A stretch of DNA of 64,000 bases from Brevundimonas albigilva (GTDB lineage Bacteria > Pseudomonadota > Alphaproteobacteria > Caulobacterales > Caulobacteraceae). The notes below the pieces were generated by a model. That model ran no database searches. It was not told the DNA's origin and worked only from the letters and a program-made list of their open reading frames with translations. Within the stretch, counting starts at the first letter, position 1, and every line of letters begins with the position of its first letter. Positions 1 to 64,000 of the stretch are shown piece after piece. Location: the NCBI RefSeq assembly GCF_023503965.1, contig NZ_CP097298.1:682001-746000 (forward strand). The letters run 5' to 3'. Position numbers and translations under genes: made by a program.

Positions 1-1
1 G

Positions 2-1141
2 CGTCGCGCGATCCTGGCTTTAGGACTCGGCGGACTCGCCACGGGACAGAAGGTCGACGACGGCTTCACCACCCCCGGTGCCCTCTGGAAGGCCGCCGCG
101 CTCCATCGCCTTTTTCAGGCGGCCCCAGTTTTCGGCCCGCTAGGTCAGGTCACGGTCGATCGGCTTGAAGACCTTGTGCAGGACTGTCTGGCGCCGGAGT
201 TCCGGCGCGACGCGGGGCGAGAGCGCGCGACACGGACCTTGGTCCTCAAACATTCCGACTTCCAGTCTCCCTATGTGGCGATCGAGCGGTTTCTCGAGCG
301 TTTGATCGAGGCGGGCATTCTCTATTACCGCAAGGGCGATCACTGGCTCGATCTGGGGTGGGCGAAGCGTCTGCAGGCTCACGACGATGCGCGTCGCCGG
401 CAAGAAGACGAGGATCGCCGCCGGCGGGATCGGGTGAACGAACTCGACCGACGCCTGGGTGCGATCGTCGACCTCGCCAAGGATCTCGACCTTCCTGCTC
501 TGGCGTCTTGGCGCGCAACGCCGCTGCAGGGCCTCGAGTCGTCCCCGCAACAGGCCGCGATCGCGGGAGACGCGACCTGGACCGCCCTTCGGGAAGGGCT
601 GGCCGGCATCATTGGCATGCTGGAGGGCGGCGTTCCGGCGCGCGATCTCTTCGGGCTTCCGCTGGAGCACGAACGCGACGAAGCCGTCCGTGAGAGCGAC
701 GCCATCGCCGCTCAGGAAACGGCCGCAGAGGCGGAAGCGGTGAAGCGGGCGGCCGAGGCACGCGTTGGCCGCCTACACATGGCGGCGGTGTCTGTTCTGG
801 GAGACGGCGCCCTGGCCTGGCTGGACGATCAAGAGGCCGGCGAGGCGTGGCGCGACCTGGCGTTTCGCGATGATGCGGGGCTGGGTCAAGGTTTCCAGGC
901 CCTGGAGCGCATCCGCATCACAAGGGAGGCCGCGCGGCGTGCGGCGGCTGAGCGCGAAGCCCTGCACGACCAACTCCGCAAGGCGGCGCGGCGGGTGTTC
1001 GACGATGAGCGAAGAGCCGCATTGTTCGTGAACGCGGCTCGCCCCGATCTCGGCCTACTGTCGCCTCTTCAGTTCTGCATCGACCAACGGACGCTTGCCG
1101 TCTGTCTTTCGCTCCTGCCCGGCACCCGGCGCAACCGATGA
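2..1141 (+). CDS. Hypothetical coiled-coil protein, 5' end outside window
   Basis: The frame is open from the first bases of the window to the TGA at 1139, so the gene starts upstream; the GTG at 176 is only an internal start candidate. The visible part is about 379 residues. Around 230-370 it has a winged-helix-like stretch (AIERFLERLIEAGILYYRKG), then two long Arg/Glu/Ala-rich coiled-coil segments, and it ends with a short block reading PDLGLLSPLQF that resembles the toxin-binding tail of MbcA/ParS/Xre antitoxins (weak, by eye). I do not recognise the family. It precedes the methyltransferase on the same strand with a 184-base gap, so a shared system is plausible but unproven. Confidence 0.6.
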   Translation, partial: RRAILALGLGGLATGQKVDDGFTTPGALWKAAALHRLFQAAPVFGPLGQVTVDRLEDLVQDCLAPEFRRDAGRERATRTLVLKHSDFQSPYVAIERFLERLIEAGILYYRKGDHWLDLGWAKRLQAHDDARRRQEDEDRRRRDRVNELDRRLGAIVDLAKDLDLPALASWRATPLQGLESSPQQAAIAGDATWTALREGLAGIIGMLEGGVPARDLFGLPLEHERDEAVRESDAIAAQETAAEAEAVKRAAEARVGRLHMAAVSVLGDGALAWLDDQEAGEAWRDLAFRDDAGLGQGFQALERIRITREAARRAAAEREALHDQLRKAARRVFDDERRAALFVNAARPDLGLLSPLQFCIDQRTLAVCLSLLPGTRRNR

Positions 1142-1325
1142 CCCTCCCTCGCCGCCACGACGCACCGGTCAGGCTGGAGCCCGTCCCTGATCGGCTTCCC
1201 GCTCGAGCCGGAATCAGGAGATGCTGGACCTCGGCCAATCGCGGTCGGTCTCCGCGCTTGCGCCGGCCACCACAACTGAGATCAACTCAACCCGAGCGCC
1301 TGATCCACACTGTAGAGGGGAGGAC

Positions 1326-4300
1326 ATGCTAGACACCTCTCTCGCGGATTGGCTGGACCGTCTGGGATACGACACGGTCGGAGACGCCCTGCTTCGTGAG
1401 CCGGGCGAGATCGGTCGACGTCCCTACGCGGCCGAACTGCACGACCTGCTGGACCCTCAGGGGGATTTCGGCATGGCGGCGATCTTCTTGGTGGAGAGCA
1501 CCCCGACGATCTGTTTCGCCGCGGGCGCTGCCTTCGCCGACAGCGCTCATATCGACGCCGTCCGTCAGCGCCTCTGGAACCAGAATCTCGCCTCGGCCCT
1601 GGTGGTGCTGGACGAGGAAGAAGCCAGAGCCTTCTCCATTCCCAAATGGCGTCGTCAGCAACATCCGGACGTGCTCAACCGCGATGACGCGCGACCCGAC
1701 GGCATCTGGTCGGCGGCCGAGGTGCAGTCCTCTGATCTGCAGCGCCGTCTAGAGGATTGGTTCGACCCGAGCCGCCGGGTTGATCGGCATCTGTTGCGCC
1801 AGTTGTCCCTGTCGGTCACCGCCCTGACCAGCGGAGATCGTCCGCTCATCGCCTCGCAGCTCGAAGCGCAGATGCTGCTGGCCCAAGTACTGTTCGTCTC
1901 CTACCTCGAGCACCGCGGCATCGTCGGTGGCGCGTACCGGGAAGAGCATGGCCTGCGGACGCTCTCGGATCTGGTCAGCAGCGGCGACGGCGCCGGTGTC
2001 GACGGCCTCATCGATCGCCTCAAGACCGACTTCAATGGCGATTTTCTAGAGCCGGACGAAATCCGCTGGAGCGACCTCGACGGCGGGGTTCTGGCCGTCG
2101 TCGGCAAGCTGCTCGCGCGCGTCGATCTGAGCACGGGGCAACAGGATTTCTGGAACTACGACTTCAGCCAGATCCCGGTCGAACTGCTGTCCGGCATCTA
2201 CGAGACCTTCCTGCAGGACGAGCGAAAGGTCGACGGTGCCTACTATACGCCCCGGGTGTTGGCCGAGCTCGCGGTCGAGCAGGCGTTCGAAGGACTAGAA
2301 GACCTTTCGGATATCCGCATCTACGATGGGGCCTGTGGGTCCGGCATCCTGTTGACCACGGCGTTTCGCAAGACGATCGCCTATGAGCAGGCCAAGCTCG
2401 GGCGTTTCCTCGACATCGCGGAACGTATCGCGCTTCTGAAGCGCGCGATCTTCGGGGGCGACATCAATCCGATCGCCTGTCGCGTCACTGCCTTCAGCCT
2501 GTACCTGTGCCTGCTGGAACGTCTGTCGCCGCCGGATCTGATCAATCTGCAACGGGATCACGATTGCAGACTTCCCCGCTGATCGGCCTCAACATCGTTG
2601 AGGGGGCGGTGGACGGCGACTTCTTTTCGCCGAGCAATCGCTTCGCCTCGGGACAGGCCTTCGACATCGTCATCTCCAATCCGCCCTGGCGGGAACTCAA
2701 ACCTGGCGAAGGCGAGACGGCAGTCGCCTGGGCCCAAGAGACGCAAACCCGGCTGCCGCATCGCCAGATCGCGGCGGGGTTCGCCGCAAAGACGCTCCAA
2801 GCAGGAAAGCAGGACGCCCGGATCGTTCTCATCCTCCCGACCTCCCTGATCACCGCCCCGACTAATGCGGATTTCCTGCGCCAGTTCACGGTGCGGGCCA
2901 CCTTGGACCGGATGATCAATCTCGCGGACTTCCGGCGCTTGCTGTTCGCCCAGGCCGAACATGCCTGCACCATCGTGCGGGCGACCAATCGCCCCGCCCT
3001 GGAAAACGATGAGGTCCTAGGAAACTTCGAGTACTGGGCGCCGAAAGTCGACGTCAGCTTCGCCTTCAACCGTCTGACCCTGCACGACTACGATCGGGTA
3101 GAGATCGCACGGGATGCGCTTGTCGAGGACAACGCCGTCCTGCGCCGCCGCTTCTGGGGCGGGCGTCGCGACGAAAGTCTGCACAACCGGCTCAAGAGCC
3201 TGCCCAGCCTCGGCGCGGCGATCCGCGACGGCGGCTGGATCGCCGCCAAGGGCTACCACATGAAGGACGGCGGCAAGACCGCGTCGCCCGGGCCGCTTCA
3301 GGCCTACGATTTCCTGCCCACCCAAGCCCTGAACTCGGACTCGCCTGTCGTCGATCTACATGCCCTGACCCGGCTTCCGGTCGAGCGCGGCGTCGCCAGC
3401 CACGGCGAGATGGCCATGTATGAGGGGCACCGCATCCTCTGGTCAGACGGTACGTCCGTACAGATGGAGATCCGGGCCGCCTACGCCTCGGCCCCCTTCT
3501 GCTTCCCGTCCGGTGTCGGCGGCATCAGGGTCAAGGATGACGAAGGTCCGCTGGCACGTTTCCTAACCTGCTATCTGCGATCCAGCCTGGCCAAATACTG
3601 GCTGATCCTCACCGGTTATTCGGCGGCGGCGGAGCGCGCCCGGGTGACCCTGGCGGAAATCCGCTCCCTCCCCTTCATTCTTCCTGCCCGGCATCCGGAT
3701 CGGGTCGCCGCGTCCGCCGCTCTGGAACGCGCCAGCGCCTACTCGAAGACCTGAGCGCGCCTGACAAGCAGCTGTTCGCCAGCGCGCGGTTCGAACAGGT
3801 CCGTCCGGAGATGGACGAGATCATCTTCGACTATTTCGGCCTGTCTCAGCAGGAACGGGCGGTCGTGCGCGATATGGTGGAATTGGTCGCCGAAAGCCTG
3901 CAGCCGACCAGCTACGATGAGCTTCTGACGCCGCTTCAGCATGTGGCGACCTTCGAGGACATGCCCGTCTACATCCGGCAACTCGACGCGACCTTGGCAG
4001 CCTGGGCCGGCGATGGTCGCGGTCGCGCGAGCGCGCAAGTGATCGACAAGCATGGAGATCGGACCCCTCTCGATATCGTCCATGTCAGCTTCACCGGTGC
4101 CGACGGAGCCGCCAAGCGCAGCGCCCCTGTGAATGAGAGTATGCGCGTCATACTCAAGGCGATCGCCTCGCAACTGGCCGAAGGACGGGCGATTGATTTC
4201 TTCGCCATGCCGAATGCCCTGCTGGTGTGGGGGGACCGATGTCTTCGTGGTCAAACCCGCTCGCAAGAGGTTCTGGACTCGAAGCGCAGCACTGCGCGAC

Positions 4301-4369
4301 GCCGACGATATCGTTGAACTGCTTGCGGGCGCGAAAAGCTCGGTCGATGCCGGAGCCCGCCGCCCTTGA
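1326..4369 (+). CDS. Large N6-adenine DNA methyltransferase (type IIG / PglX-like), frameshifted as read
   Basis: Transfers a methyl group from SAM to adenine in DNA. Start ATG 1326 follows a strong Shine-Dalgarno (GGGGAGGAC). The N-terminal helical part contains LFVSYLEHRGI and later GAYYTPRVLAEL, as in Eco57I/PglX-like enzymes. The SAM motif DGACGSG lies near residue 335 and the catalytic NPPW near residue 452. Three single-base shifts break it: a missing C in the run at 2574-2577 (between SAM and NPPW motifs), a missing base near 3738, and an extra G in 4229-4234. After correction one protein of about 1,014 residues results, ending at 4369. The nuclease-like gene overlaps its stop. The C-terminal third probably recognises the target. 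Family call is firm; its role in a defence system is inferred. Confidence 0.85.
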
Positions 4370-5034
4370 AGCGCATCATCGATGCGCCGGATGCGGCGCC
4401 GACCCTGTTCCCCGCGCCCGACCTGGCCCAGCTGCTGGCCTATGTTCGCGCCGTCTGGGATGAACTCCGGCTCCTGTCTCCCGTCTGGTGGAGTGCTCAG
4501 CGAGAGACGGTTCTCGTCGCCGGATTCTTTGAAGCCCTGACCAACGACGAACGGCTGATGCACCATGGCGTCGGATTCGGACACCTCATCCTCGAGGCAT
4601 CGAAGGTGAAGCTGGACGCCACCGGCATGCCCAAGATCAAGGGGCGCACCGATATCGTCTTTCTCCATGGCTCTCACATGGGTCCCGCGTTGGTCATGGA
4701 GTTTAAGCGCCTGAACAACGGATCGAGCCTACGCGGCCACTACGTCAAGGAAGGGGTGCGCCGCTTCGTCACCGGTCAGTACTCGCCGGAGGCGGACCTC
4801 GGGATGATGGTAGGCCTAGTGCTCGGTTCCGTCGCGACGGAGAGGGCCGCGCTGTTGAGCCATTTCTCAAAGCCTGCTGTGGTGGCTGCCATACAGAGTA
4901 AGGCGATGTCACACCCCGCCTATGGCGACCCCTCCCAAGACACCCCGTCCGTGGATTTCGACACCTTGCACGACCGGGCCGCCGGCTGCCTCGCTGCGGA
5001 AATTCGAGTGGGCCACATTCTGCTCGAGCGCTAG
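4366..5034 (+). CDS. PD-(D/E)XK nuclease-like protein coupled to the methyltransferase
   Basis: 222 residues from a TTG start that overlaps the methyltransferase stop (TTGA), which implies translational coupling. The core reads KIKGRTDIVF, then about ten residues later ALVMEFKRL: an Asp followed by E-x-K on the next strand is the PD-(D/E)XK catalytic arrangement. The N-terminal half is helical (LAYVRAVWDELRLL) and gives no other domain I recognise. The likely role is the cleaving or DNA-sensing partner of the methyltransferase, as a split restriction-modification pair. It could instead be a catalytically idle DNA-binding subunit. Reading frame and motif are clear; activity is inference. Confidence 0.7.
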   Translation: MKRIIDAPDAAPTLFPAPDLAQLLAYVRAVWDELRLLSPVWWSAQRETVLVAGFFEALTNDERLMHHGVGFGHLILEASKVKLDATGMPKIKGRTDIVFLHGSHMGPALVMEFKRLNNGSSLRGHYVKEGVRRFVTGQYSPEADLGMMVGLVLGSVATERAALLSHFSKPAVVAAIQSKAMSHPAYGDPSQDTPSVDFDTLHDRAAGCLAAEIRVGHILLER

Positions 5035-5146
5035 GCGTCGCGCCGTCCAGAGTTTTGCGCTGCGAGGTTTCGATCCGGCGCGTTGATCGACTAGACTCCA
5101 GGAGCCTTGGCCGGGACACCTCCCGCGCCGTCGCCTGGAACGTCCG

Positions 5147-5770
5147 ATGAGCCGCTATCTGATCCCGTTGAGCGACTACAATCGCATCTATCAGGTCGCC
5201 CACGGCGTCAGTCGGGCGTTCGGCGGTTCGGAGAAGGGCTGCATCTTCTTCGCCTGCGTCGGCGCCCTGATCCTAAACAAGCAGTACCGGATCAAGGCCT
5301 CCGCCGTGGCCGGCGCCTTCGCCTTCTGCGCCAACGACACGCCCGAGATGGCCTTCTTCGGTGAGCAACGGGGCTCAACGATCACCTCCTCGGAGGATGG
5401 CTTTCATATGTGGATCCAAACGGAGAGCCATATCATCGACTTCATGGCGCCGATCTTCCCGGAGGCCTTCGCGGACAAGGGACTGACGGTTCCCCGCAAG
5501 ATGTTTCAGCGCCCGCTAAGTACCGAGGCGGCTTCGCTTGACGCCATTGCAGCGCCCGGCGACTTTTACGCCATGCCGAACCTGGAGCTTACCGACCGAC
5601 TGCTCGACCGCTTTCTGTCTCGCCCCTCCAGCGGCGATCTTCTGCATGTCGCTGAGACATGGTTCGGCCATCCCCGTAAGCCGCAGATAAAGGCGCTCGA
5701 AATGGGCGACAGCGAGGGTGATCGCTATAGCCTGACGCTGCCGACCACGGTCGCGAGCGGTTCGTGGTGA
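5147..5770 (+). CDS. DUF2026 family protein
   Basis: 207 residues. The N terminus (LIPLSDYNRIYQVAHGV), the conserved Cys pair region GCIFFACVGA and the block IIDFMAPIFPEAF are the conserved blocks of DUF2026 proteins as I remember the family. The pattern of a Cys followed by His (FHMWIQ) and Asp (IDFMAP) is reminiscent of a papain-like or transglutaminase-like catalytic triad, but this is a reading by eye. It lies 112 bases after the nuclease-like gene on the same strand and is followed by a terminator at 5801, so it may be the last gene of the module or independent cargo. Function unknown. Confidence 0.7.
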   Translation: MSRYLIPLSDYNRIYQVAHGVSRAFGGSEKGCIFFACVGALILNKQYRIKASAVAGAFAFCANDTPEMAFFGEQRGSTITSSEDGFHMWIQTESHIIDFMAPIFPEAFADKGLTVPRKMFQRPLSTEAASLDAIAAPGDFYAMPNLELTDRLLDRFLSRPSSGDLLHVAETWFGHPRKPQIKALEMGDSEGDRYSLTLPTTVASGSW

Positions 5771-5800
5771 TCGGGTCGGATGACCATACCCAAGACAAAA

Positions 5801-5834
5801 CCGCGCGCCCCCAAAGGGCGCGCGGCGAGTTTTT
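5801..5834. terminator. Intrinsic terminator between convergent genes
   Basis: A perfect 10-base inverted repeat (CCGCGCGCCC, loop CCAAA, GGGCGCGCGG) is followed on the + strand by CGAG and five T. On the left it is flanked by ACAAAA, which gives a T stretch when read on the - strand. It sits between the DUF2026 gene and the convergent ParB-like gene and probably serves both. Confidence 0.75.
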
Positions 5835-5849
5835 ACAGGGTCGGGTGAT

Positions 5850-7855
5850 CTATTCGGCCGCGAACGAATAGGCGTCGCCGTCCGGCGGCGTGACCGCCTC
5901 GTCCGTCTCCGCCGCGTCCGACGCGGTGCGCAGAACCGGAGGCAACCACCCCTTCCCTTCCACCAGCCGTTCGGCGGCCTCGGCCATGTCCGTCTTCCGG
6001 AACCCGGCGATCCGCCCGGCCTCTTCGGCGCCCGCCGCCTCGGTCACGGCCTCGACCACCTTGGCCTTGGACACGCGGCTGAAGTAGCTGGCGGCGGTGG
6101 CCGACCACGTTCCGGCCATGTCCAACCCGACCGCCGTCGCCAGCGTCTCGGCCTGCGCCAAGGCGCCGGTCCGCCGGTCGTGCGGATCGCGCACGGCGTA
6201 GAGGCCGACGCCCGCGCAACAGGCCAGCAGATCGAGCAGATCGGAGCCTAGCATCGGGGCCAGAACGGCCCAGAGGTCTTCCGCTCGCTCGGGCAGCCGC
6301 GCGCCCCACGCCTCGCACCGATCCGAGACCCGGCGTCCGGCGGGACCGTCGTCCACCCCCGGGGCCAACCGCTCCAGCCCCGTGAGCGAGAGCCGAAGCT
6401 GCAACGGCGTCCACGTCCCATAGGTCGGATAGAAGACCTGCAGGGCCAGCGCATGGACCACCGTCACGAGGGCCACGCCCGGATCGGCCTGCACCGCGTC
6501 GCGCAGCCCCATCGTCCGGTGCGCCGTGAGGTCGATGAGCAGCCGGTCGGACAGCCCCGGCCCCTCGTCCACCGCCTCGACCTCTCCGACCCTCCGGTCG
6601 GTTTGGGGGAAGAGTCTTCGGACTCGTCCTCGGCCGAGGGCGACGGCGGCTCGACCACCGCATCCTCGGCCCGGACCAGACCGCGCTCGAACCGGGCCAG
6701 CCCGTCGTGCCCGAGCAGGACCATGACCCCGGCCCTCGCCTTCACCTCGGCGGGATAGTGGAAGTCCGGGCCGAAGGCTTGCAGTGCGGCGTCGATCTCC
6801 TCCAGCCGAGCGTCCACGTCGGGCGGCAGCACGTCCGCCGCGTCCGTCTCGGAAACGAGACGGTCGTACTCTTCCGACAGAGCCACGATCTGGGCGGCGT
6901 CCGCCTCCGACCGCTCGACCGCGACCGGATAGACCCGACCAAAGGCCGACACCTCCGTGTAGTCCGCGCACGGCTCGGCCCATTTCCAGCCCTCGCGCTC
7001 GCGGGCTTCGTCGGCCAGACCGGCCAGCTTGTCGGCGACCAGCCGGTCCAGCAAACCGGCGTCCTCCAGCCAGCCGCCGCCGTCCTCGGTGAACAGGTCG
7101 CGAAGGACCCCGCCGCCCGCCTCCTCATAGGCCTCGACGCCGACGAACCGAACACGCCGGTCGCTGACCGCCACCTTGGTCTCGGTCATGGCGCGGCGGA
7201 TGGCGTAGGCCGGGGTATGGGGTCCGATCTGCTCGAACACCTGCCGTTGCCGGTCCTGATCCTCGCTGACGCAGAAGGCCATCAGCTGATCGAGCGCCAG
7301 ACGTTCCTGCCGATAGGCGGCCACCAGCTCCGGGGCCGCCGCGCCGAGGCGCAGCCGCTGCCGCACGATCTGGGCGGACACCCCGAACCGCGCCCCGATC
7401 TCTTCAGGACCGTAGCCCTTGTCCACGGCCAGCCGCTGGAAGGCCTCGAACTGGTCGGCGGGATGCATGGCCTCGCGGGTGATGTTCTCGTCGAGGCTGA
7501 TCTCGTGGGCGTCGTTCTCAACGTCCACGATGCAGCGCACCGGATGGGTCCGCTTGATCGCCTTCCGCTTCGCCAGCAGCCGAAGCCCCTGACGGCGCCC
7601 CTCGCCGATGGTGACGAGATAGTTCCCGGTCGGGACGCCCTCCCCGTCCCGCTCGATCTCGACCACGGGCGGCTGCAACACCCCCTTGGCCTGGATGGAG
7701 GCCGCGAAGGCCTCGATGGTCGCCGCGCTGTGCGGCGTCTTCTTCCTCGCGTTCTTCGGCGAGGCCTTGAGCCGGTTCAGCGGCACGATCACCTCCGCGC
7801 CGTGCTGCGGCGCGATCGCCTCGGTCGGGGCGGTTTCGATGGATTGAGCAGTCAT
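5850..7855 (-). CDS. ParB/RepB/Spo0J-like protein of an integrative element, frameshifted as read
   Basis: About 668 residues. Start ATG 7855 has a strong Shine-Dalgarno (AAAGGAGG, 5-base spacing). The N-terminal ParB domain shows VIVPLNRLKASPKNARKK, the CTPase-like motif region GEGRRQGLRLLA, and ENITREAMHPADQFEAF. A helix-turn-helix follows (GPEEIGARFGVSAQIVRQRL). The long C-terminal region is acidic and typical of ParB-like proteins on alphaproteobacterial integrative elements. The frame breaks once near 6585-6610 (G run at 6605-6609) and continues to the stop at 5850. No parA gene is visible, so it may regulate or act in element maintenance rather than classic partition. Confidence 0.85.
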
Positions 7856-8250
7856 GTCTGCCTCCTTTGGGCAAGGGTTGCAGGCACGCGAACTGCGCGC
7901 CTGAAACCCTGCCCGTCGGCGAGACCGGGGTAGCAAGGGCCAGGGCGGACCGGCCGGAGGGGGATCGCCCGACCTGCACAAGCCGGCCCTCCATTCGATG
8001 ACGCCACCCATCGCCGGCGCGGAAGGTCGGGGAGACCGGCCGGTCCGGCGGCGAAGCCGCTTCACCCTGGCCCGCGCGAGGGCGGAGCCCTTAGCCCAGC
8101 TTTTCCAGCCCGTCGCAGAAGGCGGCCATGCCGGCCGCACAGCGCCGCGGTGACATAGAAACTTGTGCGTAGTTGGCTGAGGACGTGCGTGAACCCAATT
8201 GCGATCGCCCTCGCGGGAGGGTCAGATGAGCTCTACAACCGGGAGGCGTC
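7856..8250. other. 395-base gap between divergent island genes
   Basis: Holds the upstream regions of the ParB-like gene (-) and of the 8251 gene (+), each with a good ribosome binding site. On the - strand a short open stretch ending at 8091 (MAAFCDGLEKLG then stop) may be the tail of a lost small gene. I see no other gene, repeat or RNA. Confidence 0.4.
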
Positions 8251-9311
8251 ATGATCAGGTGGGGAGACAGTCGACGCGATCATGATCCGATCCTGGCTGT
8301 CTGGCCGTCCTATCGGCCGCTTCCCGACATCTGGTTCATGGTCGAGCTTGTCGAAACCGATGACGGAGCGGTGCGCTGGCGTGACCGCCGTATCCCGTCA
8401 GAAGACGGCTACGTCCGGATGGACATCCATCACACGCGCGAGGGAGGCGTGGCCGCCGCCGAAGCCCTTAACCCGGAGCTCGCCGCAGCCCTGGCCGCCC
8501 GCGAGATGCCGGAGGCGGAAAAGACGTCCCTGACCTTGAAGGTGAGAAAGGCGCTGCAAGCGCGGCAACGCCTTGCCGACGAGGAGGCGCTCATGCTGGC
8601 CGAAGCCGTCAAGCGCCACAGAGAAGACCCGCGCATCCCGGCGGAAGCGCTCCAGCTTCATCCTGAGGCGGAGCCGCTGCGGCAGGCGCTCGCCGCGGAA
8701 CTGGACCTCTACCCCTACCTCTGGATCGCCCTCGTCGAAGGCGCCGGGCGCCGGGCCGTCATGTATCGCGACGCCAAGGGCGGCTGGAGTAAGCCCTACT
8801 TCGCTGGCGAGAAGTCTGCGGAGACCGCGCGTCGGGCGCGGATCGCCAATGGGTTCGGCTTTCACCACGAGGCGCACTGGGGGAAGGTCAAAGCGCAGAT
8901 CCGGGCCCAAATCCTCCCCGGGCAAACCAGCTGCTTCAACTCGCCAGCGTCCAGCGATTGCTGGCGGAAGCGTTGGCGCGCGGCGAGCGAATGCTGGTCA
9001 GCAATGGGATCGTCTTCTGGTACGAACCCGACGGACAACTTGGCTGGATGGTCAAGTCGACCACCAGTGACAAAGGTGAGGATGGAGCCACCTTGTGGCG
9101 CGAGGGGACCATCCTCTCGACCAATCACGGTCGCCTCGTCGTGCTGCCGTACATCAAGGAGAACGGCGAGTTCGTGCGCGGCCACACCAAGAATGGCCCT
9201 GGCGATGGGCGCGCCAAGCCTCGGCATCCCGACCACTATGTCGAAATCCCGTTCCGTGAACTGAAAGGCGATCTGATGATCGGCTTGTTCGGCGAACTTC
9301 CCTACGAATAG
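8251..9311 (+). CDS. Hypothetical island protein, frameshifted as read
   Basis: Start ATG 8251 follows GGGAGG. The first part (through GKVKAQIRAQI) and the second part (LLAEALARGERMLVSNGI to LFGELPYE) lie in different frames. Adding one C to the run at 8916-8919 joins them into one protein of about 353 residues. The N-terminal third has WFMVELVETDDG and a helical acidic region; the middle has YLWIALVEGAGRRAVMYRD; the C-terminal third looks beta-rich (IVFWYEPDGQLGWMV). I do not recognise a family. It sits 9 bases before the next gene, so the two are probably co-transcribed cargo of the island. Confidence 0.65.
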
Positions 9312-9320
9312 GCCGCCTGT

Positions 9321-10130
9321 ATGAGCACGCCCCGCCCCGTCAGCCCCGAGCTGGACGCCATCTTCGACACCGCCGAGGAAATCCGCGCGACCGAGGCAAA
9401 GCTGAAAGCCCTCAAGGTACGGGGGAATGAACAGGCTCAGGCGCTGGCCGGCATACCGGACAAGCGCCTGCGTCTCGAAGCGGCGGTCTACGCCTATTGG
9501 CATGCCCCGGAGATCAACGCCTCGGACATAGCCTTCGGTGCGACAGGTCGCGCCCACCCTTCGGCCCTGCTCAAGTTGATCGGCCCGGTCTCGGTCGGCG
9601 TGCCGTGCGATCGCTGCGCCACGGACCTGCCGATCACCAGTCGGGCCATGATGAAGGAGACGCTTGACCGGGCGCAGGGCGGCTCCCGGTGGTTCGAGGG
9701 CTATCGGGTTCTCTGCATTCCTTGCCAGGAAGCCGTGACCGAGGAACGGCACGTGCAGTGGGAAGAGAAGGAGCGCCAGACCGAGCGCCGCAGGGCCGAG
9801 CTGCGCGCCTTGCCCTATGGCGACTACCTCAAGACCGAGGAGTGGCGCGACCAGCGCGACTGGCATCTCTGGACGCTCCTGGAGACGCGTCAGGCGGATC
9901 TGGGATGCGAAACCTGCGGCGCCCAAGGTTCCCGGGGCATCTTTCACACCACCCGCGAGCGTCTCGGTTGGGGTGATGAGCTCATCCTGCTCTGCGAGAC
10001 CTGCGAGACCGCCCTCCGGGGCGCCGACAAGCTGATCGGTCCGCCGACGCCGGACAACCAACTGTCTGCCGCCACGGAACAGAGAATCCTGAACGCCCAC
10101 GAAGCACGCTACGGTGACCCTAGCGGGTAG
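9321..10130 (+). CDS. HNH-like zinc-binding protein (catalytic motif degenerate)
   Basis: 269 residues. The N-terminal part has a helical segment; a first Cys4 zinc site is formed by PCDRCA and LCIPCQ. The C-terminal part follows the layout of small HNH nucleases: YLKTEEWRDQRDW, then CETCGAQG, FHTTRERLGWGDEL and LLCETCETA. In active relatives the middle block usually carries two adjacent His (VHH); here only one His is left (IFHTT), so cleavage activity may be lost or altered. It is 9 bases downstream of the 8251 gene. Nuclease-like fold is inferred from spacing of Cys pairs; function unknown. Confidence 0.65.
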   Translation: MSTPRPVSPELDAIFDTAEEIRATEAKLKALKVRGNEQAQALAGIPDKRLRLEAAVYAYWHAPEINASDIAFGATGRAHPSALLKLIGPVSVGVPCDRCATDLPITSRAMMKETLDRAQGGSRWFEGYRVLCIPCQEAVTEERHVQWEEKERQTERRRAELRALPYGDYLKTEEWRDQRDWHLWTLLETRQADLGCETCGAQGSRGIFHTTRERLGWGDELILLCETCETALRGADKLIGPPTPDNQLSAATEQRILNAHEARYGDPSG

Positions 10131-10211
10131 GCCCGGCGCTTGAGACCCAGACCCCGCCCCCTAGACCATCCGACGGCGGAGCACCCGTCCGCCTGAGAGA
10201 GGACAATCTTC

Positions 10212-10451
10212 ATGGCTAAACAACCAAAGCCGCCATCCCCACCGTCGGCAGCTTAGATATCCTTCTATCAGGCCCATCCCGCGCCCTACGTCGGCATATT
10301 CGCCACGAAGATGTCGATACCGGGAGGTTTGTCGAACGCCGTGAAGAGGGTTGTGGGCCCCATTGCCCAAGGATCCTGGGCAACGTGGTCGCTCACGCCC
10401 GGTAAGGTGCTGGTCGTAGGGTTCACGGATCATGCGGACTTTATCGGGTGA
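10212..10451 (+). pseudogene. Small ORF interrupted by an in-frame TAG
   Basis: ATG 10212 has a good Shine-Dalgarno (GAGAGAGGA, 8-base spacing). The frame reads MAKQPKPPSPPSAA, a TAG at 10254, then continues in the same frame as protein-like sequence (ISFYQAHPAPYVGIFATKM, later TWSLTPGKVLVVGFTDH) to the TGA at 10449. It would encode 79 residues. A Trp codon (TGG) at the stop would restore it. An internal ATG at 10311 could give a 46-residue product. Family not recognised; decay is the simplest reading. Confidence 0.45.
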
Positions 10452-10612
10452 AGTCTCATTTCTCCGGCAGGCCGTGGACCCCGAATATCAAGGGTGCACT
10501 CGGCGGCTTCCAGGTCGTGATCTAACGAGCCCACTAGCTCTAGTGGTTCATCAAGGCCCGAGACGCCGGCGATCCAGTCGATTTCGTGAAGCGCTTTGCG
10601 GCAACCCGCTGA
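10448..10612 (+). pseudogene. Decayed small ORF with three in-frame stops
   Basis: A GTG at 10448 overlaps the stop of the preceding ORF (GTGA). The frame reads VKSHFSGRPWTPNIKGALGG, then meets TAA 10523, TAG 10535 and TAG 10541, and continues as WFIKARDAGDPVDFVKRF to TGA 10610. All three stops differ from Trp codons only by G-to-A changes. The overlap with the upstream ORF and protein-like content on both sides suggest a former two-gene unit. The 10613-10680 stretch before alpA shows nothing further. Confidence 0.35.
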
Positions 10613-10700
10613 CTCGCGGTCGCTCGATCCCGTCCGTTGACCTCCGTATTTCACCTCCCCGTCTTTCGGATTCCATCGAGTCGCCACCGAGGAGAGCCCC

Positions 10701-10994
10701 ATGGCCCAGACGACCCCGCCCCTGCGGCGCACGATCAAGAAGCCTGAACTGCACCAGATGGTGCCGCTCGCCGACAGCACCATCTGGGAGATGGAGCGCC
10801 GCGGCGAGTTCCCGAAGCGGTTCCTCCTGACGCCCCGCTGCGTGGTCTGGGACTTGGCCGAGGTCGAGGCCTGGCTAGAGCGGCGCCGCAATCAGCCGAT
10901 CCGCCGCGCGACGCCGCCGGACGTCCGCCGGCGCGTCAGCCGGCCGGTCAGAACTTCGGATCGAAACGAGGCCCCTCTCCCTCCGGCACACTGA
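10701..10994 (+). CDS. AlpA-type phage/island regulator or excisionase
   Basis: 97 residues, start ATG 10701 after GAGGAGAG. The core (MVPLADSTIWEMERRGEFPKR, then VVWDLAEVEAWLERRR) is the MerR-like winged helix of AlpA proteins, which activate or assist excision by P4-type integrases. It is convergent with the integrase and its last 47 bases overlap the integrase 3' end, an arrangement that ties the two. It likely binds near the integrase promoter or attachment site and controls excision. Confidence 0.85.
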   Translation: MAQTTPPLRRTIKKPELHQMVPLADSTIWEMERRGEFPKRFLLTPRCVVWDLAEVEAWLERRRNQPIRRATPPDVRRRVSRPVRTSDRNEAPLPPAH

Positions 10995-12201
10995 GCACCG
11001 GCGTGAAGGTCCGCCCCGCCTCCCAGGCCTCGACGGCGTCCGACCACTGCTGCGCCATGTGCCGTCGCTGCATCTCGAACTCCGCCTTGTTGTAGACGCC
11101 CCGGGACGACCGCTCCTCGTGGGCCAGGCCTTTCTCGATCCAGTCGGAGTTGAAGCCCATCTCGTGCAGCAGGGTCGAGGCCGTCCGCCGCAGGTCGTGC
11201 ACGGTGAACGGCTCCAAAGGCAGCCCTCGCTTCTTCGCCAGCTCGGCGATGGCGGAGGTCACGCGGTTGAAGGTCGCCCGCGACATCGGCGCGTCCGCGT
11301 CGTAGCGCGACGGCAGGATGTACTTGGAGTTCCCCGCCCAGGTCTTCAGGGCGATCAGGATGTCGAGCATCTGGGTCGATAGATAGACGTTGTGGGGCCG
11401 CGAGCGCTTCATCCGCGCCGCCGGGATCGACCAGACGGCGTTCTCGAAATCCGCTTCCGGCCAGACGCCGTCCTGCAGTTCGCTCTTCCGAACCATGCTG
11501 AGCAGGATGAACTTCAGTCCGAGCCGGATGGTCGGCAAGGTCGCCACCTCCCCGAGAAGGCCCAGCATGATGCGGATCTCGCTCGGCGATAGGCTGCGAT
11601 CACGCGGCCGGAAGGTGGCGATCGACGCGGGCCCGACGCCGTCCGCCGGATTGTCGATCTTCTCGCCGTGCAGAATGGCCCAAGCGTAGATCTGTTTGAC
11701 GATGTCGCGGACATGGATCGCCGTCGCCGGTGCGCCGCGATCGACGATGGTCTTGCAGTGCGCCCGGATGTCGTCCGGAGTGATCTCGCTGAGCAGGCGG
11801 TTTCGCCACTGCGGCAGCACCTCGCGATTGAAGATCGACCGCCGCATGTTCCGGGTGCTGTCCGCCATAGGGGCGGTGTCCATCCAGCGCTGCGCGACAT
11901 GCTCGAAGCTGCGCGCCTCCTGTAGACGGCGCTTGGCGCGCTGCTTCTCCAGAGCCGGCGATACGCCGCTCGCGATCGTCCGCTTGATCTCGAACAACCG
12001 CTCCCGGGCTTCAGCCAGGCTGAGACCACCCCGCCCGTAACGGCCCAGGGTCAGCGTCTCGCGCCGGCCATGGAAGCGATAGTCGTAGCGGAACGAAATC
12101 GCCCCGCCGGGCGAAATATAGGCGTACAAGCCGTCCCTGTCGGTACTCTTGTAAGGCTTTGATTTTGGTTTCAAATTCTTTAGGGCGGCGTCGGTAAGCA
12201 C
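10948..12201 (-). CDS. int: P4-type tyrosine integrase of the island
   Basis: I choose the GTG at 12201 because GAGGAGA lies 8 bases upstream and the protein then starts VLTDAALKNLKPK, the usual start of the family; an upstream GTG at 12219 is also in frame. 417 residues. An N-terminal DUF4102 arm-binding domain (DGLYAYISPGGAISFRYDY) is followed by the SAM-like core-binding domain (near 95-190) and the catalytic domain with Arg in SMVRKSEL, HDLRR, GLAHEE and the nucleophile Tyr in GVYNKAEF. The 5' end faces the 3' end of guaA, 290 bases away, which marks this as the right edge of the island. Confidence 0.92.
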   Translation of the reverse strand: MLTDAALKNLKPKSKPYKSTDRDGLYAYISPGGAISFRYDYRFHGRRETLTLGRYGRGGLSLAEARERLFEIKRTIASGVSPALEKQRAKRRLQEARSFEHVAQRWMDTAPMADSTRNMRRSIFNREVLPQWRNRLLSEITPDDIRAHCKTIVDRGAPATAIHVRDIVKQIYAWAILHGEKIDNPADGVGPASIATFRPRDRSLSPSEIRIMLGLLGEVATLPTIRLGLKFILLSMVRKSELQDGVWPEADFENAVWSIPAARMKRSRPHNVYLSTQMLDILIALKTWAGNSKYILPSRYDADAPMSRATFNRVTSAIAELAKKRGLPLEPFTVHDLRRTASTLLHEMGFNSDWIEKGLAHEERSSRGVYNKAEFEMQRRHMAQQWSDAVEAWEAGRTFTPVLSVPEGEGPRFDPKF

Positions 12202-12289
12202 GGTAAAATCTCCTCGCACCGGGCAGGATCGAAATCGGGCGGTTCGAGGTCGATATTTCTCAATCTTTCCCGCGTCTTGTGCGGAAAGA

Positions 12290-12365
12290 ATACCGTCATC
12301 GGCTCGCCTTGGCCCTGACGGTATGAGCCGGAATCCACGGGAGCAACGGAGGGCGATACCGTCAG
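12290..12365. repeat. Three copies of ATACCGTCA between integrase and guaA
   Basis: Copies lie at 12290-12299 (+), 12315-12324 (inverted) and 12356-12365 (+), each 9-10 bases. They fill the gap between integrase and guaA where integrase arm sites or excisionase/operator sites are expected. Function is inferred from position only. Confidence 0.45.
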
Positions 12366-12381
12366 TCAGGTCGGCATCACG

Positions 12382-12415
12382 AAAAAAAGACCCTCCGAAA
12401 GGTTCCGAAGGGTCT
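12382..12415 (-). terminator. guaA transcription terminator
   Basis: Read on the - strand, an imperfect hairpin with arms AGACCCTTCGG and CCGAAAG-type complement (12388-12415) is followed by seven T (12382-12388 as A on the + strand). It lies about 80 bases after the guaA stop and ends transcription from guaA toward the integrase. Confidence 0.7.
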
Positions 12416-12491
12416 CGACAGAATTCACTTTTACGTCAGTGCCTTATGGCTCAAATCGGAAGCGTTATCGAAAGCTCCCGAAAGGCCGGAA

Positions 12492-14047
<1,556 letters not shown>

Positions 14048-14051
<4 letters not shown>

Positions 14052-14743
14052 GAGGTCGAATCCGGGGCGAGCGATTGGGCGGGGTCTTGGCCTTGCGGGG
14101 CCGGGATTTCAAGCGCGGCGAGCCCCTCGGCCTCCAGCACGGCGGCCAGGCGGTCCAGCGCGGCGGCCAGGTTCTGGTCCACGTGATGCAGGGTGGCGGT
14201 CCAGTCCTCCAGCGCCTTCAGCTCGGCCCGGCCGTCCGACACGCCGCGCAGGGCGATCAGGGGCAGGCCGAAGGTCTGGGCCGCGCGCACCAGGGCCCAG
14301 GTCTCCATGTCCACCATCTCGGCGTCGATGGCGTCATAGGCGGCGCCGGACACGACGTTCGCTCCGGTCGACAGGGTCGCGGTCGGCACGCCGGGAATGG
14401 GGCACGGCAGCGGCAGCACGGCGGGCTGGTCCAGCAGCGGCGTCACCCCTTTCGCAAAGCCCAGCGGGCTGGCGTCCATGTCGCGATAGCTGACCGACGA
14501 CGCCTGATAGACCGCCGCATGCTCCAGCACCCGGGAACCGCAGGAGCCCAGGGACACGATCAGGTCCGGCAGGTCGCCCGCCGCCTCCAGCCGCGCCAGT
14601 GCGGCGGTCAGGACGACCGCGCCCTCGACCGGGCCGATCCCTGTCATCAGCGGATCGATGCGGGCGCGCAGATGGTCGCCGTATTCGGCCGGCGCGGCCA
14701 TGACCGGCAGGACGGAGACGGAGCCGTGCCGCTCAAGCCTCAT
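14048..14743 (-). CDS. MTA/SAH nucleosidase-like phosphorylase-family protein
   Basis: 231 residues. The block [21 protein letters not shown] and the RGVSDGRAE motif, with its catalytic Asp, are those of 5'-methylthioadenosine/S-adenosylhomocysteine nucleosidases, which cleave adenine from the sulfur-containing ribose. The N-terminal [15 protein letters not shown] is shorter than in classic MTAN. Its ATG overlaps the former rsmB stop (ATGA) and its stop overlaps guaA, so rsmB, this gene and guaA formed a tight operon. Substrate is inferred from the family. Confidence 0.8.
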
Positions 14744-14845
14744 GCCGTGCGCTCATAGACGGCGGCGAAGAAGCCGTCGGTATCGGCCGACGCCGGCGAC
14801 AGGCGAATGCGGTGGCCCTTGGTGAATTCCCCGAGTCCGTCTCTC
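14740..14845 (-). pseudogene. Detached C-terminal end of rsmB
   Basis: On the - strand the bases before the nucleosidase start read RDGLGEFTKGHRIRLSP and then [12 protein letters not shown], ending at TGA 14742-14740. This is the normal C-terminal end of RsmB/NOP-type methyltransferases. It is separated from the rest of rsmB by the palindromic element at 14846-14995, which brings in-frame stops. The ATGA overlap with the next gene shows this was the original gene end. Confidence 0.75.
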
Positions 14846-14995
14846 AAAAATCCTCCCCGTTCACGGGGGAGGGGGACCGCGAAGCGGTGGAGGGGGCGGA
14901 CGCCGCACCAGCGTCGGACGCATCTACACCGAGTCCGGTTCCGCCCCCTCCACCCCGCTGCGCGTGGTCCCCCTCCCCGCGCTGCGGGGGAGGAT
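14846..14995. repeat. REP-like palindromic element (copy A) inserted in rsmB
   Basis: About 150 bases, with near-matching inverted ends (AATCCTCCCCG on the left, CGGGGGAGGAT on the right) and nested hairpins: a run of G-rich arms around GACCGCGAAGCGGTGG is mirrored by C-rich arms around CCGCCCCCTCCACC. The left inner 35 bases are identical to the element at 49083-49256. It has no coding capacity of its own and looks like a non-autonomous mobile palindrome. Confidence 0.75.
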
Positions 14996-16182
14996 CGGCA
15001 CGGGCGCGAACTCCGGGTGCGCCGCCTCGAAGGCGTCGGCGCTGGCCTCGTTCTCGCGGCTCAGCATCGAACAGGTGACATAGACCAGACGCCCGCCCGG
15101 CTTCACCAGCCTGGCCGCCTGACCCAGGATGCGGACCTGCAGGCCGTGCAGCCTGTCGACCTCTTCCGCCGTCAGCCGCCAGGCGTCCTCCGGCCGGCGC
15201 CGCCAGGTGCCGGAGCCCGAGCACGGCGCATCGACAAAGACCAGATCGGCCTGGCCGTTCAGATCCTCCAGCCCGCCGCCGTTCTGGCCGATCAGCACCA
15301 GTTCGGCCTCCACGCCCGCGCGCTCAAGCCGGGGCCGGATGTTCTCCAGTCGCTTGTTGACCACGTCCGAGGCGACCAGCCTGCCCTTTGTCATCCCGGA
15401 AACGGCGGAGCCGTTATCCGGGACCGCCATCGCCTGCGCCAGGCCCAGCGTCTTGCCGCCGCCGCCGGCGCAGTAATCCACCACCGTCATGCCCGGCGCC
15501 GCCCCCGCCAGCCAGCAGACGACCTGGCTGCCCTCGTCCTGGATCTCGAACCGGCCGGCCTTGAAGCCCTCCAGCGCCTGGATGTTGGGCGGCGGCTCCG
15601 ACGGCAGGCGCAGGCCCCATTGCGACCACGGCGTCCGCGCGGGCTCCAGCCCCGCCTCGCGCAGTTCGGCCTCGACTTCCTCCACCGTGGCGACCGCGCC
15701 GTTGACGCGCAGGTCGATCGGCGCGCGCGGCGCCATCAGGCGTGCGCCTCTTCCGCCCAGCGCTCGCCGAACGTCGCCTTGAAGTCCTCGACCACGAACT
15801 CGGGCAGGCCCGCCGCGACCCAACCGGGCAGTTCCCCCTGCCCCGCCGTGATCCGCGCGCGTTCCTGCTTGGACAGCGGCCGCGGGCCGTAGCCGTCGCC
15901 CGAATGCAGCGCCTCGATCTCCTCCAGCGGCAGGCCGTCGAGCGCGTGCAGCGAACCGATCACCAGCGCCCGGCCGTCCTCGCGCCCGCCCATGATCCAC
16001 GACAGCCGCCCGCGCGCGCGCAGCACCTTATAGACCCGGTCGGCGATGGCGCGGCGGTCCTTGGACCCGGCGTAGCGGTTGGCGGACCCCCACGCCTTCA
16101 GGACGGCTTCCGCCGGTTGGCGGCCCTGGGCGATGGAGTCCAGGACGGAGGCGGCGGCGGCGAGACGGGCGGCAGGGGTCAA
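14924..16182 (-). CDS. rsmB: 16S rRNA m5C methyltransferase RsmB/NOP family, frameshifted and C-terminally truncated
   Basis: Methylates C5 of a cytosine in 16S rRNA with SAM. The N-terminal helical part (start ATG 16182, AVLKAWGSANRYAGSKDRRA) and the catalytic part lie in different frames; adding one base in the run at 15739-15740 joins ...FGERWAEEAHA to LMAPRAPIDLRV. The core has DYCAGGGGKTL (SAM), VDAPCSGSG (first Cys) and VTCSMLSREN (catalytic Cys). The palindromic element then replaces the natural end: translation runs into it and stops at TAG 14926. About 27 residues that normally close the domain are lost, so activity is uncertain. Confidence 0.88.
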
Positions 16183-16191
16183 GGCAGGCTT

Positions 16192-16584
16192 TCAGACGAA
16201 CAGGGCCGCCAGGATCATGACCAGTCCCGCGAAGGAGACCGTCCACGCCAGCGACCGGACATAGGGCACGCCGAAGGCGTACAGCGGCACATAGACGACG
16301 CGCGCCCAGAAATAGAGCGCCGTCCCCCACGCGGTCAGGGCGCCGTTCCGGCCCGCCACATGGGCGATCAGCACCGCGCCGATGAACAGCGGCAGGGTTT
16401 CATACAGGTTGGCCTGGGCCCGCTCCAGACGGCCGGTCAGCGGCGTCTTCGCCGCCGGCGTCTGGTCGCGCGGGCCCGCGTTCCACTTGGAGCCGAACTC
16501 GACCGTCCGCGCCCCGGCCGGCAGGAAGACCTGCACCAGCGCCAGGATCAGCGTCACGGCCAGATAGGTCAGCTCGGTGGTCAT
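16192..16584 (-). CDS. MAPEG family membrane protein
   Basis: About 130 residues; start ATG 16584 chosen because GGAGAAAGAGG lies just upstream (an in-frame ATG at 16599 is alternative). Four hydrophobic helices: LTYLAVTLILALVQVFL, LYETLPLFIGAVLIA, ALYFWARVVYVPLYAF and LAWTVSFAGLVMILA. The RAQANLYETLP block is typical of MAPEG proteins (membrane-associated proteins in eicosanoid and glutathione metabolism). The bacterial role is unknown. It lies 9 bases upstream of rsmB on the same strand. Confidence 0.85.
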   Translation of the reverse strand: MTTELTYLAVTLILALVQVFLPAGARTVEFGSKWNAGPRDQTPAAKTPLTGRLERAQANLYETLPLFIGAVLIAHVAGRNGALTAWGTALYFWARVVYVPLYAFGVPYVRSLAWTVSFAGLVMILAALFV

Positions 16585-16601
16585 GGCCTCTTTCTCCAAC
16601 C

Positions 16602-16749
16602 CGTCATCCTAGGCCTTGCGCCTAGGATCCAGAAACATCGACGCCAGACGCTGGAGACCAGCTGTCGAACACCGGGAGTCTGGATCCTCGCCACAAGAGC
16701 CTGCCCTCGGGCGGGCCGTGCAGGCACGACCCGAGGGGCGAGGATGACG
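16602..16749. repeat. REP-like intergenic palindrome (second type)
   Basis: Bounded by a perfect 9-base inverted repeat (CGTCATCCT / AGGATGACG), with inner inverted pairs GGATCCAGA / TCTGGATCC and CCTCGGGCGG / CCCGAGG. It fills most of the gap between the MAPEG gene and guaB. This type, built from GTCATCCT...GGATCCAG blocks, is common between alphaproteobacterial genes and can also act as a transcription stop. Confidence 0.65.
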
Positions 16750-16753
16750 AAAA

Positions 16754-18298
<1,545 letters not shown>

Positions 18299-18401
18299 TC
18301 ACGCTTGGCGACAGGATGCGACCGGAACCGCCGCCCGCGCCTATGATCCGGATAGAATTTATTGCTTTGCAACCTTGGGCGCGCGACGCCATTTTCCCAT
18401 C

Positions 18402-18944
18402 ATGGTCGGCCTGATCCTGAGCACCGCGCGCAAGCTGGCGTTGAAGATCGCCAGCTACGGCGTCATGCACCTGGTCGTGGCCATACTGGTGGCCTTCGCC
18501 ATCACCCGCGACTGGCGCGTCGCCCTGGCGGTCGGGGTCGTGGAACCCGTGTTCCAGACCATCGCCTATTCGATCCACGACCGCGTCTGGCACCGGATCG
18601 AACGGCGCCGCATGGCCTCCGGCATCGAGGAGGCGGCCGAGGCCTTCACCGCCCGTCTCGACATCATGTCGCCCCAGGAACAGGCCCGCGTCCACGACCA
18701 CCACGGCCATTCCCACGCCCTGCCCCGTTCCTTCCGGCAGATCGCGCTGAAGACCGTCACCTACGGGCTGATGCACTTCGCCGTGGCCGTGGCCGTGGCC
18801 TTCGCCCTGACCGGCAGCCTGCGCACCGCCCTGGCCATCGGCGTGATCGAGCCCCTGGTCCAGACGGTCTTCTTCACCCTGCACGACCGCATCTGGTCGC
18901 GGATCGAAGCCCGCCGCGCCAGGACGCGCCCGGCCGCGGCCTGA
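18402..18944 (+). CDS. Membrane protein with two DUF2061 domains
   Basis: 180 residues. The N- and C-terminal halves are duplicates: LKIASYGVMHLVVAILVAF ... IHDRVWHRIE and LKTVTYGLMHFAVAVAVAF ... LHDRIWSRIE. Each half is a DUF2061 unit of two hydrophobic helices. They are joined by a charged linker with a His-rich stretch (HDHHGHSHA) that might bind metal. The ATG at 18402 is preferred to the TTG at 18375. Function unknown. Confidence 0.8.
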   Translation: MVGLILSTARKLALKIASYGVMHLVVAILVAFAITRDWRVALAVGVVEPVFQTIAYSIHDRVWHRIERRRMASGIEEAAEAFTARLDIMSPQEQARVHDHHGHSHALPRSFRQIALKTVTYGLMHFAVAVAVAFALTGSLRTALAIGVIEPLVQTVFFTLHDRIWSRIEARRARTRPAAA

Positions 18945-18945
18945 C

Positions 18946-19671
18946 CTACTTCTTGTTCAGCGCCACCAGGAACACCTCGGCGCTGTCCTTCCGGCTGGAG
19001 GCCGGCTTGACGTATTTCACCGTCTCGAACTCCTCGCGCAGCCGCGTCAGGACCCCGCCGGCGTCCCCGCCCTGGAAGTTCTTGGATACGAAGTTCCCGC
19101 CGGGCCGCAGGGTGCGGATGGCGAAGTCGGCGGCGATCTCGATCAGGGCGATGATCTTCAGGTGGTCCGTCTGCCGGTGGCCCACCGTATTGTGCGCCAT
19201 ATCCGACAGCACCAGGTCCGGCGGCCCGCCGATCGCCTCGATCAACTGTTGATCCACGCCCGGATGGGTGAAGTCGGCCTGCAGCAGGGTCGCCCCGGGG
19301 ATCGGCTCGATCATCAGCAGGTCCACCCCCGCCACGGCCGCCGCGCCGCGGTCCAGCGCCACCTGGACCCAGCCGCCCGGCGCCGCGCCCAGGTCGATGA
19401 CGCGCGATCCCCGCCGGATCAGCCGGAACTTGTCGTCGATCTCGATCAGCTTGAAGGCCGCGCGGCTGCGCCAGCCCTCGGCGCGCGCCTTCTCGGACCA
19501 CTTGTCCGACAGCTGCCGCTTGATCCACTGCTGGCTGGACATCGACTTGGTGTCCGCCGTCTTCATCTTCTGGCCCATGCCGCGCCCGGCGGCCGTGCCG
19601 CCCGTGGGCGGGCGCACCATGCGTCTGCGCTCGCCCGCCTTGGGGTCCTGGGGCTTTTCGTCGTCGCTCAT
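18946..19671 (-). CDS. rlmE: 23S rRNA 2'-O-methyltransferase RlmE (FtsJ)
   Basis: Methylates U2552 of 23S rRNA late in 50S assembly. 241 residues from ATG 19671. A basic, disordered N-terminal extension of about 40 residues precedes the domain, as in alphaproteobacterial members. The SAM motif VIDLGAAPGGW and the catalytic K-D-K-E set are visible: Lys in RAAFKLIEID, Asp in LVLSDMAHN, Lys in FVSKNFQG, Glu in DSAEVFLVA. Convergent with the DUF2061 gene; a single base separates their ends. Confidence 0.95.
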   Translation of the reverse strand: MSDDEKPQDPKAGERRRMVRPPTGGTAAGRGMGQKMKTADTKSMSSQQWIKRQLSDKWSEKARAEGWRSRAAFKLIEIDDKFRLIRRGSRVIDLGAAPGGWVQVALDRGAAAVAGVDLLMIEPIPGATLLQADFTHPGVDQQLIEAIGGPPDLVLSDMAHNTVGHRQTDHLKIIALIEIAADFAIRTLRPGGNFVSKNFQGGDAGGVLTRLREEFETVKYVKPASSRKDSAEVFLVALNKK

Positions 19672-19742
19672 CGTTCCCACATAGCCCCGACCGGCGTTGC
19701 GGGCTATGACCGCGCCACAACAACATCAAGAGGACGACCGAA

Positions 19743-20204
19743 ATGGCCGACACCCTGACCTTCACCCTGGACACCGGCGACGGCGAAGCGCGCGACGTGG
19801 TCATCAAGCTGCGCCCCGACCTGGCCCCCGGCCACGTCGAACGCATCACCGAGCTGGCCTCCGAAGGCTTCTACGACGGCGTCGTCTTCCACCGCGTCAT
19901 CCCCGGCTTCATGGCCCAGGGCGGCGATCCGACCGGCACCGGGACCTCGGGCTCCAAGAAGCCGAACCTGAAGGCCGAGTTCTCGGCCGAGCCGCACGTG
20001 CGCGGCGTCTGCTCGATGGCGCGCACCTCGGACCCCAACAGCGCCAACTCGCAGTTCTTCATCTGCTTCGACGACGCCACCTTCCTGGACCGCCAGTACA
20101 CCGTCTGGGGCCAGGTCGAATCCGGCATGGAACACGTCGACGCCCTGCCCAAGGGCGAGCCGCCCCGCAATCCGGGCAAGATCGTCAAGGCGACGGTGAA
20201 CTGA
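19743..20204 (+). CDS. Cytoplasmic cyclophilin (peptidyl-prolyl isomerase)
   Basis: 153 residues, no signal peptide, start after AGAGGA. Catalyses cis-trans isomerisation of peptidyl-prolyl bonds. The cyclophilin signature [20 protein letters not shown] with the catalytic Arg, and [11 protein letters not shown], are intact. The active-site Trp region is changed to YTVWGQV, as in PpiB-type proteins. A terminator follows at 20213. Confidence 0.93.
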
Positions 20205-20212
20205 TCCCTCAA

Positions 20213-20239
20213 GGCCCGGACCGACCGTCCGGGCCTTTT
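20213..20239 (+). terminator. Intrinsic terminator after the cyclophilin gene
   Basis: A perfect 9-base inverted repeat (GGCCCGGAC / GTCCGGGCC) with a 5-base loop is followed by TTTTC, nine bases after the stop. Confidence 0.85.
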
Positions 20240-20249
20240 CGTCCGGGAC

Positions 20250-20340
20250 GATTTCACACCATTCACACTATTCAGACGGTGTTTTCGGGTAACGACGATC
20301 AGGCGATTTCACACTATTCGCACTATTCAGACGGTGTTTT
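20250..20340. repeat. Two 36-base direct repeats, 55 bases apart
   Basis: Copies at 20250-20285 and 20305-20340 differ at two positions. Each begins GATTTCACAC, has an inner repetition of the type TTCACACTA / TTCGCACTA, and ends CAGACGGTGTTTT. They lie upstream of the CoA-transferase operon, so they may be regulator sites or a small repeat family. The rest of the gap (20341-20482) shows only the start region of that operon. Confidence 0.6.
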
Positions 20341-20482
20341 TTCTCGCCGAAGGGAGCGCGGACCTCCCGGTCCGCCCCAATCACGCTTTGGGATGGGCCG
20401 GCCGACTTGCCCCCACCCCGCAGCCGGGGTAGGCGTGGCCCAGGACGCCGATATTCATCAGGCGATGAAAAGAGGGAGAGCG

Positions 20483-21187
20483 ATGCGCAAGATCTACGCC
20501 GACGTCACGTCCGCGCTGGAGGGCCTGACCTTCGACGGCATGACCGTCATGTCCGGCGGCTTCGGCCTGTGCGGCATCCCCGAGAACCTGATCGCCGGCC
20601 TGCGCGACAGCGGGGTCAAGGGCCTGACCGTCATCTCCAACAACGCCGGCGTCGACGGCTTCGGCCTGGGCCAGCTGCTGGAGACGCGCCAGATCGCCAA
20701 GATGATCTCGTCCTACGTCGGCGAGAACAAGGAGTTCGAGCGCCAGTACCTGGCCGGTGAGCTGGAACTGGAGTTCAACCCGCAGGGCACCCTGGCCGAG
20801 CGCATCCGCGCGGGCGGCGCGGGCATCCCCGCCTTCTTCACCGCCACCGGCGTCGGCACCCTGGTCGCCGAGGGCAAGGAGGTCCGCGCGTTCGACGGCC
20901 GCGACTACGTCATGGAGACCGGCCTGGTCGCCGACCTGTCGATCGTCAAGGCCTGGAAGGCCGACGAGCGCGGCAACCTAGTCTTCCGCAAGACCGCCCG
21001 CAACTTCAACCCGATGATGGCCACGGCCGGCAAGGTCACGGTCGTGGAGGTCGAGGAGATCGTCCCCACCGGCTCGCTCGACCCCGACCACATCCACACC
21101 CCGGGCATCTATGTCGACCGCCTGATCCAGACCGTCTCCGAAAAGCGCATCGAACAGCGCACCGTCCGCCAAAGGAGCGCCGCGTAA
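20483..21187 (+). CDS. scoA: 3-oxoacid CoA-transferase subunit A
   Basis: Start ATG 20483 follows GAGGGAGAG; the long open frame upstream is not coding. 234 residues. [19 protein letters not shown] and the [19 protein letters not shown] block are those of the alpha subunit of succinyl-CoA:3-ketoacid CoA-transferase, which activates acetoacetate and links ketone-body or polyhydroxybutyrate breakdown to the TCA cycle. Two bases separate it from subunit B. Confidence 0.93.
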
Positions 21188-21189
21188 CC

Positions 21190-21840
21190 ATGCCCCGCAC
21201 CCGTGAACAGCTCGCCGAACGCGCCGCCAAGGAACTGCAGGACGGCTTCTACGTGAACCTGGGCATCGGCATTCCGACCCTGGTGGCCAACTACATCCCC
21301 CAGGGCATGGAGGTCACGCTGCAGAGCGAGAACGGCATGCTCGGCATGGGCCCCTTCCCCTATGAGGGCGAGGAGGATCCCGACCTGATCAACGCCGGCA
21401 AGCAGACGATCACCGAGATCCCGGAAAGCAGCTATTTCAGCAGCGCCGACAGCTTCGCCATGATCCGCGGCGGCCACATCAACCTGTCCATCCTGGGCGC
21501 CATGGAGGTGGCCCAGAACGGCGACATCGCCAACTGGATGATCCCGGGCAAGCTGGTGAAGGGCATGGGCGGGGCCATGGACCTGGTCGCCGGCGTCCGG
21601 CGCGTGGTCGTGGTCATGGACCACGCCAACAAGCACGGCCAGTCCAAGGTCCTGAAGGAATGCACCCTGCCGCTGACCGGCGCGGGCGTGGTCGACCGCA
21701 TCATCACCGACCTGGCCGTGTTCGACGTCAAGCCCGACGGATCGGGCCTGGAGCTGGTCGAACTGGCCGACGGCGTCACCCTGGACGAGGTCGCCGCCAA
21801 GACCGAGGCCGCCTACACCGTGGCGCCGGGCGTCGGCTGA
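21190..21840 (+). CDS. scoB: 3-oxoacid CoA-transferase subunit B
   Basis: 216 residues. The beta subunit carries the catalytic Glu in [11 protein letters not shown], which forms the enzyme-CoA thioester, plus [19 protein letters not shown] and [15 protein letters not shown]. Co-transcribed with scoA. It ends 3 bases before the convergent lipoprotein gene; no clear terminator in between. Confidence 0.94.
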
Positions 21841-21843
21841 GCC

Positions 21844-22518
21844 CTAGCTGGGCGCGGCCGACAGCGGCGCGGGGGCCGACTGGATCGTCCAGTCGACGAC
21901 CTGGGTGTTGATGTCGCGCGTGGCGATGTCGAAGGCCTCAACGATGGCCGAAACGCGGTTCTCGGCCGCCGGCTGGGACACGGTGAAGACCCGCTCCACC
22001 GTGCGGCCGTCCTCGGGACGGATCGGGCCGTCGCCGCGCTCGCGTTCCGGCGTGTTCCGCAGCTGGGCCCGGGCGGTGACGACGATGGTGGGCGCCGCCT
22101 CCGGCCCGTTCAGGTAGCGCGCCTCGAAGCTGGAGATCACGACCCGCAGCACCAGCGGCGTGGTGCCCGGCTCGCGACGGTCCAGCACCCGCACCTGGTC
22201 CGGCCGCGCGGCGAAGGCGGCCATGAGGCTGTCGTCGAACAGGGTCTCGGCCGGCGACACCCAGCGGGCGCCGCCGATATAGGCCGTCTGGGTCCCCGTC
22301 ACGCCCAGGATGCGGTCGTCCTTGGACGCCTCGGGGAACTCGATGCGGCGGATCGACACCAGCAGCGGCGCGGGCCGTTCGCCCGCCTGCGACGGCGCAT
22401 CCATGACGGCGCCGAACCGGTACAGCTGCACCGGATCGGGCGTCGACAGCAGCGAGCAGCCGCTCAGCGCCAGGGCGGCCGCACCCGCGGCGCCGATCTT
22501 CAAAGCCGAACCGATCAC
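21844..22518 (-). CDS. ABC-type transport auxiliary lipoprotein of the Mla/MCE system
   Basis: 224 residues with a lipoprotein signal (hydrophobic stretch then LSGC, Cys21). The body (VQLYRFGAVMDAP, RILGVTGTQTAYIGGARWVSPAETLF) matches the ABC_trans_aux/PqiC-like domain, which anchors MCE complexes at the outer membrane side. It is the last gene of the operon and overlaps the MCE gene by four bases. Confidence 0.87.
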   Translation of the reverse strand: MIGSALKIGAAGAAALALSGCSLLSTPDPVQLYRFGAVMDAPSQAGERPAPLLVSIRRIEFPEASKDDRILGVTGTQTAYIGGARWVSPAETLFDDSLMAAFAARPDQVRVLDRREPGTTPLVLRVVISSFEARYLNGPEAAPTIVVTARAQLRNTPERERGDGPIRPEDGRTVERVFTVSQPAAENRVSAIVEAFDIATRDINTQVVDWTIQSAPAPLSAAPS

Positions 22519-23453
22519 GGTTGAACCTCCAGTTCCTTGGATTGCGGACGACCGATGAAGTCGCGCGGGCTGGACCGCACGTCGTCGATCAGCGACTGCA
22601 GCGACCGCGTCGCGTCCTGCAGCTCCTCGATGGTCCGGCTCAGCTGCGGCAGGCTGGACGTGGCGAACTGATCCAGCGGCTGCTCCAGCCCGGTCACGGA
22701 CCGGTTGGCCGAGGCGATGGCCTGGCGGGCCTCTGCGGTCGCCTGGTTGATGTTGGCGATGGCCTGGCGGCCGTCGGTGTTGACCACCTGGCGGGCGTCG
22801 GCGGCGAGGCCCTGATACTCCTGGATCGCGGCGTTGGCGTGGGTCACCGCCTCTTCCAGCTGCTGGAAGATGGCCTTGCGGGCCTCCAGCTCGGTCGTCA
22901 GGGACTCGACGTTCTTCACGCTGGTGGAGAAGCTGCGGATGTTGTCGTCGGACATGACGCGGTTGATGCGGTTCAGGGCGTCCACGGTCTGGGCCAGCAC
23001 AGCGCCCGACCCGCTCAGCAGCTCGGCGATGGGCGAAGGCTGGCTCTGGATCACGGGCACGACATTGTCTGGATACTGGTCCTTCAGCAGGGCGCTGTCG
23101 GCCGCCCCCGCCGTGATCTGGATATAGTTCAGGCCGGTGATGCCCTGCGGCTCCAGCTGGGCGCGAGAGGTGACCTTGACCGGCGTCTCGCCGTCGATGC
23201 GCACGCGCGCCACCACCTGGTCGCCGCGCTTCTGGTCGATGTTCAGGTCCGTGACCTCGCCGACGCGGATGCCGTTGAAGTGCACCTCGCCGCCTTCCGA
23301 CAGACCGTTGACCGGCCCGTAGAAGACGATGTCGTACAGGTCGTAGTCGTTGGCGAACTGCAGGCGCGCCAGCCAGATGGTGAAGACCGCCAGGGCCGCC
23401 AGCAGGGCGACGGTGGCGATGCCGACGGCGGCGTAGTGTGCGTCTCTCTCCAT
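22515..23453 (-). CDS. mlaD: MlaD-like MCE domain protein
   Basis: 312 residues. One N-terminal transmembrane helix (ATVALLAALAVFTIWLA) is followed by the MCE domain (VYFYGPVNGL-type block, VHFNGIRVGEV, LEPQGITGLNYIQI) that binds phospholipid, and then a long helical C-terminal part with Ala/Gln-rich repeats that likely forms the periplasmic tunnel. Between the ATPase and lipoprotein genes of the operon. Confidence 0.92.
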   Translation of the reverse strand: MERDAHYAAVGIATVALLAALAVFTIWLARLQFANDYDLYDIVFYGPVNGLSEGGEVHFNGIRVGEVTDLNIDQKRGDQVVARVRIDGETPVKVTSRAQLEPQGITGLNYIQITAGAADSALLKDQYPDNVVPVIQSQPSPIAELLSGSGAVLAQTVDALNRINRVMSDDNIRSFSTSVKNVESLTTELEARKAIFQQLEEAVTHANAAIQEYQGLAADARQVVNTDGRQAIANINQATAEARQAIASANRSVTGLEQPLDQFATSSLPQLSRTIEELQDATRSLQSLIDDVRSSPRDFIGRPQSKELEVQP

Positions 23454-23466
23454 TGTCCCGCTCTCC

Positions 23467-24267
23467 TCAGGCGGCCGTCTTGGTGGCGGCGCGACCGCGC
23501 GGCCCCAGGAAGTATTCCTTGATCCACGGATGCTCGGAACGCTCCAGTTCCTGCACCGTGGCCTTTTCCACGACCCGCTTGTCCGCCAGCACCGCGACCT
23601 TGTCGCAGATGGCGTAAAGGCTATCGAGGTCGTGGGTGATCATGAAGACCGACAGGTCCAGGTCGTCCGACAGATGGCGGATCAGGTCGTCGAACGCGGC
23701 CGCGCCGATGGGGTCCAGGCCGGCGGTCGGCTCGTCCAGAAACAGCAGTTCGGGGTCCAGCGCCAGCGCCCGCGCCAGGCCGACGCGCTTTCTCATGCCG
23801 CCCGAAAGTTCCGCCGGTTTCAGATAGTGCGATTCCGGCTGCAGCCCGACCATGGCGATCTTCAGCTCGGCTAGCTCGTAGATCGTCGACTTGGGCAGTT
23901 TGGTGTGCTCGACCAGGGGCGAGGCGACGTTTTCCAGCACGCTCAGCGACGAGAACAGCGCGCCCTGCTGGAACAGCACGCCGGTGCGGCGCTCGATGTC
24001 CGCCGCGTCCGCGCTGCTGAGGTCGGCCCGGTCGTGGCCTAACAGACGGATCGTGCCGCCCTCGGGCTGCTTCAAGCCGATGATGGTGTTCAGCAGCACG
24101 GTCTTGCCGGTGCCGGAGCCGCCGACGACGCCCAGCACCTCGCCCCGATCCAGGTCGAGATCCAGGTTCTCGTGGATGGTGCGGTCGCCGAACTGGCTCA
24201 GCAGTCCGCGCACCTCGATCATCTTTTCCGGGGCCTTGTCCGGCGCCGGCGCGGCGGCGTCAGTCAT
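23467..24267 (-). CDS. mlaF: MlaF-like ABC transporter ATPase
   Basis: 266 residues. Walker A VGGSGTGKT, signature LSGGMRKRV, Walker B LLFLDEPTAGLDP and the switch His in ITHDLD are complete. Powers retrograde or anterograde phospholipid movement with the MlaE permease. Its start overlaps the permease stop by four bases. Confidence 0.94.
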   Translation of the reverse strand: MTDAAAPAPDKAPEKMIEVRGLLSQFGDRTIHENLDLDLDRGEVLGVVGGSGTGKTVLLNTIIGLKQPEGGTIRLLGHDRADLSSADAADIERRTGVLFQQGALFSSLSVLENVASPLVEHTKLPKSTIYELAELKIAMVGLQPESHYLKPAELSGGMRKRVGLARALALDPELLFLDEPTAGLDPIGAAAFDDLIRHLSDDLDLSVFMITHDLDSLYAICDKVAVLADKRVVEKATVQELERSEHPWIKEYFLGPRGRAATKTAA

Positions 24268-25379
24268 ATGTCCAGCTCCAGGAAGATCAGGGCGAAGATG
24301 GCGTCCAGCAGGATGATGGCGAAGATCGCCTGCACCACCGCCGCCGTCACCCGCCGGCCCAGGCTTTCCACGTCGCCGGCCACCGACATGCCCTGGCGGC
24401 AGCCGATCGCGGCGATGACCAGGGCGAACACCGGCGCCTTCACCAGGCCGACCATCATGTGCTGGGCCATGGTCCCGTCCTCGACCAGCCGCTGGAAGAA
24501 GAAGGCGGGCCCCAGGTTCAGGCTGGTCCAGCAGACGATCAGGCCGCCGAACAGGCCGCCCAGCATCCCCAGGAAGGTCAGCAGCGGCAGCATGACCACC
24601 AGGGCCGCCAGCCGCGGCACCACCAGCGCCTGGAACGGATTGACGCCCATGACCTGCATGGCGTCCACCTCTTGGTTCATGCGCATCGAGCCGATCTCGG
24701 CCGCGAAGGACGACGACGACCGACCGGCCAGAAGCACCGAGGCGATCACCACCGCGAACTCGCGGAACATGGCCACGCCGATCAGCTGGACCGCGAACAC
24801 CTGGGCCCCGAAGTCGGTCAGCAGGTCCACGCCGATGAAGGCGACCACGGCCCCGATGAAGAAGTTGGTCATCATCACGATGGGGATGGCGTCCAGGCCC
24901 GCGCGCTCGGCCTGGCTGACCCAGGCGGGCCAGCGGATGTCGCCCGGATGCCGTGCGGCCTCGACCACCGCGGTCATCAGTCGGCCCAGGAAGGCCAGCG
25001 ACAGCATGGCCTCGGCGCCGAAGTCATAGACGCCGCGCCCGATCTTGGCGAAGGAGCGGGTCAGCATGTCCTGGCGCTTGGGGGCGGGCGCGCTCTTGCG
25101 CTCCAGCGCCTCGATCATCTTGTAGATGCGGCCCGCTTCCGGCCGCCCCTTCCAGGCCGACTTCGGCAGGCGACCGCCCGAGGCCTGAACCAGCGCCAGG
25201 GCGCCGGCCGTGTCGAACCGTCCCAGATCGGCGGTGTCCACATCCTCGACCCGGCGACCGTCCAGGTCGCTTTTCAGCCGCTGGGGCAGCCGTCCCAGCG
25301 CCGTCGTGGTCCAGTCGCCCGTCAGGCGCAGGGTGGCGCCGTCCGCCACGTCCTGGATTTCATAATCCGCCTGACTCAT
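24264..25379 (-). CDS. mlaE: MlaE-like permease with N-terminal STAS domain
   Basis: 371 residues from ATG 25379 (an upstream in-frame ATG at 25397 is possible). The first about 90 residues form a STAS-like domain (DGATLRLTGDWTT, DLGRFDTAGALALV), here fused to the permease instead of separate as in MlaB. The permease has about five hydrophobic helices and the conserved EIGSMRMNQEVDAMQVMG and LPLLTFLGMLGG blocks. First gene of the operon. The 229 bases upstream to 25608 hold its promoter region; I see no clear motif. Confidence 0.93.
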   Translation of the reverse strand: MSQADYEIQDVADGATLRLTGDWTTTALGRLPQRLKSDLDGRRVEDVDTADLGRFDTAGALALVQASGGRLPKSAWKGRPEAGRIYKMIEALERKSAPAPKRQDMLTRSFAKIGRGVYDFGAEAMLSLAFLGRLMTAVVEAARHPGDIRWPAWVSQAERAGLDAIPIVMMTNFFIGAVVAFIGVDLLTDFGAQVFAVQLIGVAMFREFAVVIASVLLAGRSSSSFAAEIGSMRMNQEVDAMQVMGVNPFQALVVPRLAALVVMLPLLTFLGMLGGLFGGLIVCWTSLNLGPAFFFQRLVEDGTMAQHMMVGLVKAPVFALVIAAIGCRQGMSVAGDVESLGRRVTAAVVQAIFAIILLDAIFALIFLELDI

Positions 25380-25608
25380 TGGTCCCCGTGTCGGCAAGCG
25401 GCCATCGCGGTCGGCGCCCGACCCCGCGACGCAACCGCGATCCCAGCCCGCCTAATGATCAAGCCGGCGGGCGAAGTCAACGTGCGATGACATTGATATG
25501 CCGACGCCGCCTTATCTCGCGCGAAGTGTGGATCCCCCATGCGTCTCTGTCCTAACCGCTACGCTCGCAGCCCGGATCAAACGCGGTGAGGCCGGATTCG
25601 TTCGCCTG

Positions 25609-27059
25609 TCAGGCCAGAAGCCGGCGAACGGCGCTCAGATCGTCGATGAATCCGGCGCGCGCCGCATCCCGGGCGGCGGCGTCCGGCAGTCGCAGCAGAT
25701 AGGACGGGTGGACCGTCAGCACGCCCGTTGCGCCGTCCGCCAGGTCCAGCGGACGACCGCGCTCGCGCATCACCGCGGGCTTTCTGCCCAAAACCGCCAA
25801 CCCCGCCGTCGCGCCCAGGGCCACGATCACCTTGGGCCGGATCAGGCGACGCTCGGCGTCCAGCCACCAGCGGCAGGCCTGCACCTCCCCGGCGTTGGGG
25901 GTCTTGTGCAGACGCCGCTTGCCCCGCGGCTCATGCTTGAAGTGTTTGACGGCGTTGGTGACATAGACGTCGGACCGGTCGATGCCGGCCTCTTTCAGCG
26001 CCCTGTCCAGCACCTGGCCCGCGGGCCCGACGAACGGACGGCCCGCCAGATCCTCCTGATCGCCCGGCTGCTCGCCCACGATCATCAGCCGCGCCGATTT
26101 CGGCCCCTCGCCGCAGACGCCCTGGGTGGCGTCGCGATACAGCGGACAGCGGCGGCAGGCCTGCACCCCGCGCTCCACCGCCGCCAGACTATCGGGGGTC
26201 GCCTCGGCGTCCGGCCGGTCCTGGTGGACGTCGCGCGCCATCGCCTTGGCGAAGCGGGCGTTCGGGTCGGGTGCGGGGGCGGCGACCATGGCCTCCATTC
26301 GAACCTGCGCCGACGCCACCAGTTCCGGAATCAGCGCCGCCTCGGGCAGATTCTTCCAATAGCCCTTGGCCATTTCGCCCTGCATCGTCTTCACCTTCAG
26401 CCGCGCGGGATTGAAGGTGGAGGCGTAATAGGTCTTCCAGAACGCCTCGATCTCGTCCTCCGCCGGGGCCATGTCGCGGCTGGCGGGCGGGCCGAAGCGC
26501 AGGGTCTCGCCGTCCCAGAAGGCCGATCCGTCCGGCGTCAGGATCGACCAGCGCATGGTGGTGAAGCGGCGCTGGAAAAACGGCGCCGTGCGTTCCAGAA
26601 CCCGGTGCGCCGGCTCGAACCAGGCCGCCCAGGCCTCGCCCTGATCGTCGCAGGTCCGCCGAAAGCGGACGAAAGCCTTCATCTTGTGGGCCGCGCGGCT
26701 GACGTTCTTGGCTCTTTCCACGGCGTCGGCGACATCGGGTCGGAAATGACGCGGATGAGATCGGGCTCATCCCGGAGACGCCACAGAAGGCGGTACATCA
26801 GGTCGAACCGGTCGGCCGAGCGATGCAGGATCACCGCCTGCGCCAGATCGACGAAAGCCTTGGGAACCGAAAACTCCGCTTCCAGCCTGCTGTCATGGCG
26901 GCGACCAGGCGGCGTGTCGTCGAACAGCCCGCCCTGGCCGGTTCCGCCCGCCACCACGAAACGCGCGGCGGCCGGCTCGACCCCCGCCAGCCGCATCTGG
27001 CGCGCCGCCTTCCGCCAGCCGTCGAAATCCGTTTCGGACGCCAGTTCCGCCGTCGCCAT
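25609..27059 (-). CDS. UdgX-type uracil-DNA glycosylase with DUF4130 domain, frameshifted as read
   Basis: The N-terminal part (start ATG 27059) and the rest are in different frames; one extra base in the run at 26737-26739 joins ...IRVISDP to DVADAVERAKNVSRAAHKM, giving about 483 residues. The first 250 residues are the DUF4130 domain. The C-terminal family 4/5-like uracil glycosylase has CRRCPLYRDATQ and further Cys for a 4Fe-4S cluster, GEQPGDQEDLAGRPFVGPAG, and KRRLH, the UdgX-specific loop whose His bonds covalently to uracil-derived abasic sugar. Starts directly after the radical SAM gene (TGAATG). Confidence 0.88.
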
Positions 27060-28298
27060 TCAGAACAGGCTCAACTGTTCGGGCGCGCGCGTCGTCACCC
27101 GCGCCCGAAGGTCGACCGCGTCCGTCAGCCCGCCGGGCGTCCAGTCCAGCGCGGTGATGAAGGGCCGCACCTTGGCCACCGAGCGGGTCAGCCGCCCCAC
27201 GTCCTCCAGCCTCAGGGTGCGATAGCGCCGCACCGCCACGATGCGGTCGACCGCCTTGACCCCCAGACCCGGCACCCGCAGCAGCATCTCGCGCGACGCC
27301 CGGTTCACGTCGACGGGGAACTGCTCGCGCCGGTTCAGCGCCCACGCCAGCTTGGGATCGACGGCCAGGTCCAGCATTCCCCCGGTCGCCGCCTCGCCGA
27401 TCTCGGGCGCCGAGAAGCCGTAGAACCGCATCAGCCAGTCGGCCTGATACAGCCTGTGCTCGCGCATCAGGGGCGGGCGCGACAGGGGCAGCACCGAACT
27501 GGCGTCCGGGATTGGGCTGAAGGCGGAATAATAGACCCGGCGCAGGCCGTATCCGCCGTACAGCGAGGCGCTGCGGTCCAGGATTTCCGTGTCCGGCGCT
27601 CCATCCGCGCCCACGATCAGCTGGGTGCTCTGGCCGCCCGGCGCGAACCGGGGCGGGCGGGCGCGATCGCGGCGCGCGGGCTTGGCGGCCTCCACCGCCT
27701 GGCGCACCTGCCCCATCGCCTTCTTGATGACGCCGACGTCCTTCTGGGGCGCCAGCCGCGACAGCGCCTCGTCGCGCGGCAGCTCGATATTGGCCGACAG
27801 CCGGTCGGCGTACAGGCCCGCCAGATCGACCAGCCGCGGATCGGCCTCGGGGATCAGTTTCAGGTGGATATAGCCCCGGAAATCGTGGACCTCGCGCAGG
27901 ATGCGCGCGACCTCGACCAGCTGCTCCATCGTATAGTCGCTGTCGCGGATCACCCCCGACGACAGGAACAGCCCCTCGATATAGTTGCGCCGATAGAAGT
28001 TCAGCGTCAGGTCCACCACCTCCGCCACGCTGAACCGCGCGCGCTCCACGTTCGAGGACGCCCGGTTGATGCAATAGGCGCAGTCGTAGATGCAGAAGTT
28101 GGTCAGCAGGATCTTCAGCAGGCTGACGCACCGCCCGTCCGGGGTATAGGCGTGGCAGATGCCCATCCCTTCGGTGGAGCCGATTCCGCGTCCGCCGGTC
28201 GAATCCCGCTTCGACGTGCCGGACGATGCGCATGAGGCGTCGTACTTGGCCGCGTCGGCCAGGACGGACAGCTTTCGGCGAAGATCGAGACGGGCCAT
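27060..28298 (-). CDS. DNA repair-associated radical SAM protein, UdgX partner
   Basis: 412 residues from ATG 28298, where the family usually starts (LRRKLSVLADAAKYDASC). The cluster motif CIYDCAYC binds the 4Fe-4S, followed by FYRRNYIEGLFLSSG and ANIELP. The C-terminal part has a helix-hairpin-helix (LLRVPGLGVKAVDRIVAVRR) that suggests DNA contact. This is the radical SAM protein that is always found beside UdgX/DUF4130 genes. The reaction is not known. Stop and UdgX start are adjacent. Confidence 0.9.
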   Translation of the reverse strand: MARLDLRRKLSVLADAAKYDASCASSGTSKRDSTGGRGIGSTEGMGICHAYTPDGRCVSLLKILLTNFCIYDCAYCINRASSNVERARFSVAEVVDLTLNFYRRNYIEGLFLSSGVIRDSDYTMEQLVEVARILREVHDFRGYIHLKLIPEADPRLVDLAGLYADRLSANIELPRDEALSRLAPQKDVGVIKKAMGQVRQAVEAAKPARRDRARPPRFAPGGQSTQLIVGADGAPDTEILDRSASLYGGYGLRRVYYSAFSPIPDASSVLPLSRPPLMREHRLYQADWLMRFYGFSAPEIGEAATGGMLDLAVDPKLAWALNRREQFPVDVNRASREMLLRVPGLGVKAVDRIVAVRRYRTLRLEDVGRLTRSVAKVRPFITALDWTPGGLTDAVDLRARVTTRAPEQLSLF

Positions 28299-28366
28299 TC
28301 GTTCATGATATGTTCCATGCACCGCTTCCGTCCAGCGTGGCCATTGTCTTTTTCTTTCAGCCGGTT

Positions 28367-29335
28367 CTAGGTCCGCAGCAGATCCAGCAGCGACGTGGCG
28401 CGCAGGGAGTTGACGACCTGGGCCGAGGCCTCGATCGCCACCTGGGCCAATTGCAGATCGGTGATGGCCTGGGCCGCGTCATAGCCGGTCTTGTCGATCA
28501 TCAGCTTGTCCAGCGAGGTCTGGCGGCCCTCGTGGGCGTCCAGGGTTTCCTCGACGTGGTTCTGCATCAGGCCGTTCTTGGCGGTCTGGTTGGTCACCTC
28601 CTTGTTGGCCGCGTCCAGCTGCTTCAGCTGTTCGGTCAGGAAGGCGTGCACGTCGTCGGAAGGCTTGCCGCTCAGCGTCCCCGCGCCGGCGGGCGTATAG
28701 GTCACGCCGTCGATGGTGACGGGCGCGCCTTCGTTATAGGCCTGGATGTTGCGAAACACCGTCGCCAGCGGCCCGCCCAGCTCATTGGCCAGGAAGCCGG
28801 TCTCCAGCGTCGTGTTCTCGTCGATGCGCGACTTGTGCTTCAGGGCGTCGTTGGCGAAGACGTCGTCCACGCTGGCGGCGGCCGTCAGGTCGGCCATCGA
28901 CTTGGCGGTGGCGGGGGCGGTGTCGGTCTGGCCGCCGGCGAACAGGTACTGGCCCTGATAGGTCGCGTTCAGCCCCGACTGGAAGGTCTGGAACTGCAGC
29001 CCCAGCTCGGTCATCAGACTGTCCAGCTTGCCGGCCGACAGGACGTTGGCGATGGCCTCGCGCGCGCCGTTTCCGCCGGCGTACACCTGGCTCATCGCCA
29101 GGTCCTGGGCGTCCAGCCGCCCCGCCGCCGACTTGCCCGCCTCGACGAAGCCCTCCAGCCGCGCCTGAGTCGACTTCAGGGCGGTGATGGATTCGGCCTG
29201 ACGTCCGTATCCGGCCATGTCGGTGGCGATGCGGCCGCTGTCGATCCGCTCCTGCGCCTGCTGCGCGCGGCTCTGGGCGCCCATCAGGTCCAGCAGCGCG
29301 GACTGGTAGTTGGAGAAGGTGGCGACGCGGGTCAT
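28367..29335 (-). CDS. flgL: Flagellar hook-filament junction protein FlgL
   Basis: 322 residues. Flagellin-like coiled coil ends: MTRVATFSNYQSALLDLM at the start and DLQLAQVAIEASAQVVNSLR at the end, with a beta-rich middle. Joins FlgK to the flagellin filament. Its start overlaps the flgK stop by four bases, so the two form one operon. Confidence 0.92.
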   Translation of the reverse strand: MTRVATFSNYQSALLDLMGAQSRAQQAQERIDSGRIATDMAGYGRQAESITALKSTQARLEGFVEAGKSAAGRLDAQDLAMSQVYAGGNGAREAIANVLSAGKLDSLMTELGLQFQTFQSGLNATYQGQYLFAGGQTDTAPATAKSMADLTAAASVDDVFANDALKHKSRIDENTTLETGFLANELGGPLATVFRNIQAYNEGAPVTIDGVTYTPAGAGTLSGKPSDDVHAFLTEQLKQLDAANKEVTNQTAKNGLMQNHVEETLDAHEGRQTSLDKLMIDKTGYDAAQAITDLQLAQVAIEASAQVVNSLRATSLLDLLRT

Positions 29336-31422
29336 CTCAGCATCCCGATCAGCGTGTCATACATGTCGCTGGCCGCCTGGATCAGACGGGCCGAGGCGTT
29401 ATAGGCCTGCTGGAAGGTGGTCATGTTGACCAGTTCCTCGTCCAGGTTGACGCCTTCCTTGGACTGGCGGCGGGTGTTGGCCTCCTCCAGCACCGCCGAG
29501 GCGGTGTCGGCCCGGCTCTGGGCGGCGGCGGCGCGACTGCCGATGTCGCCGGAGAAGTCGGCGGCGTAGTTCGACAGGGTCTTGGACCCGCCCGCCGCGC
29601 CGCCGGCCGCCGAGAAGCTGACCGTGCGCTTGCCGACGTCCGACAGCGCCAGGGCGCCGCGCCCGTCCGCGGCGCTCAGCGCCGGGGTCCCCGCCGCCGC
29701 CGACAGGTTCAGCTGCGCCAGGGCCAGCTTGGACGGGTTCGACTGGATGTCCTGGCGCACCGAGAAGCCTTCCGTGCGCGCCGCGCGCACCCCGCCGCCG
29801 AGGCCGAACAGATTGGACATCGTCACGCCCGAGGGAACCTGGCTGGTGGTGTCGCGCACCACCGACAGGGTCGAGCCGGAGCTGTCGTAGCTCTTGAAGG
29901 TCAGGGCCCCGGCCCCGTCCAAGCTGAAGGCGCCGTAGCGGCCCACGCCGGTGACGGGATTGTTCAGCGCGCTCAGCAGTTCGCCCATCGTGCCGGCGCC
30001 GGCCGGCACCGCGACGCTGATGTCGCGAACCCGCGCCCCGTCCGCCCCGGTGAAACGGAAGGTCACGCTCTCGCCCGGCGTGAAGCCGTGCGGCGACGAC
30101 AGGGTCAGACCGGTGTCGTAGGTGGTCGGCGCGTCGCTGACCACCAGGTCGTTCAGGCCGAACCAGTGGGAAAAGCCCTTGCCGCCCTTCAGGCTGGGAT
30201 CGGTCGCGTCGTCGGCGATCGACAGGCCCGCGCCGCCGTCGCCGTTCAGCGTCAGCACGCCGTTGGAGAAGCTGGCGGTGGCCACCCCGGCCAGCTGGGC
30301 GTTCAGGCTCGCCAGGTCGGTCGGCGGATTGTTGGTGAAGTCGATCGCCGCCTGGCCGGTGATGACGCCGGCCGCATCCACGGTGGCGACGGTCACGACC
30401 CCGCTGAAGCCCGCAAGCGCCGTCTCCAGCGACTGGCCGGTGTTGCGTCCCGTCAGGGTCGAGGGCGCGGGCACGCTGGTGCTGGCGTTGTGGGCGCGGT
30501 TCAGCTCGTCGGCGATGCGCGCGGTCAGTTCGGCCAGACGTTCGGCGGCGGCCGGGGCGTCCTGGTCGCGCAGTTCCACCAGCCCCTTGATCTCGCCCGA
30601 GCCGACGCCTTCCAGCGCCAGCGAGCGCGCGCCGCTGGGCTCGGTCAGCCAGATGTCGTTGAAGCTGGTCGTGGCCCCCACCGTGCCCGCCGGCGCATAG
30701 GACAGGGTGGCGTGCCCCTCGCCCACCAGGGTCGCGCCGGTGTTGGTGCGGATGGTCACCCCGCCGTTGGCGCGCGCCTCCACCTTGACGTCCATCAACT
30801 CGCCCAGCTGGTTGATCAGGGTCTGCTGGGCGTTCTGGGCTCCAGTCGCGTCCTGCCCCGTCACGGTCGCGGTGGCGATGGTCTTGTTGAGCTTGTCGAT
30901 CTGCTCCAGCAGCGGATTGACCGAGTCCACCACCGTGCCCAGCCGGCTGTCGGCCTCCTGGCGCAAGGCCTGGATGCGCTGCGACACCGACTTGGCCTCG
31001 TTGAACAGGGCCTGGGTCTTGTAGATGGTCTCCTGCCGCGCGGGCGAGGAGGTCGGCGTCTCGGCCAGGGCGGTGAAGTCGGCGAACAGGCTGTCGATGT
31101 CGCCGAACAGGCCGCCGTCCCCGCTGGGATCGCCGAACGCCGTCTGGATCTGGTCGTAGAGTTCGTTGCGCACGGCGTAGCGCGCGGAATCCGCGCTGGC
31201 GCTCATGCTCGCCGCCTGCAGGAAGCGGTCGGTCGACAGGCGCACGCGCGCCACATCCACGCCCGCCCCGCCCCCGGCGGTGACGGCGGCCGTCTGGTCG
31301 ACAACCTTGCGGACATAGCCGGGGGTGTTGACGTTGGAGATGTTGTCCGAGACGACGCGCAGCTGCGTCTGGGCCGTCTGCAGGCCCGACACGCCGATGT
31401 TCATGATCGAGTTCAGCGACAC
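29332..31422 (-). CDS. flgK: Flagellar hook-associated protein FlgK
   Basis: 696 residues. Start GTG 31422 (SLNSIMNIGVSGLQTAQTQ) follows GGGGAGGG; the longer open frame upstream is not used. The N-terminal flagellar rod motif NISNVNTPGYVRK and the C-terminal DEELVNMTTFQQAYNASARL are canonical. The middle is variable. Secreted by the flagellar export system without cleavable signal. Expression is expected from the sigma-54 promoter at 31570-31586. Confidence 0.95.
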   Translation of the reverse strand: MSLNSIMNIGVSGLQTAQTQLRVVSDNISNVNTPGYVRKVVDQTAAVTAGGGAGVDVARVRLSTDRFLQAASMSASADSARYAVRNELYDQIQTAFGDPSGDGGLFGDIDSLFADFTALAETPTSSPARQETIYKTQALFNEAKSVSQRIQALRQEADSRLGTVVDSVNPLLEQIDKLNKTIATATVTGQDATGAQNAQQTLINQLGELMDVKVEARANGGVTIRTNTGATLVGEGHATLSYAPAGTVGATTSFNDIWLTEPSGARSLALEGVGSGEIKGLVELRDQDAPAAAERLAELTARIADELNRAHNASTSVPAPSTLTGRNTGQSLETALAGFSGVVTVATVDAAGVITGQAAIDFTNNPPTDLASLNAQLAGVATASFSNGVLTLNGDGGAGLSIADDATDPSLKGGKGFSHWFGLNDLVVSDAPTTYDTGLTLSSPHGFTPGESVTFRFTGADGARVRDISVAVPAGAGTMGELLSALNNPVTGVGRYGAFSLDGAGALTFKSYDSSGSTLSVVRDTTSQVPSGVTMSNLFGLGGGVRAARTEGFSVRQDIQSNPSKLALAQLNLSAAAGTPALSAADGRGALALSDVGKRTVSFSAAGGAAGGSKTLSNYAADFSGDIGSRAAAAQSRADTASAVLEEANTRRQSKEGVNLDEELVNMTTFQQAYNASARLIQAASDMYDTLIGMLR

Positions 31423-31450
31423 GGCCGGCCCTCCCCGCCCAGGCCCGCGC

Positions 31451-31468
31451 CCGGCAAGCCTTGCCCGG
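31451..31468. promoter_or_regulatory. Palindromic ftr-like element in the flgK leader
   Basis: CCGGCAAGCCTTGCCCGG is close to a palindrome and resembles the ftr elements bound by FlbD. It lies about 100 bases downstream of the predicted flgK transcription start, where Caulobacter flaN carries its enhancer. Inferred from likeness and position. Confidence 0.45.
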
Positions 31469-31511
31469 CCACGCGCAAATCTTGCCTCGCCGCACGGCGC
31501 AGCGGCCGCCG

Positions 31512-31524
31512 CAAGACTTTGATT
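31512..31524 (-). promoter_or_regulatory. IHF binding site
   Basis: Read on the - strand, AATCAAAGTCTTG fits the IHF consensus (A/T)ATCAANNNNTT(A/G) without mismatch. It sits between the flgK sigma-54 promoter and the ftr-like palindrome, as expected for looping. Confidence 0.55.
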
Positions 31525-31569
31525 TGCAAAGATAAGCGTTTTTGACGCGGGTTCATGGCCGGACGCGCC

Positions 31570-31586
31570 GCAAGCCTTGGGCCACG
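31570..31586 (-). promoter_or_regulatory. Sigma-54 promoter for flgK-flgL
   Basis: On the - strand TGGCCCAAGGCTTGC has the -24 GG and -12 GC separated by exactly ten bases, with TGGC and TTGC blocks. About 150 bases upstream of the flgK start. Confidence 0.65.
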
Positions 31587-31620
31587 GCGACCCGCGCGCC
31601 GATCCGGCCCCCGCGCCAAG

Positions 31621-31638
31621 CCCGGCAAAATTGCGGCG
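31621..31638. promoter_or_regulatory. ftr-like enhancer upstream of fliK
   Basis: CCCGGCAAAATTGCGGCG matches the CCCGGCA...TTGC pattern of FlbD-bound ftr sites. It lies about 110 bases upstream of the fliK sigma-54 promoter. Confidence 0.45.
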
Positions 31639-31733
31639 GCGCACGGCAAGAATGATCCTGCAACCGATGGCCGCTCCTGAGGCCGGTGCCGACAACATAC
31701 TGATTTCATTCGCCATTGATGAGCGACGACCGG

Positions 31734-31748
31734 TGGCCCGACGCTTGC
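31734..31748 (+). promoter_or_regulatory. Sigma-54 promoter for the fliK-flgD-flgE operon
   Basis: TGGCCCGACGCTTGC has -24 GG and -12 GC ten bases apart and is close to the consensus TGGCACG-N4-TTGC. It is 65 bases before the fliK start. With the flgK promoter it forms a divergent pair, like flaN/flbG in Caulobacter. The whole 31423-31812 gap holds no gene. Confidence 0.7.
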
Positions 31749-31812
31749 GACGGAGGCGGCGAACCTTCCGGGCGCAGCAGGCGCCGCCGTCTTGAAAGCC
31801 GCCTCGCGCCCC

Positions 31813-33789
31813 ATGCCTTCCGCCGCCGCCCTCATTGCTGCTGTTCCGGCCGCCGCCGGCGCCGGCGCGCCTGCGCCGGGCGGCGCCGACTTCGGTTCGG
31901 CCGAGGCCTTCGCCGCCGCCCTGGCGGGCGTGCGCGAGGGCGTGGTGAAGGACGCCCCGGCCCGGACGCAGGGCGAAACCGCCTCGCGCGTCTCATCGGT
32001 CCGGCTGGTCGGTCGCCTGGATCTGGCCGGCCTGGGCGAGGCCGAGGGCCAGGACGTTTCGGCCGCCGCCGCCGCCCTGCCCCGGCCTGAAGGCGCGATC
32101 GTCCAGGCCGAAGCCTCGGACGACCTCCTGTCGACGGTCGTCGATGAAACGGCGGAGATCGCGGAGCCGGAGACGCCGGATGTCGCGGGCTCGCTCCCGC
32201 CGGTCCCTCAGGGTCAGGTCGCCCCTCCCGTCGCGCCCGCATCCCTTTCGGTCGAACCGTCCGCCGGAACGGGCGACGAGGCGGCGGCGACCCCGCCCGC
32301 TTCACCCTTCGCGCCCGCCGCCGCGTCGGACGCCGCCGATCCGCAGGCGGCGCGCATGGACGTGTCCGCGCCCCTGACCCGCGCCGCCCCCGTCGATCAG
32401 AAACAGGACGCCGCCACGGACGCGGCCGCGACGCCGACCGAGGGCGCCGCGGCCGTCCCTGCTCAGGGATCGGACGCCCCGCCCCCGTCCAGGACCGAAA
32501 AGCCGGCCGCCGCCGTCGAACGTCCCGTTCCGGCCAAGGCCGAGGCGACGGCCCCCGCCGCGCCCGCTTCCGCCGCGCCGACCCCGTCCAACAGCGCCGC
32601 CGTCGGGATTGATGCGGCCCTGACCGCCGCCACGCCCGAGACCGTCCCTGTCGTCCGCGAGGCGACAGGGCCGCAGCCCGCGAAGACGGTCGCCTCGGCC
32701 GATCCCCTGCCGGCCGCGCCCGCGGCGCCCACGCCCGAACGGTCCGCCCCCGGGGCGGCCGTGACGCCGAAGACGGCCGCCGCCGACGTGCGCTCCGTCG
32801 AGGCCCCGGCGGCGGCCGACGCCGGCGCGGTCCAGATCAGCGCCGTCATCCAGAAGCCGGTCGTCAGCCCGGCCGCCCTGGCCCGTCCCCTTGTGGAAGG
32901 GCCCGCCCCGGCCGTTTTGGAGGCCTCGCCCGCCGCGACGGCGGAAACCGACGACGCAGCGACGCCGGACGCCGGCGCCGAACCGGCCTCGCCGTCGCAG
33001 GACGCCCCGATCCGCCCGAGCGCCGCGGCCGCCCCGCTCGCCGCCTCGATACGGCCCGAGCCCCAGCCGCTGCGTCCGCTGCGCCATGAGGCGCCGGCGC
33101 CGTCGACGTCGGAGCCCGGCGACGCCGCTCAGGCGGCCCCGTCGACCGCCGCCGCCGGCCCGGACGTCAAGTCTCAGGCGCCGGCGCTGGCCGACGCTCC
33201 CTCGGGCGCGATCCCGCCGCCGGTCCCGGCGGACCCGGCGGCCGCCGACCCGACCGTGGACGCCGTCCCGGCCGAGACCACGCCGGACGCCGCCCGCGCC
33301 GACAACCCGGTCGCCCAGGCGCGCGATCCGCTGGCGTCGGCCCTGTCTCGCGCCACCATCGAGACCACCGCCCACCTGGCCGCCCAGATCGCGCGCAAGC
33401 TGGAGGGTCGTTCGACCCGCTTCGACATGGTGCTGACGCCGGAAGACCTGGGCCGCGTCGACGTGACCGTGGAAATCGACGCCGACGGCCAGCTGGCCGC
33501 GCGTCTGGCCTTCGACAACCCCGCCGCCGCCGCCGACCTGCGGGGCCGCGCCGACGAGCTGCGTCGCCAGTTGCAGGACGCCGGCTTCCAGCTGTCGCAG
33601 GACTCGCTCGACTTCTCCCAGCGTGATCCGTCCTCGGGCGGGGGCGCCTTCGACCGCCAGCAGCAGCGCAACGCCCTGTTCGCCGGCGGCTCTCGCCTGG
33701 CCGCCCAGGCCGACCTCGCCGCCGCGCCGATCCCCGGCGCCTGGACCAACCATTCCCTGACGCCCGAGCGCGTCGATGTGAGGGTCTGA
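31813..33789 (+). CDS. fliK: Flagellar hook-length control protein FliK
   Basis: 658 residues from ATG 31813; a TTG at 31792 in frame is equally possible because neither has a clear ribosome site. About 500 residues of Ala/Pro-rich, disordered sequence act as the molecular ruler. The C-terminal domain (HLAAQIARKLEGRSTRF, LTPEDLGRVDVTVEID, LRRQLQDAGFQLSQDSLDF) is the FliK substrate-switch domain. First gene of the operon with flgD (2-base gap) and flgE. Confidence 0.9.
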   Translation: MPSAAALIAAVPAAAGAGAPAPGGADFGSAEAFAAALAGVREGVVKDAPARTQGETASRVSSVRLVGRLDLAGLGEAEGQDVSAAAAALPRPEGAIVQAEASDDLLSTVVDETAEIAEPETPDVAGSLPPVPQGQVAPPVAPASLSVEPSAGTGDEAAATPPASPFAPAAASDAADPQAARMDVSAPLTRAAPVDQKQDAATDAAATPTEGAAAVPAQGSDAPPPSRTEKPAAAVERPVPAKAEATAPAAPASAAPTPSNSAAVGIDAALTAATPETVPVVREATGPQPAKTVASADPLPAAPAAPTPERSAPGAAVTPKTAAADVRSVEAPAAADAGAVQISAVIQKPVVSPAALARPLVEGPAPAVLEASPAATAETDDAATPDAGAEPASPSQDAPIRPSAAAAPLAASIRPEPQPLRPLRHEAPAPSTSEPGDAAQAAPSTAAAGPDVKSQAPALADAPSGAIPPPVPADPAAADPTVDAVPAETTPDAARADNPVAQARDPLASALSRATIETTAHLAAQIARKLEGRSTRFDMVLTPEDLGRVDVTVEIDADGQLAARLAFDNPAAAADLRGRADELRRQLQDAGFQLSQDSLDFSQRDPSSGGGAFDRQQQRNALFAGGSRLAAQADLAAAPIPGAWTNHSLTPERVDVRV

Positions 33790-33791
33790 TC

Positions 33792-34514
33792 ATGGCCGAC
33801 GCCATTTCTTCCGTCGACGCCGCCGGCCGCCTGACGTCGGGCTCGGTCTCGCTGTTCAACAACTTCGAGACTTTCCTAACGCTGCTGACCACGCAGATGA
33901 AGAACCAGGATCCGCTGTCGCCGCTGGATTCCAACGAGTTCACCGCCCAGCTGACCCAGATGGCCGGCGTGGAGCAGCAGCTGCTGACCAACGACCTGCT
34001 GACCAGCCTGCTCTCGGCCCAGGCCGCCGGCGGCCTGGACAACGCCTCCAACTACATCGGCAAGAACGTCACCGCCGCCTGGACCGCCACCGAGCTGGAC
34101 GACGGTCAGGCCACCTGGGCCTACGAACTGGCCTCCCAGGCTGACAACGTGACCCTGCAGGTCGTCAACAGCAGCGGCCAGGTGGTCTGGGAAGGCGCCG
34201 CGCCGGACAACAGCCAGGGCGTCCACAGCTTCACCTGGGACGGCAAGATGACCGGGGGCGACGTCGCCGACGACGGCGGCGTCTATACGCTGAAGGTCAC
34301 GGCCAAGAACGCCGCCGGAGGAACCGTCGACGCGCAGGCGCTGATCCAGGGCCGCGTGACCGGCGTCGAGATGTACAACGGCGAGCCCTATCTGGTGATC
34401 GGCGATTCCATCCTTCCGCTTTCGACCGTGATCTCGCTCAACGAGGTCAGGGCCGACAACGACACCGACGATACGGAGAATCCGGACGTCCCGACCGAGG
34501 AGGCGGCCGCATGA
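33792..34514 (+). CDS. flgD: Hook capping protein FlgD
   Basis: 240 residues. The N-terminal export region and conserved block FLTLLTTQMKNQDPLSPLDSNEFTAQL are canonical FlgD; the C-terminal part is a FlgD Ig-like and Tudor-like pair (GVHSFTWDGKMTGG, VTGVEMYNGEPYLVIGD). Caps the growing hook. Between fliK and flgE. Confidence 0.94.
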   Translation: MADAISSVDAAGRLTSGSVSLFNNFETFLTLLTTQMKNQDPLSPLDSNEFTAQLTQMAGVEQQLLTNDLLTSLLSAQAAGGLDNASNYIGKNVTAAWTATELDDGQATWAYELASQADNVTLQVVNSSGQVVWEGAAPDNSQGVHSFTWDGKMTGGDVADDGGVYTLKVTAKNAAGGTVDAQALIQGRVTGVEMYNGEPYLVIGDSILPLSTVISLNEVRADNDTDDTENPDVPTEEAAA

Positions 34515-34563
34515 TGCGCTCCGCCGCCTTTTCGATGACCGTTACGCTTAAGGAGCGTCCCCA

Positions 34564-36327
34564 ATGAGCCTCAACAGCGCCATGCTGGCCGGCGTGTCCG
34601 GGCTGGCCGCCAACTCCGCCGCCCTGGCCGCGATTTCCCAGAACATCGCGAACGTGAACACCGTGGGCTACAAGCGAACCCAGGGTGAATTCCAGACCCT
34701 GGTGAACAGCCAGTCCAAGGCCGGCGGCGGCTATTCCGCCGGCGGCGTCGCCGTCTCGGCCCGGTCCTTCATCAGCCAGGAAGGCCAGCTGCAGCGCACG
34801 ACCGAGAGCACCGACCTGGCCATCGACGGCCAGGGCTTCTTCGTCGTGACCGACAAGGCCGAGGGCGTGGCCGCCACCGACACCCGCCTGTTCACCCGCG
34901 CCGGCGCCTTCCGCGTCGACAACATGGGCTATCTGAAGAACAGCGCGGGCCTGTACCTGCAGGGTTGGCCGGTGGATTCCAACGGCGAGATCTCGACCGA
35001 CCCGTCGGACCTGTCGCGCCTGCGTTCGATCAACATCGGTTCGGTGGGCGGCACGGCCGAGCCGACCACCCGCGTCCAGATCAACGCCAACCTGCGCTCG
35101 ACCCAGGAGTCGTCGGCCGCGGGCAGCGCCTCGACCTACAAGGGCGTGGAAGACGCCGCCGACGTCGAACACGACGTCTCGGTCCGCTACACCCGCACCG
35201 GCGCCAACACCTACGACGTCACCATCAAGTCCGGCACCCAGACCATCACCGGCCAGGCCGCGTTCGATCCCGCGACCGGCGCCCTGACCGGCCTGACCGG
35301 CCTGACCGCCAACAACGGCACGGCGGCGGTCGACGGCGCCCTGTCGACCCTGACCTTCACCCCGGCCACCGGCGCGCCCTTCGGCATCGCCCTGGCCGAC
35401 ATCGGCCTGCAGAACAACGTCGCCGCCGCCAGCAAGTACGACGCGTCGGTCAACTCGATGGCGATGTACGACGCCGACGACGACAATCCGGTGGGCGTGA
35501 AGCCGGACTTCAAGATGAACATCCCCGTCTCGGACTCGAAGGGCGGCCAGCGCAACCTGGAAATCCGCTTCCTGAAGAGCGACGAGCCCAACATCTGGTA
35601 CGCCGAGATCGTCTCGGTCCCGCCCGAGGACGTCGTCACCGGCGCACCCTACAGCAACGGCCAGATCAAGACCGGCAAGATCGCCTTCACCCCGTCGGGT
35701 CGCCTCGACGTCGAGACGATGCAGAACTGGCCGGCCGGCACGGGCCTGTTCGACGATCCGACGCAGGCCACCCTGACGTTCGAGGAATCCGATCCCGACG
35801 AGGTCATCGATCCCCTGAACCCCGCCGACAACGGCCGGGTGAAATGGGCCGACGGCCTGGGCATCGCGGCCCAGACCCTGACCCTGGACCTGAACACCTC
35901 GGCCGGCGGCCTCAGCCAGCTGAACACCGCCTCGGTGGTTCAGTCGACCATCACCAACGGCACGGCCTTCGGCAATCTCAGCGAGATCGCCATCGACGAC
36001 CAGGGCTTCGTCACCGCCATCTTCGACAACGGCGTCATGCGCCGCATCGCCCAGGTCGCGGTCGCCACCTTCCCCAGCCCCGACAGCCTGAAGGAGGTCT
36101 CGGGCAACGCCTACGCCGTCAGCCTGCAGTCCGGCACCTTCAACCTGAAGGCGGCGGGCACCGGCGGCGCGGGCTTCATCGCCGCCCAGCAGCTGGAAGC
36201 CTCGACCGTCGACCTGTCGCAGGAGTTCACCAGCCTGATCACCACCCAGCGGGCCTATTCCGCCTCGTCCAAGATCATCACCACGGCCGACGAAATGCTG
36301 GCCGAGCTGATCAACATCAAACGCTGA
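34564..36327 (+). CDS. flgE: Flagellar hook protein FlgE
   Basis: 587 residues, start after AAGGAG. N-terminal rod motif (ISQNIANVNTVGYKRTQGEF) and C-terminal LSQEFTSLITTQRAYSASSK are intact, with the D2-type FlgE domain in the middle. Builds the hook. No strong terminator after the stop; the next gene, sciP, has its own control region. Confidence 0.95.
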   Translation: MSLNSAMLAGVSGLAANSAALAAISQNIANVNTVGYKRTQGEFQTLVNSQSKAGGGYSAGGVAVSARSFISQEGQLQRTTESTDLAIDGQGFFVVTDKAEGVAATDTRLFTRAGAFRVDNMGYLKNSAGLYLQGWPVDSNGEISTDPSDLSRLRSINIGSVGGTAEPTTRVQINANLRSTQESSAAGSASTYKGVEDAADVEHDVSVRYTRTGANTYDVTIKSGTQTITGQAAFDPATGALTGLTGLTANNGTAAVDGALSTLTFTPATGAPFGIALADIGLQNNVAAASKYDASVNSMAMYDADDDNPVGVKPDFKMNIPVSDSKGGQRNLEIRFLKSDEPNIWYAEIVSVPPEDVVTGAPYSNGQIKTGKIAFTPSGRLDVETMQNWPAGTGLFDDPTQATLTFEESDPDEVIDPLNPADNGRVKWADGLGIAAQTLTLDLNTSAGGLSQLNTASVVQSTITNGTAFGNLSEIAIDDQGFVTAIFDNGVMRRIAQVAVATFPSPDSLKEVSGNAYAVSLQSGTFNLKAAGTGGAGFIAAQQLEASTVDLSQEFTSLITTQRAYSASSKIITTADEMLAELINIKR

Positions 36328-36356
36328 TCGCCGAGTAGGTAATCATTAGGTTCAAT

Positions 36357-36445
36357 GAATCGTCGCTCAACCATCGTTGAGAATGTCGGCTGTGGAGGGA
36401 CGGATGTTAGCCGTTCCTTCACCACGACGCTTAAACGGCCCTTAG
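36357..36445 (+). promoter_or_regulatory. sciP control region: CtrA-type box and CcrM site
   Basis: TTAA-ACGGCCC-TTAG at 36431-36445 is one base off the CtrA consensus TTAA-N7-TTAA and lies 55 bases before the sciP start. A GANTC site (GAATC) is at 36357-36361. This fits CtrA-dependent, cell-cycle controlled expression of sciP as known in Caulobacter. Confidence 0.6.
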
Positions 36446-36499
36446 CGGCGGGCGCGTACTTTCACCGGACTACGGTGTTGGTGAAAGAGGCATAAGCCC

Positions 36500-36784
36500 A
36501 TGTTGCAAGAGCGACGCCTTAACAGCAAAGGCGAACAATACGTGGTCGGACCCACCGGCACGCCGCTGACCCTGAAAGACCTGCCGCCGTCCAACACGGA
36601 CCGCTGGGTCATCCGCCGCAAGGCGGAAGTCGTCGCCGCCGTCCGCGGCGGTCTGATCAGCCTGGACGACGCCCTGGCGAAGTATCGCCTGACCGCCGAG
36701 GAATTCCTGGCCTGGCAGAAGGCCATCGACAAATGGGGCATGCAGGGCCTGCGCACGACGCGCATCCAGAGCTACCGCTCCTAA
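36500..36784 (+). CDS. sciP: CtrA inhibitor SciP
   Basis: 94 residues, DUF1153/SciP family. The sequence VGPTGTPLTLKDLPPSNTDRW, followed by RRKAEVVAAVRGGLIS and YRLTAEEFLAWQKAIDKWG (a helix-turn-helix of the Trp-repressor type), matches Caulobacter SciP nearly throughout from memory. SciP binds CtrA-activated promoters and blocks transcription late in the cycle. Its place beside flgE is kept in Caulobacterales. Confidence 0.93.
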   Translation: MLQERRLNSKGEQYVVGPTGTPLTLKDLPPSNTDRWVIRRKAEVVAAVRGGLISLDDALAKYRLTAEEFLAWQKAIDKWGMQGLRTTRIQSYRS

Positions 36785-36806
36785 CCGCTTCCCCGAAGCC
36801 GATCAG

Positions 36807-36834
36807 GGGCCGCGTCCGGCGACGGACGCGGCCC
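36807..36834 (+). terminator. Intrinsic terminator after sciP
   Basis: A perfect 12-base inverted repeat (GGGCCGCGTCCG / CGGACGCGGCCC), loop GCGA, followed by TTGTTCTTT, 22 bases after the sciP stop. Confidence 0.85.
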
Positions 36835-36877
36835 TTGTTCTTTGCGGGGCCTCGAAATCGCGCGGGTTCGGTCCTAA

Positions 36878-38104
36878 ATGGCGGCGATGAGCCTGGTCGA
36901 AGACATCTGCCCCGTTCCCGACATCGCCCCTATGACCTCGCAGCAGGACATGGACGCGGCGGTCGAGAGCGCGCGCGCCGCCGTCGGCCTGCCCGTCGGC
37001 GCCCGCGTGGTGGCGGCCATGTCCGGCGGCGTGGACTCCACCGTCGTCGCCGCCCTGCTGCACAAGGCGGGCTATGACGTGGTCGGCGTGACGCTGCAGC
37101 TCTACGACCACGGCGCCGCGCTGAAGAAGAAGGGCGCCTGCTGCGCCGGCCAGGACATCCACGACGCCCGCCTGGCCGCCGAGGCGATCGGCATTCCCCA
37201 CTATGTCCTGGACTACGAAAGCCGCTTCCGGGACGCGGTGATCGACCAGTTCGCCGACAGCTATCTGAAGGGCCAGACGCCCGTTCCCTGCATCCGCTGC
37301 AATCAGACGGTCAAGTTCCGCGACCTGCTGGACGTCGCCCGCGACCTGGGCGCCGAGGCGATGGCGACGGGCCACTATGTCCGCCGCGCCGTCGCCGGCG
37401 ATCGCTCGCAGATGCGCAAGGCGATCGATCATTCGCGCGACCAGTCCTACTTCCTGTTCGCCACCACCCAGGACCAGCTCGACTATCTGCGCTTCCCCCT
37501 GGCCGATCTGGAAAAGCCCCAGGTGCGCGGCGTCGCCGCCTCGCTGGGCCTCAGGATCGCCGCCAAGCCGGACAGCCAGGACATCTGCTTCGTCCCCACC
37601 GGCGATTATCGCACCCTGATCGACCGCCTGCGGCCGCAGGGGCGCGAGGCCGGCGAGATCGTGCACATGGACGGCCGGGTGCTGGGCGCGCATGCGGGGA
37701 TCACCGACTACACCATCGGCCAGCGCCGGGGCCTGAACGTCGCCGTGGGCGAGCCGCTGTTCGTCGTGCGGCTGGAGCCCGAGGCCCGCCGCGTCGTCGT
37801 CGGCCCGCGCGAGGCGCTGCTGACCGCCCGCCTGACGCTGGAAGAGACCAACTGGCTGGGCGACGAGGCCACGATCCACGAAGCCGCCGCCGCCGGCGCG
37901 CCCGTCCTGGCCCGCGTCCGCTCGACCCGCCCGCCCTCCCCGGCCCGCCTGGCCCTTGTCGAGGATCAGGTCGCGGTCCTGTTCGACCAGGGCGAGGAAG
38001 GCGTCGCCCCCGGCCAGGCCTGCGTCCTCTACGATCCGGCCGACCCCGACCGCGTCCTGGGCGGCGGCTTCATCCGCGACACGACGGCCGCCTTCCAGGC
38101 CTAG
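36878..38104 (+). CDS. mnmA: tRNA 2-thiouridylase MnmA
   Basis: Thiolates U34 of Glu, Gln and Lys tRNAs. 408 residues; the start could also be ATG 36932, which would drop an 18-residue tail. PP-loop MSGGVDSTV binds ATP; the catalytic Cys pair lies in VPCIRCNQ and [17 protein letters not shown] and [10 protein letters not shown] are also conserved. Convergent with the VOC gene, 4-base overlap. Confidence 0.96.
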
Positions 38105-38442
38105 ACCGCGGCATAGACCCTCAGCCGATTGCCGTCGGGGTCGCGGGCCAGGAAGCTGCGTCCCCCGTCCTCGTCGGCCGGCGGCAAGACGATGCGCGCG
38201 CCCCGGTCCCACCATTCGATATGAAGCTCGTCGACGGCGGTCGACGCGGCCAGGGCGAAGTCCACCTGGGCCGGCGGGATCGCCGCGCCGCGCCACAGGC
38301 TCAGGGTCCGGCCCGGTGACAGGGCGAAGACCGCATGGTCCGCGCTCGCCGCCAGCGGCCGGCGCCGCAGCAGGCCCGAATAGAACCGGGCGGCGGCCTC
38401 CGGGTCGGCGACGGCCAGCGGAATGTCCTCGATCTCGGTCAT
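38101..38442 (-). CDS. VOC (glyoxalase-like) family protein
   Basis: 113 residues, one vicinal-oxygen-chelate domain of two beta-alpha-beta-beta-beta units: [19 protein letters not shown] and, at the end, [16 protein letters not shown]. No clear metal triad. Substrate unknown. Upstream of it lies the WYL-type regulator on the same strand, 54 bases away, which may control it. Confidence 0.8.
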
Positions 38443-38496
38443 GCGTCCCTCCTGTGCGGCGAGAACAAACCTAGACCGTCATCCTGCCAGTTCCTG

Positions 38497-39198
38497 TCAG
38501 CATGGAGCGTCCTGCGCCGCCGTCTCCCGGCTCGCGCGCCACTGCTTCAGCAGCACCGCCCGGCGCGCCGGGCAACGCGCGTCCAGCACCTCGGCCTCCT
38601 CGATCCGGTCGGTGCGGAAATGGCGGAAGTCGGCCCGCAGTTCGCACCAGCCGACCAGCAGCCGCACCCGGTCGAAGAAGGCCAGGGCGAAGGGCCAGAT
38701 CACCCGCTCGGAGGCGGCGCCGGCTTCGTCGCGGTAACACAGCTTCAGCTTCCGCTCGGTGCGGATCGCCTTTCTGAGCAGCGCCGGATCGACGTGGTCG
38801 GCCGGAAACGGCGCGCCGGGCACGACCAGCAGGGCCTCGGCCTCCATCTCGTCCCGCAGGTCCGGCGGAACCACCGCGCCGATCCGCGCCAGGGCGCTCA
38901 ACGCCGCATCGCGCATCCGCGCGTCGGCCCGGTCCGCCACCCAGCGCGAACCCAGCACCAGCGCCTCGATCTCCTCCGGCGTGAACATCAGCGGCGGCAG
39001 CAGGAAGCCGGGCCGCAGCACATAGCCCACGCCCGGCTCGCCCTCGATGGTCGCGCCCTGGGCCTGAAGGCTGGCGATGTCGCGGTAAAGGGTCCGCAGG
39101 CTGACCCCCATCTCCTCGGCCAGCGCCTGGCCGCTGACGGGCCGGCGACGCCGCCTCAGGGCGTTCAACAGGTCGAAAAGGCGCTCGGACCGCGACAT
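38497..39198 (-). CDS. YafY-type transcriptional regulator (HTH_11 and WYL)
   Basis: 233 residues. N-terminal helix-turn-helix (RPVSGQALAEEMGVSLRTLYRDI) and DeoR-like wing, then a WYL-like ligand domain (SERVIWPFALAFFDRVRLLVG). Regulators of this group sense small ligands and usually control a neighbour; the VOC gene is the likely target. No signal of horizontal origin. Confidence 0.85.
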   Translation of the reverse strand: MSRSERLFDLLNALRRRRRPVSGQALAEEMGVSLRTLYRDIASLQAQGATIEGEPGVGYVLRPGFLLPPLMFTPEEIEALVLGSRWVADRADARMRDAALSALARIGAVVPPDLRDEMEAEALLVVPGAPFPADHVDPALLRKAIRTERKLKLCYRDEAGAASERVIWPFALAFFDRVRLLVGWCELRADFRHFRTDRIEEAEVLDARCPARRAVLLKQWRASRETAAQDAPC

Positions 39199-39242
39199 GG
39201 CGCGACCCTAGCAGGCCTGCTGACAAAAAGCGGCAGCAGCCG

Positions 39243-39734
39243 CTACGCCGCTTCCCTCGGCGGCAGAACCTCTCCGACCGTGGGGCGGTTCTCGGCGCGG
39301 GTCAGGCGGATGTCCCTGGGTTTGACGATCTCGCCGCAGCAGTTGCAGGCGATCCGGGGGTTCAGGGTGTGGCCGCAGGTCTTGTGGACCATGTCGATGC
39401 CGCTGTCGGTCTCGCCATAGACGTGCTTGTTCCCCCAGGCGTGCAGCGTCACCAGAACGCCGTACAGATCCTTGCCCTTGGCGGTCAGGACGTATTCGTT
39501 CCTCGGCGGGCGTTCGGAATACAGGCGCGGCTCCAGCACCCCGTGCTGGACCAGGCTCTTCAGCCGGGCGGCCAGGACGTTGCGCGCCACGCCCAGATTG
39601 TCCTGCCACTGTTCGAAGCGGCTGACCCCGTTGAAGGCGTCGCGGATGACCAGCAGCGTCCACGGATCGCCGATCACCTCCAGCGTGGCGGCGATCGAGC
39701 AACTCTGGCGGCTGTAGTCGGCGGTGCGTCCCAT
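39243..39734 (-). CDS. HxlR family transcriptional regulator
   Basis: 163 residues from ATG 39734. The winged helix (VIGDPWTLLVIRDAFNGVSRFEQW, LGVARNVLAARLKSLVQHGVL, PPRNEYVLTAKGKDL) is HxlR/MarR-like. The C-terminal tail has CGHTLNPRIACNCCGE, a Cys/His set that may bind zinc. Divergent from the thioesterase-like gene at 39909, which it may control. Confidence 0.88.
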   Translation of the reverse strand: MGRTADYSRQSCSIAATLEVIGDPWTLLVIRDAFNGVSRFEQWQDNLGVARNVLAARLKSLVQHGVLEPRLYSERPPRNEYVLTAKGKDLYGVLVTLHAWGNKHVYGETDSGIDMVHKTCGHTLNPRIACNCCGEIVKPRDIRLTRAENRPTVGEVLPPREAA

Positions 39735-39908
39735 GCGCGGAAAGTGACCCCGCGTCAGCCTGTTGGCAAGAGGGTTGCCAATCCGAACCCAGTCAGTCAG
39801 TCTTGTTTCGCAACGGACTTGCGGGCCTCCCGGCCTTCGGTCCTTGTTCCTTGACTGGCGGAGGGTCCGCCCCGACCCTCCGCGCCTCTTCGGCCCTCTG
39901 GATCGCCC

Positions 39909-40781
39909 ATGACCACGTTCCCCGCGCCCCTGTCCCCCGCGCCCCTGTCCCTCGCCCAAGCCCTCGCCTTCCGCCCGATGGAGGATGGCGCCCTGTCAGC
40001 CTCGGTGGCGGGCGACTTCTCCAACGGCCCCAGCGGCGCGCCGCCGGAGAAGGGCTTTCCCTTCGGCGGGCTGCTGGCCGCGCTGTGCGCCGAGGGCATG
40101 CGCCAGGGCCTGGCGCTGACGGCGCCGCTGCGGACCCTGTCGGTCCAATATCTTTCGGCCGCGCGGTTCGGCCAGCCCGTCGCCTTCCGCCCGCGCCTGC
40201 TGCGCGGCGGCCGCAACGTGATCTATGCGGCGATCGAGGCCGACCAGGACGGCCGCATGACGCACCACGCCACCGGCACGTACGGCGTCGATGCGGCGAC
40301 GCCGCCGCTTTCGCCCCTCCATGCGCCGCCGCCGCCGCTGGAGAGCCTCGACCCGGAGGCGCGCATCGGCGGGCCGATGGCGCCGCACTTCGCGCGCCAC
40401 GTCGATTACCGCTTCGACGGCGGCCCCAACATTCTGGGCGGCAACGAGGGCCGGCCGGTGGTGGAGCGCACCTGGATGCGGATGGCCGACCGCCGACCGC
40501 TGGACGAGGTCGGCCTGTGCTATCTCCTGGACGCCCTCTATCCGCCGGCCTGGACCGCCAGCGCCAGGCCCGCCCCCATGACCACGGTGGACCTGCGCAT
40601 CGACATCCTGGCCGATCCCACGCCCGCCACGGCGCCGGACGGCTGGGCCTTCTTCGAGTTCAGGATGCTGGACCTGGGCCTGGGCTGGACGGTGGACGAA
40701 GCGACCGCCTGGGGGGCCGATGGCGCGCCGCTGGCGATCTCGCGTCAGCGCCGAAAACTGCTGCCCCAGCGCGGCGCCTGA
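39909..40781 (+). CDS. Acyl-CoA thioesterase-like double hot-dog protein
   Basis: 290 residues. Two hot-dog halves are visible: FPFGGLLAALCAEGMRQ with LRTLSVQYLSAARFGQPV, and later RPAPMTTVDLRIDIL with GWAFFEFRML. This resembles TesB-like thioesterase family proteins that hydrolyse acyl-CoA. The start ATG 39909 has no strong ribosome site; downstream Mets exist. Divergent from the HxlR gene. Confidence 0.78.
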   Translation: MTTFPAPLSPAPLSLAQALAFRPMEDGALSASVAGDFSNGPSGAPPEKGFPFGGLLAALCAEGMRQGLALTAPLRTLSVQYLSAARFGQPVAFRPRLLRGGRNVIYAAIEADQDGRMTHHATGTYGVDAATPPLSPLHAPPPPLESLDPEARIGGPMAPHFARHVDYRFDGGPNILGGNEGRPVVERTWMRMADRRPLDEVGLCYLLDALYPPAWTASARPAPMTTVDLRIDILADPTPATAPDGWAFFEFRMLDLGLGWTVDEATAWGADGAPLAISRQRRKLLPQRGA

Positions 40782-40837
40782 AGTCAGCCTCCGTTCATCG
40801 TTATGGGCCATTCTTCCAATTCTCTGAAGGAGCCCTC

Positions 40838-41116
40838 ATGCGTCGTCGAAATCGTCGTTTTCCCGTCGCTCAAATCGTCGTCCTCCTGGGCGGGGCGGCG
40901 ATGCTCCAGGGCTGCGTCGTCGGCGCGGTCGTCGGCGGGACCGCCGCCGTCGTGGGCGGCGCGGCCAAGGCCGGGGGCGCGGTGGTCGGCGCCGGCTTCG
41001 ACGCCGTCACCACCTCCGACGAGGAGACGCGCCTGAAACGCGAACGCGAGCAGCGCGACTGGGAGCGCGAACAGCGCCGCTGCGAGCAGCGCCGGCGTCA
41101 GGGCCGCGACTGCTAA
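40838..41116 (+). CDS. Small lipoprotein with glycine-rich and charged halves
   Basis: 92 residues, ATG 40838 after GAAGGAG. A basic N terminus and hydrophobic stretch end in LQGC (lipobox, Cys26). Then a Gly/Val-rich segment (VVGGTAAVVGGAAKAGG) like a glycine zipper, and a strongly charged tail (RLKREREQRDWEREQRR). Likely an envelope protein of unknown function. Confidence 0.7.
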   Translation: MRRRNRRFPVAQIVVLLGGAAMLQGCVVGAVVGGTAAVVGGAAKAGGAVVGAGFDAVTTSDEETRLKREREQRDWEREQRRCEQRRRQGRDC

Positions 41117-41481
41117 AGCGTCAGCACGCACCGCTCGTTGATGGTCGGCCGCGCCACCTGGATGCGGCACAGGCCCGGCCAGTCGGGCCGAAGCGTTCGG
41201 GCGAACCACAGGCACAGGTTCTCCAGGCTGGGCAGTTCCAGCCCCGGATGCTCGTTCAGCATGCCGTGGTCCAGCGTCTCGGCCGCCGCCTTCAGCGCCC
41301 GGTCCAGCGCGCCCAGGTCCGCGACCCAGCCATGCTCGGCGTCCAGCGTCTCGGACCGCACCGTCGCCTCCACCGTGAAGGAATGGCCGTGCACCCGGCG
41401 ATAGATGCTGCCTTCCGGCTCGTTCGGAAAGTGGTGGGCGGCGTCGAATGTCGCCTGTTTGGTGATCTCGAAGACGGGCAT
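41113..41481 (-). CDS. queD: 6-carboxy-5,6,7,8-tetrahydropterin synthase QueD
   Basis: 122 residues. Makes CPH4 from dihydroneopterin triphosphate in queuosine synthesis. Zinc ligands: His in FDAAHHF and the HGHSF pair; Cys catalytic region is replaced by the FDAAHHFPNEPEGSIYRRVHG layout seen in alphaproteobacterial QueD; LDHGMLNEHPG and PTINE are conserved. Start overlaps the queE stop (TAATG). Confidence 0.93.
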   Translation of the reverse strand: MPVFEITKQATFDAAHHFPNEPEGSIYRRVHGHSFTVEATVRSETLDAEHGWVADLGALDRALKAAAETLDHGMLNEHPGLELPSLENLCLWFARTLRPDWPGLCRIQVARPTINERCVLTL

Positions 41482-42116
41482 TAGCGGACGCCGATGTATT
41501 TGTGGGTCTGGACGCTGAGGCGCCATTGGGGGTGGGTCAGGCAGTATTCGATGGCGGCGGCGGTGTTGGCGGCCTGGTCCGGACCGTCCATCGGCTGCAG
41601 CCAGAAGCGCTCGAACTCCAGCGCCTCGAACCGCTCGGGCATGGCGGCCGGTTGCGGATAGACCAGCTTCAGCTCCTGCCCGCGCGTCTGCACCACCGGC
41701 GCGTCGGCCTTGGGGCTGATGCAGACCCAGTCGATCCCGTCGGGCGCCGCCAGCGTGCCGTTGCTCTCGATGGCGATCTCGAACCCGCGCGCGTGCAGCG
41801 CCGCGATCAGCGGCTCGTCCAGTTGCAGCAACGGCTCCCCGCCCGTGCAGACCACCAGCTTCGGATCGCCCTCGCGCCCCCGCCACATCGCCGCGACATG
41901 GTCCGCCAGCACGCCGGCCGTGGAGAACTTGCCCCCGCCGTCGCCGTCCACGCCGACGAAGTCCGTGTCGCAGAAGGTGCAGACCGCGCTCGCCCGATCC
42001 TGCTCGCGCCCGCTCCACAGATTGCAGCCGGCGAAGCGCAGGAAGACCGCCGGCCGGCCCGCCTGCCCCCCCTCGCCCTGCACCGTGAGGAAGACCTCCT
42101 TGGCCGAATAGGTCAT
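41481..42116 (-). CDS. queE: 7-carboxy-7-deazaguanine synthase QueE
   Basis: 211 residues. Radical SAM ring contraction of CPH4. The cluster motif is C-x14-C-x2-C (FAGCNLWSG ... VCTFCDTDF), a known QueE variant. [19 protein letters not shown] and IESNGT are conserved. Overlaps queC (ATGA) and queD (TAATG), so queC-queE-queD is one operon. Confidence 0.94.
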
Positions 42117-42835
42117 CGGGCCGAGACCCATTCCTCGTATCCGGCCGCGCGCAACTCGCACGCCGGGCATTCGCCGCAGCCGTAGCCCCAGGCATGACGA
42201 TGCGCCCGGTCGCCCCGGTAGCAGGTGTGGCTGTCCTCGACGATCAGCTCGACCAGCCCGTCGCCGCCGATCCGGTGCGCCAGCGCCCACGTCTCGGCCT
42301 TCGTCAGCCACATCAGCGGCGTGTCGATCACCACCGGCTTGTCCAGCCCCAGGGACAGCGCCCGCGCCATCACCTCCATCGTCTCGTGGCGACAGTCGGG
42401 ATAGCCCGAATAATCCGTCTCGCACATGCCGCCGACCAGCACCTCCAGCCCGCGCCGATCCGCCAGCGCCGCGGCCGCGACCAGGAAGATCAGGTTGCGC
42501 CCCGGCACGAAGGTCGTCGGCAGGCCGCGCGCGTCCATCTCGATCTTGCGATCGGCGGTCAGGGCGCTCTCGGCGATCCGGCCGTATCCGGTCAGGTCGA
42601 TCACATGATCCTCGCCCAGCCGCCCGGCCCAGGCCGGCAAGGCCCTGGCCATGCCGTCACGCACCGCCTGGCGGGCCTGCATCTCCACGAGGTGACGCTG
42701 GCCGTAGTCGAAGCCGACCGTCTCCACCCGCTCGAACCGCTCCAGCGCCCAGGCCAGGCAGGTGGCGCTGTCCTGCCCGCCCGAGAACAGGACGAGGGCC
42801 GAGGTCGAAGGGGTCGTTTCCTGGATGACGCTCAT
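42113..42835 (-). CDS. queC: 7-cyano-7-deazaguanine synthase QueC
   Basis: 240 residues. Converts CDG to preQ0 with ATP and ammonia. PP-loop [14 protein letters not shown]-terminal zinc site SHTCYRG and [11 protein letters not shown]. First gene of the operon. The upstream 208 bases (42836-43043) show no preQ1 riboswitch that I can recognise. Confidence 0.95.
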
Positions 42836-43043
42836 GACAAACCTGCGGTCGGCCGCCGGCCGCGCGCATGCAAAGGGGGTGGGGACCGCATATGGGTCGG
42901 GCGCGGCTTCTACACCACCCCGGCCGCCGCTGCAAAAGCCGCGGGATGACGCCGCTGCGCCGATCGCCGGCGGCGCCCCGCACTTAACGATTCCGCAAAG
43001 CCTTCAACGGCATGGTCCCTTCAGTAGTGGAGTATCAGGCCGC

Positions 43044-44664
43044 ATGCCGACCATCGAGGCCCTCTGTGAGCGTCCGAAGCCGATCGCCCCGACGACGTTG
43101 GGGTCGGAGGTCTTTGCGCGTTTCCGCAGGGAGCCGGACACGCTGGTCATTCCGGTGGTCGAGGACGACCGCCCCATCGGCCTGATCGAACGCACGACCT
43201 TCCTGGAAAAGATCGCCGGCCCGTTCGGCCACGCCCTGTACGAAGGTCGCGCCGTCACCTTCGTGATGGACGCCGAGCCGGCGGTGGTCGAAGCGGGCGT
43301 CCGCATCGACGCCTTCTGCGACATCATGCTGAAGGGCGGCCCCGCCGCCTTGCTGCGCGGCTTCATCGTCACGCGCAACGGCCTTTATTACGGCGTCGGA
43401 ACCGCCGCGACGCTGTTGCAGGCGGTCAACCAGCGCCAGCGCGACCAGAACCGCGAACTGGCCGAACAGGCCGAGGCGCTCAGCGACACCCGCGCTCAGG
43501 CCCTGGCCGCCGCCCGCGCCAAGAGCCAGTTCCTGGCGATCATGAGCCACGAGTTGCGCACGCCGATGAACGGCGTCCTGGCCGTCGCCGAACTGCTGCG
43601 CCGCCAGCCGCTGAACGAGGCCGCCCAGGCCCACGTCCAGACCATCATGGACTCGTCCGAGACCTTGCTGCGCATCCTGGAAGACGCGCTCGACCTGTCC
43701 AAGGCCGAGGCCGGCGAGCTGGAGCTGTCGCCGGCGCCCACGCCCTTCGCTTCGCGCCCTGACCGACGACATCCAGGCCCTGTGGGAGCCGCGGGCGTCG
43801 CAGGACGGCGTGACCCTGCTGGTCAGCTATGAGGGCGACACCGAACTGGCCGCCGTCATCGACGGCGTGCGGGTCAAGCAGGTGTTCAACAACCTGATCG
43901 GCAACGCCCTGAAATTCGCCCGCAACGGCGTGGTCGAGGCTGGGATGAAGGCCTGGGTCGACAACGGCCGCGTCCGCATCGAGGCCCGCGTGCGCGACGA
44001 CGGTCCCGGCGTCGATCCCGACCGCGTGGATTCCATCTTCGAGCCCTTCGTGCACGGATCCGGCCCGGACGGCGCCGGCCTGGGTCTGTCGATCTGCCGC
44101 CAGGTGATCGACCGCATGGGCGGGCGCATCTGGGCCGAGAACAACGCCGGCCGGGGCGCCACCTTCGCCTTCGACCTGACGGCGGAACGCGCCGTGATCG
44201 AGCAGGAGCAACCGTCCAACGTCTCGGACCTGGCGGACTTGGAGCTGAAGAGCGCGCCCCACATCCTGATCGTCGACGACAACGCCACCAACCGCGTCGT
44301 GGCCCAGGCGCTGTGCGAGATGTTCGGCTGCAGCTCCGAACTGGCCGAGGACGGCATGGAGGCCCTGGCGGCCGTGCAGGAGCAACGCTTCGACCTGATC
44401 CTGATGGACATCAAGATGCCCCGCATGGACGGCGTCCAGGCCACCCAGGCCATCCGCGCCCTGCCCGGCGCCGCGGGACGCACCCCGATCGTGGCCCTGA
44501 CCGCCAACGCCGATCCGGACGACGCCAAACACTATCTGTCCATCGGCATGGCCGCGGTGGTCGAAAAGCCGATCAAGCCGGAACGGCTGCGCATGGCCAT
44601 GAACGCCGCCCTGACCGAAGACGAAGAGGCCAGCGAGGCCGCCGACGGCCGCTCCGCCGCCTAG
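43044..44664 (+). CDS. Hybrid sensor histidine kinase with CBS-like N terminus, frameshifted as read
   Basis: About 539 residues. The N-terminal 130 residues look like a CBS-type pair (VIPVVEDDRPIGLIERTTFL, LRGFIVTRNGLYYGVGT). A coiled coil follows, then HisKA with SHELRTPMNG (His), HATPase blocks NNLIGNALKFARNG and DDGPGVDPDRV, and a receiver domain (ILIVDDNATN, phospho-Asp in LILMDIKMPRMDG). One extra base near 43743-43745 breaks the frame between HisKA and HATPase. Probably cytoplasmic, since no membrane helix is visible. The phosphorelay partner is not in the window. Confidence 0.87.
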
Positions 44665-45693
44665 GCGCCCTCGGCCGCCTCGTCGGGCCGTTCGTCCTCT
44701 TCGTCATAGCCGACCAGGCGAAGCGCGCGGGCCTTCATTCCCCGCAGTTCCGCCCAGCGCAGCAACCCCTCCTCGCGCCCGTGGGTGATCCAGACCTCCT
44801 CGGGGTCCAACTCCTCGAAGGTCGCGGTCAGTTCGCCCCAATCCGCATGGTCTGAGATCACCAGCGGCAGTTCCACGCCACGCTGGCGCGCGCGCGCTCG
44901 AACGCCCATCCAGCCCGAGGCGAAGGCGGGGATAGGGTCTGCGAATCGACGCGCCCAGCGGTCCTGGATGGCGCCCGGCGGCGCGATGGCCACCTCGCCC
45001 CCCAGGGCGCCGCGAGGCAGGTCGCGGGTCGGCAGAAGCGGGCCCAGCGCCACGCCCTCGCGCTCGTAAAGGGCGTTCAACCGCTCCATCGCGCCGTGGA
45101 CGTAGATGGGCCGGCTCCAGCCCGCCTCGCGCAACAGACGAATGATGCGCTGCGCCTTGCCCAGCGCATAGGCCCCGACCAGATGGGCCCGCTCTGGGAA
45201 CTGTCCCAGCGAGCGCACCAGCCGGCCGATCTCCTCGCCATCGGGGATGCCGAAAGACCGGCAGGCCGAAGGTCGCCTCCGAAATGAAGACATGGCAGGG
45301 CACGGGCTCGAACGGCGCGCAGGTCGGATCGCGCCGGCGCTTGTAATCGCCCGACACCACCATGGTCAGTCCCTTCCACCGGACCTCGACCTGGGCCGAA
45401 CCCAGGACGTGACCGGCGGGGACCAGGCGCAGGTCCACCCCGTTGATCGCCGTCGCCTGCCCGTACTCCGCCGCCTGCTCGCGGCCGGCGAAGTCGTCGC
45501 CATAGCGTTCCGCCATGATGGCCAGCGTCTGCCGGGTGGCCAGCACCGAGCCGTGCCCTGCTCGGGCGTGATCGGAGTGGCCGTGGGTGATCACCGCCCG
45601 ATCCACGGGCCGGACGGGATCGACGTAGAAGTCGCCCGGCGGGCAATAGAGGCCGGCCGGCGTCGGGTGCAGCAAGTCTTCGGGTCGGATCAT
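44661..45693 (-). CDS. Ligase-associated MBL-fold DNA exonuclease, frameshifted as read
   Basis: About 344 residues. The metallo-beta-lactamase motif THGHSDHARAG, the later Asp in VVSGDYKRR and His in SDHADWG and ITHGREEG, belong to the beta-CASP-like nuclease group usually linked to ATP-dependent DNA ligases. An extra base in the run at 45243-45246 breaks it between FGLPVFRHP and DGEEIGRL. The usual neighbours (ligase, Lhr-like helicase) are absent here. The stop overlaps the histidine kinase stop by four bases. Confidence 0.85.
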
Positions 45694-45765
45694 CTCCCTC
45701 TAACGCCCTCGACGCGCTCCGGTCGCGCTTCCTAGAGTGGCCCGACGGAATCGCACGGAACCCCC

Positions 45766-46221
45766 ATGGCCGACAGCACCCTGATCGACATCCTGCCCCA
45801 GCTCGCTTCGGGCGCGGCGCACACCCACGCCCTGGGCTTCGTCTTCGAGGGGCTGCACGACGAGGCGTCGCCACGCATCCGCGTCCCGTACCGCCCCGAA
45901 TGGATCGGAGACCCGGACACCGGCGTCCTGGCGGGCGGATTGGTGACGACCCTGCTGGATCACGTCGGCGGCCTCGCCGTCTGGGTCGCCATGGACGCCT
46001 TCCAGCCCGTGGCCACGCTGGACCTCAGGGTCGACTACATGCGGGCGGCCGAGCCGGGCCGCGACCTGTTCGCCCAGGCGCGCTGTTTTCGCCTGACCCC
46101 GACCATCGCCTTCGTGCGCGGCTGGGCGTTCGAGGACGACCCTTCGAACCCGGTCGCGGCGTCCCAGGCCGCCTATGTGGTCAACACCTCCCGATCCGCC
46201 AAGACGGAGGCCGCCGCATGA
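45766..46221 (+). CDS. PaaI-like hot-dog thioesterase
   Basis: 151 residues. DTGVLAGGLVTTLLDHVGGLAVWVA and ATLDLRVDYMRAAEPGRDLF are the hot-dog core of PaaI/YiiD thioesterases; Asp in the LLDHVGG block is the likely catalytic residue. Overlaps the next thioesterase gene (ATGA), so the two are co-translated, perhaps as a heteromer or on related acyl-CoAs. Confidence 0.87.
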   Translation: MADSTLIDILPQLASGAAHTHALGFVFEGLHDEASPRIRVPYRPEWIGDPDTGVLAGGLVTTLLDHVGGLAVWVAMDAFQPVATLDLRVDYMRAAEPGRDLFAQARCFRLTPTIAFVRGWAFEDDPSNPVAASQAAYVVNTSRSAKTEAAA

Positions 46222-46616
46222 CCCCGCCCCTGCTGGACCGTCTTCCCTATGCGCGGTTTCTGGACCTGCGGACGCAGATGAACGGAGACGAGCTGACCGT
46301 GGTGATGCCGTTCGCGGACCGACTGATCGGCAACCCGATGCTGCCGGCGCTGCACGGGGGCTCGACGGCGGCTCTGCTGGAGATGACGGCGATGGCCCAG
46401 GTCGCCCTGGCCTTTCCCGGCGCGCGGCTGCCACGTCCCATCAACGTCACCGTCGCCTATCTGCGCACGGGCCGGCCACGCGACGTCTTCGCGCGCGCCA
46501 GCATCAGCCGCGCCGGTCGCCGCGTGGCCCATGTGCTGGCCGAGGCGTGGCAGGACAGCCGCGACCAACCCATCGCCTCGCTGACGGCGCATTTCCTGCT
46601 GGAAGACGGCGCCTAG
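46218..46616 (+). CDS. Second PaaI-like hot-dog thioesterase
   Basis: 132 residues from ATG 46218 within the preceding stop. NPMLPALHGGSTAALLEMTAMAQVAL and INVTVAYLRTGRPRDVFARA are the hot-dog core; the catalytic acid is Glu in LLEMTA. Paralogous to the upstream gene, though diverged. Confidence 0.87.
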   Translation: MTPPLLDRLPYARFLDLRTQMNGDELTVVMPFADRLIGNPMLPALHGGSTAALLEMTAMAQVALAFPGARLPRPINVTVAYLRTGRPRDVFARASISRAGRRVAHVLAEAWQDSRDQPIASLTAHFLLEDGA

Positions 46617-46727
46617 ACCGGCGTTTGCGCCGATCCGCACATCCCGTCACTCATGATGCACGCGCATGGCGCGCGCGGTCAACTTCCCCTGATTGCAGGC
46701 AAGTAAACAGACCCCTAGGAAACAAGG

Positions 46728-46747
46728 TTAAATCGTGTTAGGGTTAA
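46728..46747 (+). promoter_or_regulatory. Possible CtrA-type box
   Basis: TTAA-ATCGTGT-TAGG followed by GTTAA resembles tandem CtrA half sites with a 7-base spacing but does not match perfectly. It lies about 35 bases before the 46780 gene. Weak. Confidence 0.3.
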
Positions 46748-46779
46748 GGCCTCGTTGACCATACCCATAGGGGCTTTTC

Positions 46780-47130
46780 ATGGACCGCACTGAAGTCGTC
46801 GCTGGCGTCGCCGGCGATCTCTACGCCACCGAACACGCCATCGACGCCGCCATCACCCAGGCCACGACCCTGGTGCAATCGTTCATCGGCGCCCGTGCGG
46901 CCCTCGAGCTTTCCCCTGTCGCCGCCACGGGCTCGCAAGCCAAGGCGATGGAAGCGATCGCCGCCCTGGCGACGGCGCGCGAAGCCATCGTCGCCTGCCA
47001 CGCCGAAATGCAGAAGGACCACCGCCGCCTGGGTTGGGGCACCTACGCCGCGGGCCCGGTCGGCAAGCCCGACGACTGGCTCGACCCGCAGCCGCGCGAA
47101 CGCACCAAGAACCACCTTCGCGTTGCGTGA
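46780..47130 (+). CDS. Conserved hypothetical protein
   Basis: 116 residues, predicted all-helical in the first 85 (VVAGVAGDLYATEHAID, AKAMEAIAALATAREAIVACHAEMQ), then a Pro/Gly-rich tail (GWGTYAAGPVGKP). No signal peptide or membrane helix. I do not recognise a family. The helical bundle with a conserved His/Cys pair (ACHAEMQKDHR) may be a partner-binding protein. Confidence 0.7.
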   Translation: MDRTEVVAGVAGDLYATEHAIDAAITQATTLVQSFIGARAALELSPVAATGSQAKAMEAIAALATAREAIVACHAEMQKDHRRLGWGTYAAGPVGKPDDWLDPQPRERTKNHLRVA

Positions 47131-47183
47131 AATACGGTAACCTGAGCGGTATCCGGTACCCGCACCGCTCATTTTAGGTCATT

Positions 47184-47217
47184 ATCGCCCCCAAGGCTGA
47201 TCGGCTTTGGGGGCGAT
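47184..47217. terminator. Hairpin between two small genes
   Basis: Inverted repeat ATCGCCCCCAA / TTGGGGGCGAT (11 bases, with further inner pairing), 50 bases after the upstream stop and 5 bases before the next start. No T run on the + strand, so it is either a weak terminator or a leader structure. Confidence 0.4.
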
Positions 47218-47222
47218 GTCGT

Positions 47223-47651
47223 ATGTTCAATATGCTCTATGCCCAGATCGGGGCCATCGTGATGATCGCGATGTGCATCTTCGCCTTTCTGAAAGGCGGG
47301 GATGTGGAGCGTATCGGCGCCGGGGCCTATCTGCTGGCCTGGTTCGCCTCCATCCTGGTGCAGGGCGATACGGCCACGGCCGCCATACCCTACGGCATGT
47401 TCCTGATCGACCTGATGACGCTGGTGGTGTTCGTGGCCCTGAGCTGGCGGTATCGGCGGACCTGGCCCGTGTGGGCGGCCGGGCTGCAACTGATGACGGT
47501 GATGAGCCACCTCCTGATCATGACGGATGCGCGATTGCCGATCACCTCGCTCTACACGGTGATGAATCTGGTCAGCTATTTGACCATCGGCTGCATCGCC
47601 GTCGGCACCTTCTGGGCCTGGCAGGAGCGGCGGGCCGCCGGGCTGGAATAG
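47223..47651 (+). CDS. Small integral membrane protein
   Basis: 142 residues with four or five hydrophobic helices: QIGAIVMIAMCIFAFL, IGAGAYLLAWFASIL, FLIDLMTLVVFVAL, WPVWAAGLQLMTVMSHLLI and VMNLVSYLTIGCIAVGTFWA. No family recognised with confidence. The start is directly after a hairpin, and a later Met (MLYAQIG, fourth codon) is alternative. Confidence 0.72.
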   Translation: MFNMLYAQIGAIVMIAMCIFAFLKGGDVERIGAGAYLLAWFASILVQGDTATAAIPYGMFLIDLMTLVVFVALSWRYRRTWPVWAAGLQLMTVMSHLLIMTDARLPITSLYTVMNLVSYLTIGCIAVGTFWAWQERRAAGLE

Positions 47652-47707
47652 GCAGACATTCCTATCTCGTTGCGATAGGCTGAGGCGAATCGCTTCCGGA
47701 GGGCGTC

Positions 47708-48343
47708 ATGCCCCTGTCTCATGCCCGATTGTGGAAGGCGCTGGACGCCCTGGCGCGCCGTGAAGGCCTGTCGCCGTCCGGTCTGGCGCTGAGGGCGGGT
47801 CTGGACGCGACCGCCTTCAACCCGTCCAAGCGTTTCGGCGCCGGCGATCCCCCTCGGCCGCGCTGGCCCTCCACCGAAAGCCTGACGCGCATACTGGAGG
47901 CGACCGGGGTCTCGCTGGCCGACTTCGCCGCCCTGGCGGACGATGCGCCCCCAACGCCCGCCGTCATTCCGCTTCTGGGCCTGGCCCGCGCGGGCCAGGA
48001 CGGCTTCTTCGACGAGGCGGGTCTGCCGGTCGGCGACGGATGGGATCAGACCGAACTGCCCCGACCGTCCGCCGGCCTGTTCAGCCTCAGGATCAGCGGC
48101 GACTCCATGGCTCCGGCCTATCGCGACGGAGACCGGGTCATCGTCGACCGCGAGGCCGCTCCGCCGAGACGCGGGGATCGGATTGTCGCCCGACTGGCCA
48201 CGGGCGAGGTGGTGGCCAAGGAACTGGCGCGCCTGACCTCCCGGACCGCGACCCTGACCTCGGCCAATCCCGACTATCCGCCCCGGGTCGTGCCGCGCGC
48301 GGATATCGAGTGGATGGCGCGCATCCTGTGGGTCAGCCAATAG
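47708..48343 (+). CDS. S24/LexA-like repressor (HTH and peptidase domain)
   Basis: 211 residues. The N-terminal helix-turn-helix (EGLSPSGLALRAGLDATAFN) and the C-terminal S24 domain (FSLRISGDSMAPAYRDGDRVIV with catalytic Ser, and VVAKEL with the general-base Lys) are those of phage-repressor-type transcription factors that cleave themselves on RecA activation. The linker has no obvious Ala-Gly cleavage site beyond GLARAGQDG. Chromosomal, no phage genes nearby. Confidence 0.88.
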   Translation: MPLSHARLWKALDALARREGLSPSGLALRAGLDATAFNPSKRFGAGDPPRPRWPSTESLTRILEATGVSLADFAALADDAPPTPAVIPLLGLARAGQDGFFDEAGLPVGDGWDQTELPRPSAGLFSLRISGDSMAPAYRDGDRVIVDREAAPPRRGDRIVARLATGEVVAKELARLTSRTATLTSANPDYPPRVVPRADIEWMARILWVSQ

Positions 48344-48344
48344 A

Positions 48345-48376
48345 GAACCCCCGCCCGGCGGACCGGACGGGGGTTC
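48345..48376. terminator. Hairpin after the S24 repressor gene
   Basis: GAACCCCCG-type arms (48345-48353 and 48368-48376) with an inner CCGG pair form a strong palindrome directly after the stop. No T run, so termination is less certain. Confidence 0.4.
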
Positions 48377-48468
48377 GTGCTCAGCGGCGCACCGCGAGCG
48401 ATTCATCGTGATCGCCGGGGACCTTTGGGGGCGAAGGAGGTCCCGGGCGGCTCACGACGCCAGGGGCC

Positions 48469-48942
48469 TCAGTTGGCCGTGACGTAATGGGCGTTGACCC
48501 AGCCGCCGCCGGCGATCTGAATCCACTCGCCCTGCGAACCGATGGCGGTGAAGGGCTGGCCCGCCGACAGACTGCCGGCTTGGCGGTAGCCGGTTCCCGG
48601 ACCGCTGCGGATGCGAAGGTTGGACGAGGCGCGATAGGTGTTGGCGTTCGCCTGAGACGCCGCGCGGGCGCGCTGCTGGTTGCAGCCGATGTAGGAACCG
48701 GCCGCAGCGCCGGCGCCGGCGCCGACCACCGTGCCCAGGGTGCGCTCGTTGCGGGCCAGATTGGAGCCGACCACGCCGCCGACCACCGCACCCAGAAGCG
48801 CGCCGGCTTGCTGGCGGCCGCCCGGGGCGTCGCAGTTGGTCACGCCGTTGGCCTGGGCCTGGGCCGCCATCGGAGCAGCGGTGACCAGGGCGGCCAGCGC
48901 CGCGGCGGTGGCCAGACCGGTGTTCAAGATCTTGTTCGACAT
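48469..48942 (-). CDS. Secreted glycine-zipper and SH3b domain protein
   Basis: 157 residues. A signal peptide (ATAAALAALVTAAPMAAQA) is followed by a 2TM glycine zipper (ALLGAVVGGVVGSNLA, VVGAGAGAAAGSYIG) with two Cys (NCDAP, GCNQQ) and a C-terminal SH3 type 3 domain (NLRIRSGPGTGYRQAGSL ... WIQIAGGGWVNAHYV). Likely envelope or peptidoglycan associated. Confidence 0.88.
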   Translation of the reverse strand: MSNKILNTGLATAAALAALVTAAPMAAQAQANGVTNCDAPGGRQQAGALLGAVVGGVVGSNLARNERTLGTVVGAGAGAAAGSYIGCNQQRARAASQANANTYRASSNLRIRSGPGTGYRQAGSLSAGQPFTAIGSQGEWIQIAGGGWVNAHYVTAN

Positions 48943-49082
48943 GGCTCTTCTCCTGTCATCGAGTGCGTCGATGGACAGAACAATGCCGCCGCCAAGCTGA
49001 AGGCTCCCGGAGCCGCGCGGTTATTTTCGGTTCATGTTCGCTGCGGCTGCCGGCCTTCGGCCTGCTTGAGCCGCAGGTCGTC

Positions 49083-49256
49083 AATCCTCCCCGTGAAGCG
49101 CAGCGTAACGGGGGTGGGGACCGCGAAGCGGTGGAGGGGGCGGACGCCGCACCGGAGGACGGGATTAAGACCGGATCCCGCCGGACACATCGCGCCCGTT
49201 TCCGCCCCCTCCACCACCCTTCGGGCGGGCCCCCTCCCCGCTTCGCGGGAGAGGAT
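49083..49256. repeat. REP-like palindromic element (copy B) beside lysK
   Basis: Same family as 14846-14995: starts AATCCTCCCCG, ends GAGAGGAT, shares the 35 identical bases around GACCGCGAAGCGGTGG and the mirrored CCGCCCCCTCCACC block, but has a longer central part. It ends three bases from the lysK stop, and the + strand stretch 48943-49082 holds only the SH3 gene's promoter side. Confidence 0.75.
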
Positions 49257-49258
49257 CG

Positions 49259-50929
49259 TTACCCCGCCAACTCCCCGTTCGCGCCGGCCTCGATCAGAGC
49301 GATCGTCTGCGGCAGGCCGTAGATCGCCGCGAACGACCCGAAGCGCGGCCCCTGCGATGCGCCCAGCAGCACTTCGTACAGAGCCCCGAACCACCCCCGC
49401 AAAGGCTCGAACCCATGGTCCTTGCCCACGGCATAGACCTCGTTCTGGATCGCCTCGCCATCGGTCGTGTCCGCCGGCAGGGCCTTCAACCGTTCCGCCA
49501 GATCCAAGAGCGCCGCCTTTTCCTTCGCGTCCGGCAGACGGTAGGACTTCGCCGGCTTCACGAAGTCCTCGTAGTAGTTCAGCGCGTGGTCCATCAGCCG
49601 GTCGAGCAGCGGCTCATTTTCCGGGGTCGCTTCCGGCAGGTAGCGCGCGAAATAGGCCCACAGCTGATCCTTGCTGGACGCATTGGCCACCCCCACCAGG
49701 TTCAGCAGCAGGGCGAACGACACCGGCGACGTATGCGACGGCGGATCGCCGGCGTGGATCGACCAGACGGCGTTGTCGATCCGCTTGGCCGGCTCCTGCG
49801 TCTTGTAGCTTTCGACGAAGGCCAGATAGTCGTCGATCGCCCGCGGAATGACGTTGAAATGCAGGCTCTTGGCCGACTTCGGCGACTGGAACATGTACCA
49901 CGACAGGCTCTCGGGCGTGCCGTAGCGCAGCCATTCCTCCATCGTCAGGCCGTTGCCCTTGGACTTGGAGATCTTCTTGCCCTCGATGTCGAGGAAGAGT
50001 TCGTAGTTGAAGCCTTCCGGCGGCGTGCCGCCCAACGCGCGACAGACCTTGGACGATTCCCGCACGCTTTCGATCAGGTCCTTGCCCGACATCTCGTAGT
50101 CGACATCCAGCGCGGTCCAGCGCATGGCCCAGTCCGGCTTCCACTGCAGCTTCACATGGCCGCCGGTGACCGGAACCTCGGTGCGTCCGCCGGCCGGATC
50201 GTCGAAGACGATGGTGCCCTTTTCGACGTTCCGCTCCAGCGTCGGAACCTGCAGCACATGGCCGGTGATCGGGCTGATCGGCAGGAACGGCGAATAGGTC
50301 GCCCGGCGTTCCTCGCCCAGGGTGGGCAGCATGATGGCCTGGACCGCATCGAATCGTTCCAGCAGGCGCAGCAGCACTTCGTCGAACCGACCCGACCTGT
50401 AGGTCTCGGTCGAGGACATGAACTCGTAGTCGAAGCCGAACGAGTCCAGGAAGGCCCGCAGCCGCGCGTTGTTGTGCGCGCCGAAGCTGTCGTGCGTGCC
50501 GAACGGATCGCGCACCTGGGTCAGGGGCTTGTGCAGGTCTTCGGCTAGCATTTCCGGATTGGGGATGCCCTCCGGCACCTTCCTCAGCCCGTCCATGTCG
50601 TCGGAGAAGGCGATCAGACGCGTCGGCCAATGGTCGCCGGTCAGGGCGCGGAAGGCGTTGCGCACCATGGTCGTGCGCGCCACCTCGCCGAAGGTGCCCA
50701 TGTGCGGCAGGCCCGAGGGACCGTAGCCGGTCTCCAGGATCACCGACCGTTGCAAGGCCTCGAACGTCGCCAGCGCCTCGTCGGTCTTGCCGGCGTCGAT
50801 CAGCAGTTTGGCCGCGTCACGCTCGGCGTCGCTCAGCCGCTTCTTGAGCACATGGGCCAGAAGATTGCGGGCTTGTTCGAAAGGCCACGAGCGGGCCTCG
50901 CGGGCGAGGGTTTCGAGGTTCTGCAGCAT
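49259..50929 (-). CDS. lysK: Class I lysyl-tRNA synthetase
   Basis: Charges tRNA-Lys. 556 residues from ATG 50929 (a GTG at 50953 is alternative; neither has a clear ribosome site). The HIGH-type motif is in [10 protein letters not shown] and the KMSKS-type motif in [10 protein letters not shown], so it is the archaeal-like class I enzyme normal for alphaproteobacteria, not LysS. Length and C-terminal anticodon-binding domain look complete. Confidence 0.96.
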
Positions 50930-50970
50930 GGGCCGAGCGTTTGGCCCGTCCACGCGCCCCGGTCAACGCC

Positions 50971-51441
50971 TCAGCGGCGCCGGCCGACCGCCCACGCCGT
51001 GACGGCCGCGCCGGCCGCCACGATCAGCGCGTCCTCGATGACGCCGCTCTTGGTCTGGCCGATCCGCCGCATGGCCCTCTTGCGGCCCGCCAGGGTTAGA
51101 TAGGCCAGCGGCACGGCCGTGCCGACGGCCAGAGCGGCCCCGGTCTTTTCGCGGCCGCGCGGCGCCAGGGCCGCCCCGGCGATGCCGGCGCTCATGACGC
51201 GCGCCAGCAGCCCCAGGAAGACCGTGCGATCCGGCGCGGACTTCATCTTGTCGCCGAACAATTCGCCGACGCCCATCGCCAGGGCTCCGAACTTGAACAG
51301 CGGATGATCCAGCAGGACCAGTCGGCCGGGCGTGCGCGCATGGGCCAGGCGCGCCCCGGCGATGGCGGCCATCGGGGTCATGGACCGGGCGCTGGCGACC
51401 GCGCCGATGAGGACGGAGGGGAGAAGACGGATCGGGTTCAT
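50971..51441 (-). CDS. DUF4126-like membrane protein
   Basis: 156 residues from ATG 51441 (the frame opens to 51468). Several hydrophobic stretches: [51 protein letters not shown] and [26 protein letters not shown] and [10 protein letters not shown] are shared with DUF4126-type proteins. Function unknown. Separated from lysK by 41 bases on the same strand. Confidence 0.75.
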
Positions 51442-51526
51442 CCGCATCAAACACGCCAGTCGCCGCACGGTTCACAGGCGTCGGCCCCTTGACCCCCTGC
51501 CCGCCTCGTGGCCTGTGCCCGGCCTG

Positions 51527-52611
51527 ATGAAAACCGCCGATTTCGATTTCGACCTGCCCGAGGACCGCATCGCCCTGCGTCCGGCCGATCCGCGCGATTC
51601 CGCCCGTCTGCTGGTGGTCAGGGACGGCGCCCTGGATGACCGGATCATCCGCGACCTGCCCGACTTCCTGCAGCCCGGCGACGCCCTGGTGTTCAACGAC
51701 ACCCGCGTGATCCCCGCCCGCCTTTCCGGCGTCCGCCAGCGTTCCGGACCCGAGGGCGAGCCCCTGGTCGTCGACGTCGAGGCGACCCTGCATCACCGCG
51801 ACGCGCCCGACGTCTGGTCCGCCTTCATGAAGCCCGGCAAGCGCATCAAGCCGGGCGACCGCATCCGCTTCGCACGCGGAACCGACGCCGCCTGCGACCT
51901 GGGCCGGCTGGACGCCACGGTCCAGGCCAAGGGCGAGGACGGCCTGGTCGCGCTGACGTTCGACCTGTCCGGCCCGGCGCTGGACGACGCCATTCGCGAC
52001 GTGGGCGTCATGCCGCTTCCGCCCTACATCGCCGCCAAGCGGCCCGAGGACGATCGCGACCGGTCGGACTACCAGACCGTCTTCGCCGAGCACGACGGAT
52101 CGGTCGCCGCGCCCACGGCGGGACTGCATTTCACCCCCGCCCTGCTCGACGCCATCCGGGCGAAAGGCGTCTCAACCCACGCCGTGACGCTGCACGTGGG
52201 CGCCGGCACCTTCCTGCCGGTCAAGGCCGACGACCTGGCCGACCACAGGATGCACAGCGAATGGGGGGAGGTGTCGGGCGAAACCGCCGCCGCCCTGAAC
52301 GCCGTCCACGCCCGGGGGGGCGCATCGTCTGCGTGGGCACCACTTCCCTGCGCCTGCTGGAAAGCGCGACGGCCGAGGACGGCGAAATCCGTCCCTTCCA
52401 CGGCGATACGGCCATCTTCATCACGCCGGGCTATCGCTTCCGCGCCGTCGACGTTCTGATGACCAACTTCCACCTGCCGAAGTCGACCCTGTTCATGCTG
52501 GTCGGCGCCTTCGCCGGGCTTAAGACGATGAAGGCGGCCTACGCCCACGCCGTAGCCGAAGGCTACCGCTTCTACTCCTACGGCGACGGCTCGCTGCTGT
52601 TCCGCGCCTGA
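51527..52611 (+). CDS. queA: tRNA preQ1(34) S-adenosylmethionine ribosyltransferase-isomerase QueA, frameshifted as read
   Basis: Transfers and isomerises the ribosyl part of SAM onto preQ1 in tRNA to form epoxyqueuosine. About 362 residues. [37 protein letters not shown] and VGAGTFLPV are intact. The frame breaks in a run of seven G (52314-52320); one more G gives [20 protein letters not shown] and the normal end [14 protein letters not shown]...GDGSLLF. It complements the queC-queE-queD operon 9 kb away. Confidence 0.94.
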
Positions 52612-52632
52612 GCCTGATCCGAGGGATCAGGC
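52612..52632. terminator. Hairpin between convergent queA and PBP1A genes
   Basis: A perfect 9-base inverted repeat (GCCTGATCC / GGATCAGGC) with loop GAG starts at the queA stop. No T run. It may stop transcription from both sides with Rho. Confidence 0.45.
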
Positions 52633-52656
52633 CCCGGATTCAGGCGAGAGCGGCCC

Positions 52657-55072
52657 TCAGTAGAGGCCGCTCAGATCCTCGGCCGGCTCTCGTTTGGGCG
52701 GCGGCGGGGCGGACGGCGGCGGCGCGGTGGCGGCCGCAGCGGCCGCGGCCCTCTTGCTCGCGGCGGATCACGTCATAGTAGTTCTGCGGCCCTTCAGGGA
52801 TGACCGGGGCCTGGACCGGCGGCGGCGCCTGGCGCTCGGTGCCCGGCCGGAACGCCTCCTCCACGCCGCGCACCATGCGGAAGACGGCGTTCTTGGGTCG
52901 CACGAAGGGCCGGGCCGGGCGCTGTTCCAGCGCCGTCTGCATGAACTGGGTGAACACCGGCACGGCGGCGGTCGAGCCGGTCTCGCCGTAACCCAGCGGC
53001 CGGTTGTCGTCGAACCCGATGAAGACCCCCACCACGATGTCGGTGGTGAAGCCCACGAACCAGGCCGAGCGATATTCGTTGGTCGTGCCGGTCTTGCCCG
53101 CCACCCAGCGGCCCAGGCCCCGCGCGCCGGTCGCCGTGCCCCGCTGGACCACGCCCTCCAGCATGGAGCTGATCTGATAGGCGGTGATCGGGTCGATGAC
53201 CTGGGTTCCGCGTGGCTGCAGGCGCGGCGATTCCTGGCCCGAGAAGCCGCGGCCGCATTCGCGGCACTGGCGGCCGTCGGCCTTGAAGATCGTTTCGCCG
53301 TTCCGGTCCTGGACGTAGTCGATCAGATAGGGCTGCACCCGGCGCCCGCCATTGGCGAAGGCGGCGTAGGCGGCGGTGATGTCGTAGGGCGTGACCTCGC
53401 CGGCCCCCAACGAGACCGACAGATTGGGCGTCAGGCCCGGCAGGCCCATCCGCTCGGACTGCTCCACGATCCGCTTCATCCCGACCTGCTGGGCCAGGCG
53501 CACGGTCATGACGTTGCGCGACAGCTCCAGGCCGCGCCGGAGCGTCTGCGGCCCGTAGTATTCGCGGCTGTAGTTTTCGGGCGACCAGCGCTGGCCGTTC
53601 GGTCCGCCGGCGAAGCTGATGGGGGCGTCCAGAACGATGGAGGCCGGGGTGAAGTCTCCCTCCAGCGCCGTTGCATAGACGAACGGCTTGAACGACGACC
53701 CCGGCTGGCGCTTGGCCTGGGTCGCGCGGTTGAAGCTGGAGAGCGCGTAGGAATAGCCGCCGACCATCGCCAGCACCCGGCCGGACTGCGGCTCGATGGC
53801 GACCAGGGCGCCGTTGACGCGCGGCACCTGCTTAAGCGCGTACTGGCCGCCCGTCTTCTGCACATGGATCAGGTCGCCGCGCTTCAGCGGCCGGTTGGCG
53901 TTGGCCCAGGCGGCGTCGGCGGCGATCAGGGTTCCGGCGGCGTCATCGCGCGCGGTGCGGATGCGCACCGTATTGCCGCTGACGCTCTCGACGGCGGCGA
54001 CCTCCCACGAGCGACGCTCGGGCGGGGTCTTCTGCTGTTCCAGGGCGGCCTTTTCCCAGCCGTCGGCGAAGTCGGTCGTGCCCCAGGCGCCGCGCCACCC
54101 GTGGCGGCGGTCGTAGTTTTCCAGCCCCTGCATCAACGCCTCGCGCGCGGCCGTCTGCAGCGTGGGGTCCAGGGTGGTGCGCATGTAGAAGCCGCCGGCC
54201 CGCAGCTGTTCGCCGAACTGGGGATTGGCCGCGGCCTGGCGACGCGCCTCTTCCACGAAGAAGTCGGCGTCCTTGTAGTCGGCGCGCTGGGGCGCGTCGC
54301 GGGTGACCAGCGGCGCGGCGCGGGCCTGCTGCAGCTCGGCCTCGGTCAGCCAGCCGCTCTGCTCCATCTCGCCCAGCACCCAGTCGCGCCGGCCCTTGGC
54401 CGCGCCGGGATGGCGCTTGGGATGATAGTTGTTGGGCCCCTTGGGCAGGGCCGCCAGGAAGGCCGCCTCCTGCGGGGTCAGCTGGGCCAGCGACTTGCCG
54501 AAATAGTTGTAGGCGGCCGAGGCGATGCCGAACGACCGATATCCGAGGAAGATCTCGTTCAGATACAGCTCGAGGATCTGCTCCTTGGACAGGGTCGCCT
54601 CCAGGCGGTTGGCCAGGATGGCTTCCTTCAGCTTGCGGTTCAGGCTGGTCTCGTTGGTCAGCAGGACGTTCTTGGCCACCTGCTGGGTGATGGTCGACCC
54701 GCCTTCCAGCCGTCGCCCGCTGGCCAGGTTCAGCACGTTCTTGATCGAGGCGCGGGCGATGCCCGAAACGTCGATGCCGCCGTGCTGGAAGAAGCTGCGG
54801 TCCTCGGCCGCCAGAAAGGCGTGGATCACGGTGTCCGGAATCTGGTCGTAGGAAACGTAGATTCGGCGCTCGTCGGAGAATTCCCCGATCAGGGTGCCGT
54901 CGCCGGCGTAGACGCGCGTCGCCGTCGGCGGGCGATAGTCGGCCAGCTCGGACGCGTCGGGCAGGTCGTGGAACAGCCAGGCCGCATAGACCGCGACCAC
55001 AAGGCCCGCCAGGGCGATCGCGCCCAGCAGAAGCATTCCGGCCCACACGAACCAGCGTTCGGCAATCTTCAC
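52657..55072 (-). CDS. mrcA: Penicillin-binding protein 1A, frameshifted near the C terminus as read
   Basis: Bifunctional peptidoglycan synthase. One N-terminal membrane helix; glycosyltransferase GT51 domain with the catalytic Glu in AAEDRSFFQHGG and GGSTITQQVAKN; an OB-like linker; transpeptidase domain with the Ser in QPGSSFKPF, SRN, and KTGTT. An indel in 52741-52752 shifts the end; the right frame closes in a Pro/Ala-rich tail ending DLSGLY at TGA 52657, as in related alphaproteobacteria. About 805 residues. Confidence 0.95.
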
Positions 55073-55212
55073 CCATGCACTCCGAAAGACGCGCCCCGAA
55101 CGGCTGCTTTAGCCCGCGTCGCCCCCTTGATGCTAGGGCGCCGATGCAACGCCCCTTCCTCCTCTCCCGTTAGGCCCCATATCGCAAGCCTCACCGCAAA
55201 GGAGCCTGTCCC

Positions 55213-55641
55213 ATGGAAGTCCTGTACCGCGCCCAGTCCACCGCATCCGGCGGCGGCCGCGAAGACGGTCGTTCCGCCACCGACGACGGCAAGATCGACG
55301 TAAAACTGTCCACGCCCAAGGAGATGGGCGGCAAGGGCGGCGACGGCACGAACCCCGAGCAGTTGTTCGCCACCGGCTACGCCGCCTGCTACCTGGGCGC
55401 CCTGCGTCTGGTCAGCGGCAAGGCCGGCACGCCCGTCGGCTCCGACACCAAGGTCACCGCCGGCGTCGGCTTCGGCAAGAACACCAAGGGCGAAGGCTTC
55501 AACTTGGATGTCGACCTGACCGTCTCCGACCACGGCCTGGAGCCGTCCGTCATCGACGACCTGATCCAGAAGGCCCACCAGGTCTGCCCCTACTCCAACG
55601 CCACCCGCGGCAACGTGGACGTGCGGCTGAGCGCCGTGTGA
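55213..55641 (+). CDS. ohr: Organic hydroperoxide resistance protein (OsmC/Ohr)
   Basis: 142 residues, start after AAAGGAG. Redox Cys59 in GYAACYLGALR and Cys125 in HQVCPYSNATRGN are the Ohr pair that reduces organic hydroperoxides with lipoylated proteins. No ohrR next to it. The FAD monooxygenase gene follows 4 bases later. Confidence 0.95.
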   Translation: MEVLYRAQSTASGGGREDGRSATDDGKIDVKLSTPKEMGGKGGDGTNPEQLFATGYAACYLGALRLVSGKAGTPVGSDTKVTAGVGFGKNTKGEGFNLDVDLTVSDHGLEPSVIDDLIQKAHQVCPYSNATRGNVDVRLSAV

Positions 55642-55645
55642 TCTC

Positions 55646-56755
55646 ATGGCCGCCGTCCCGCCCGTCCTGATCGTCGGCGCCGGTCCGGTCGGGTTGGCGG
55701 CGGCCCTCTTCCTGACCCGTCGAGGCGTTGTGGTCCGCATCCTCGACGCCGAGCCCGCGCCGCGCACAACCTCGCGCGCGCTGGGCGTCAATCCCCGCAC
55801 CCTTGACCTCCTTGAGGAAACTGGCGTCACCGACGCCATCCTGGCCGAAGCGCAGCCCATCCGCGCCTTGGCGCTGCACCATCGCGGTCGCCCGCTGGCG
55901 AAGATCACGCCTGACTGGACAGCCCTGGGCGCCCGCCATCCGATGGTCATCCTGCCGCAAGCGCGTTCCGAGGCCCTGTTTATCGACGCCTTGTCCCGTC
56001 TGGGCGTCCAGGTCGAACGGGGCTGCGCGCTCGCCTCCATAGCCCAGACCTGCGACGCGGCGACGGCCGTGCTGGTCGATGGCCAGACCATCACCGCTCC
56101 TGTTGTCTTCGCAGCTGACGGCGCCCATTCTGTCGCCCGGCGGTCTCTGGAGATCGGTTTTCCCGGCGACGGCTGGCCGGAGCCCTGGCATCTGATGGAT
56201 GTGGACCTGGATGGCCCGCCCGCCGATGAGGGCTGGATCGACTTTCAGCCGGACGGCGGCTTCATCTGCCTGCCTTTTTCTGGTCGGTCCTTTCGCCTGT
56301 TCGCCTTCGGTCGCCCCTTGCTCGAACGTATCCCGCACGGCTGGCGCGTGGGGGAAATCCATTGGCGCAGTGAATTCAGGATATCCCACCGCATAGCCGA
56401 ACGGCTGACGATCGGCCGCGTGGCTTTGGGCGGAGACGCCGCCCATATCCATTCTCCCGTGGGGGCGCGGGGCATGAACCTGGGAATCGAGGACGCCTAC
56501 GTCTTCGCGGCCTGCGCCGCCGACTTTTTGAGCGGCGAGACCGATCGTCTCGAATCCTATCACGGCCTGCGCCATCCCGTGGACGCCGCCGTCGTTCGCA
56601 ACGTGCGCGCCCTGACCGGCTTCATTAGGAACACAGGCCCCGTCGCCGAGCTGGCGAAGCGGACGGTCCCTCCCATCGCCATCCGTTTTCCGCCGCTGAT
56701 CAATCGTGTCCTCGGGATCGGCATGGGCCTCGACCACCCGGTCCGCCTGCGCTAA
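55646..56755 (+). CDS. FAD-dependent aromatic monooxygenase-like protein
   Basis: 369 residues. N-terminal FAD-binding [18 protein letters not shown], the [17 protein letters not shown] block and the second FAD motif [26 protein letters not shown] place it in the PheA/TfdB/UbiH flavin hydroxylase family. Substrate unknown. The C-terminal thioredoxin-like domain of larger members is missing. Base use is slightly less biased than its neighbours. Start 4 bases after ohr suggests co-transcription. Confidence 0.85.
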
Positions 56756-56765
56756 TCGCACACCC

Positions 56766-57770
56766 ATGACCTCCCCGCTCGACGCCTCCCCCGATCCGCT
56801 GCTGACGCTGGAACCGACCCGCCGCGTGACGCTGCGCGAAGCCTTCGGGATCGACAGCGACATGACCGTGCCCGCCTTCGCCGAGCGCGACAGCCATGTG
56901 CCCGAGATCGACGACGCCTATCGGTTCGACCCGCAGACCACGATCGCCATCTGCGCCGGCTTCGCCTTCGACCGCCGCGTCATGGTCCAGGGCTATCACG
57001 GCACCGGCAAGTCGACCCATATCGAACAGGTCGCCGCCCGCCTGAACTGGCCGCTGGTGCGCATCAACCTGGACAGCCACGTCAGCCGCATCGACCTGAT
57101 CGGCAAGGACGCCATCGTCCTGCAGGACGGCAAGCAGGTCACCGAATTCCGCGAAGGCATCCTGCCCTGGTCGCTGCAGCGCCCGATCGCCCTGGTGTTC
57201 GACGAATACGACGCCGGCCGCCCGGACGTGATGTTCGTCATCCAGCGCGTGCTGGAGGCGCAGGGCCGTCTGACCCTGCTGGACCAGAACCGCGTGATCC
57301 GGCCCAACCGCTTCTTCCGCCTGTTCGCCACGACCAACACCATCGGCCTGGGCGACACCACCGGCCTGTACCACGGCGCCCAGCAGATCAATCAGGCCCA
57401 GCTGGACCGCTGGAACATCGTCACCACGCTGAACTACCTGGACCACGACGTGGAGGCCGAGATCGTCGTGGCCAAGGCGCCCGAATACGCCACCGCCGAC
57501 GGCCGTCGCCAGGTCGCCGCCATGGTCCGCGTCGCCGACATGACCCGCAACGCCTTCATGAACGGCGACATCTCCACCGTCATGAGCCCGCGCACGGTCA
57601 TCACCTGGGCCCAGAACGCCCTGATCTTCGGCGGCGACGTGGCCCTGAGCTTCCGCCTGACCTTCCTGAACAAGTGCGACGAGCTGGAACGCCCGACCAT
57701 CGCGGAGTTCTATCAGCGCGCCTTCGGCGAGGACCTGCCCGAGGCGGCGACGCGGGTGAAGGTGGGGTGA
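56766..57770 (+). CDS. cobS: Aerobic cobaltochelatase subunit CobS
   Basis: 334 residues from ATG 56766. AAA+ ATPase: Walker [14 protein letters not shown], Walker [13 protein letters not shown], sensor [10 protein letters not shown]. With CobT and CobN it inserts cobalt into hydrogenobyrinate diamide. The cobT gene, often next to cobS in alphaproteobacteria, is not in the window. Homology to MoxR-like ATPases is excluded by the CobS-specific N terminus ([17 protein letters not shown]). Confidence 0.94.
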
Positions 57771-57796
57771 TGCGCTGATCAGCGCGGGAGGATCGG

Positions 57797-58297
57797 ATGC
57801 ACAACCTTCTGGTCGCGATCCTCTTCGGGTCGTTCACGTCTGCGACGCTGCAGACTGAACCCGCGACACCGCCTCCCGAGCGGCTGGACGATGCGGGGGT
57901 ATCGGACTGGCTCGACACCTACATCGAAATGGAAGGATGGGCCGTCATCGCCGCCGACGGGATGGCGGTGGCCTTGGGAAGCCCCGATGGTGTCATTGTG
58001 CGCGCCGATGGCGACCTTCAGGCCCAGATCAGGCACGAATACTACAGGCCGACGACGATTGGCCCCTTTCAGACGTCGTCCAACCTCCAGACTCGCGTGA
58101 TCGACTGCGAAGAACGGCGGCATCGCGTCATCTCAATGACGTTGTTCGAAGGCCACAATCTACATGGGCAACTGGCCAGCCAGAACAACGACTCGGCGTC
58201 CTGGACCACGCCGTCCGAAGGCTCCGTCGCTTATCGGGTGATGGACCGCGTCTGTCGCGCCCCTTCCGAAGGCGAATCTCTGCCGCTGGCGAGATAA
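57797..58297 (+). CDS. Secreted protein resembling surface-adhesin protein E
   Basis: 166 residues with a short signal peptide (LLVAILFGSFTSATLQ). The C-terminal half VIDCEERRHRVISMTLFEG, then SEGSVAYRVMDRVC, has the Cys spacing and closing pattern of SapE-like proteins, small secreted proteins of unknown role. Two mature Cys probably form a disulfide. GC seems lower than its neighbours. Confidence 0.7.
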   Translation: MHNLLVAILFGSFTSATLQTEPATPPPERLDDAGVSDWLDTYIEMEGWAVIAADGMAVALGSPDGVIVRADGDLQAQIRHEYYRPTTIGPFQTSSNLQTRVIDCEERRHRVISMTLFEGHNLHGQLASQNNDSASWTTPSEGSVAYRVMDRVCRAPSEGESLPLAR

Positions 58298-58433
58298 TCG
58301 CCGCCATCTTCCAGCGACGTTCCTCAAATCAAACTCGCCTGTTCCCGGAAACAAGGCGCGTCGCCGCTTATCATTCCAACGCCTGACAAACCGGTTCGAA
58401 CCGGCTAAAGGCTCGCGCCTCGAGAGGATACCC

Positions 58434-59534
58434 ATGGCTCTGAAAGTCGCGATCGTCGGCCTGCCCAACGTCGGCAAGTCCACCCTGTTCAACGCCCTGA
58501 CCAAGACGGCGGCGGCCCAGGCGGCCAACTATCCGTTCTGCACCATCGAGCCGAACACCGGCGACGTGGCGGTGCCCGAGCCGCGTCTGGACGTCCTGGC
58601 CGGCATCGCCGGGTCCAAGGAGATCATCCCCGCCCGCATCACCTTCGTGGACGTGGCGGGCCTGGTGCGCGGCGCCTCCAAGGGCGAGGGCCTGGGCAAC
58701 CAGTTCCTGGCCAACATCCGCGACTGCGACGCCGTGGCCTTCGTCGCCCGCTGCTGCTTCGTCGACGACGACATCACCCACGTCGAGAACCGCATCGACC
58801 CGATCGCCGACCTTGAGATCATCGAGACCGAGCTGATGCTGGCGGACCTGGAAAGCCTGGAACGCCGCCGCGTCCAGGTCGAAAAGCGCGCCAAGGGCGG
58901 CGACAAGGAGAGCCAGCTGAACCTGAAGCTGATCGACCTGGCCCTGGCCCAGCTGAACGCCGGCAAGCCCGCGCGCCTGGCCGAGGTGTCCAAGGATGAC
59001 AAGAAGGCCTGGGACATGCTGCAGCTGCTGACCGCCCTGCCCGCCCTCTATGTCGCCAATGTCGAGGAAGCCTCGGCCGACAAGGGCAACGATCTGTCGG
59101 CCAAGGTCGCCGCGCGCGCCGCCGCCGACAACGCCAACTCCGTCGTCATCTCCGCCCAGATCGAATCCGAGATCGCCGTCCTGGACGACGCCGAACAGAA
59201 GGAATTCCTGGAAACGCTGGGTCTTGAGGAGCCGGGCCTGAACCGACTGATCCGCGAGGCCTATAACCTGCTGGGCCTGCAGACCTATTTCACCGTCGGC
59301 CCCAAGGAGGCGCGCGCCTGGACCATCCACGTGGGCGACACCGCGCCCCAGGCCGCCGGCGTGATCCACACGGACTTCGAAAAGGGGTTCATCCGCGCCG
59401 AGACCATCGCCTATCCCGACTATGTCGCGCTGAAGGGCGAAACCGGCGCCAAGGAAGCCGGCAAGATGCGGGCCGAGGGCAAGAGCTACGTCGTCAAGGA
59501 CGGCGACGTCATGCACTTCCTGTTCAACAACTGA
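58434..59534 (+). CDS. ychF: Redox-regulated ATPase YchF (Obg family)
   Basis: 366 residues. G1 motif GLPNVGKSTLFN, the DVAGLVRGA block and the C-terminal TGS domain (QTYFTVGPKEARAWT, DGDVMHFLFN) are normal. Binds ATP rather than GTP and associates with ribosomes. Its end overlaps the convergent ArsR gene by 11 bases. Confidence 0.96.
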   Translation: MALKVAIVGLPNVGKSTLFNALTKTAAAQAANYPFCTIEPNTGDVAVPEPRLDVLAGIAGSKEIIPARITFVDVAGLVRGASKGEGLGNQFLANIRDCDAVAFVARCCFVDDDITHVENRIDPIADLEIIETELMLADLESLERRRVQVEKRAKGGDKESQLNLKLIDLALAQLNAGKPARLAEVSKDDKKAWDMLQLLTALPALYVANVEEASADKGNDLSAKVAARAAADNANSVVISAQIESEIAVLDDAEQKEFLETLGLEEPGLNRLIREAYNLLGLQTYFTVGPKEARAWTIHVGDTAPQAAGVIHTDFEKGFIRAETIAYPDYVALKGETGAKEAGKMRAEGKSYVVKDGDVMHFLFNN

Positions 59535-59855
59535 CCTTGCGCCCATAGGCGGCCAGGATGGCCGGCACCAGGCCGGGGAACCGCGCGTCCAGTTCGCGGC
59601 TGCGGGTCTGGTTGCGGATTTCGACCCCCTGGCGTTCGCTGCGGATCAGGCCCGCTTCGCGCAGAACCTTCATGTGGTTCGACAGGGACGACTTGGGTAT
59701 CACCCGCTCGCCCAGGTGCGACAGGGCCGAGCATGTTTCCGTCGTTTCGAGCCGAGAAGCTGGGCGTACATCAGCACACGCTCGGGATCGGACAGGGCGT
59801 GCAGGATGGCTTCCGGGCGGACGTCCTCGATCGCGGGGTGAAAAAGCGGTCGCAT
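59524..59855 (-). CDS. ArsR-type winged-helix regulator, frameshifted as read
   Basis: About 110 residues from ATG 59855. The start (IEDVRPEAILHALSDPERVLMYAQLL) and the rest (ETTETCSALSHLGERVIPKSSLSNHMKVLREAGLIRSERQG, split here across frames) are joined by one missing base near 59757. The helix-turn-helix is complete after correction. No clear metal-binding Cys set beyond one Cys, so it may sense something else. Divergent from the SDR gene with a palindrome between. Confidence 0.82.
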
Positions 59856-59898
59856 GACTTTTCATATGCGGCCCCTTGAATGCGAGATCAATTGTTCC

Positions 59899-59912
59899 AA
59901 GTTCCCGAACTT
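59899..59912. promoter_or_regulatory. Operator-like palindrome between arsR-type and SDR genes
   Basis: AAGTTC-CC-GAACTT is a perfect inverted repeat, extended on both sides by TCC / CGGA with one offset base. It lies midway between divergent starts at 59855 and 59965 and is a probable site of the ArsR-type protein. Confidence 0.5.
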
Positions 59913-59964
59913 CGGATGAAAAGGCCAATCCCGGCGCGCTGATCCGAATGAAGAGGAATCGAAC

Positions 59965-60708
59965 ATGGCCAAGCTGGATGGCAAAGTCGCTCTCGTCACC
60001 GGGGGCTCCAAGGGCATCGGCGCCGCCATCGCCGCCGCCCTCGCCGCCGAGGGCGCAAGGGTCGTGGTCAACTACGCGTCGAGCAAGGCCGGGGCCGACG
60101 CCGTCGTCGCGGCCATACGCTCTGCGGGCGGAGAAGCGATCGCCGTTCAGGCCGACGTGTCCGACGCGGACCAGGCCCAGGCCCTGGTGACGCGCGCCGT
60201 TCAGGAATTCGGCCGGCTCGACGTGCTGGTCAACAACTCCGGCGTCTATGAGATGGGGCCGCTCGAGCAGATGACCCAGGACCAATATCGCCGGATGTTC
60301 GATATCAACGTGCTGGGCGTCCTGCTGACGACCCAGGCGGCGCTGGACCATCTGGGCGAAGGCGGGAGCGTCATCAACGTCTCGTCGTCGATCACCACGA
60401 TCGCGCCGGCGAACTCGGCCGTCTACACCGGCAGCAAGGGCGCCGTGGACGCCATCACGCGTGTCCTGGCCAAGGAGTTGGGTCCGCGCGGCATCCGCGT
60501 CAATGCGATCCTTCCGGGCATGGTCGAGACCGAAGGCTCCATCGCGGCCGGTTACATCGGCTCGGACATGCAGACGGGCATCGTGGCCATGACGCCGCTT
60601 GGGCGTGTCGGCCAGCCGGACGACATCTCCGGCGTGGCGGTGTTCCTGGCGTCGGATGACGCCGGCTGGGTGACGGGACAGCTGCTGTCGGCCAGCGGCG
60701 GCCTGTGA
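59965..60708 (+). CDS. Short-chain dehydrogenase/reductase
   Basis: 247 residues. NAD(P) motif VTGGSKGIGAA, NNSG, catalytic Ser in NVSSS, and YTGSK with the Tyr and Lys. Classical SDR of the 3-oxoacyl-ACP reductase-like group. Likely repressed by the divergent ArsR-type regulator, in which case it would be induced by an unknown compound. Confidence 0.92.
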   Translation: MAKLDGKVALVTGGSKGIGAAIAAALAAEGARVVVNYASSKAGADAVVAAIRSAGGEAIAVQADVSDADQAQALVTRAVQEFGRLDVLVNNSGVYEMGPLEQMTQDQYRRMFDINVLGVLLTTQAALDHLGEGGSVINVSSSITTIAPANSAVYTGSKGAVDAITRVLAKELGPRGIRVNAILPGMVETEGSIAAGYIGSDMQTGIVAMTPLGRVGQPDDISGVAVFLASDDAGWVTGQLLSASGGL

Positions 60709-60726
60709 CCTGCGGCGGGAAGGGCG

Positions 60727-61233
60727 CTAGCCGCCCTTCTTCAGCATCTTCATCAGGCCGCTGGTCTGGGCCTCGGGCTTCGGCGAGCCCGGGCAGCGGC
60801 CCAGACGGGTCGCGGCATCGCCTGAACGATCCAGATAGACCAAGCTCAGCATGTCGCCGCTGACGGCCGCGAACACCCGCTCGCGCCGCGTCCGGCCCTC
60901 GGCGGCGCAGACCAGGGACAGTTCGTAGCCGCTGGCGACCTCGGCGATCCGCTCGATGTCGCAGCGGTTCTCGTAGCCCTCGAAGCGCATCGGCGTGATG
61001 TCGATGGGCCGCTTGTCGCCCTGCGGATCGACGCACCAGGCGGCGCTGGCCGCCCACCGTCCCACGAAGCTCTTGGCGCCGCGATTGGCCAGGGACGACG
61101 GCCCCGGCGCCTGGATCTCCTGCAGGGCGTCCGGGGATTGGACCGGCCGGGCGGGCTCGTCTGGCGGATTGACGGTCCCCGGACCGCAGGCGGCGAGCAG
61201 CAGGGCCAGGAGCAGCGGCGAGGACGATTTCAT
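60727..61233 (-). CDS. Hypothetical lipoprotein
   Basis: 168 residues. Signal with lipobox LAAC (Cys16). The body (SFVGRWAASAAWCVDPQGDKRPIDITPMRFEGYENRCDIERI) has several Cys and ends in a basic tail (MKMLKKGG). It has the layout of small META/lipocalin-like envelope proteins, but I do not recognise the family. Confidence 0.7.
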   Translation of the reverse strand: MKSSSPLLLALLLAACGPGTVNPPDEPARPVQSPDALQEIQAPGPSSLANRGAKSFVGRWAASAAWCVDPQGDKRPIDITPMRFEGYENRCDIERIAEVASGYELSLVCAAEGRTRRERVFAAVSGDMLSLVYLDRSGDAATRLGRCPGSPKPEAQTSGLMKMLKKGG

Positions 61234-61277
61234 CCCGCCCTAACGCCCAAGGCCAAGCTGGGGTTCAGCCCCAGCCC

Positions 61278-62884
61278 TCAGCGGGAAGACCGCGCCGCCT
61301 CGCTGCGCGCGCGGACCTGGCCGAACTCCGACGTGGGCTTCCAGGTCGGCCATTCGTCGCCATTGGCCAGGTTCAGGCCCAGGCGATACAGCAGGGTCAG
61401 GTTCTCGACCGCGCTGGTCAGATCCCAGTCGGCCGACCATTCGTCCGACGGCTGGTGATAGACACGGCCGAAGCGTTCGCGCCACGCTGCCCAGCCGGCT
61501 TCCTTGCCGCCGCCCACGAAATCCACCCCATGCCAGGGCATCAGGGCCGGCACGCCCGCCCGCGCGAACGGGAAGTGGTCGGAGCGGTAGTAGAAGCCCT
61601 GCTGCGGCTGGCCGTCGTCCGACACATAACGCCCCTCGGCCCTGGCCAGGGCGTCCAGGTCGTCCTCCAGCGTGTTCTGGCCCTTGCCGAAGATCGGAAC
61701 ATCGCGCGTCGGCCCGGACAGCGGCAGCATGTCGATGTTGATGTCGGCGACCGTCGTCTCCAGCGGATAGACCGGATCGGCGACATAGGCGTAGGCGCCC
61801 AGCAGCCCCATCTCCTCGGCGGCCATGTGGGCGAAGACGATGGTGCGCTCCGGCCGGGGCGCCTTGGACAGTTCGCGCGCCATCTCCAGCACGCCGATGG
61901 TTCCCGAGGCGTTGTCCCAGGCGCCGTTGAAGATCGTGTCCTCGCCGCCCGCATGCTCGCCGCCGACCCCGATATGGTCCCAGTGGGCCGAATAGACGAT
62001 GACCTCGTCCGGCCGCCGGCTTCCCTCGATCCGGGCCAGCAGATTGTGCGTGACCAGGGTGTCGATGGTTTCCGACTGACGCGCCGTCAGGGTCGCGCCC
62101 GTCAGTTCAAAGGCCTTGAAGCGTCCGTCCTGCCCGCCCGTCAGGCGCGCCGGATCGACCCCCGCCGCCTGGGCCAGCCGCGCCTTGCCCGCCTCGTCCA
62201 GGGTGGCGATGAACTCCAGGTCGGCCGCGCCGGGGGTCAGGATGCGTTGATCCGCCCCGCCCCGCGCGCGCGCCCAGCCGCGTTCGCCCGCCAGGATCAC
62301 CAGGCCGACCGCGCCCCGGCGGAAGGCCTCGTCGGCCTTGTAGCCCGCCGACTGGTAGTGGGTCGTGTAGGCGCCGTTGAACAGGTCGCCGTCCGGCTCG
62401 CCCTCGACCACCACCACGACCTTGCCGCGCACGTCGACATCGCCATAGTCGTCCCAGCCCCGCTCGGGCGCGGTGACGCCGAAGCCGGCGAAGACCAGGG
62501 GCGCATCCGAGACGTCGGCCCGGCCGTCGTTGGTTGCGGCGCGCACGATCGCGTCCGTCCCCAGCACCAGCGGATAGGCTTGGCCGTCCGCTCCGGTCAG
62601 CGACAGGGCCGCGGCGCCCTGGACCGGGGTGTAACGCCTCAGTTCGATGCGTTGCCGCCACTGACCGTCCGGGCCCCGGGCTGCAGCCCCATCGCTTCAT
62701 ACTGCGCCTGCAGGAAGGCCAGCGTCTTCTCTTCCCCCTCCGTGCCCGGCTTGCGACCCTGAAAGTCGTCGGCGCTGATGACGCGGATTTCGTCGGACAG
62801 GCGTTGGGCGGAAAAGTCCTGGGCCGCCGCCGCGGTGGCGATCATCGCCGCGACGGCGACGCTGGTGGCGAGCAAAAAGCGCAT
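61278..62884 (-). CDS. M28 family metallopeptidase, frameshifted as read
   Basis: About 535 residues from ATG 62884, with a signal peptide (LLATSVAVAAMIATAAAAQ). The N-terminal part ends in a shift in the run near 62671-62673; one more C joins QPGA to PDGQWRQRIEL. A PA domain follows (RGKVVVVVEGEPDGDLF), then the peptidase with zinc ligands in SAHWDHIGVGG, NGAWDNASGT (bridging Asp), AAEEMGLLGA (catalytic Glu and ligand) and VYHQPSDE. Exported aminopeptidase. Confidence 0.9.
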
Positions 62885-62959
62885 CGAAAACTCTCGGTGA
62901 CAGACGGCCGAAGCTGTAAGGCGGCGATGCAAGGCGGCCGCCTTACATTTTCGTCATCT

Positions 62960-64000
62960 TCAGTCCTGGCGCTGGCCCGCCGTCTCGGCGCGGACCGGGC
63001 CGAACTCCGATCCGGTCTTCCATTCCGGCCAGTCGCGGCCGTTCGCCAGGGCGCGGCCGACATCGTAGAACACCGTCAGGTCCTCGATCATGCCGCTGTA
63101 GTCCCAGTCCGGCGACCATTCGTCGGCCGCCTGGTGGTAGCGCTTGGCGCCGTATTCGCTGCGGGCCGCCTCGCGCGCGGCGATCGGTTCGTCGCGGAAT
63201 TCGCCCCGGCTGCCGGCGTAGGCCATCGGCACGCCGCGCTTGGCCAGCGGGAAGTGGTCCGACCGGTAATAGGTGCCCGCCGCGTTTTCGTGATCCGGGA
63301 CCAGGACGCGCCCCTGGGGCTGGATGGCGGCCGCCAGCCTTTCATCGAAGTCCGACTGGCCATAGCCCGTCACGCCCAGGCCGGTGACACGGCCATAGAC
63401 GTTCATCGAATCCATGTTGAAGCCGCCGACCGTCTTCGCCAGCGGATAGACCGGATTGACGGCGTAGTATTCCGAACCCAGCAAGCCGCTTTCCTCGGCG
63501 GTGAAGCTGATCATCACCACCGACCGCTCGGTGCGGGGCGCCCGCCCGAACATCCGCGCCAGCTCCAGCAGGCCCGCCGTGCCCGAGGCGTTGTCCACCG
63601 CCCCGTTGAAGATGCGGTCGCCGGTCGCGTCCGGCTCGCCCATGCCGATGTGATCCCAGTGGGCGGTGTAGAGCACCGTCTCGTCCGGGTGGGTCGTCCC
63701 CGGCAGGCGGGCGATGACGTTGTGGGTGGTGACCTGGCTGGTCGCCACGTCGAACTCGGTCGAGAAGGACGCGCCGGGCAGCGGGACCGGCTGGAAGTCG
63801 CGGCGGCGCGCCTGGGCCTTCAACGCCTCGAAATCCAGTCCCGCGCGGCGGAACAGGTCCACGGCCACGTCGCGCTGGATCCAGCCCTCCATCGCCACGC
63901 GCTCGGCCGCCGCATTCTGGCGCAGGATGTCGAACTGGGGCACGCCCCAGGAGTTGGCCACCGTCGCCCAGCCGTACGAGGCCGGCGCCGTCTCGTGCAC
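62960..64000 (-). CDS. Second M28 family metallopeptidase, 5' end outside window
   Basis: 346 visible residues; the frame is still open at the window edge, so the N terminus is missing. TAHWDHIGMGE, NGAVDNASGTAG, FTAEESGLLGSEYYA and RYHQAADE are the zinc and catalytic blocks. It is a paralogue of the gene at 61278-62884, in tandem on the same strand 75 bases away. Confidence 0.9.
   Translation of the reverse strand: MHETAPASYGWATVANSWGVPQFDILRQNAAAERVAMEGWIQRDVAVDLFRRAGLDFEALKAQARRRDFQPVPLPGASFSTEFDVATSQVTTHNVIARLPGTTHPDETVLYTAHWDHIGMGEPDATGDRIFNGAVDNASGTAGLLELARMFGRAPRTERSVVMISFTAEESGLLGSEYYAVNPVYPLAKTVGGFNMDSMNVYGRVTGLGVTGYGQSDFDERLAAAIQPQGRVLVPDHENAAGTYYRSDHFPLAKRGVPMAYAGSRGEFRDEPIAAREAARSEYGAKRYHQAADEWSPDWDYSGMIEDLTVFYDVGRALANGRDWPEWKTGSEFGPVRAETAGQRQD

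Follow-up and report, generated by a model that had tools for sequence, protein, structure and literature searches.

Related restriction systems

In restriction enzymes of type IIG, such as MmeI, BpuSI, and DrdV, one chain contains an endonuclease domain, an adenine methyltransferase, and a recognition region, and the wide divergence of their specificity is tied to this one shared recognition module, as set out in the part of PMC4081073 drawn on here. Systems are also described in which the methyltransferase/recognition protein lacks a nuclease and the endonuclease resides on another peptide: AchA6III, OspHL35III, and MexAMORF1192P use PLD, GIY-YIG, or HNH nucleases plus translocases (excerpts of PMC4752239). 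In TaqI, HincII, and AhdI (type IIH), a gamma-class adenine methyltransferase is accompanied by a separate restriction enzyme and specificity is fixed, and the type IIT small subunits R.BspD6I2 and BtsIA are small PD-(D/E)XK proteins able to depend on a larger partner that is itself a nuclease (same part of PMC4081073).

The DNA analysed here, a 64,000-nucleotide stretch of the Brevundimonas albigilva genome (hereafter, the window), encodes a large N6-adenine methyltransferase followed by a small predicted PD-(D/E)XK nuclease. As in type IIG enzymes, the methyltransferase is fused to a recognition region; unlike in those enzymes, the same chain is without a conserved nuclease motif at the sequence level (residues 1–145), the nuclease is a separate gene, and the recognition region lacks the diversification seen in MmeI-type enzymes. 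In contrast to AchA6III, OspHL35III, and MexAMORF1192P as presented in those excerpts of PMC4752239, the nuclease is of the PD-(D/E)XK type and no additional gene apart from regulators is shared by most loci. The pair differs from R.BspD6I2 and BtsIA in that the partner is a methyltransferase rather than a nuclease, and from TaqI, HincII, and AhdI in the size of its methyltransferase (~1,000 residues), whose C-terminal parts are BrxX-like and which has an additional N-terminal domain, as well as in a nuclease that lies outside every family library searched. Type III restriction-modification differs too, as the downstream protein here is ~210–250 residues long and its model comprises a nuclease fold only, not helicase plus nuclease. 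A search of the open-licence PMC literature found no gamma-methyltransferase paired with a PD-(D/E)XK enzyme without a translocase.

The methyltransferase and its broken frame

Window positions 1326–4369 correspond to a single N6-adenine methyltransferase of ~1,000 residues, type IIG/BrxX-like, which is divided among four open frames in the assembly, all on the forward strand. Most type II methyltransferases are about half this size. The first-pass annotation missed the break, but its assignment to the large PglX/type IIG kind is borne out by PADLOC model PDLC03623, which matches three of the open frames in succession with E values of 8.6e-114, 2.3e-76, and 3.1e-7, and by Pfam N6_Mtase and Eco57I, both above their cut-offs. 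The first piece (1326–2582) contains the N-terminal domain, a helical domain, and the SAM motif DGACGSG; it covers positions 3–421 of the family HMM and 7–416 of PDLC03623, and shares 48% identity with a Ciceribacter relative. Its ATG at 1326 is preceded by a AGGGGAGG stretch, with another possible start at 1221. The second piece (2585–3754, within open frame 2387–3754) carries the NPPW catalytic motif and the target-recognition region (HMM 421–818; PDLC03623 420–814) and is where Eco57I scores above its cut-off. The third (3790–4236, within open frame 3541–4317) is the C-terminal helical part (HMM 819–983; PDLC03623 835–929), the tblastn match with L011, the best relative, spanning 3790–4236, and the fourth (4226–4369, within open frame 4133–4369) is the C-terminal end (HMM 981–1016; tblastn match in frame 2), whose TGA stop overlaps the nuclease start. 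The same tblastn comparison with L011 places the frame changes at around 2577–2585, 3739–3790, and 4226–4236; when 11 intact relatives were used, all 11 revealed a shift from frame 3 into frame 2 and seven gave the frame-1 piece.

It is quite possible, if rather doubtful, that the copy in the window is in decay and no longer functional, the remnant of a methylase-nuclease system, a reading that would fit either view of the family discussed below. Three frame changes in 3.0 kb are denser than those in the TonB genes of the same genome, a ParB-like gene at ~5850–8140 also appears frame-broken by eye, and plasmids too carry broken copies (L010 and L012). Against decay, the whole assembly is rich in frame breaks: ten of its 43 TonB-receptor matches form five adjacent fragment pairs, whereas the 101 matches in four congeners include no adjacent fragment pair outside one open frame (both judged by eye). 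Completeness is, moreover, 89.04% even though the assembly is a single contig, so that indels introduced during assembly are no less likely than decay, and the nuclease retains every conserved catalytic residue.

A model of the methyltransferase from an intact relative, L070 (pLDDT 85.2), aligns over residues 151–854 with BrxX 1–919 (Z 24.4), over 151–857 with MmeI 160–896 (Z 22.9), and over 26–840 with DrdV (Z 22.1). In residues 1–145 of 81 methyltransferases, no D, E, or K is conserved at the 85% level, and an N-terminal profile found no relative among PDB sequences. At the level of sequence, then, the N terminus is without a conserved nuclease motif, even though PADLOC names the enzyme as single-chain 'type IIG'. 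The idea that this domain is a dead copy of the nuclease was rejected, as hhalign gave a probability of 0.1% against the nuclease and the domain had no PDB sequence relative.

The nuclease

The nuclease (4366–5034, forward strand) is intact, 222 residues long, and starts at a TTG within the sequence TTGA. The D...ExK core that the first-pass annotation had read as PD-(D/E)XK-like is upheld: the catalytic set E47, D96, and E112-x-K114 is invariant in all 85 aligned rows (82 distinct sequences), in relatives ~210–250 residues long. In the model (pLDDT 85.7), these residues follow the PD-(D/E)XK order of helix (E47), strands (D96, E112-x-K114), helix, and strand, and the protein is predicted to adopt a restriction-endonuclease-like fold. 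With VIA-align, the best match was OkrAI (Z 8.1, 143 residues, 3.7 Å), alongside BamHI (Z 7.4, 145 residues, 4.0 Å), both over nearly the full length; identity is 11–14%, and a Z of 7–8 is, by the tool's own account, a common level. R.BspD6I2 gave Z 5.2 over 121 residues. Evidence on folds is drawn solely from matches that the searches listed. Foldseek found no PDB match to the model at E ≤ 0.001, and the sequence profile retrieved no restriction enzyme from the PDB at E ≤ 1. A match of this profile to the Tn3/gamma-delta resolvase (E 0.002) was put down to chance, because both the fold and the invariant residues agree with PD-(D/E)XK.

Pfam, PADLOC, NCBIfam, and PHROGs all lack a model for the nuclease, and a single-sequence search of genome contigs gave no match. 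In 17 plasmid records it is annotated as 'hypothetical protein' (five) or 'Fis family transcriptional regulator' (12), the latter label being confined to 12 near-identical Pseudosulfitobacter records. The description of the system as undescribed therefore holds for the nuclease but not for the methyltransferase, which PADLOC already lists as 'REase_MTase_IIG' (PDLC03623, matching 28 of 28 members tested) and counts as a single-chain type IIG enzyme, while its partner passes as a hypothetical protein or a Fis regulator. Once the two genes are linked, the annotation can be put right for a system that occurs in roughly 1%–2% of the genomes sampled.

Pairing of the two genes

The methyltransferase stop and the nuclease start share four bases (TTGA, 4366–4369), the overlap noted at first pass, and the start codon closest to the methyltransferase stop gives an exact 4-base overlap in 59 of 84 relatives. 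Among the best 80 of 544 methyltransferase matches, the nuclease lies directly downstream in 79 genome loci, the lone miss (L065) being at a contig end; the query alignment was built from nuclease-bearing loci and the window, and hence was not blind to the nuclease, and methyltransferases more distant than these best 80 may be without it. Conversely, a methyltransferase adjoins the nuclease in 18 of 19 nuclease-anchored loci, and five of the 19 coincide with sites in the methyltransferase-anchored sets. The first-pass annotation had named genes lying apart in most genomes as the finding that would count against a module; the methyltransferase and nuclease instead lie together. On viral contigs, the nuclease is present at seven of 11 methyltransferase loci; at one of these contigs (L118), the methyltransferase covers HMM 5–918 only, and there is room for a nuclease but none was found. 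An open nuclease frame beside a broken or truncated methyltransferase occurs in four of the 19 nuclease-anchored loci (L010, L012, L013, and L018), in L054 and L062 among the best 80 of 544, and in the window. The pair is patchily distributed, in 7 of 385 genomes of the class and 6 of 398 genomes of the phylum (both counts include the source genome), and is found on plasmids and viral contigs as well. Methyltransferase and nuclease constitute a real two-gene module, present in many kinds of bacteria.

Conservation of the recognition region

In 200 methyltransferase pairs with core identity of 0.75–0.95, windows 561–761 have a median identity of 0.93–0.97 of the core and a minimum of 0.82. By comparison, the same type of window (541–841) has medians of 0.49–0.63 in 93 MmeI-type pairs with core identity of 0.60–0.95, and three BREX PglX pairs fall to 0.24–0.57 of the core in windows 521–881. 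The MmeI control comprises 25 of 28 fetched loci (length 850–1100) and the PglX control three sequences; core and windows are in each family's own numbering, with the place of the recognition region taken from structural-alignment ranges. Judged in this way, close relatives show no clear swaps of the recognition region, unlike MmeI-type enzymes and BREX PglX. In 268 pairs with core identity of 0.60–0.75, single recognition windows drop to 0.53–0.58 of the core (medians 0.83–0.89), which leaves room for a slow drift of specificity at lower core identity. The correlation between nuclease and methyltransferase identity was set aside as evidence because the pairs share ancestry.

Proposed mechanism and alternatives

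The two genes probably form a restriction-modification system whose specificity is fixed, their predicted activities resting on linkage, catalytic residues, predicted folds, and the recognition-region comparison; methylation, cleavage, matching specificity, coupling, and a role in defence are all put forward as expectations on these grounds. The large protein would act as an N6-adenine methyltransferase that, through its own target-recognition region, modifies host DNA at one fixed sequence, and the small protein as a PD-(D/E)XK endonuclease that cuts incoming DNA without this modification. As the part preceding residue 151 appears to be without a conserved nuclease motif, cleavage would be supplied in trans. 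The overlapping stop and start would tie translation of the nuclease to that of the methyltransferase, such that the nuclease would never be made without its protector, and in many relatives an upstream regulator could add further control.

How the nuclease finds its site is a question on which the evidence divides. It may tentatively be proposed that the nuclease reads the same target unaided, in the manner of ordinary type II systems. This is favoured on the ground that the recognition region has not diversified in the way seen for MmeI and PglX; a recognition region without divergence, set against the single shared module described in that part of PMC4081073, points to two separately recognising proteins. 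The opposing view, a rather unlikely one, is of a split type IIG or type III-like machine in which the methyltransferase alone recognises the site and the nuclease, itself without specificity, cleaves only while bound to that protein, whose N-terminal ~150 residues may then serve as the docking platform. Such a machine would suit a methyltransferase that is laid out like type IIG enzymes and BrxX from residue 151 on and has an additional N-terminal domain where MmeI carries its nuclease. It would also suit the small size of the nuclease (~210–250 residues) and the existence of IIG-like systems with a separate nuclease (same excerpts of PMC4752239). Open nuclease frames that persist beside broken or truncated methyltransferases point the same way and count against a free-acting nuclease, which ought to damage such a host unless coupling keeps it silent or the frame breaks stem from errors in assembly. 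A shared recognition module should, however, free specificity to diverge, as in both controls, and in close relatives it has not; further, the nuclease model matches OkrAI and BamHI almost end to end, and these enzymes act without a partner.

That the methyltransferase is a conserved epigenetic enzyme like CamA, with the nuclease serving, for example, repair or plasmid maintenance, is improbable. CamA, an orphan regulatory methyltransferase, gives the highest structural score for the L070 model (Z 29.5, 491 residues), and a recognition region kept among close relatives would agree with such a role; yet the near-obligate partner is an intact PD-(D/E)XK enzyme, and copies on plasmids and viral contigs, patchy presence, and WYL and MerR-like neighbours resemble a mobile defence set rather than housekeeping genes.

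For a two-gene restriction-modification system, it is conceivable, with still less assurance than for a self-recognising nuclease, that one family spanning several phyla combines a BrxX/type IIG-like methyltransferase, itself without a nuclease, with a separate PD-(D/E)XK enzyme that no model yet covers, under a specificity that, contrary to the behaviour of its relatives, is frozen, very distant bacteria maybe marking and cutting the same target. Were the recognition region frozen, the specificity of the remaining members could be predicted from a single methylome, and the family would test whether systems with a shared module diversify while others do not.

Neighbouring genes

The first-pass annotation had placed a third gene in the module, encoding a coiled-coil protein with a winged-helix-like segment that it could not place. 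At 2–1141 lies the C-terminal portion of a protein whose 588-residue open reading frame begins left of the window (L002:13375–15141). Although it has no Pfam match, its plasmid relatives (18 records) include five annotated as 'competence protein CoiA family protein' and 10 as 'hypothetical protein', so that it can be placed as CoiA-family-like; a winged helix is suggested solely by a weak match to BrxA in PADLOC (E 0.003). Relatives at E ≤ 1e-3 occur at none of 110 other loci (104 distinct places, with flanks of up to 10 kb and some short contigs), and the one locus with a match, L016, was fetched using the CoiA-like protein itself. A three-gene module was rejected on this basis, although the linkage of methyltransferase and nuclease stands.

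The earlier view that the genes match neither BREX, DISARM, nor type I restriction-modification is supported for the two linked genes and lapses for the unlinked third. BrxX aligns with most of the methyltransferase model, but PglX models score 20.7–26 bits against cut-offs of 400–900 (on a broken methyltransferase piece), no multi-gene set recurs in 84 loci as judged by neighbour families, whereas BREX combines its PglX with pglZ, brxC, and further genes, and the recognition-region swaps of the PglX trio are absent. Nor were additional conserved components seen to the left, where the first-pass annotation had thought they might lie. As a conserved third gene, only regulators and a transposase-like protein of ~570 residues recur; beyond these, every neighbour family is present in at most six of 84 loci, a count that bears on helicase genes of the DISARM or ARMADA kind only through such recurrence. 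The transposase-like protein occurs in 10 loci and has a weak match to the InsA zinc ribbon (E 0.00017, below cut-off). Of the 84 loci, 19 have an upstream gene of a MerR-like family, 12 one of a WYL family, and 10 one of a further HTH-like family.

The methyltransferase–nuclease module

The large N6-adenine methyltransferase (window 1326-4369) and the 222-residue putative nuclease encoded immediately after it (window 4366-5034) form a real module. The methyltransferase lies directly upstream in 18 of 19 nuclease-anchored loci from other genomes, plasmids, and viral contigs (L010-L015, L017-L025, L032-L035), and the nuclease lies directly downstream in 79 of 80 methyltransferase-anchored loci (the best 80 of at least 544 confirmed matches of a methyltransferase alignment query in genome contigs). 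The two counts are not independent: apart from the window, the query alignment was built on loci that carry the nuclease, and the methyltransferase-anchored sets share five places with the 19 reached from the nuclease side. Of the two exceptions, L015 holds a nuclease fragment only and L065 is a contig that stops within the methyltransferase. On viral contigs, 7 of 11 methyltransferase loci possess the nuclease (L116, L117, L119-L121, L123, L124); in L118, the methyltransferase match stops at HMM position 918 and the nuclease was not found, L122 and L125 are at or close to contig ends, and L126 is a distant match. At L088:9563-12538, L090:10425-12725, and L107:9726-13265, the nuclease is soon followed by another open frame that encodes a distantly related methyltransferase.

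The first-pass annotation had proposed a three-gene module, of which these two genes stand but the upstream CoiA-like gene does not (C-terminal part at window 2-1141; full ORF of 588 residues at L002:13375-15141, in the stretch reaching left of the window). No relative of it was found in 110 other loci (104 distinct places), the single match, L016, having itself been fetched using the CoiA-like protein. Its 18 plasmid relatives are titled "competence protein CoiA family protein" (5) or "hypothetical protein" (10), or are unnamed (3).

Frame breaks in the methyltransferase gene

In the window, the methyltransferase is one gene across four open frames. The PADLOC REase_MTase_IIG model PDLC03623 matches three successive frames at model positions 7-416, 420-814, and 835-929, and an HMM built from 81 relatives spans all four (positions 3-421, 421-818, 819-983, and 981-1016). 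With tblastn, the alignments of 11 of 11 intact relatives pass from frame 3 into frame 2, and those of 7 of 11 include the frame-1 piece; the L034 alignment continues in frame 2 at 26% identity, and the best relative, L011, places the frame changes near 2577-2585, 3739-3790, and 4226-4236. The last frame stops at a TGA that shares bases with the TTG start codon of the nuclease ORF, and thus the TTGA overlap described earlier is real; an exact 4-base overlap is present in 59/84 loci when the start codon closest to the methyltransferase stop is used.

The window's genome, G000, is a single contig of 3.21 Mb with a completeness of 89.04%, of which the window takes up positions 682001-746000, and 14 kb of DNA left of the window was also examined. 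Counted by eye, its 43 TonB-receptor matches (approximately 38 genes) include five adjacent fragment pairs in differing open frames, with no such pair in 101 matches from four congeners, which points to assembly indels as the source of the window frame breaks. Three breaks per 3 kb exceed the TonB rate, so the breaks may also stem from local decay. A ParB-like gene on the minus strand (window 5850-8140; Pfam HTH_ParB E 0.00018, slightly under the cut-off) also appears, by eye, to be broken, continuing in another frame at 5850-6983. Frame breaks being common genome-wide, gene losses inferred from this assembly deserve distrust.

Predicted structures of the two proteins

Searches with 28 members of the small protein gave single weak matches only in Pfam and PADLOC (best E 0.011) and no match in either NCBIfam or PHROGs. 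Across an alignment of 85 rows, 82 of them distinct, residues E47, D96, E112, K114, Y126, R133, and Y139 never vary, and 83 rows carry H202 and H217. In an AlphaFold2 model (28 sequences, pLDDT 85.7, pTM 0.85), E47 sits at a helix start, D96 lies immediately ahead of a strand, and E112-x-K114 is part of the strand after that; a helix and a further strand come next. This is the known order of elements in the PD-(D/E)XK motif, and the model upholds the PD-(D/E)XK-like core suspected at first pass. Foldseek returned nothing at E ≤ 0.001. VIA-align 2 placed OkrAI at the top (Z 8.1, 3.7 A, 143 residues) and BamHI second (Z 7.4, 4.0 A, 145 residues), above numerous other restriction enzymes and nucleases; Z values of this size are only suggestive, though the residues and the company of matches agree.

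The large protein was modelled on L070, an intact relative from Acidocella (1012 residues, pLDDT 85.2). CamA covers model residues 282-840 (Z 29.5), BrxX residues 1-919 align to 151-854 (Z 24.4), and MmeI residues 160-896 align to 151-857 (Z 22.9), so that residues 1-150 occupy the place of the MmeI nuclease. PADLOC labels 28/28 members "type IIG REase-MTase"; this asserts a nuclease that the chain does not show, since none of residues 1-145 is a D, E, or K that reaches 85% conservation (81 sequences) and the N-terminal stretch has no sequence relation to the small nuclease or to PDB chains.

Recognition of the target site

The best-supported reading of the pair is restriction-modification with a putative nuclease acting in trans. 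In type IIG enzymes, one recognition module serves both restriction and modification, and specificities in the MmeI family have diverged widely (excerpts of PMC4081073). Divergence was measured as identity in 120-residue windows relative to that of the catalytic core. MmeI-type controls give medians of 0.49-0.63 over windows 541-841 (minimum 0.30; 25 sequences, 93 pairs, core 0.60-0.95), and BREX PglX controls give 0.24-0.57 over 521-881 (3 sequences, core 0.86-0.92). At core 0.75-0.95, the pair methyltransferases (200 comparisons, not independent; 81 sequences in 67 clusters at 90% core identity) show medians of 0.93-0.97 over windows 561-761 (minimum 0.82) and 0.87 in window 721-841 (minimum 0.77). 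At core 0.60-0.75, medians over 561-841 are 0.83-0.89 with minima of 0.53-0.58 (268 pairs), so that the bottom of the range meets the medians of the controls. Variability peaks at 801-921 (medians 0.69-0.76). No clear recognition-region swaps were found among close relatives; the family would have either one target or targets drifting in small steps.

With swaps lacking, the more favoured picture is of a nuclease that would recognise the site independently, in the manner of ordinary type II systems, both proteins then being committed to one target; the same finding speaks against a nuclease that cuts only when docked on the methyltransferase, the latter alone recognising the site. This docked arrangement is a somewhat less likely alternative. 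Open nuclease frames beside broken methyltransferases count against independent recognition and fit a nuclease dependent on the methyltransferase or on its translation: the nuclease is open in L010, L012, and L018, where the methyltransferase is split, and in L013, where it lacks its N-terminal half. The methyltransferase is likewise split in L054 and L062.

In the excerpted literature, IIG-like systems with separate endonucleases exist, but the three detailed there combine translocases with PLD, GIY-YIG, or HNH nucleases (PMC4752239), and ARMADA has helicases (PMC12458937). PglX/BrxX proteins, earlier type IIG in REBASE, are now annotated as methyltransferases (PMC12707154), and many type II enzymes are accompanied by gamma-class methyltransferases (PMC4081073). 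The excerpts of these four papers contain no description of the pair.

Distribution and neighbouring genes

Record titles among the best 80 of at least 544 matches span Pseudomonadota, Planctomycetota, Cyanobacteria, Acidobacteria, Verrucomicrobia, Nitrospinia, Dadabacteria, and Rhodothermaceae; many are metagenome bins, but the Limnoglobus roseus record is a complete chromosome. Evenly drawn samples, both counting the window's own genome, contain the nuclease in 7/385 genomes of the class and 6/398 of the phylum. On the conjugative IncP plasmid pRSB223 (L012), the pair adjoins a class 1 integron, and its methyltransferase occupies two overlapping frames.

The genes that recur upstream encode regulators: a MerR-like family in 19/84 loci (Pfam MerR_1 E 0.002, under the cut-off), a divergent WYL family in 12/84 (Pfam WYL E 7.7e-9, over the cut-off for the single member tested), and, in 10/84, a third family that looks HTH-like by eye and lacks a Pfam match. 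No such regulator ORF is present at window 1141-1326. A transposase-like protein of approximately 570 residues, whose one tested member weakly matches the InsA zinc ribbon, precedes the pair in 10/84 loci (L052, L059, L060, L062, L064, L066, L068, L077, L078, L080), accompanied in nine by the WYL regulator, and could be either a transposase or an additional component in this subgroup. Every other neighbour family occurs in at most 6/84 loci.

Directly downstream of the pair in the window is an intact DUF2026 protein (5147-5770; Pfam E 5.9e-51), and an integrase lies at 10948-12219. Left of the window, Relaxase (Pfam E 1.4e-11) and MobC (E 6.7e-9) genes at L002:6350-7859 make the region look mobilisable. 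An abortive-infection-type pair, an AbiEii toxin gene (Pfam E 2.1e-35) and its AbiEi/DUF6088 partner (E 8.6e-27), is also located near the module at L002:4676-6563, and directly left of the CoiA-like gene, a nucleotidyltransferase-domain gene overlaps a HEPN-domain gene (L002:11977-13121), a probable toxin-antitoxin pair.
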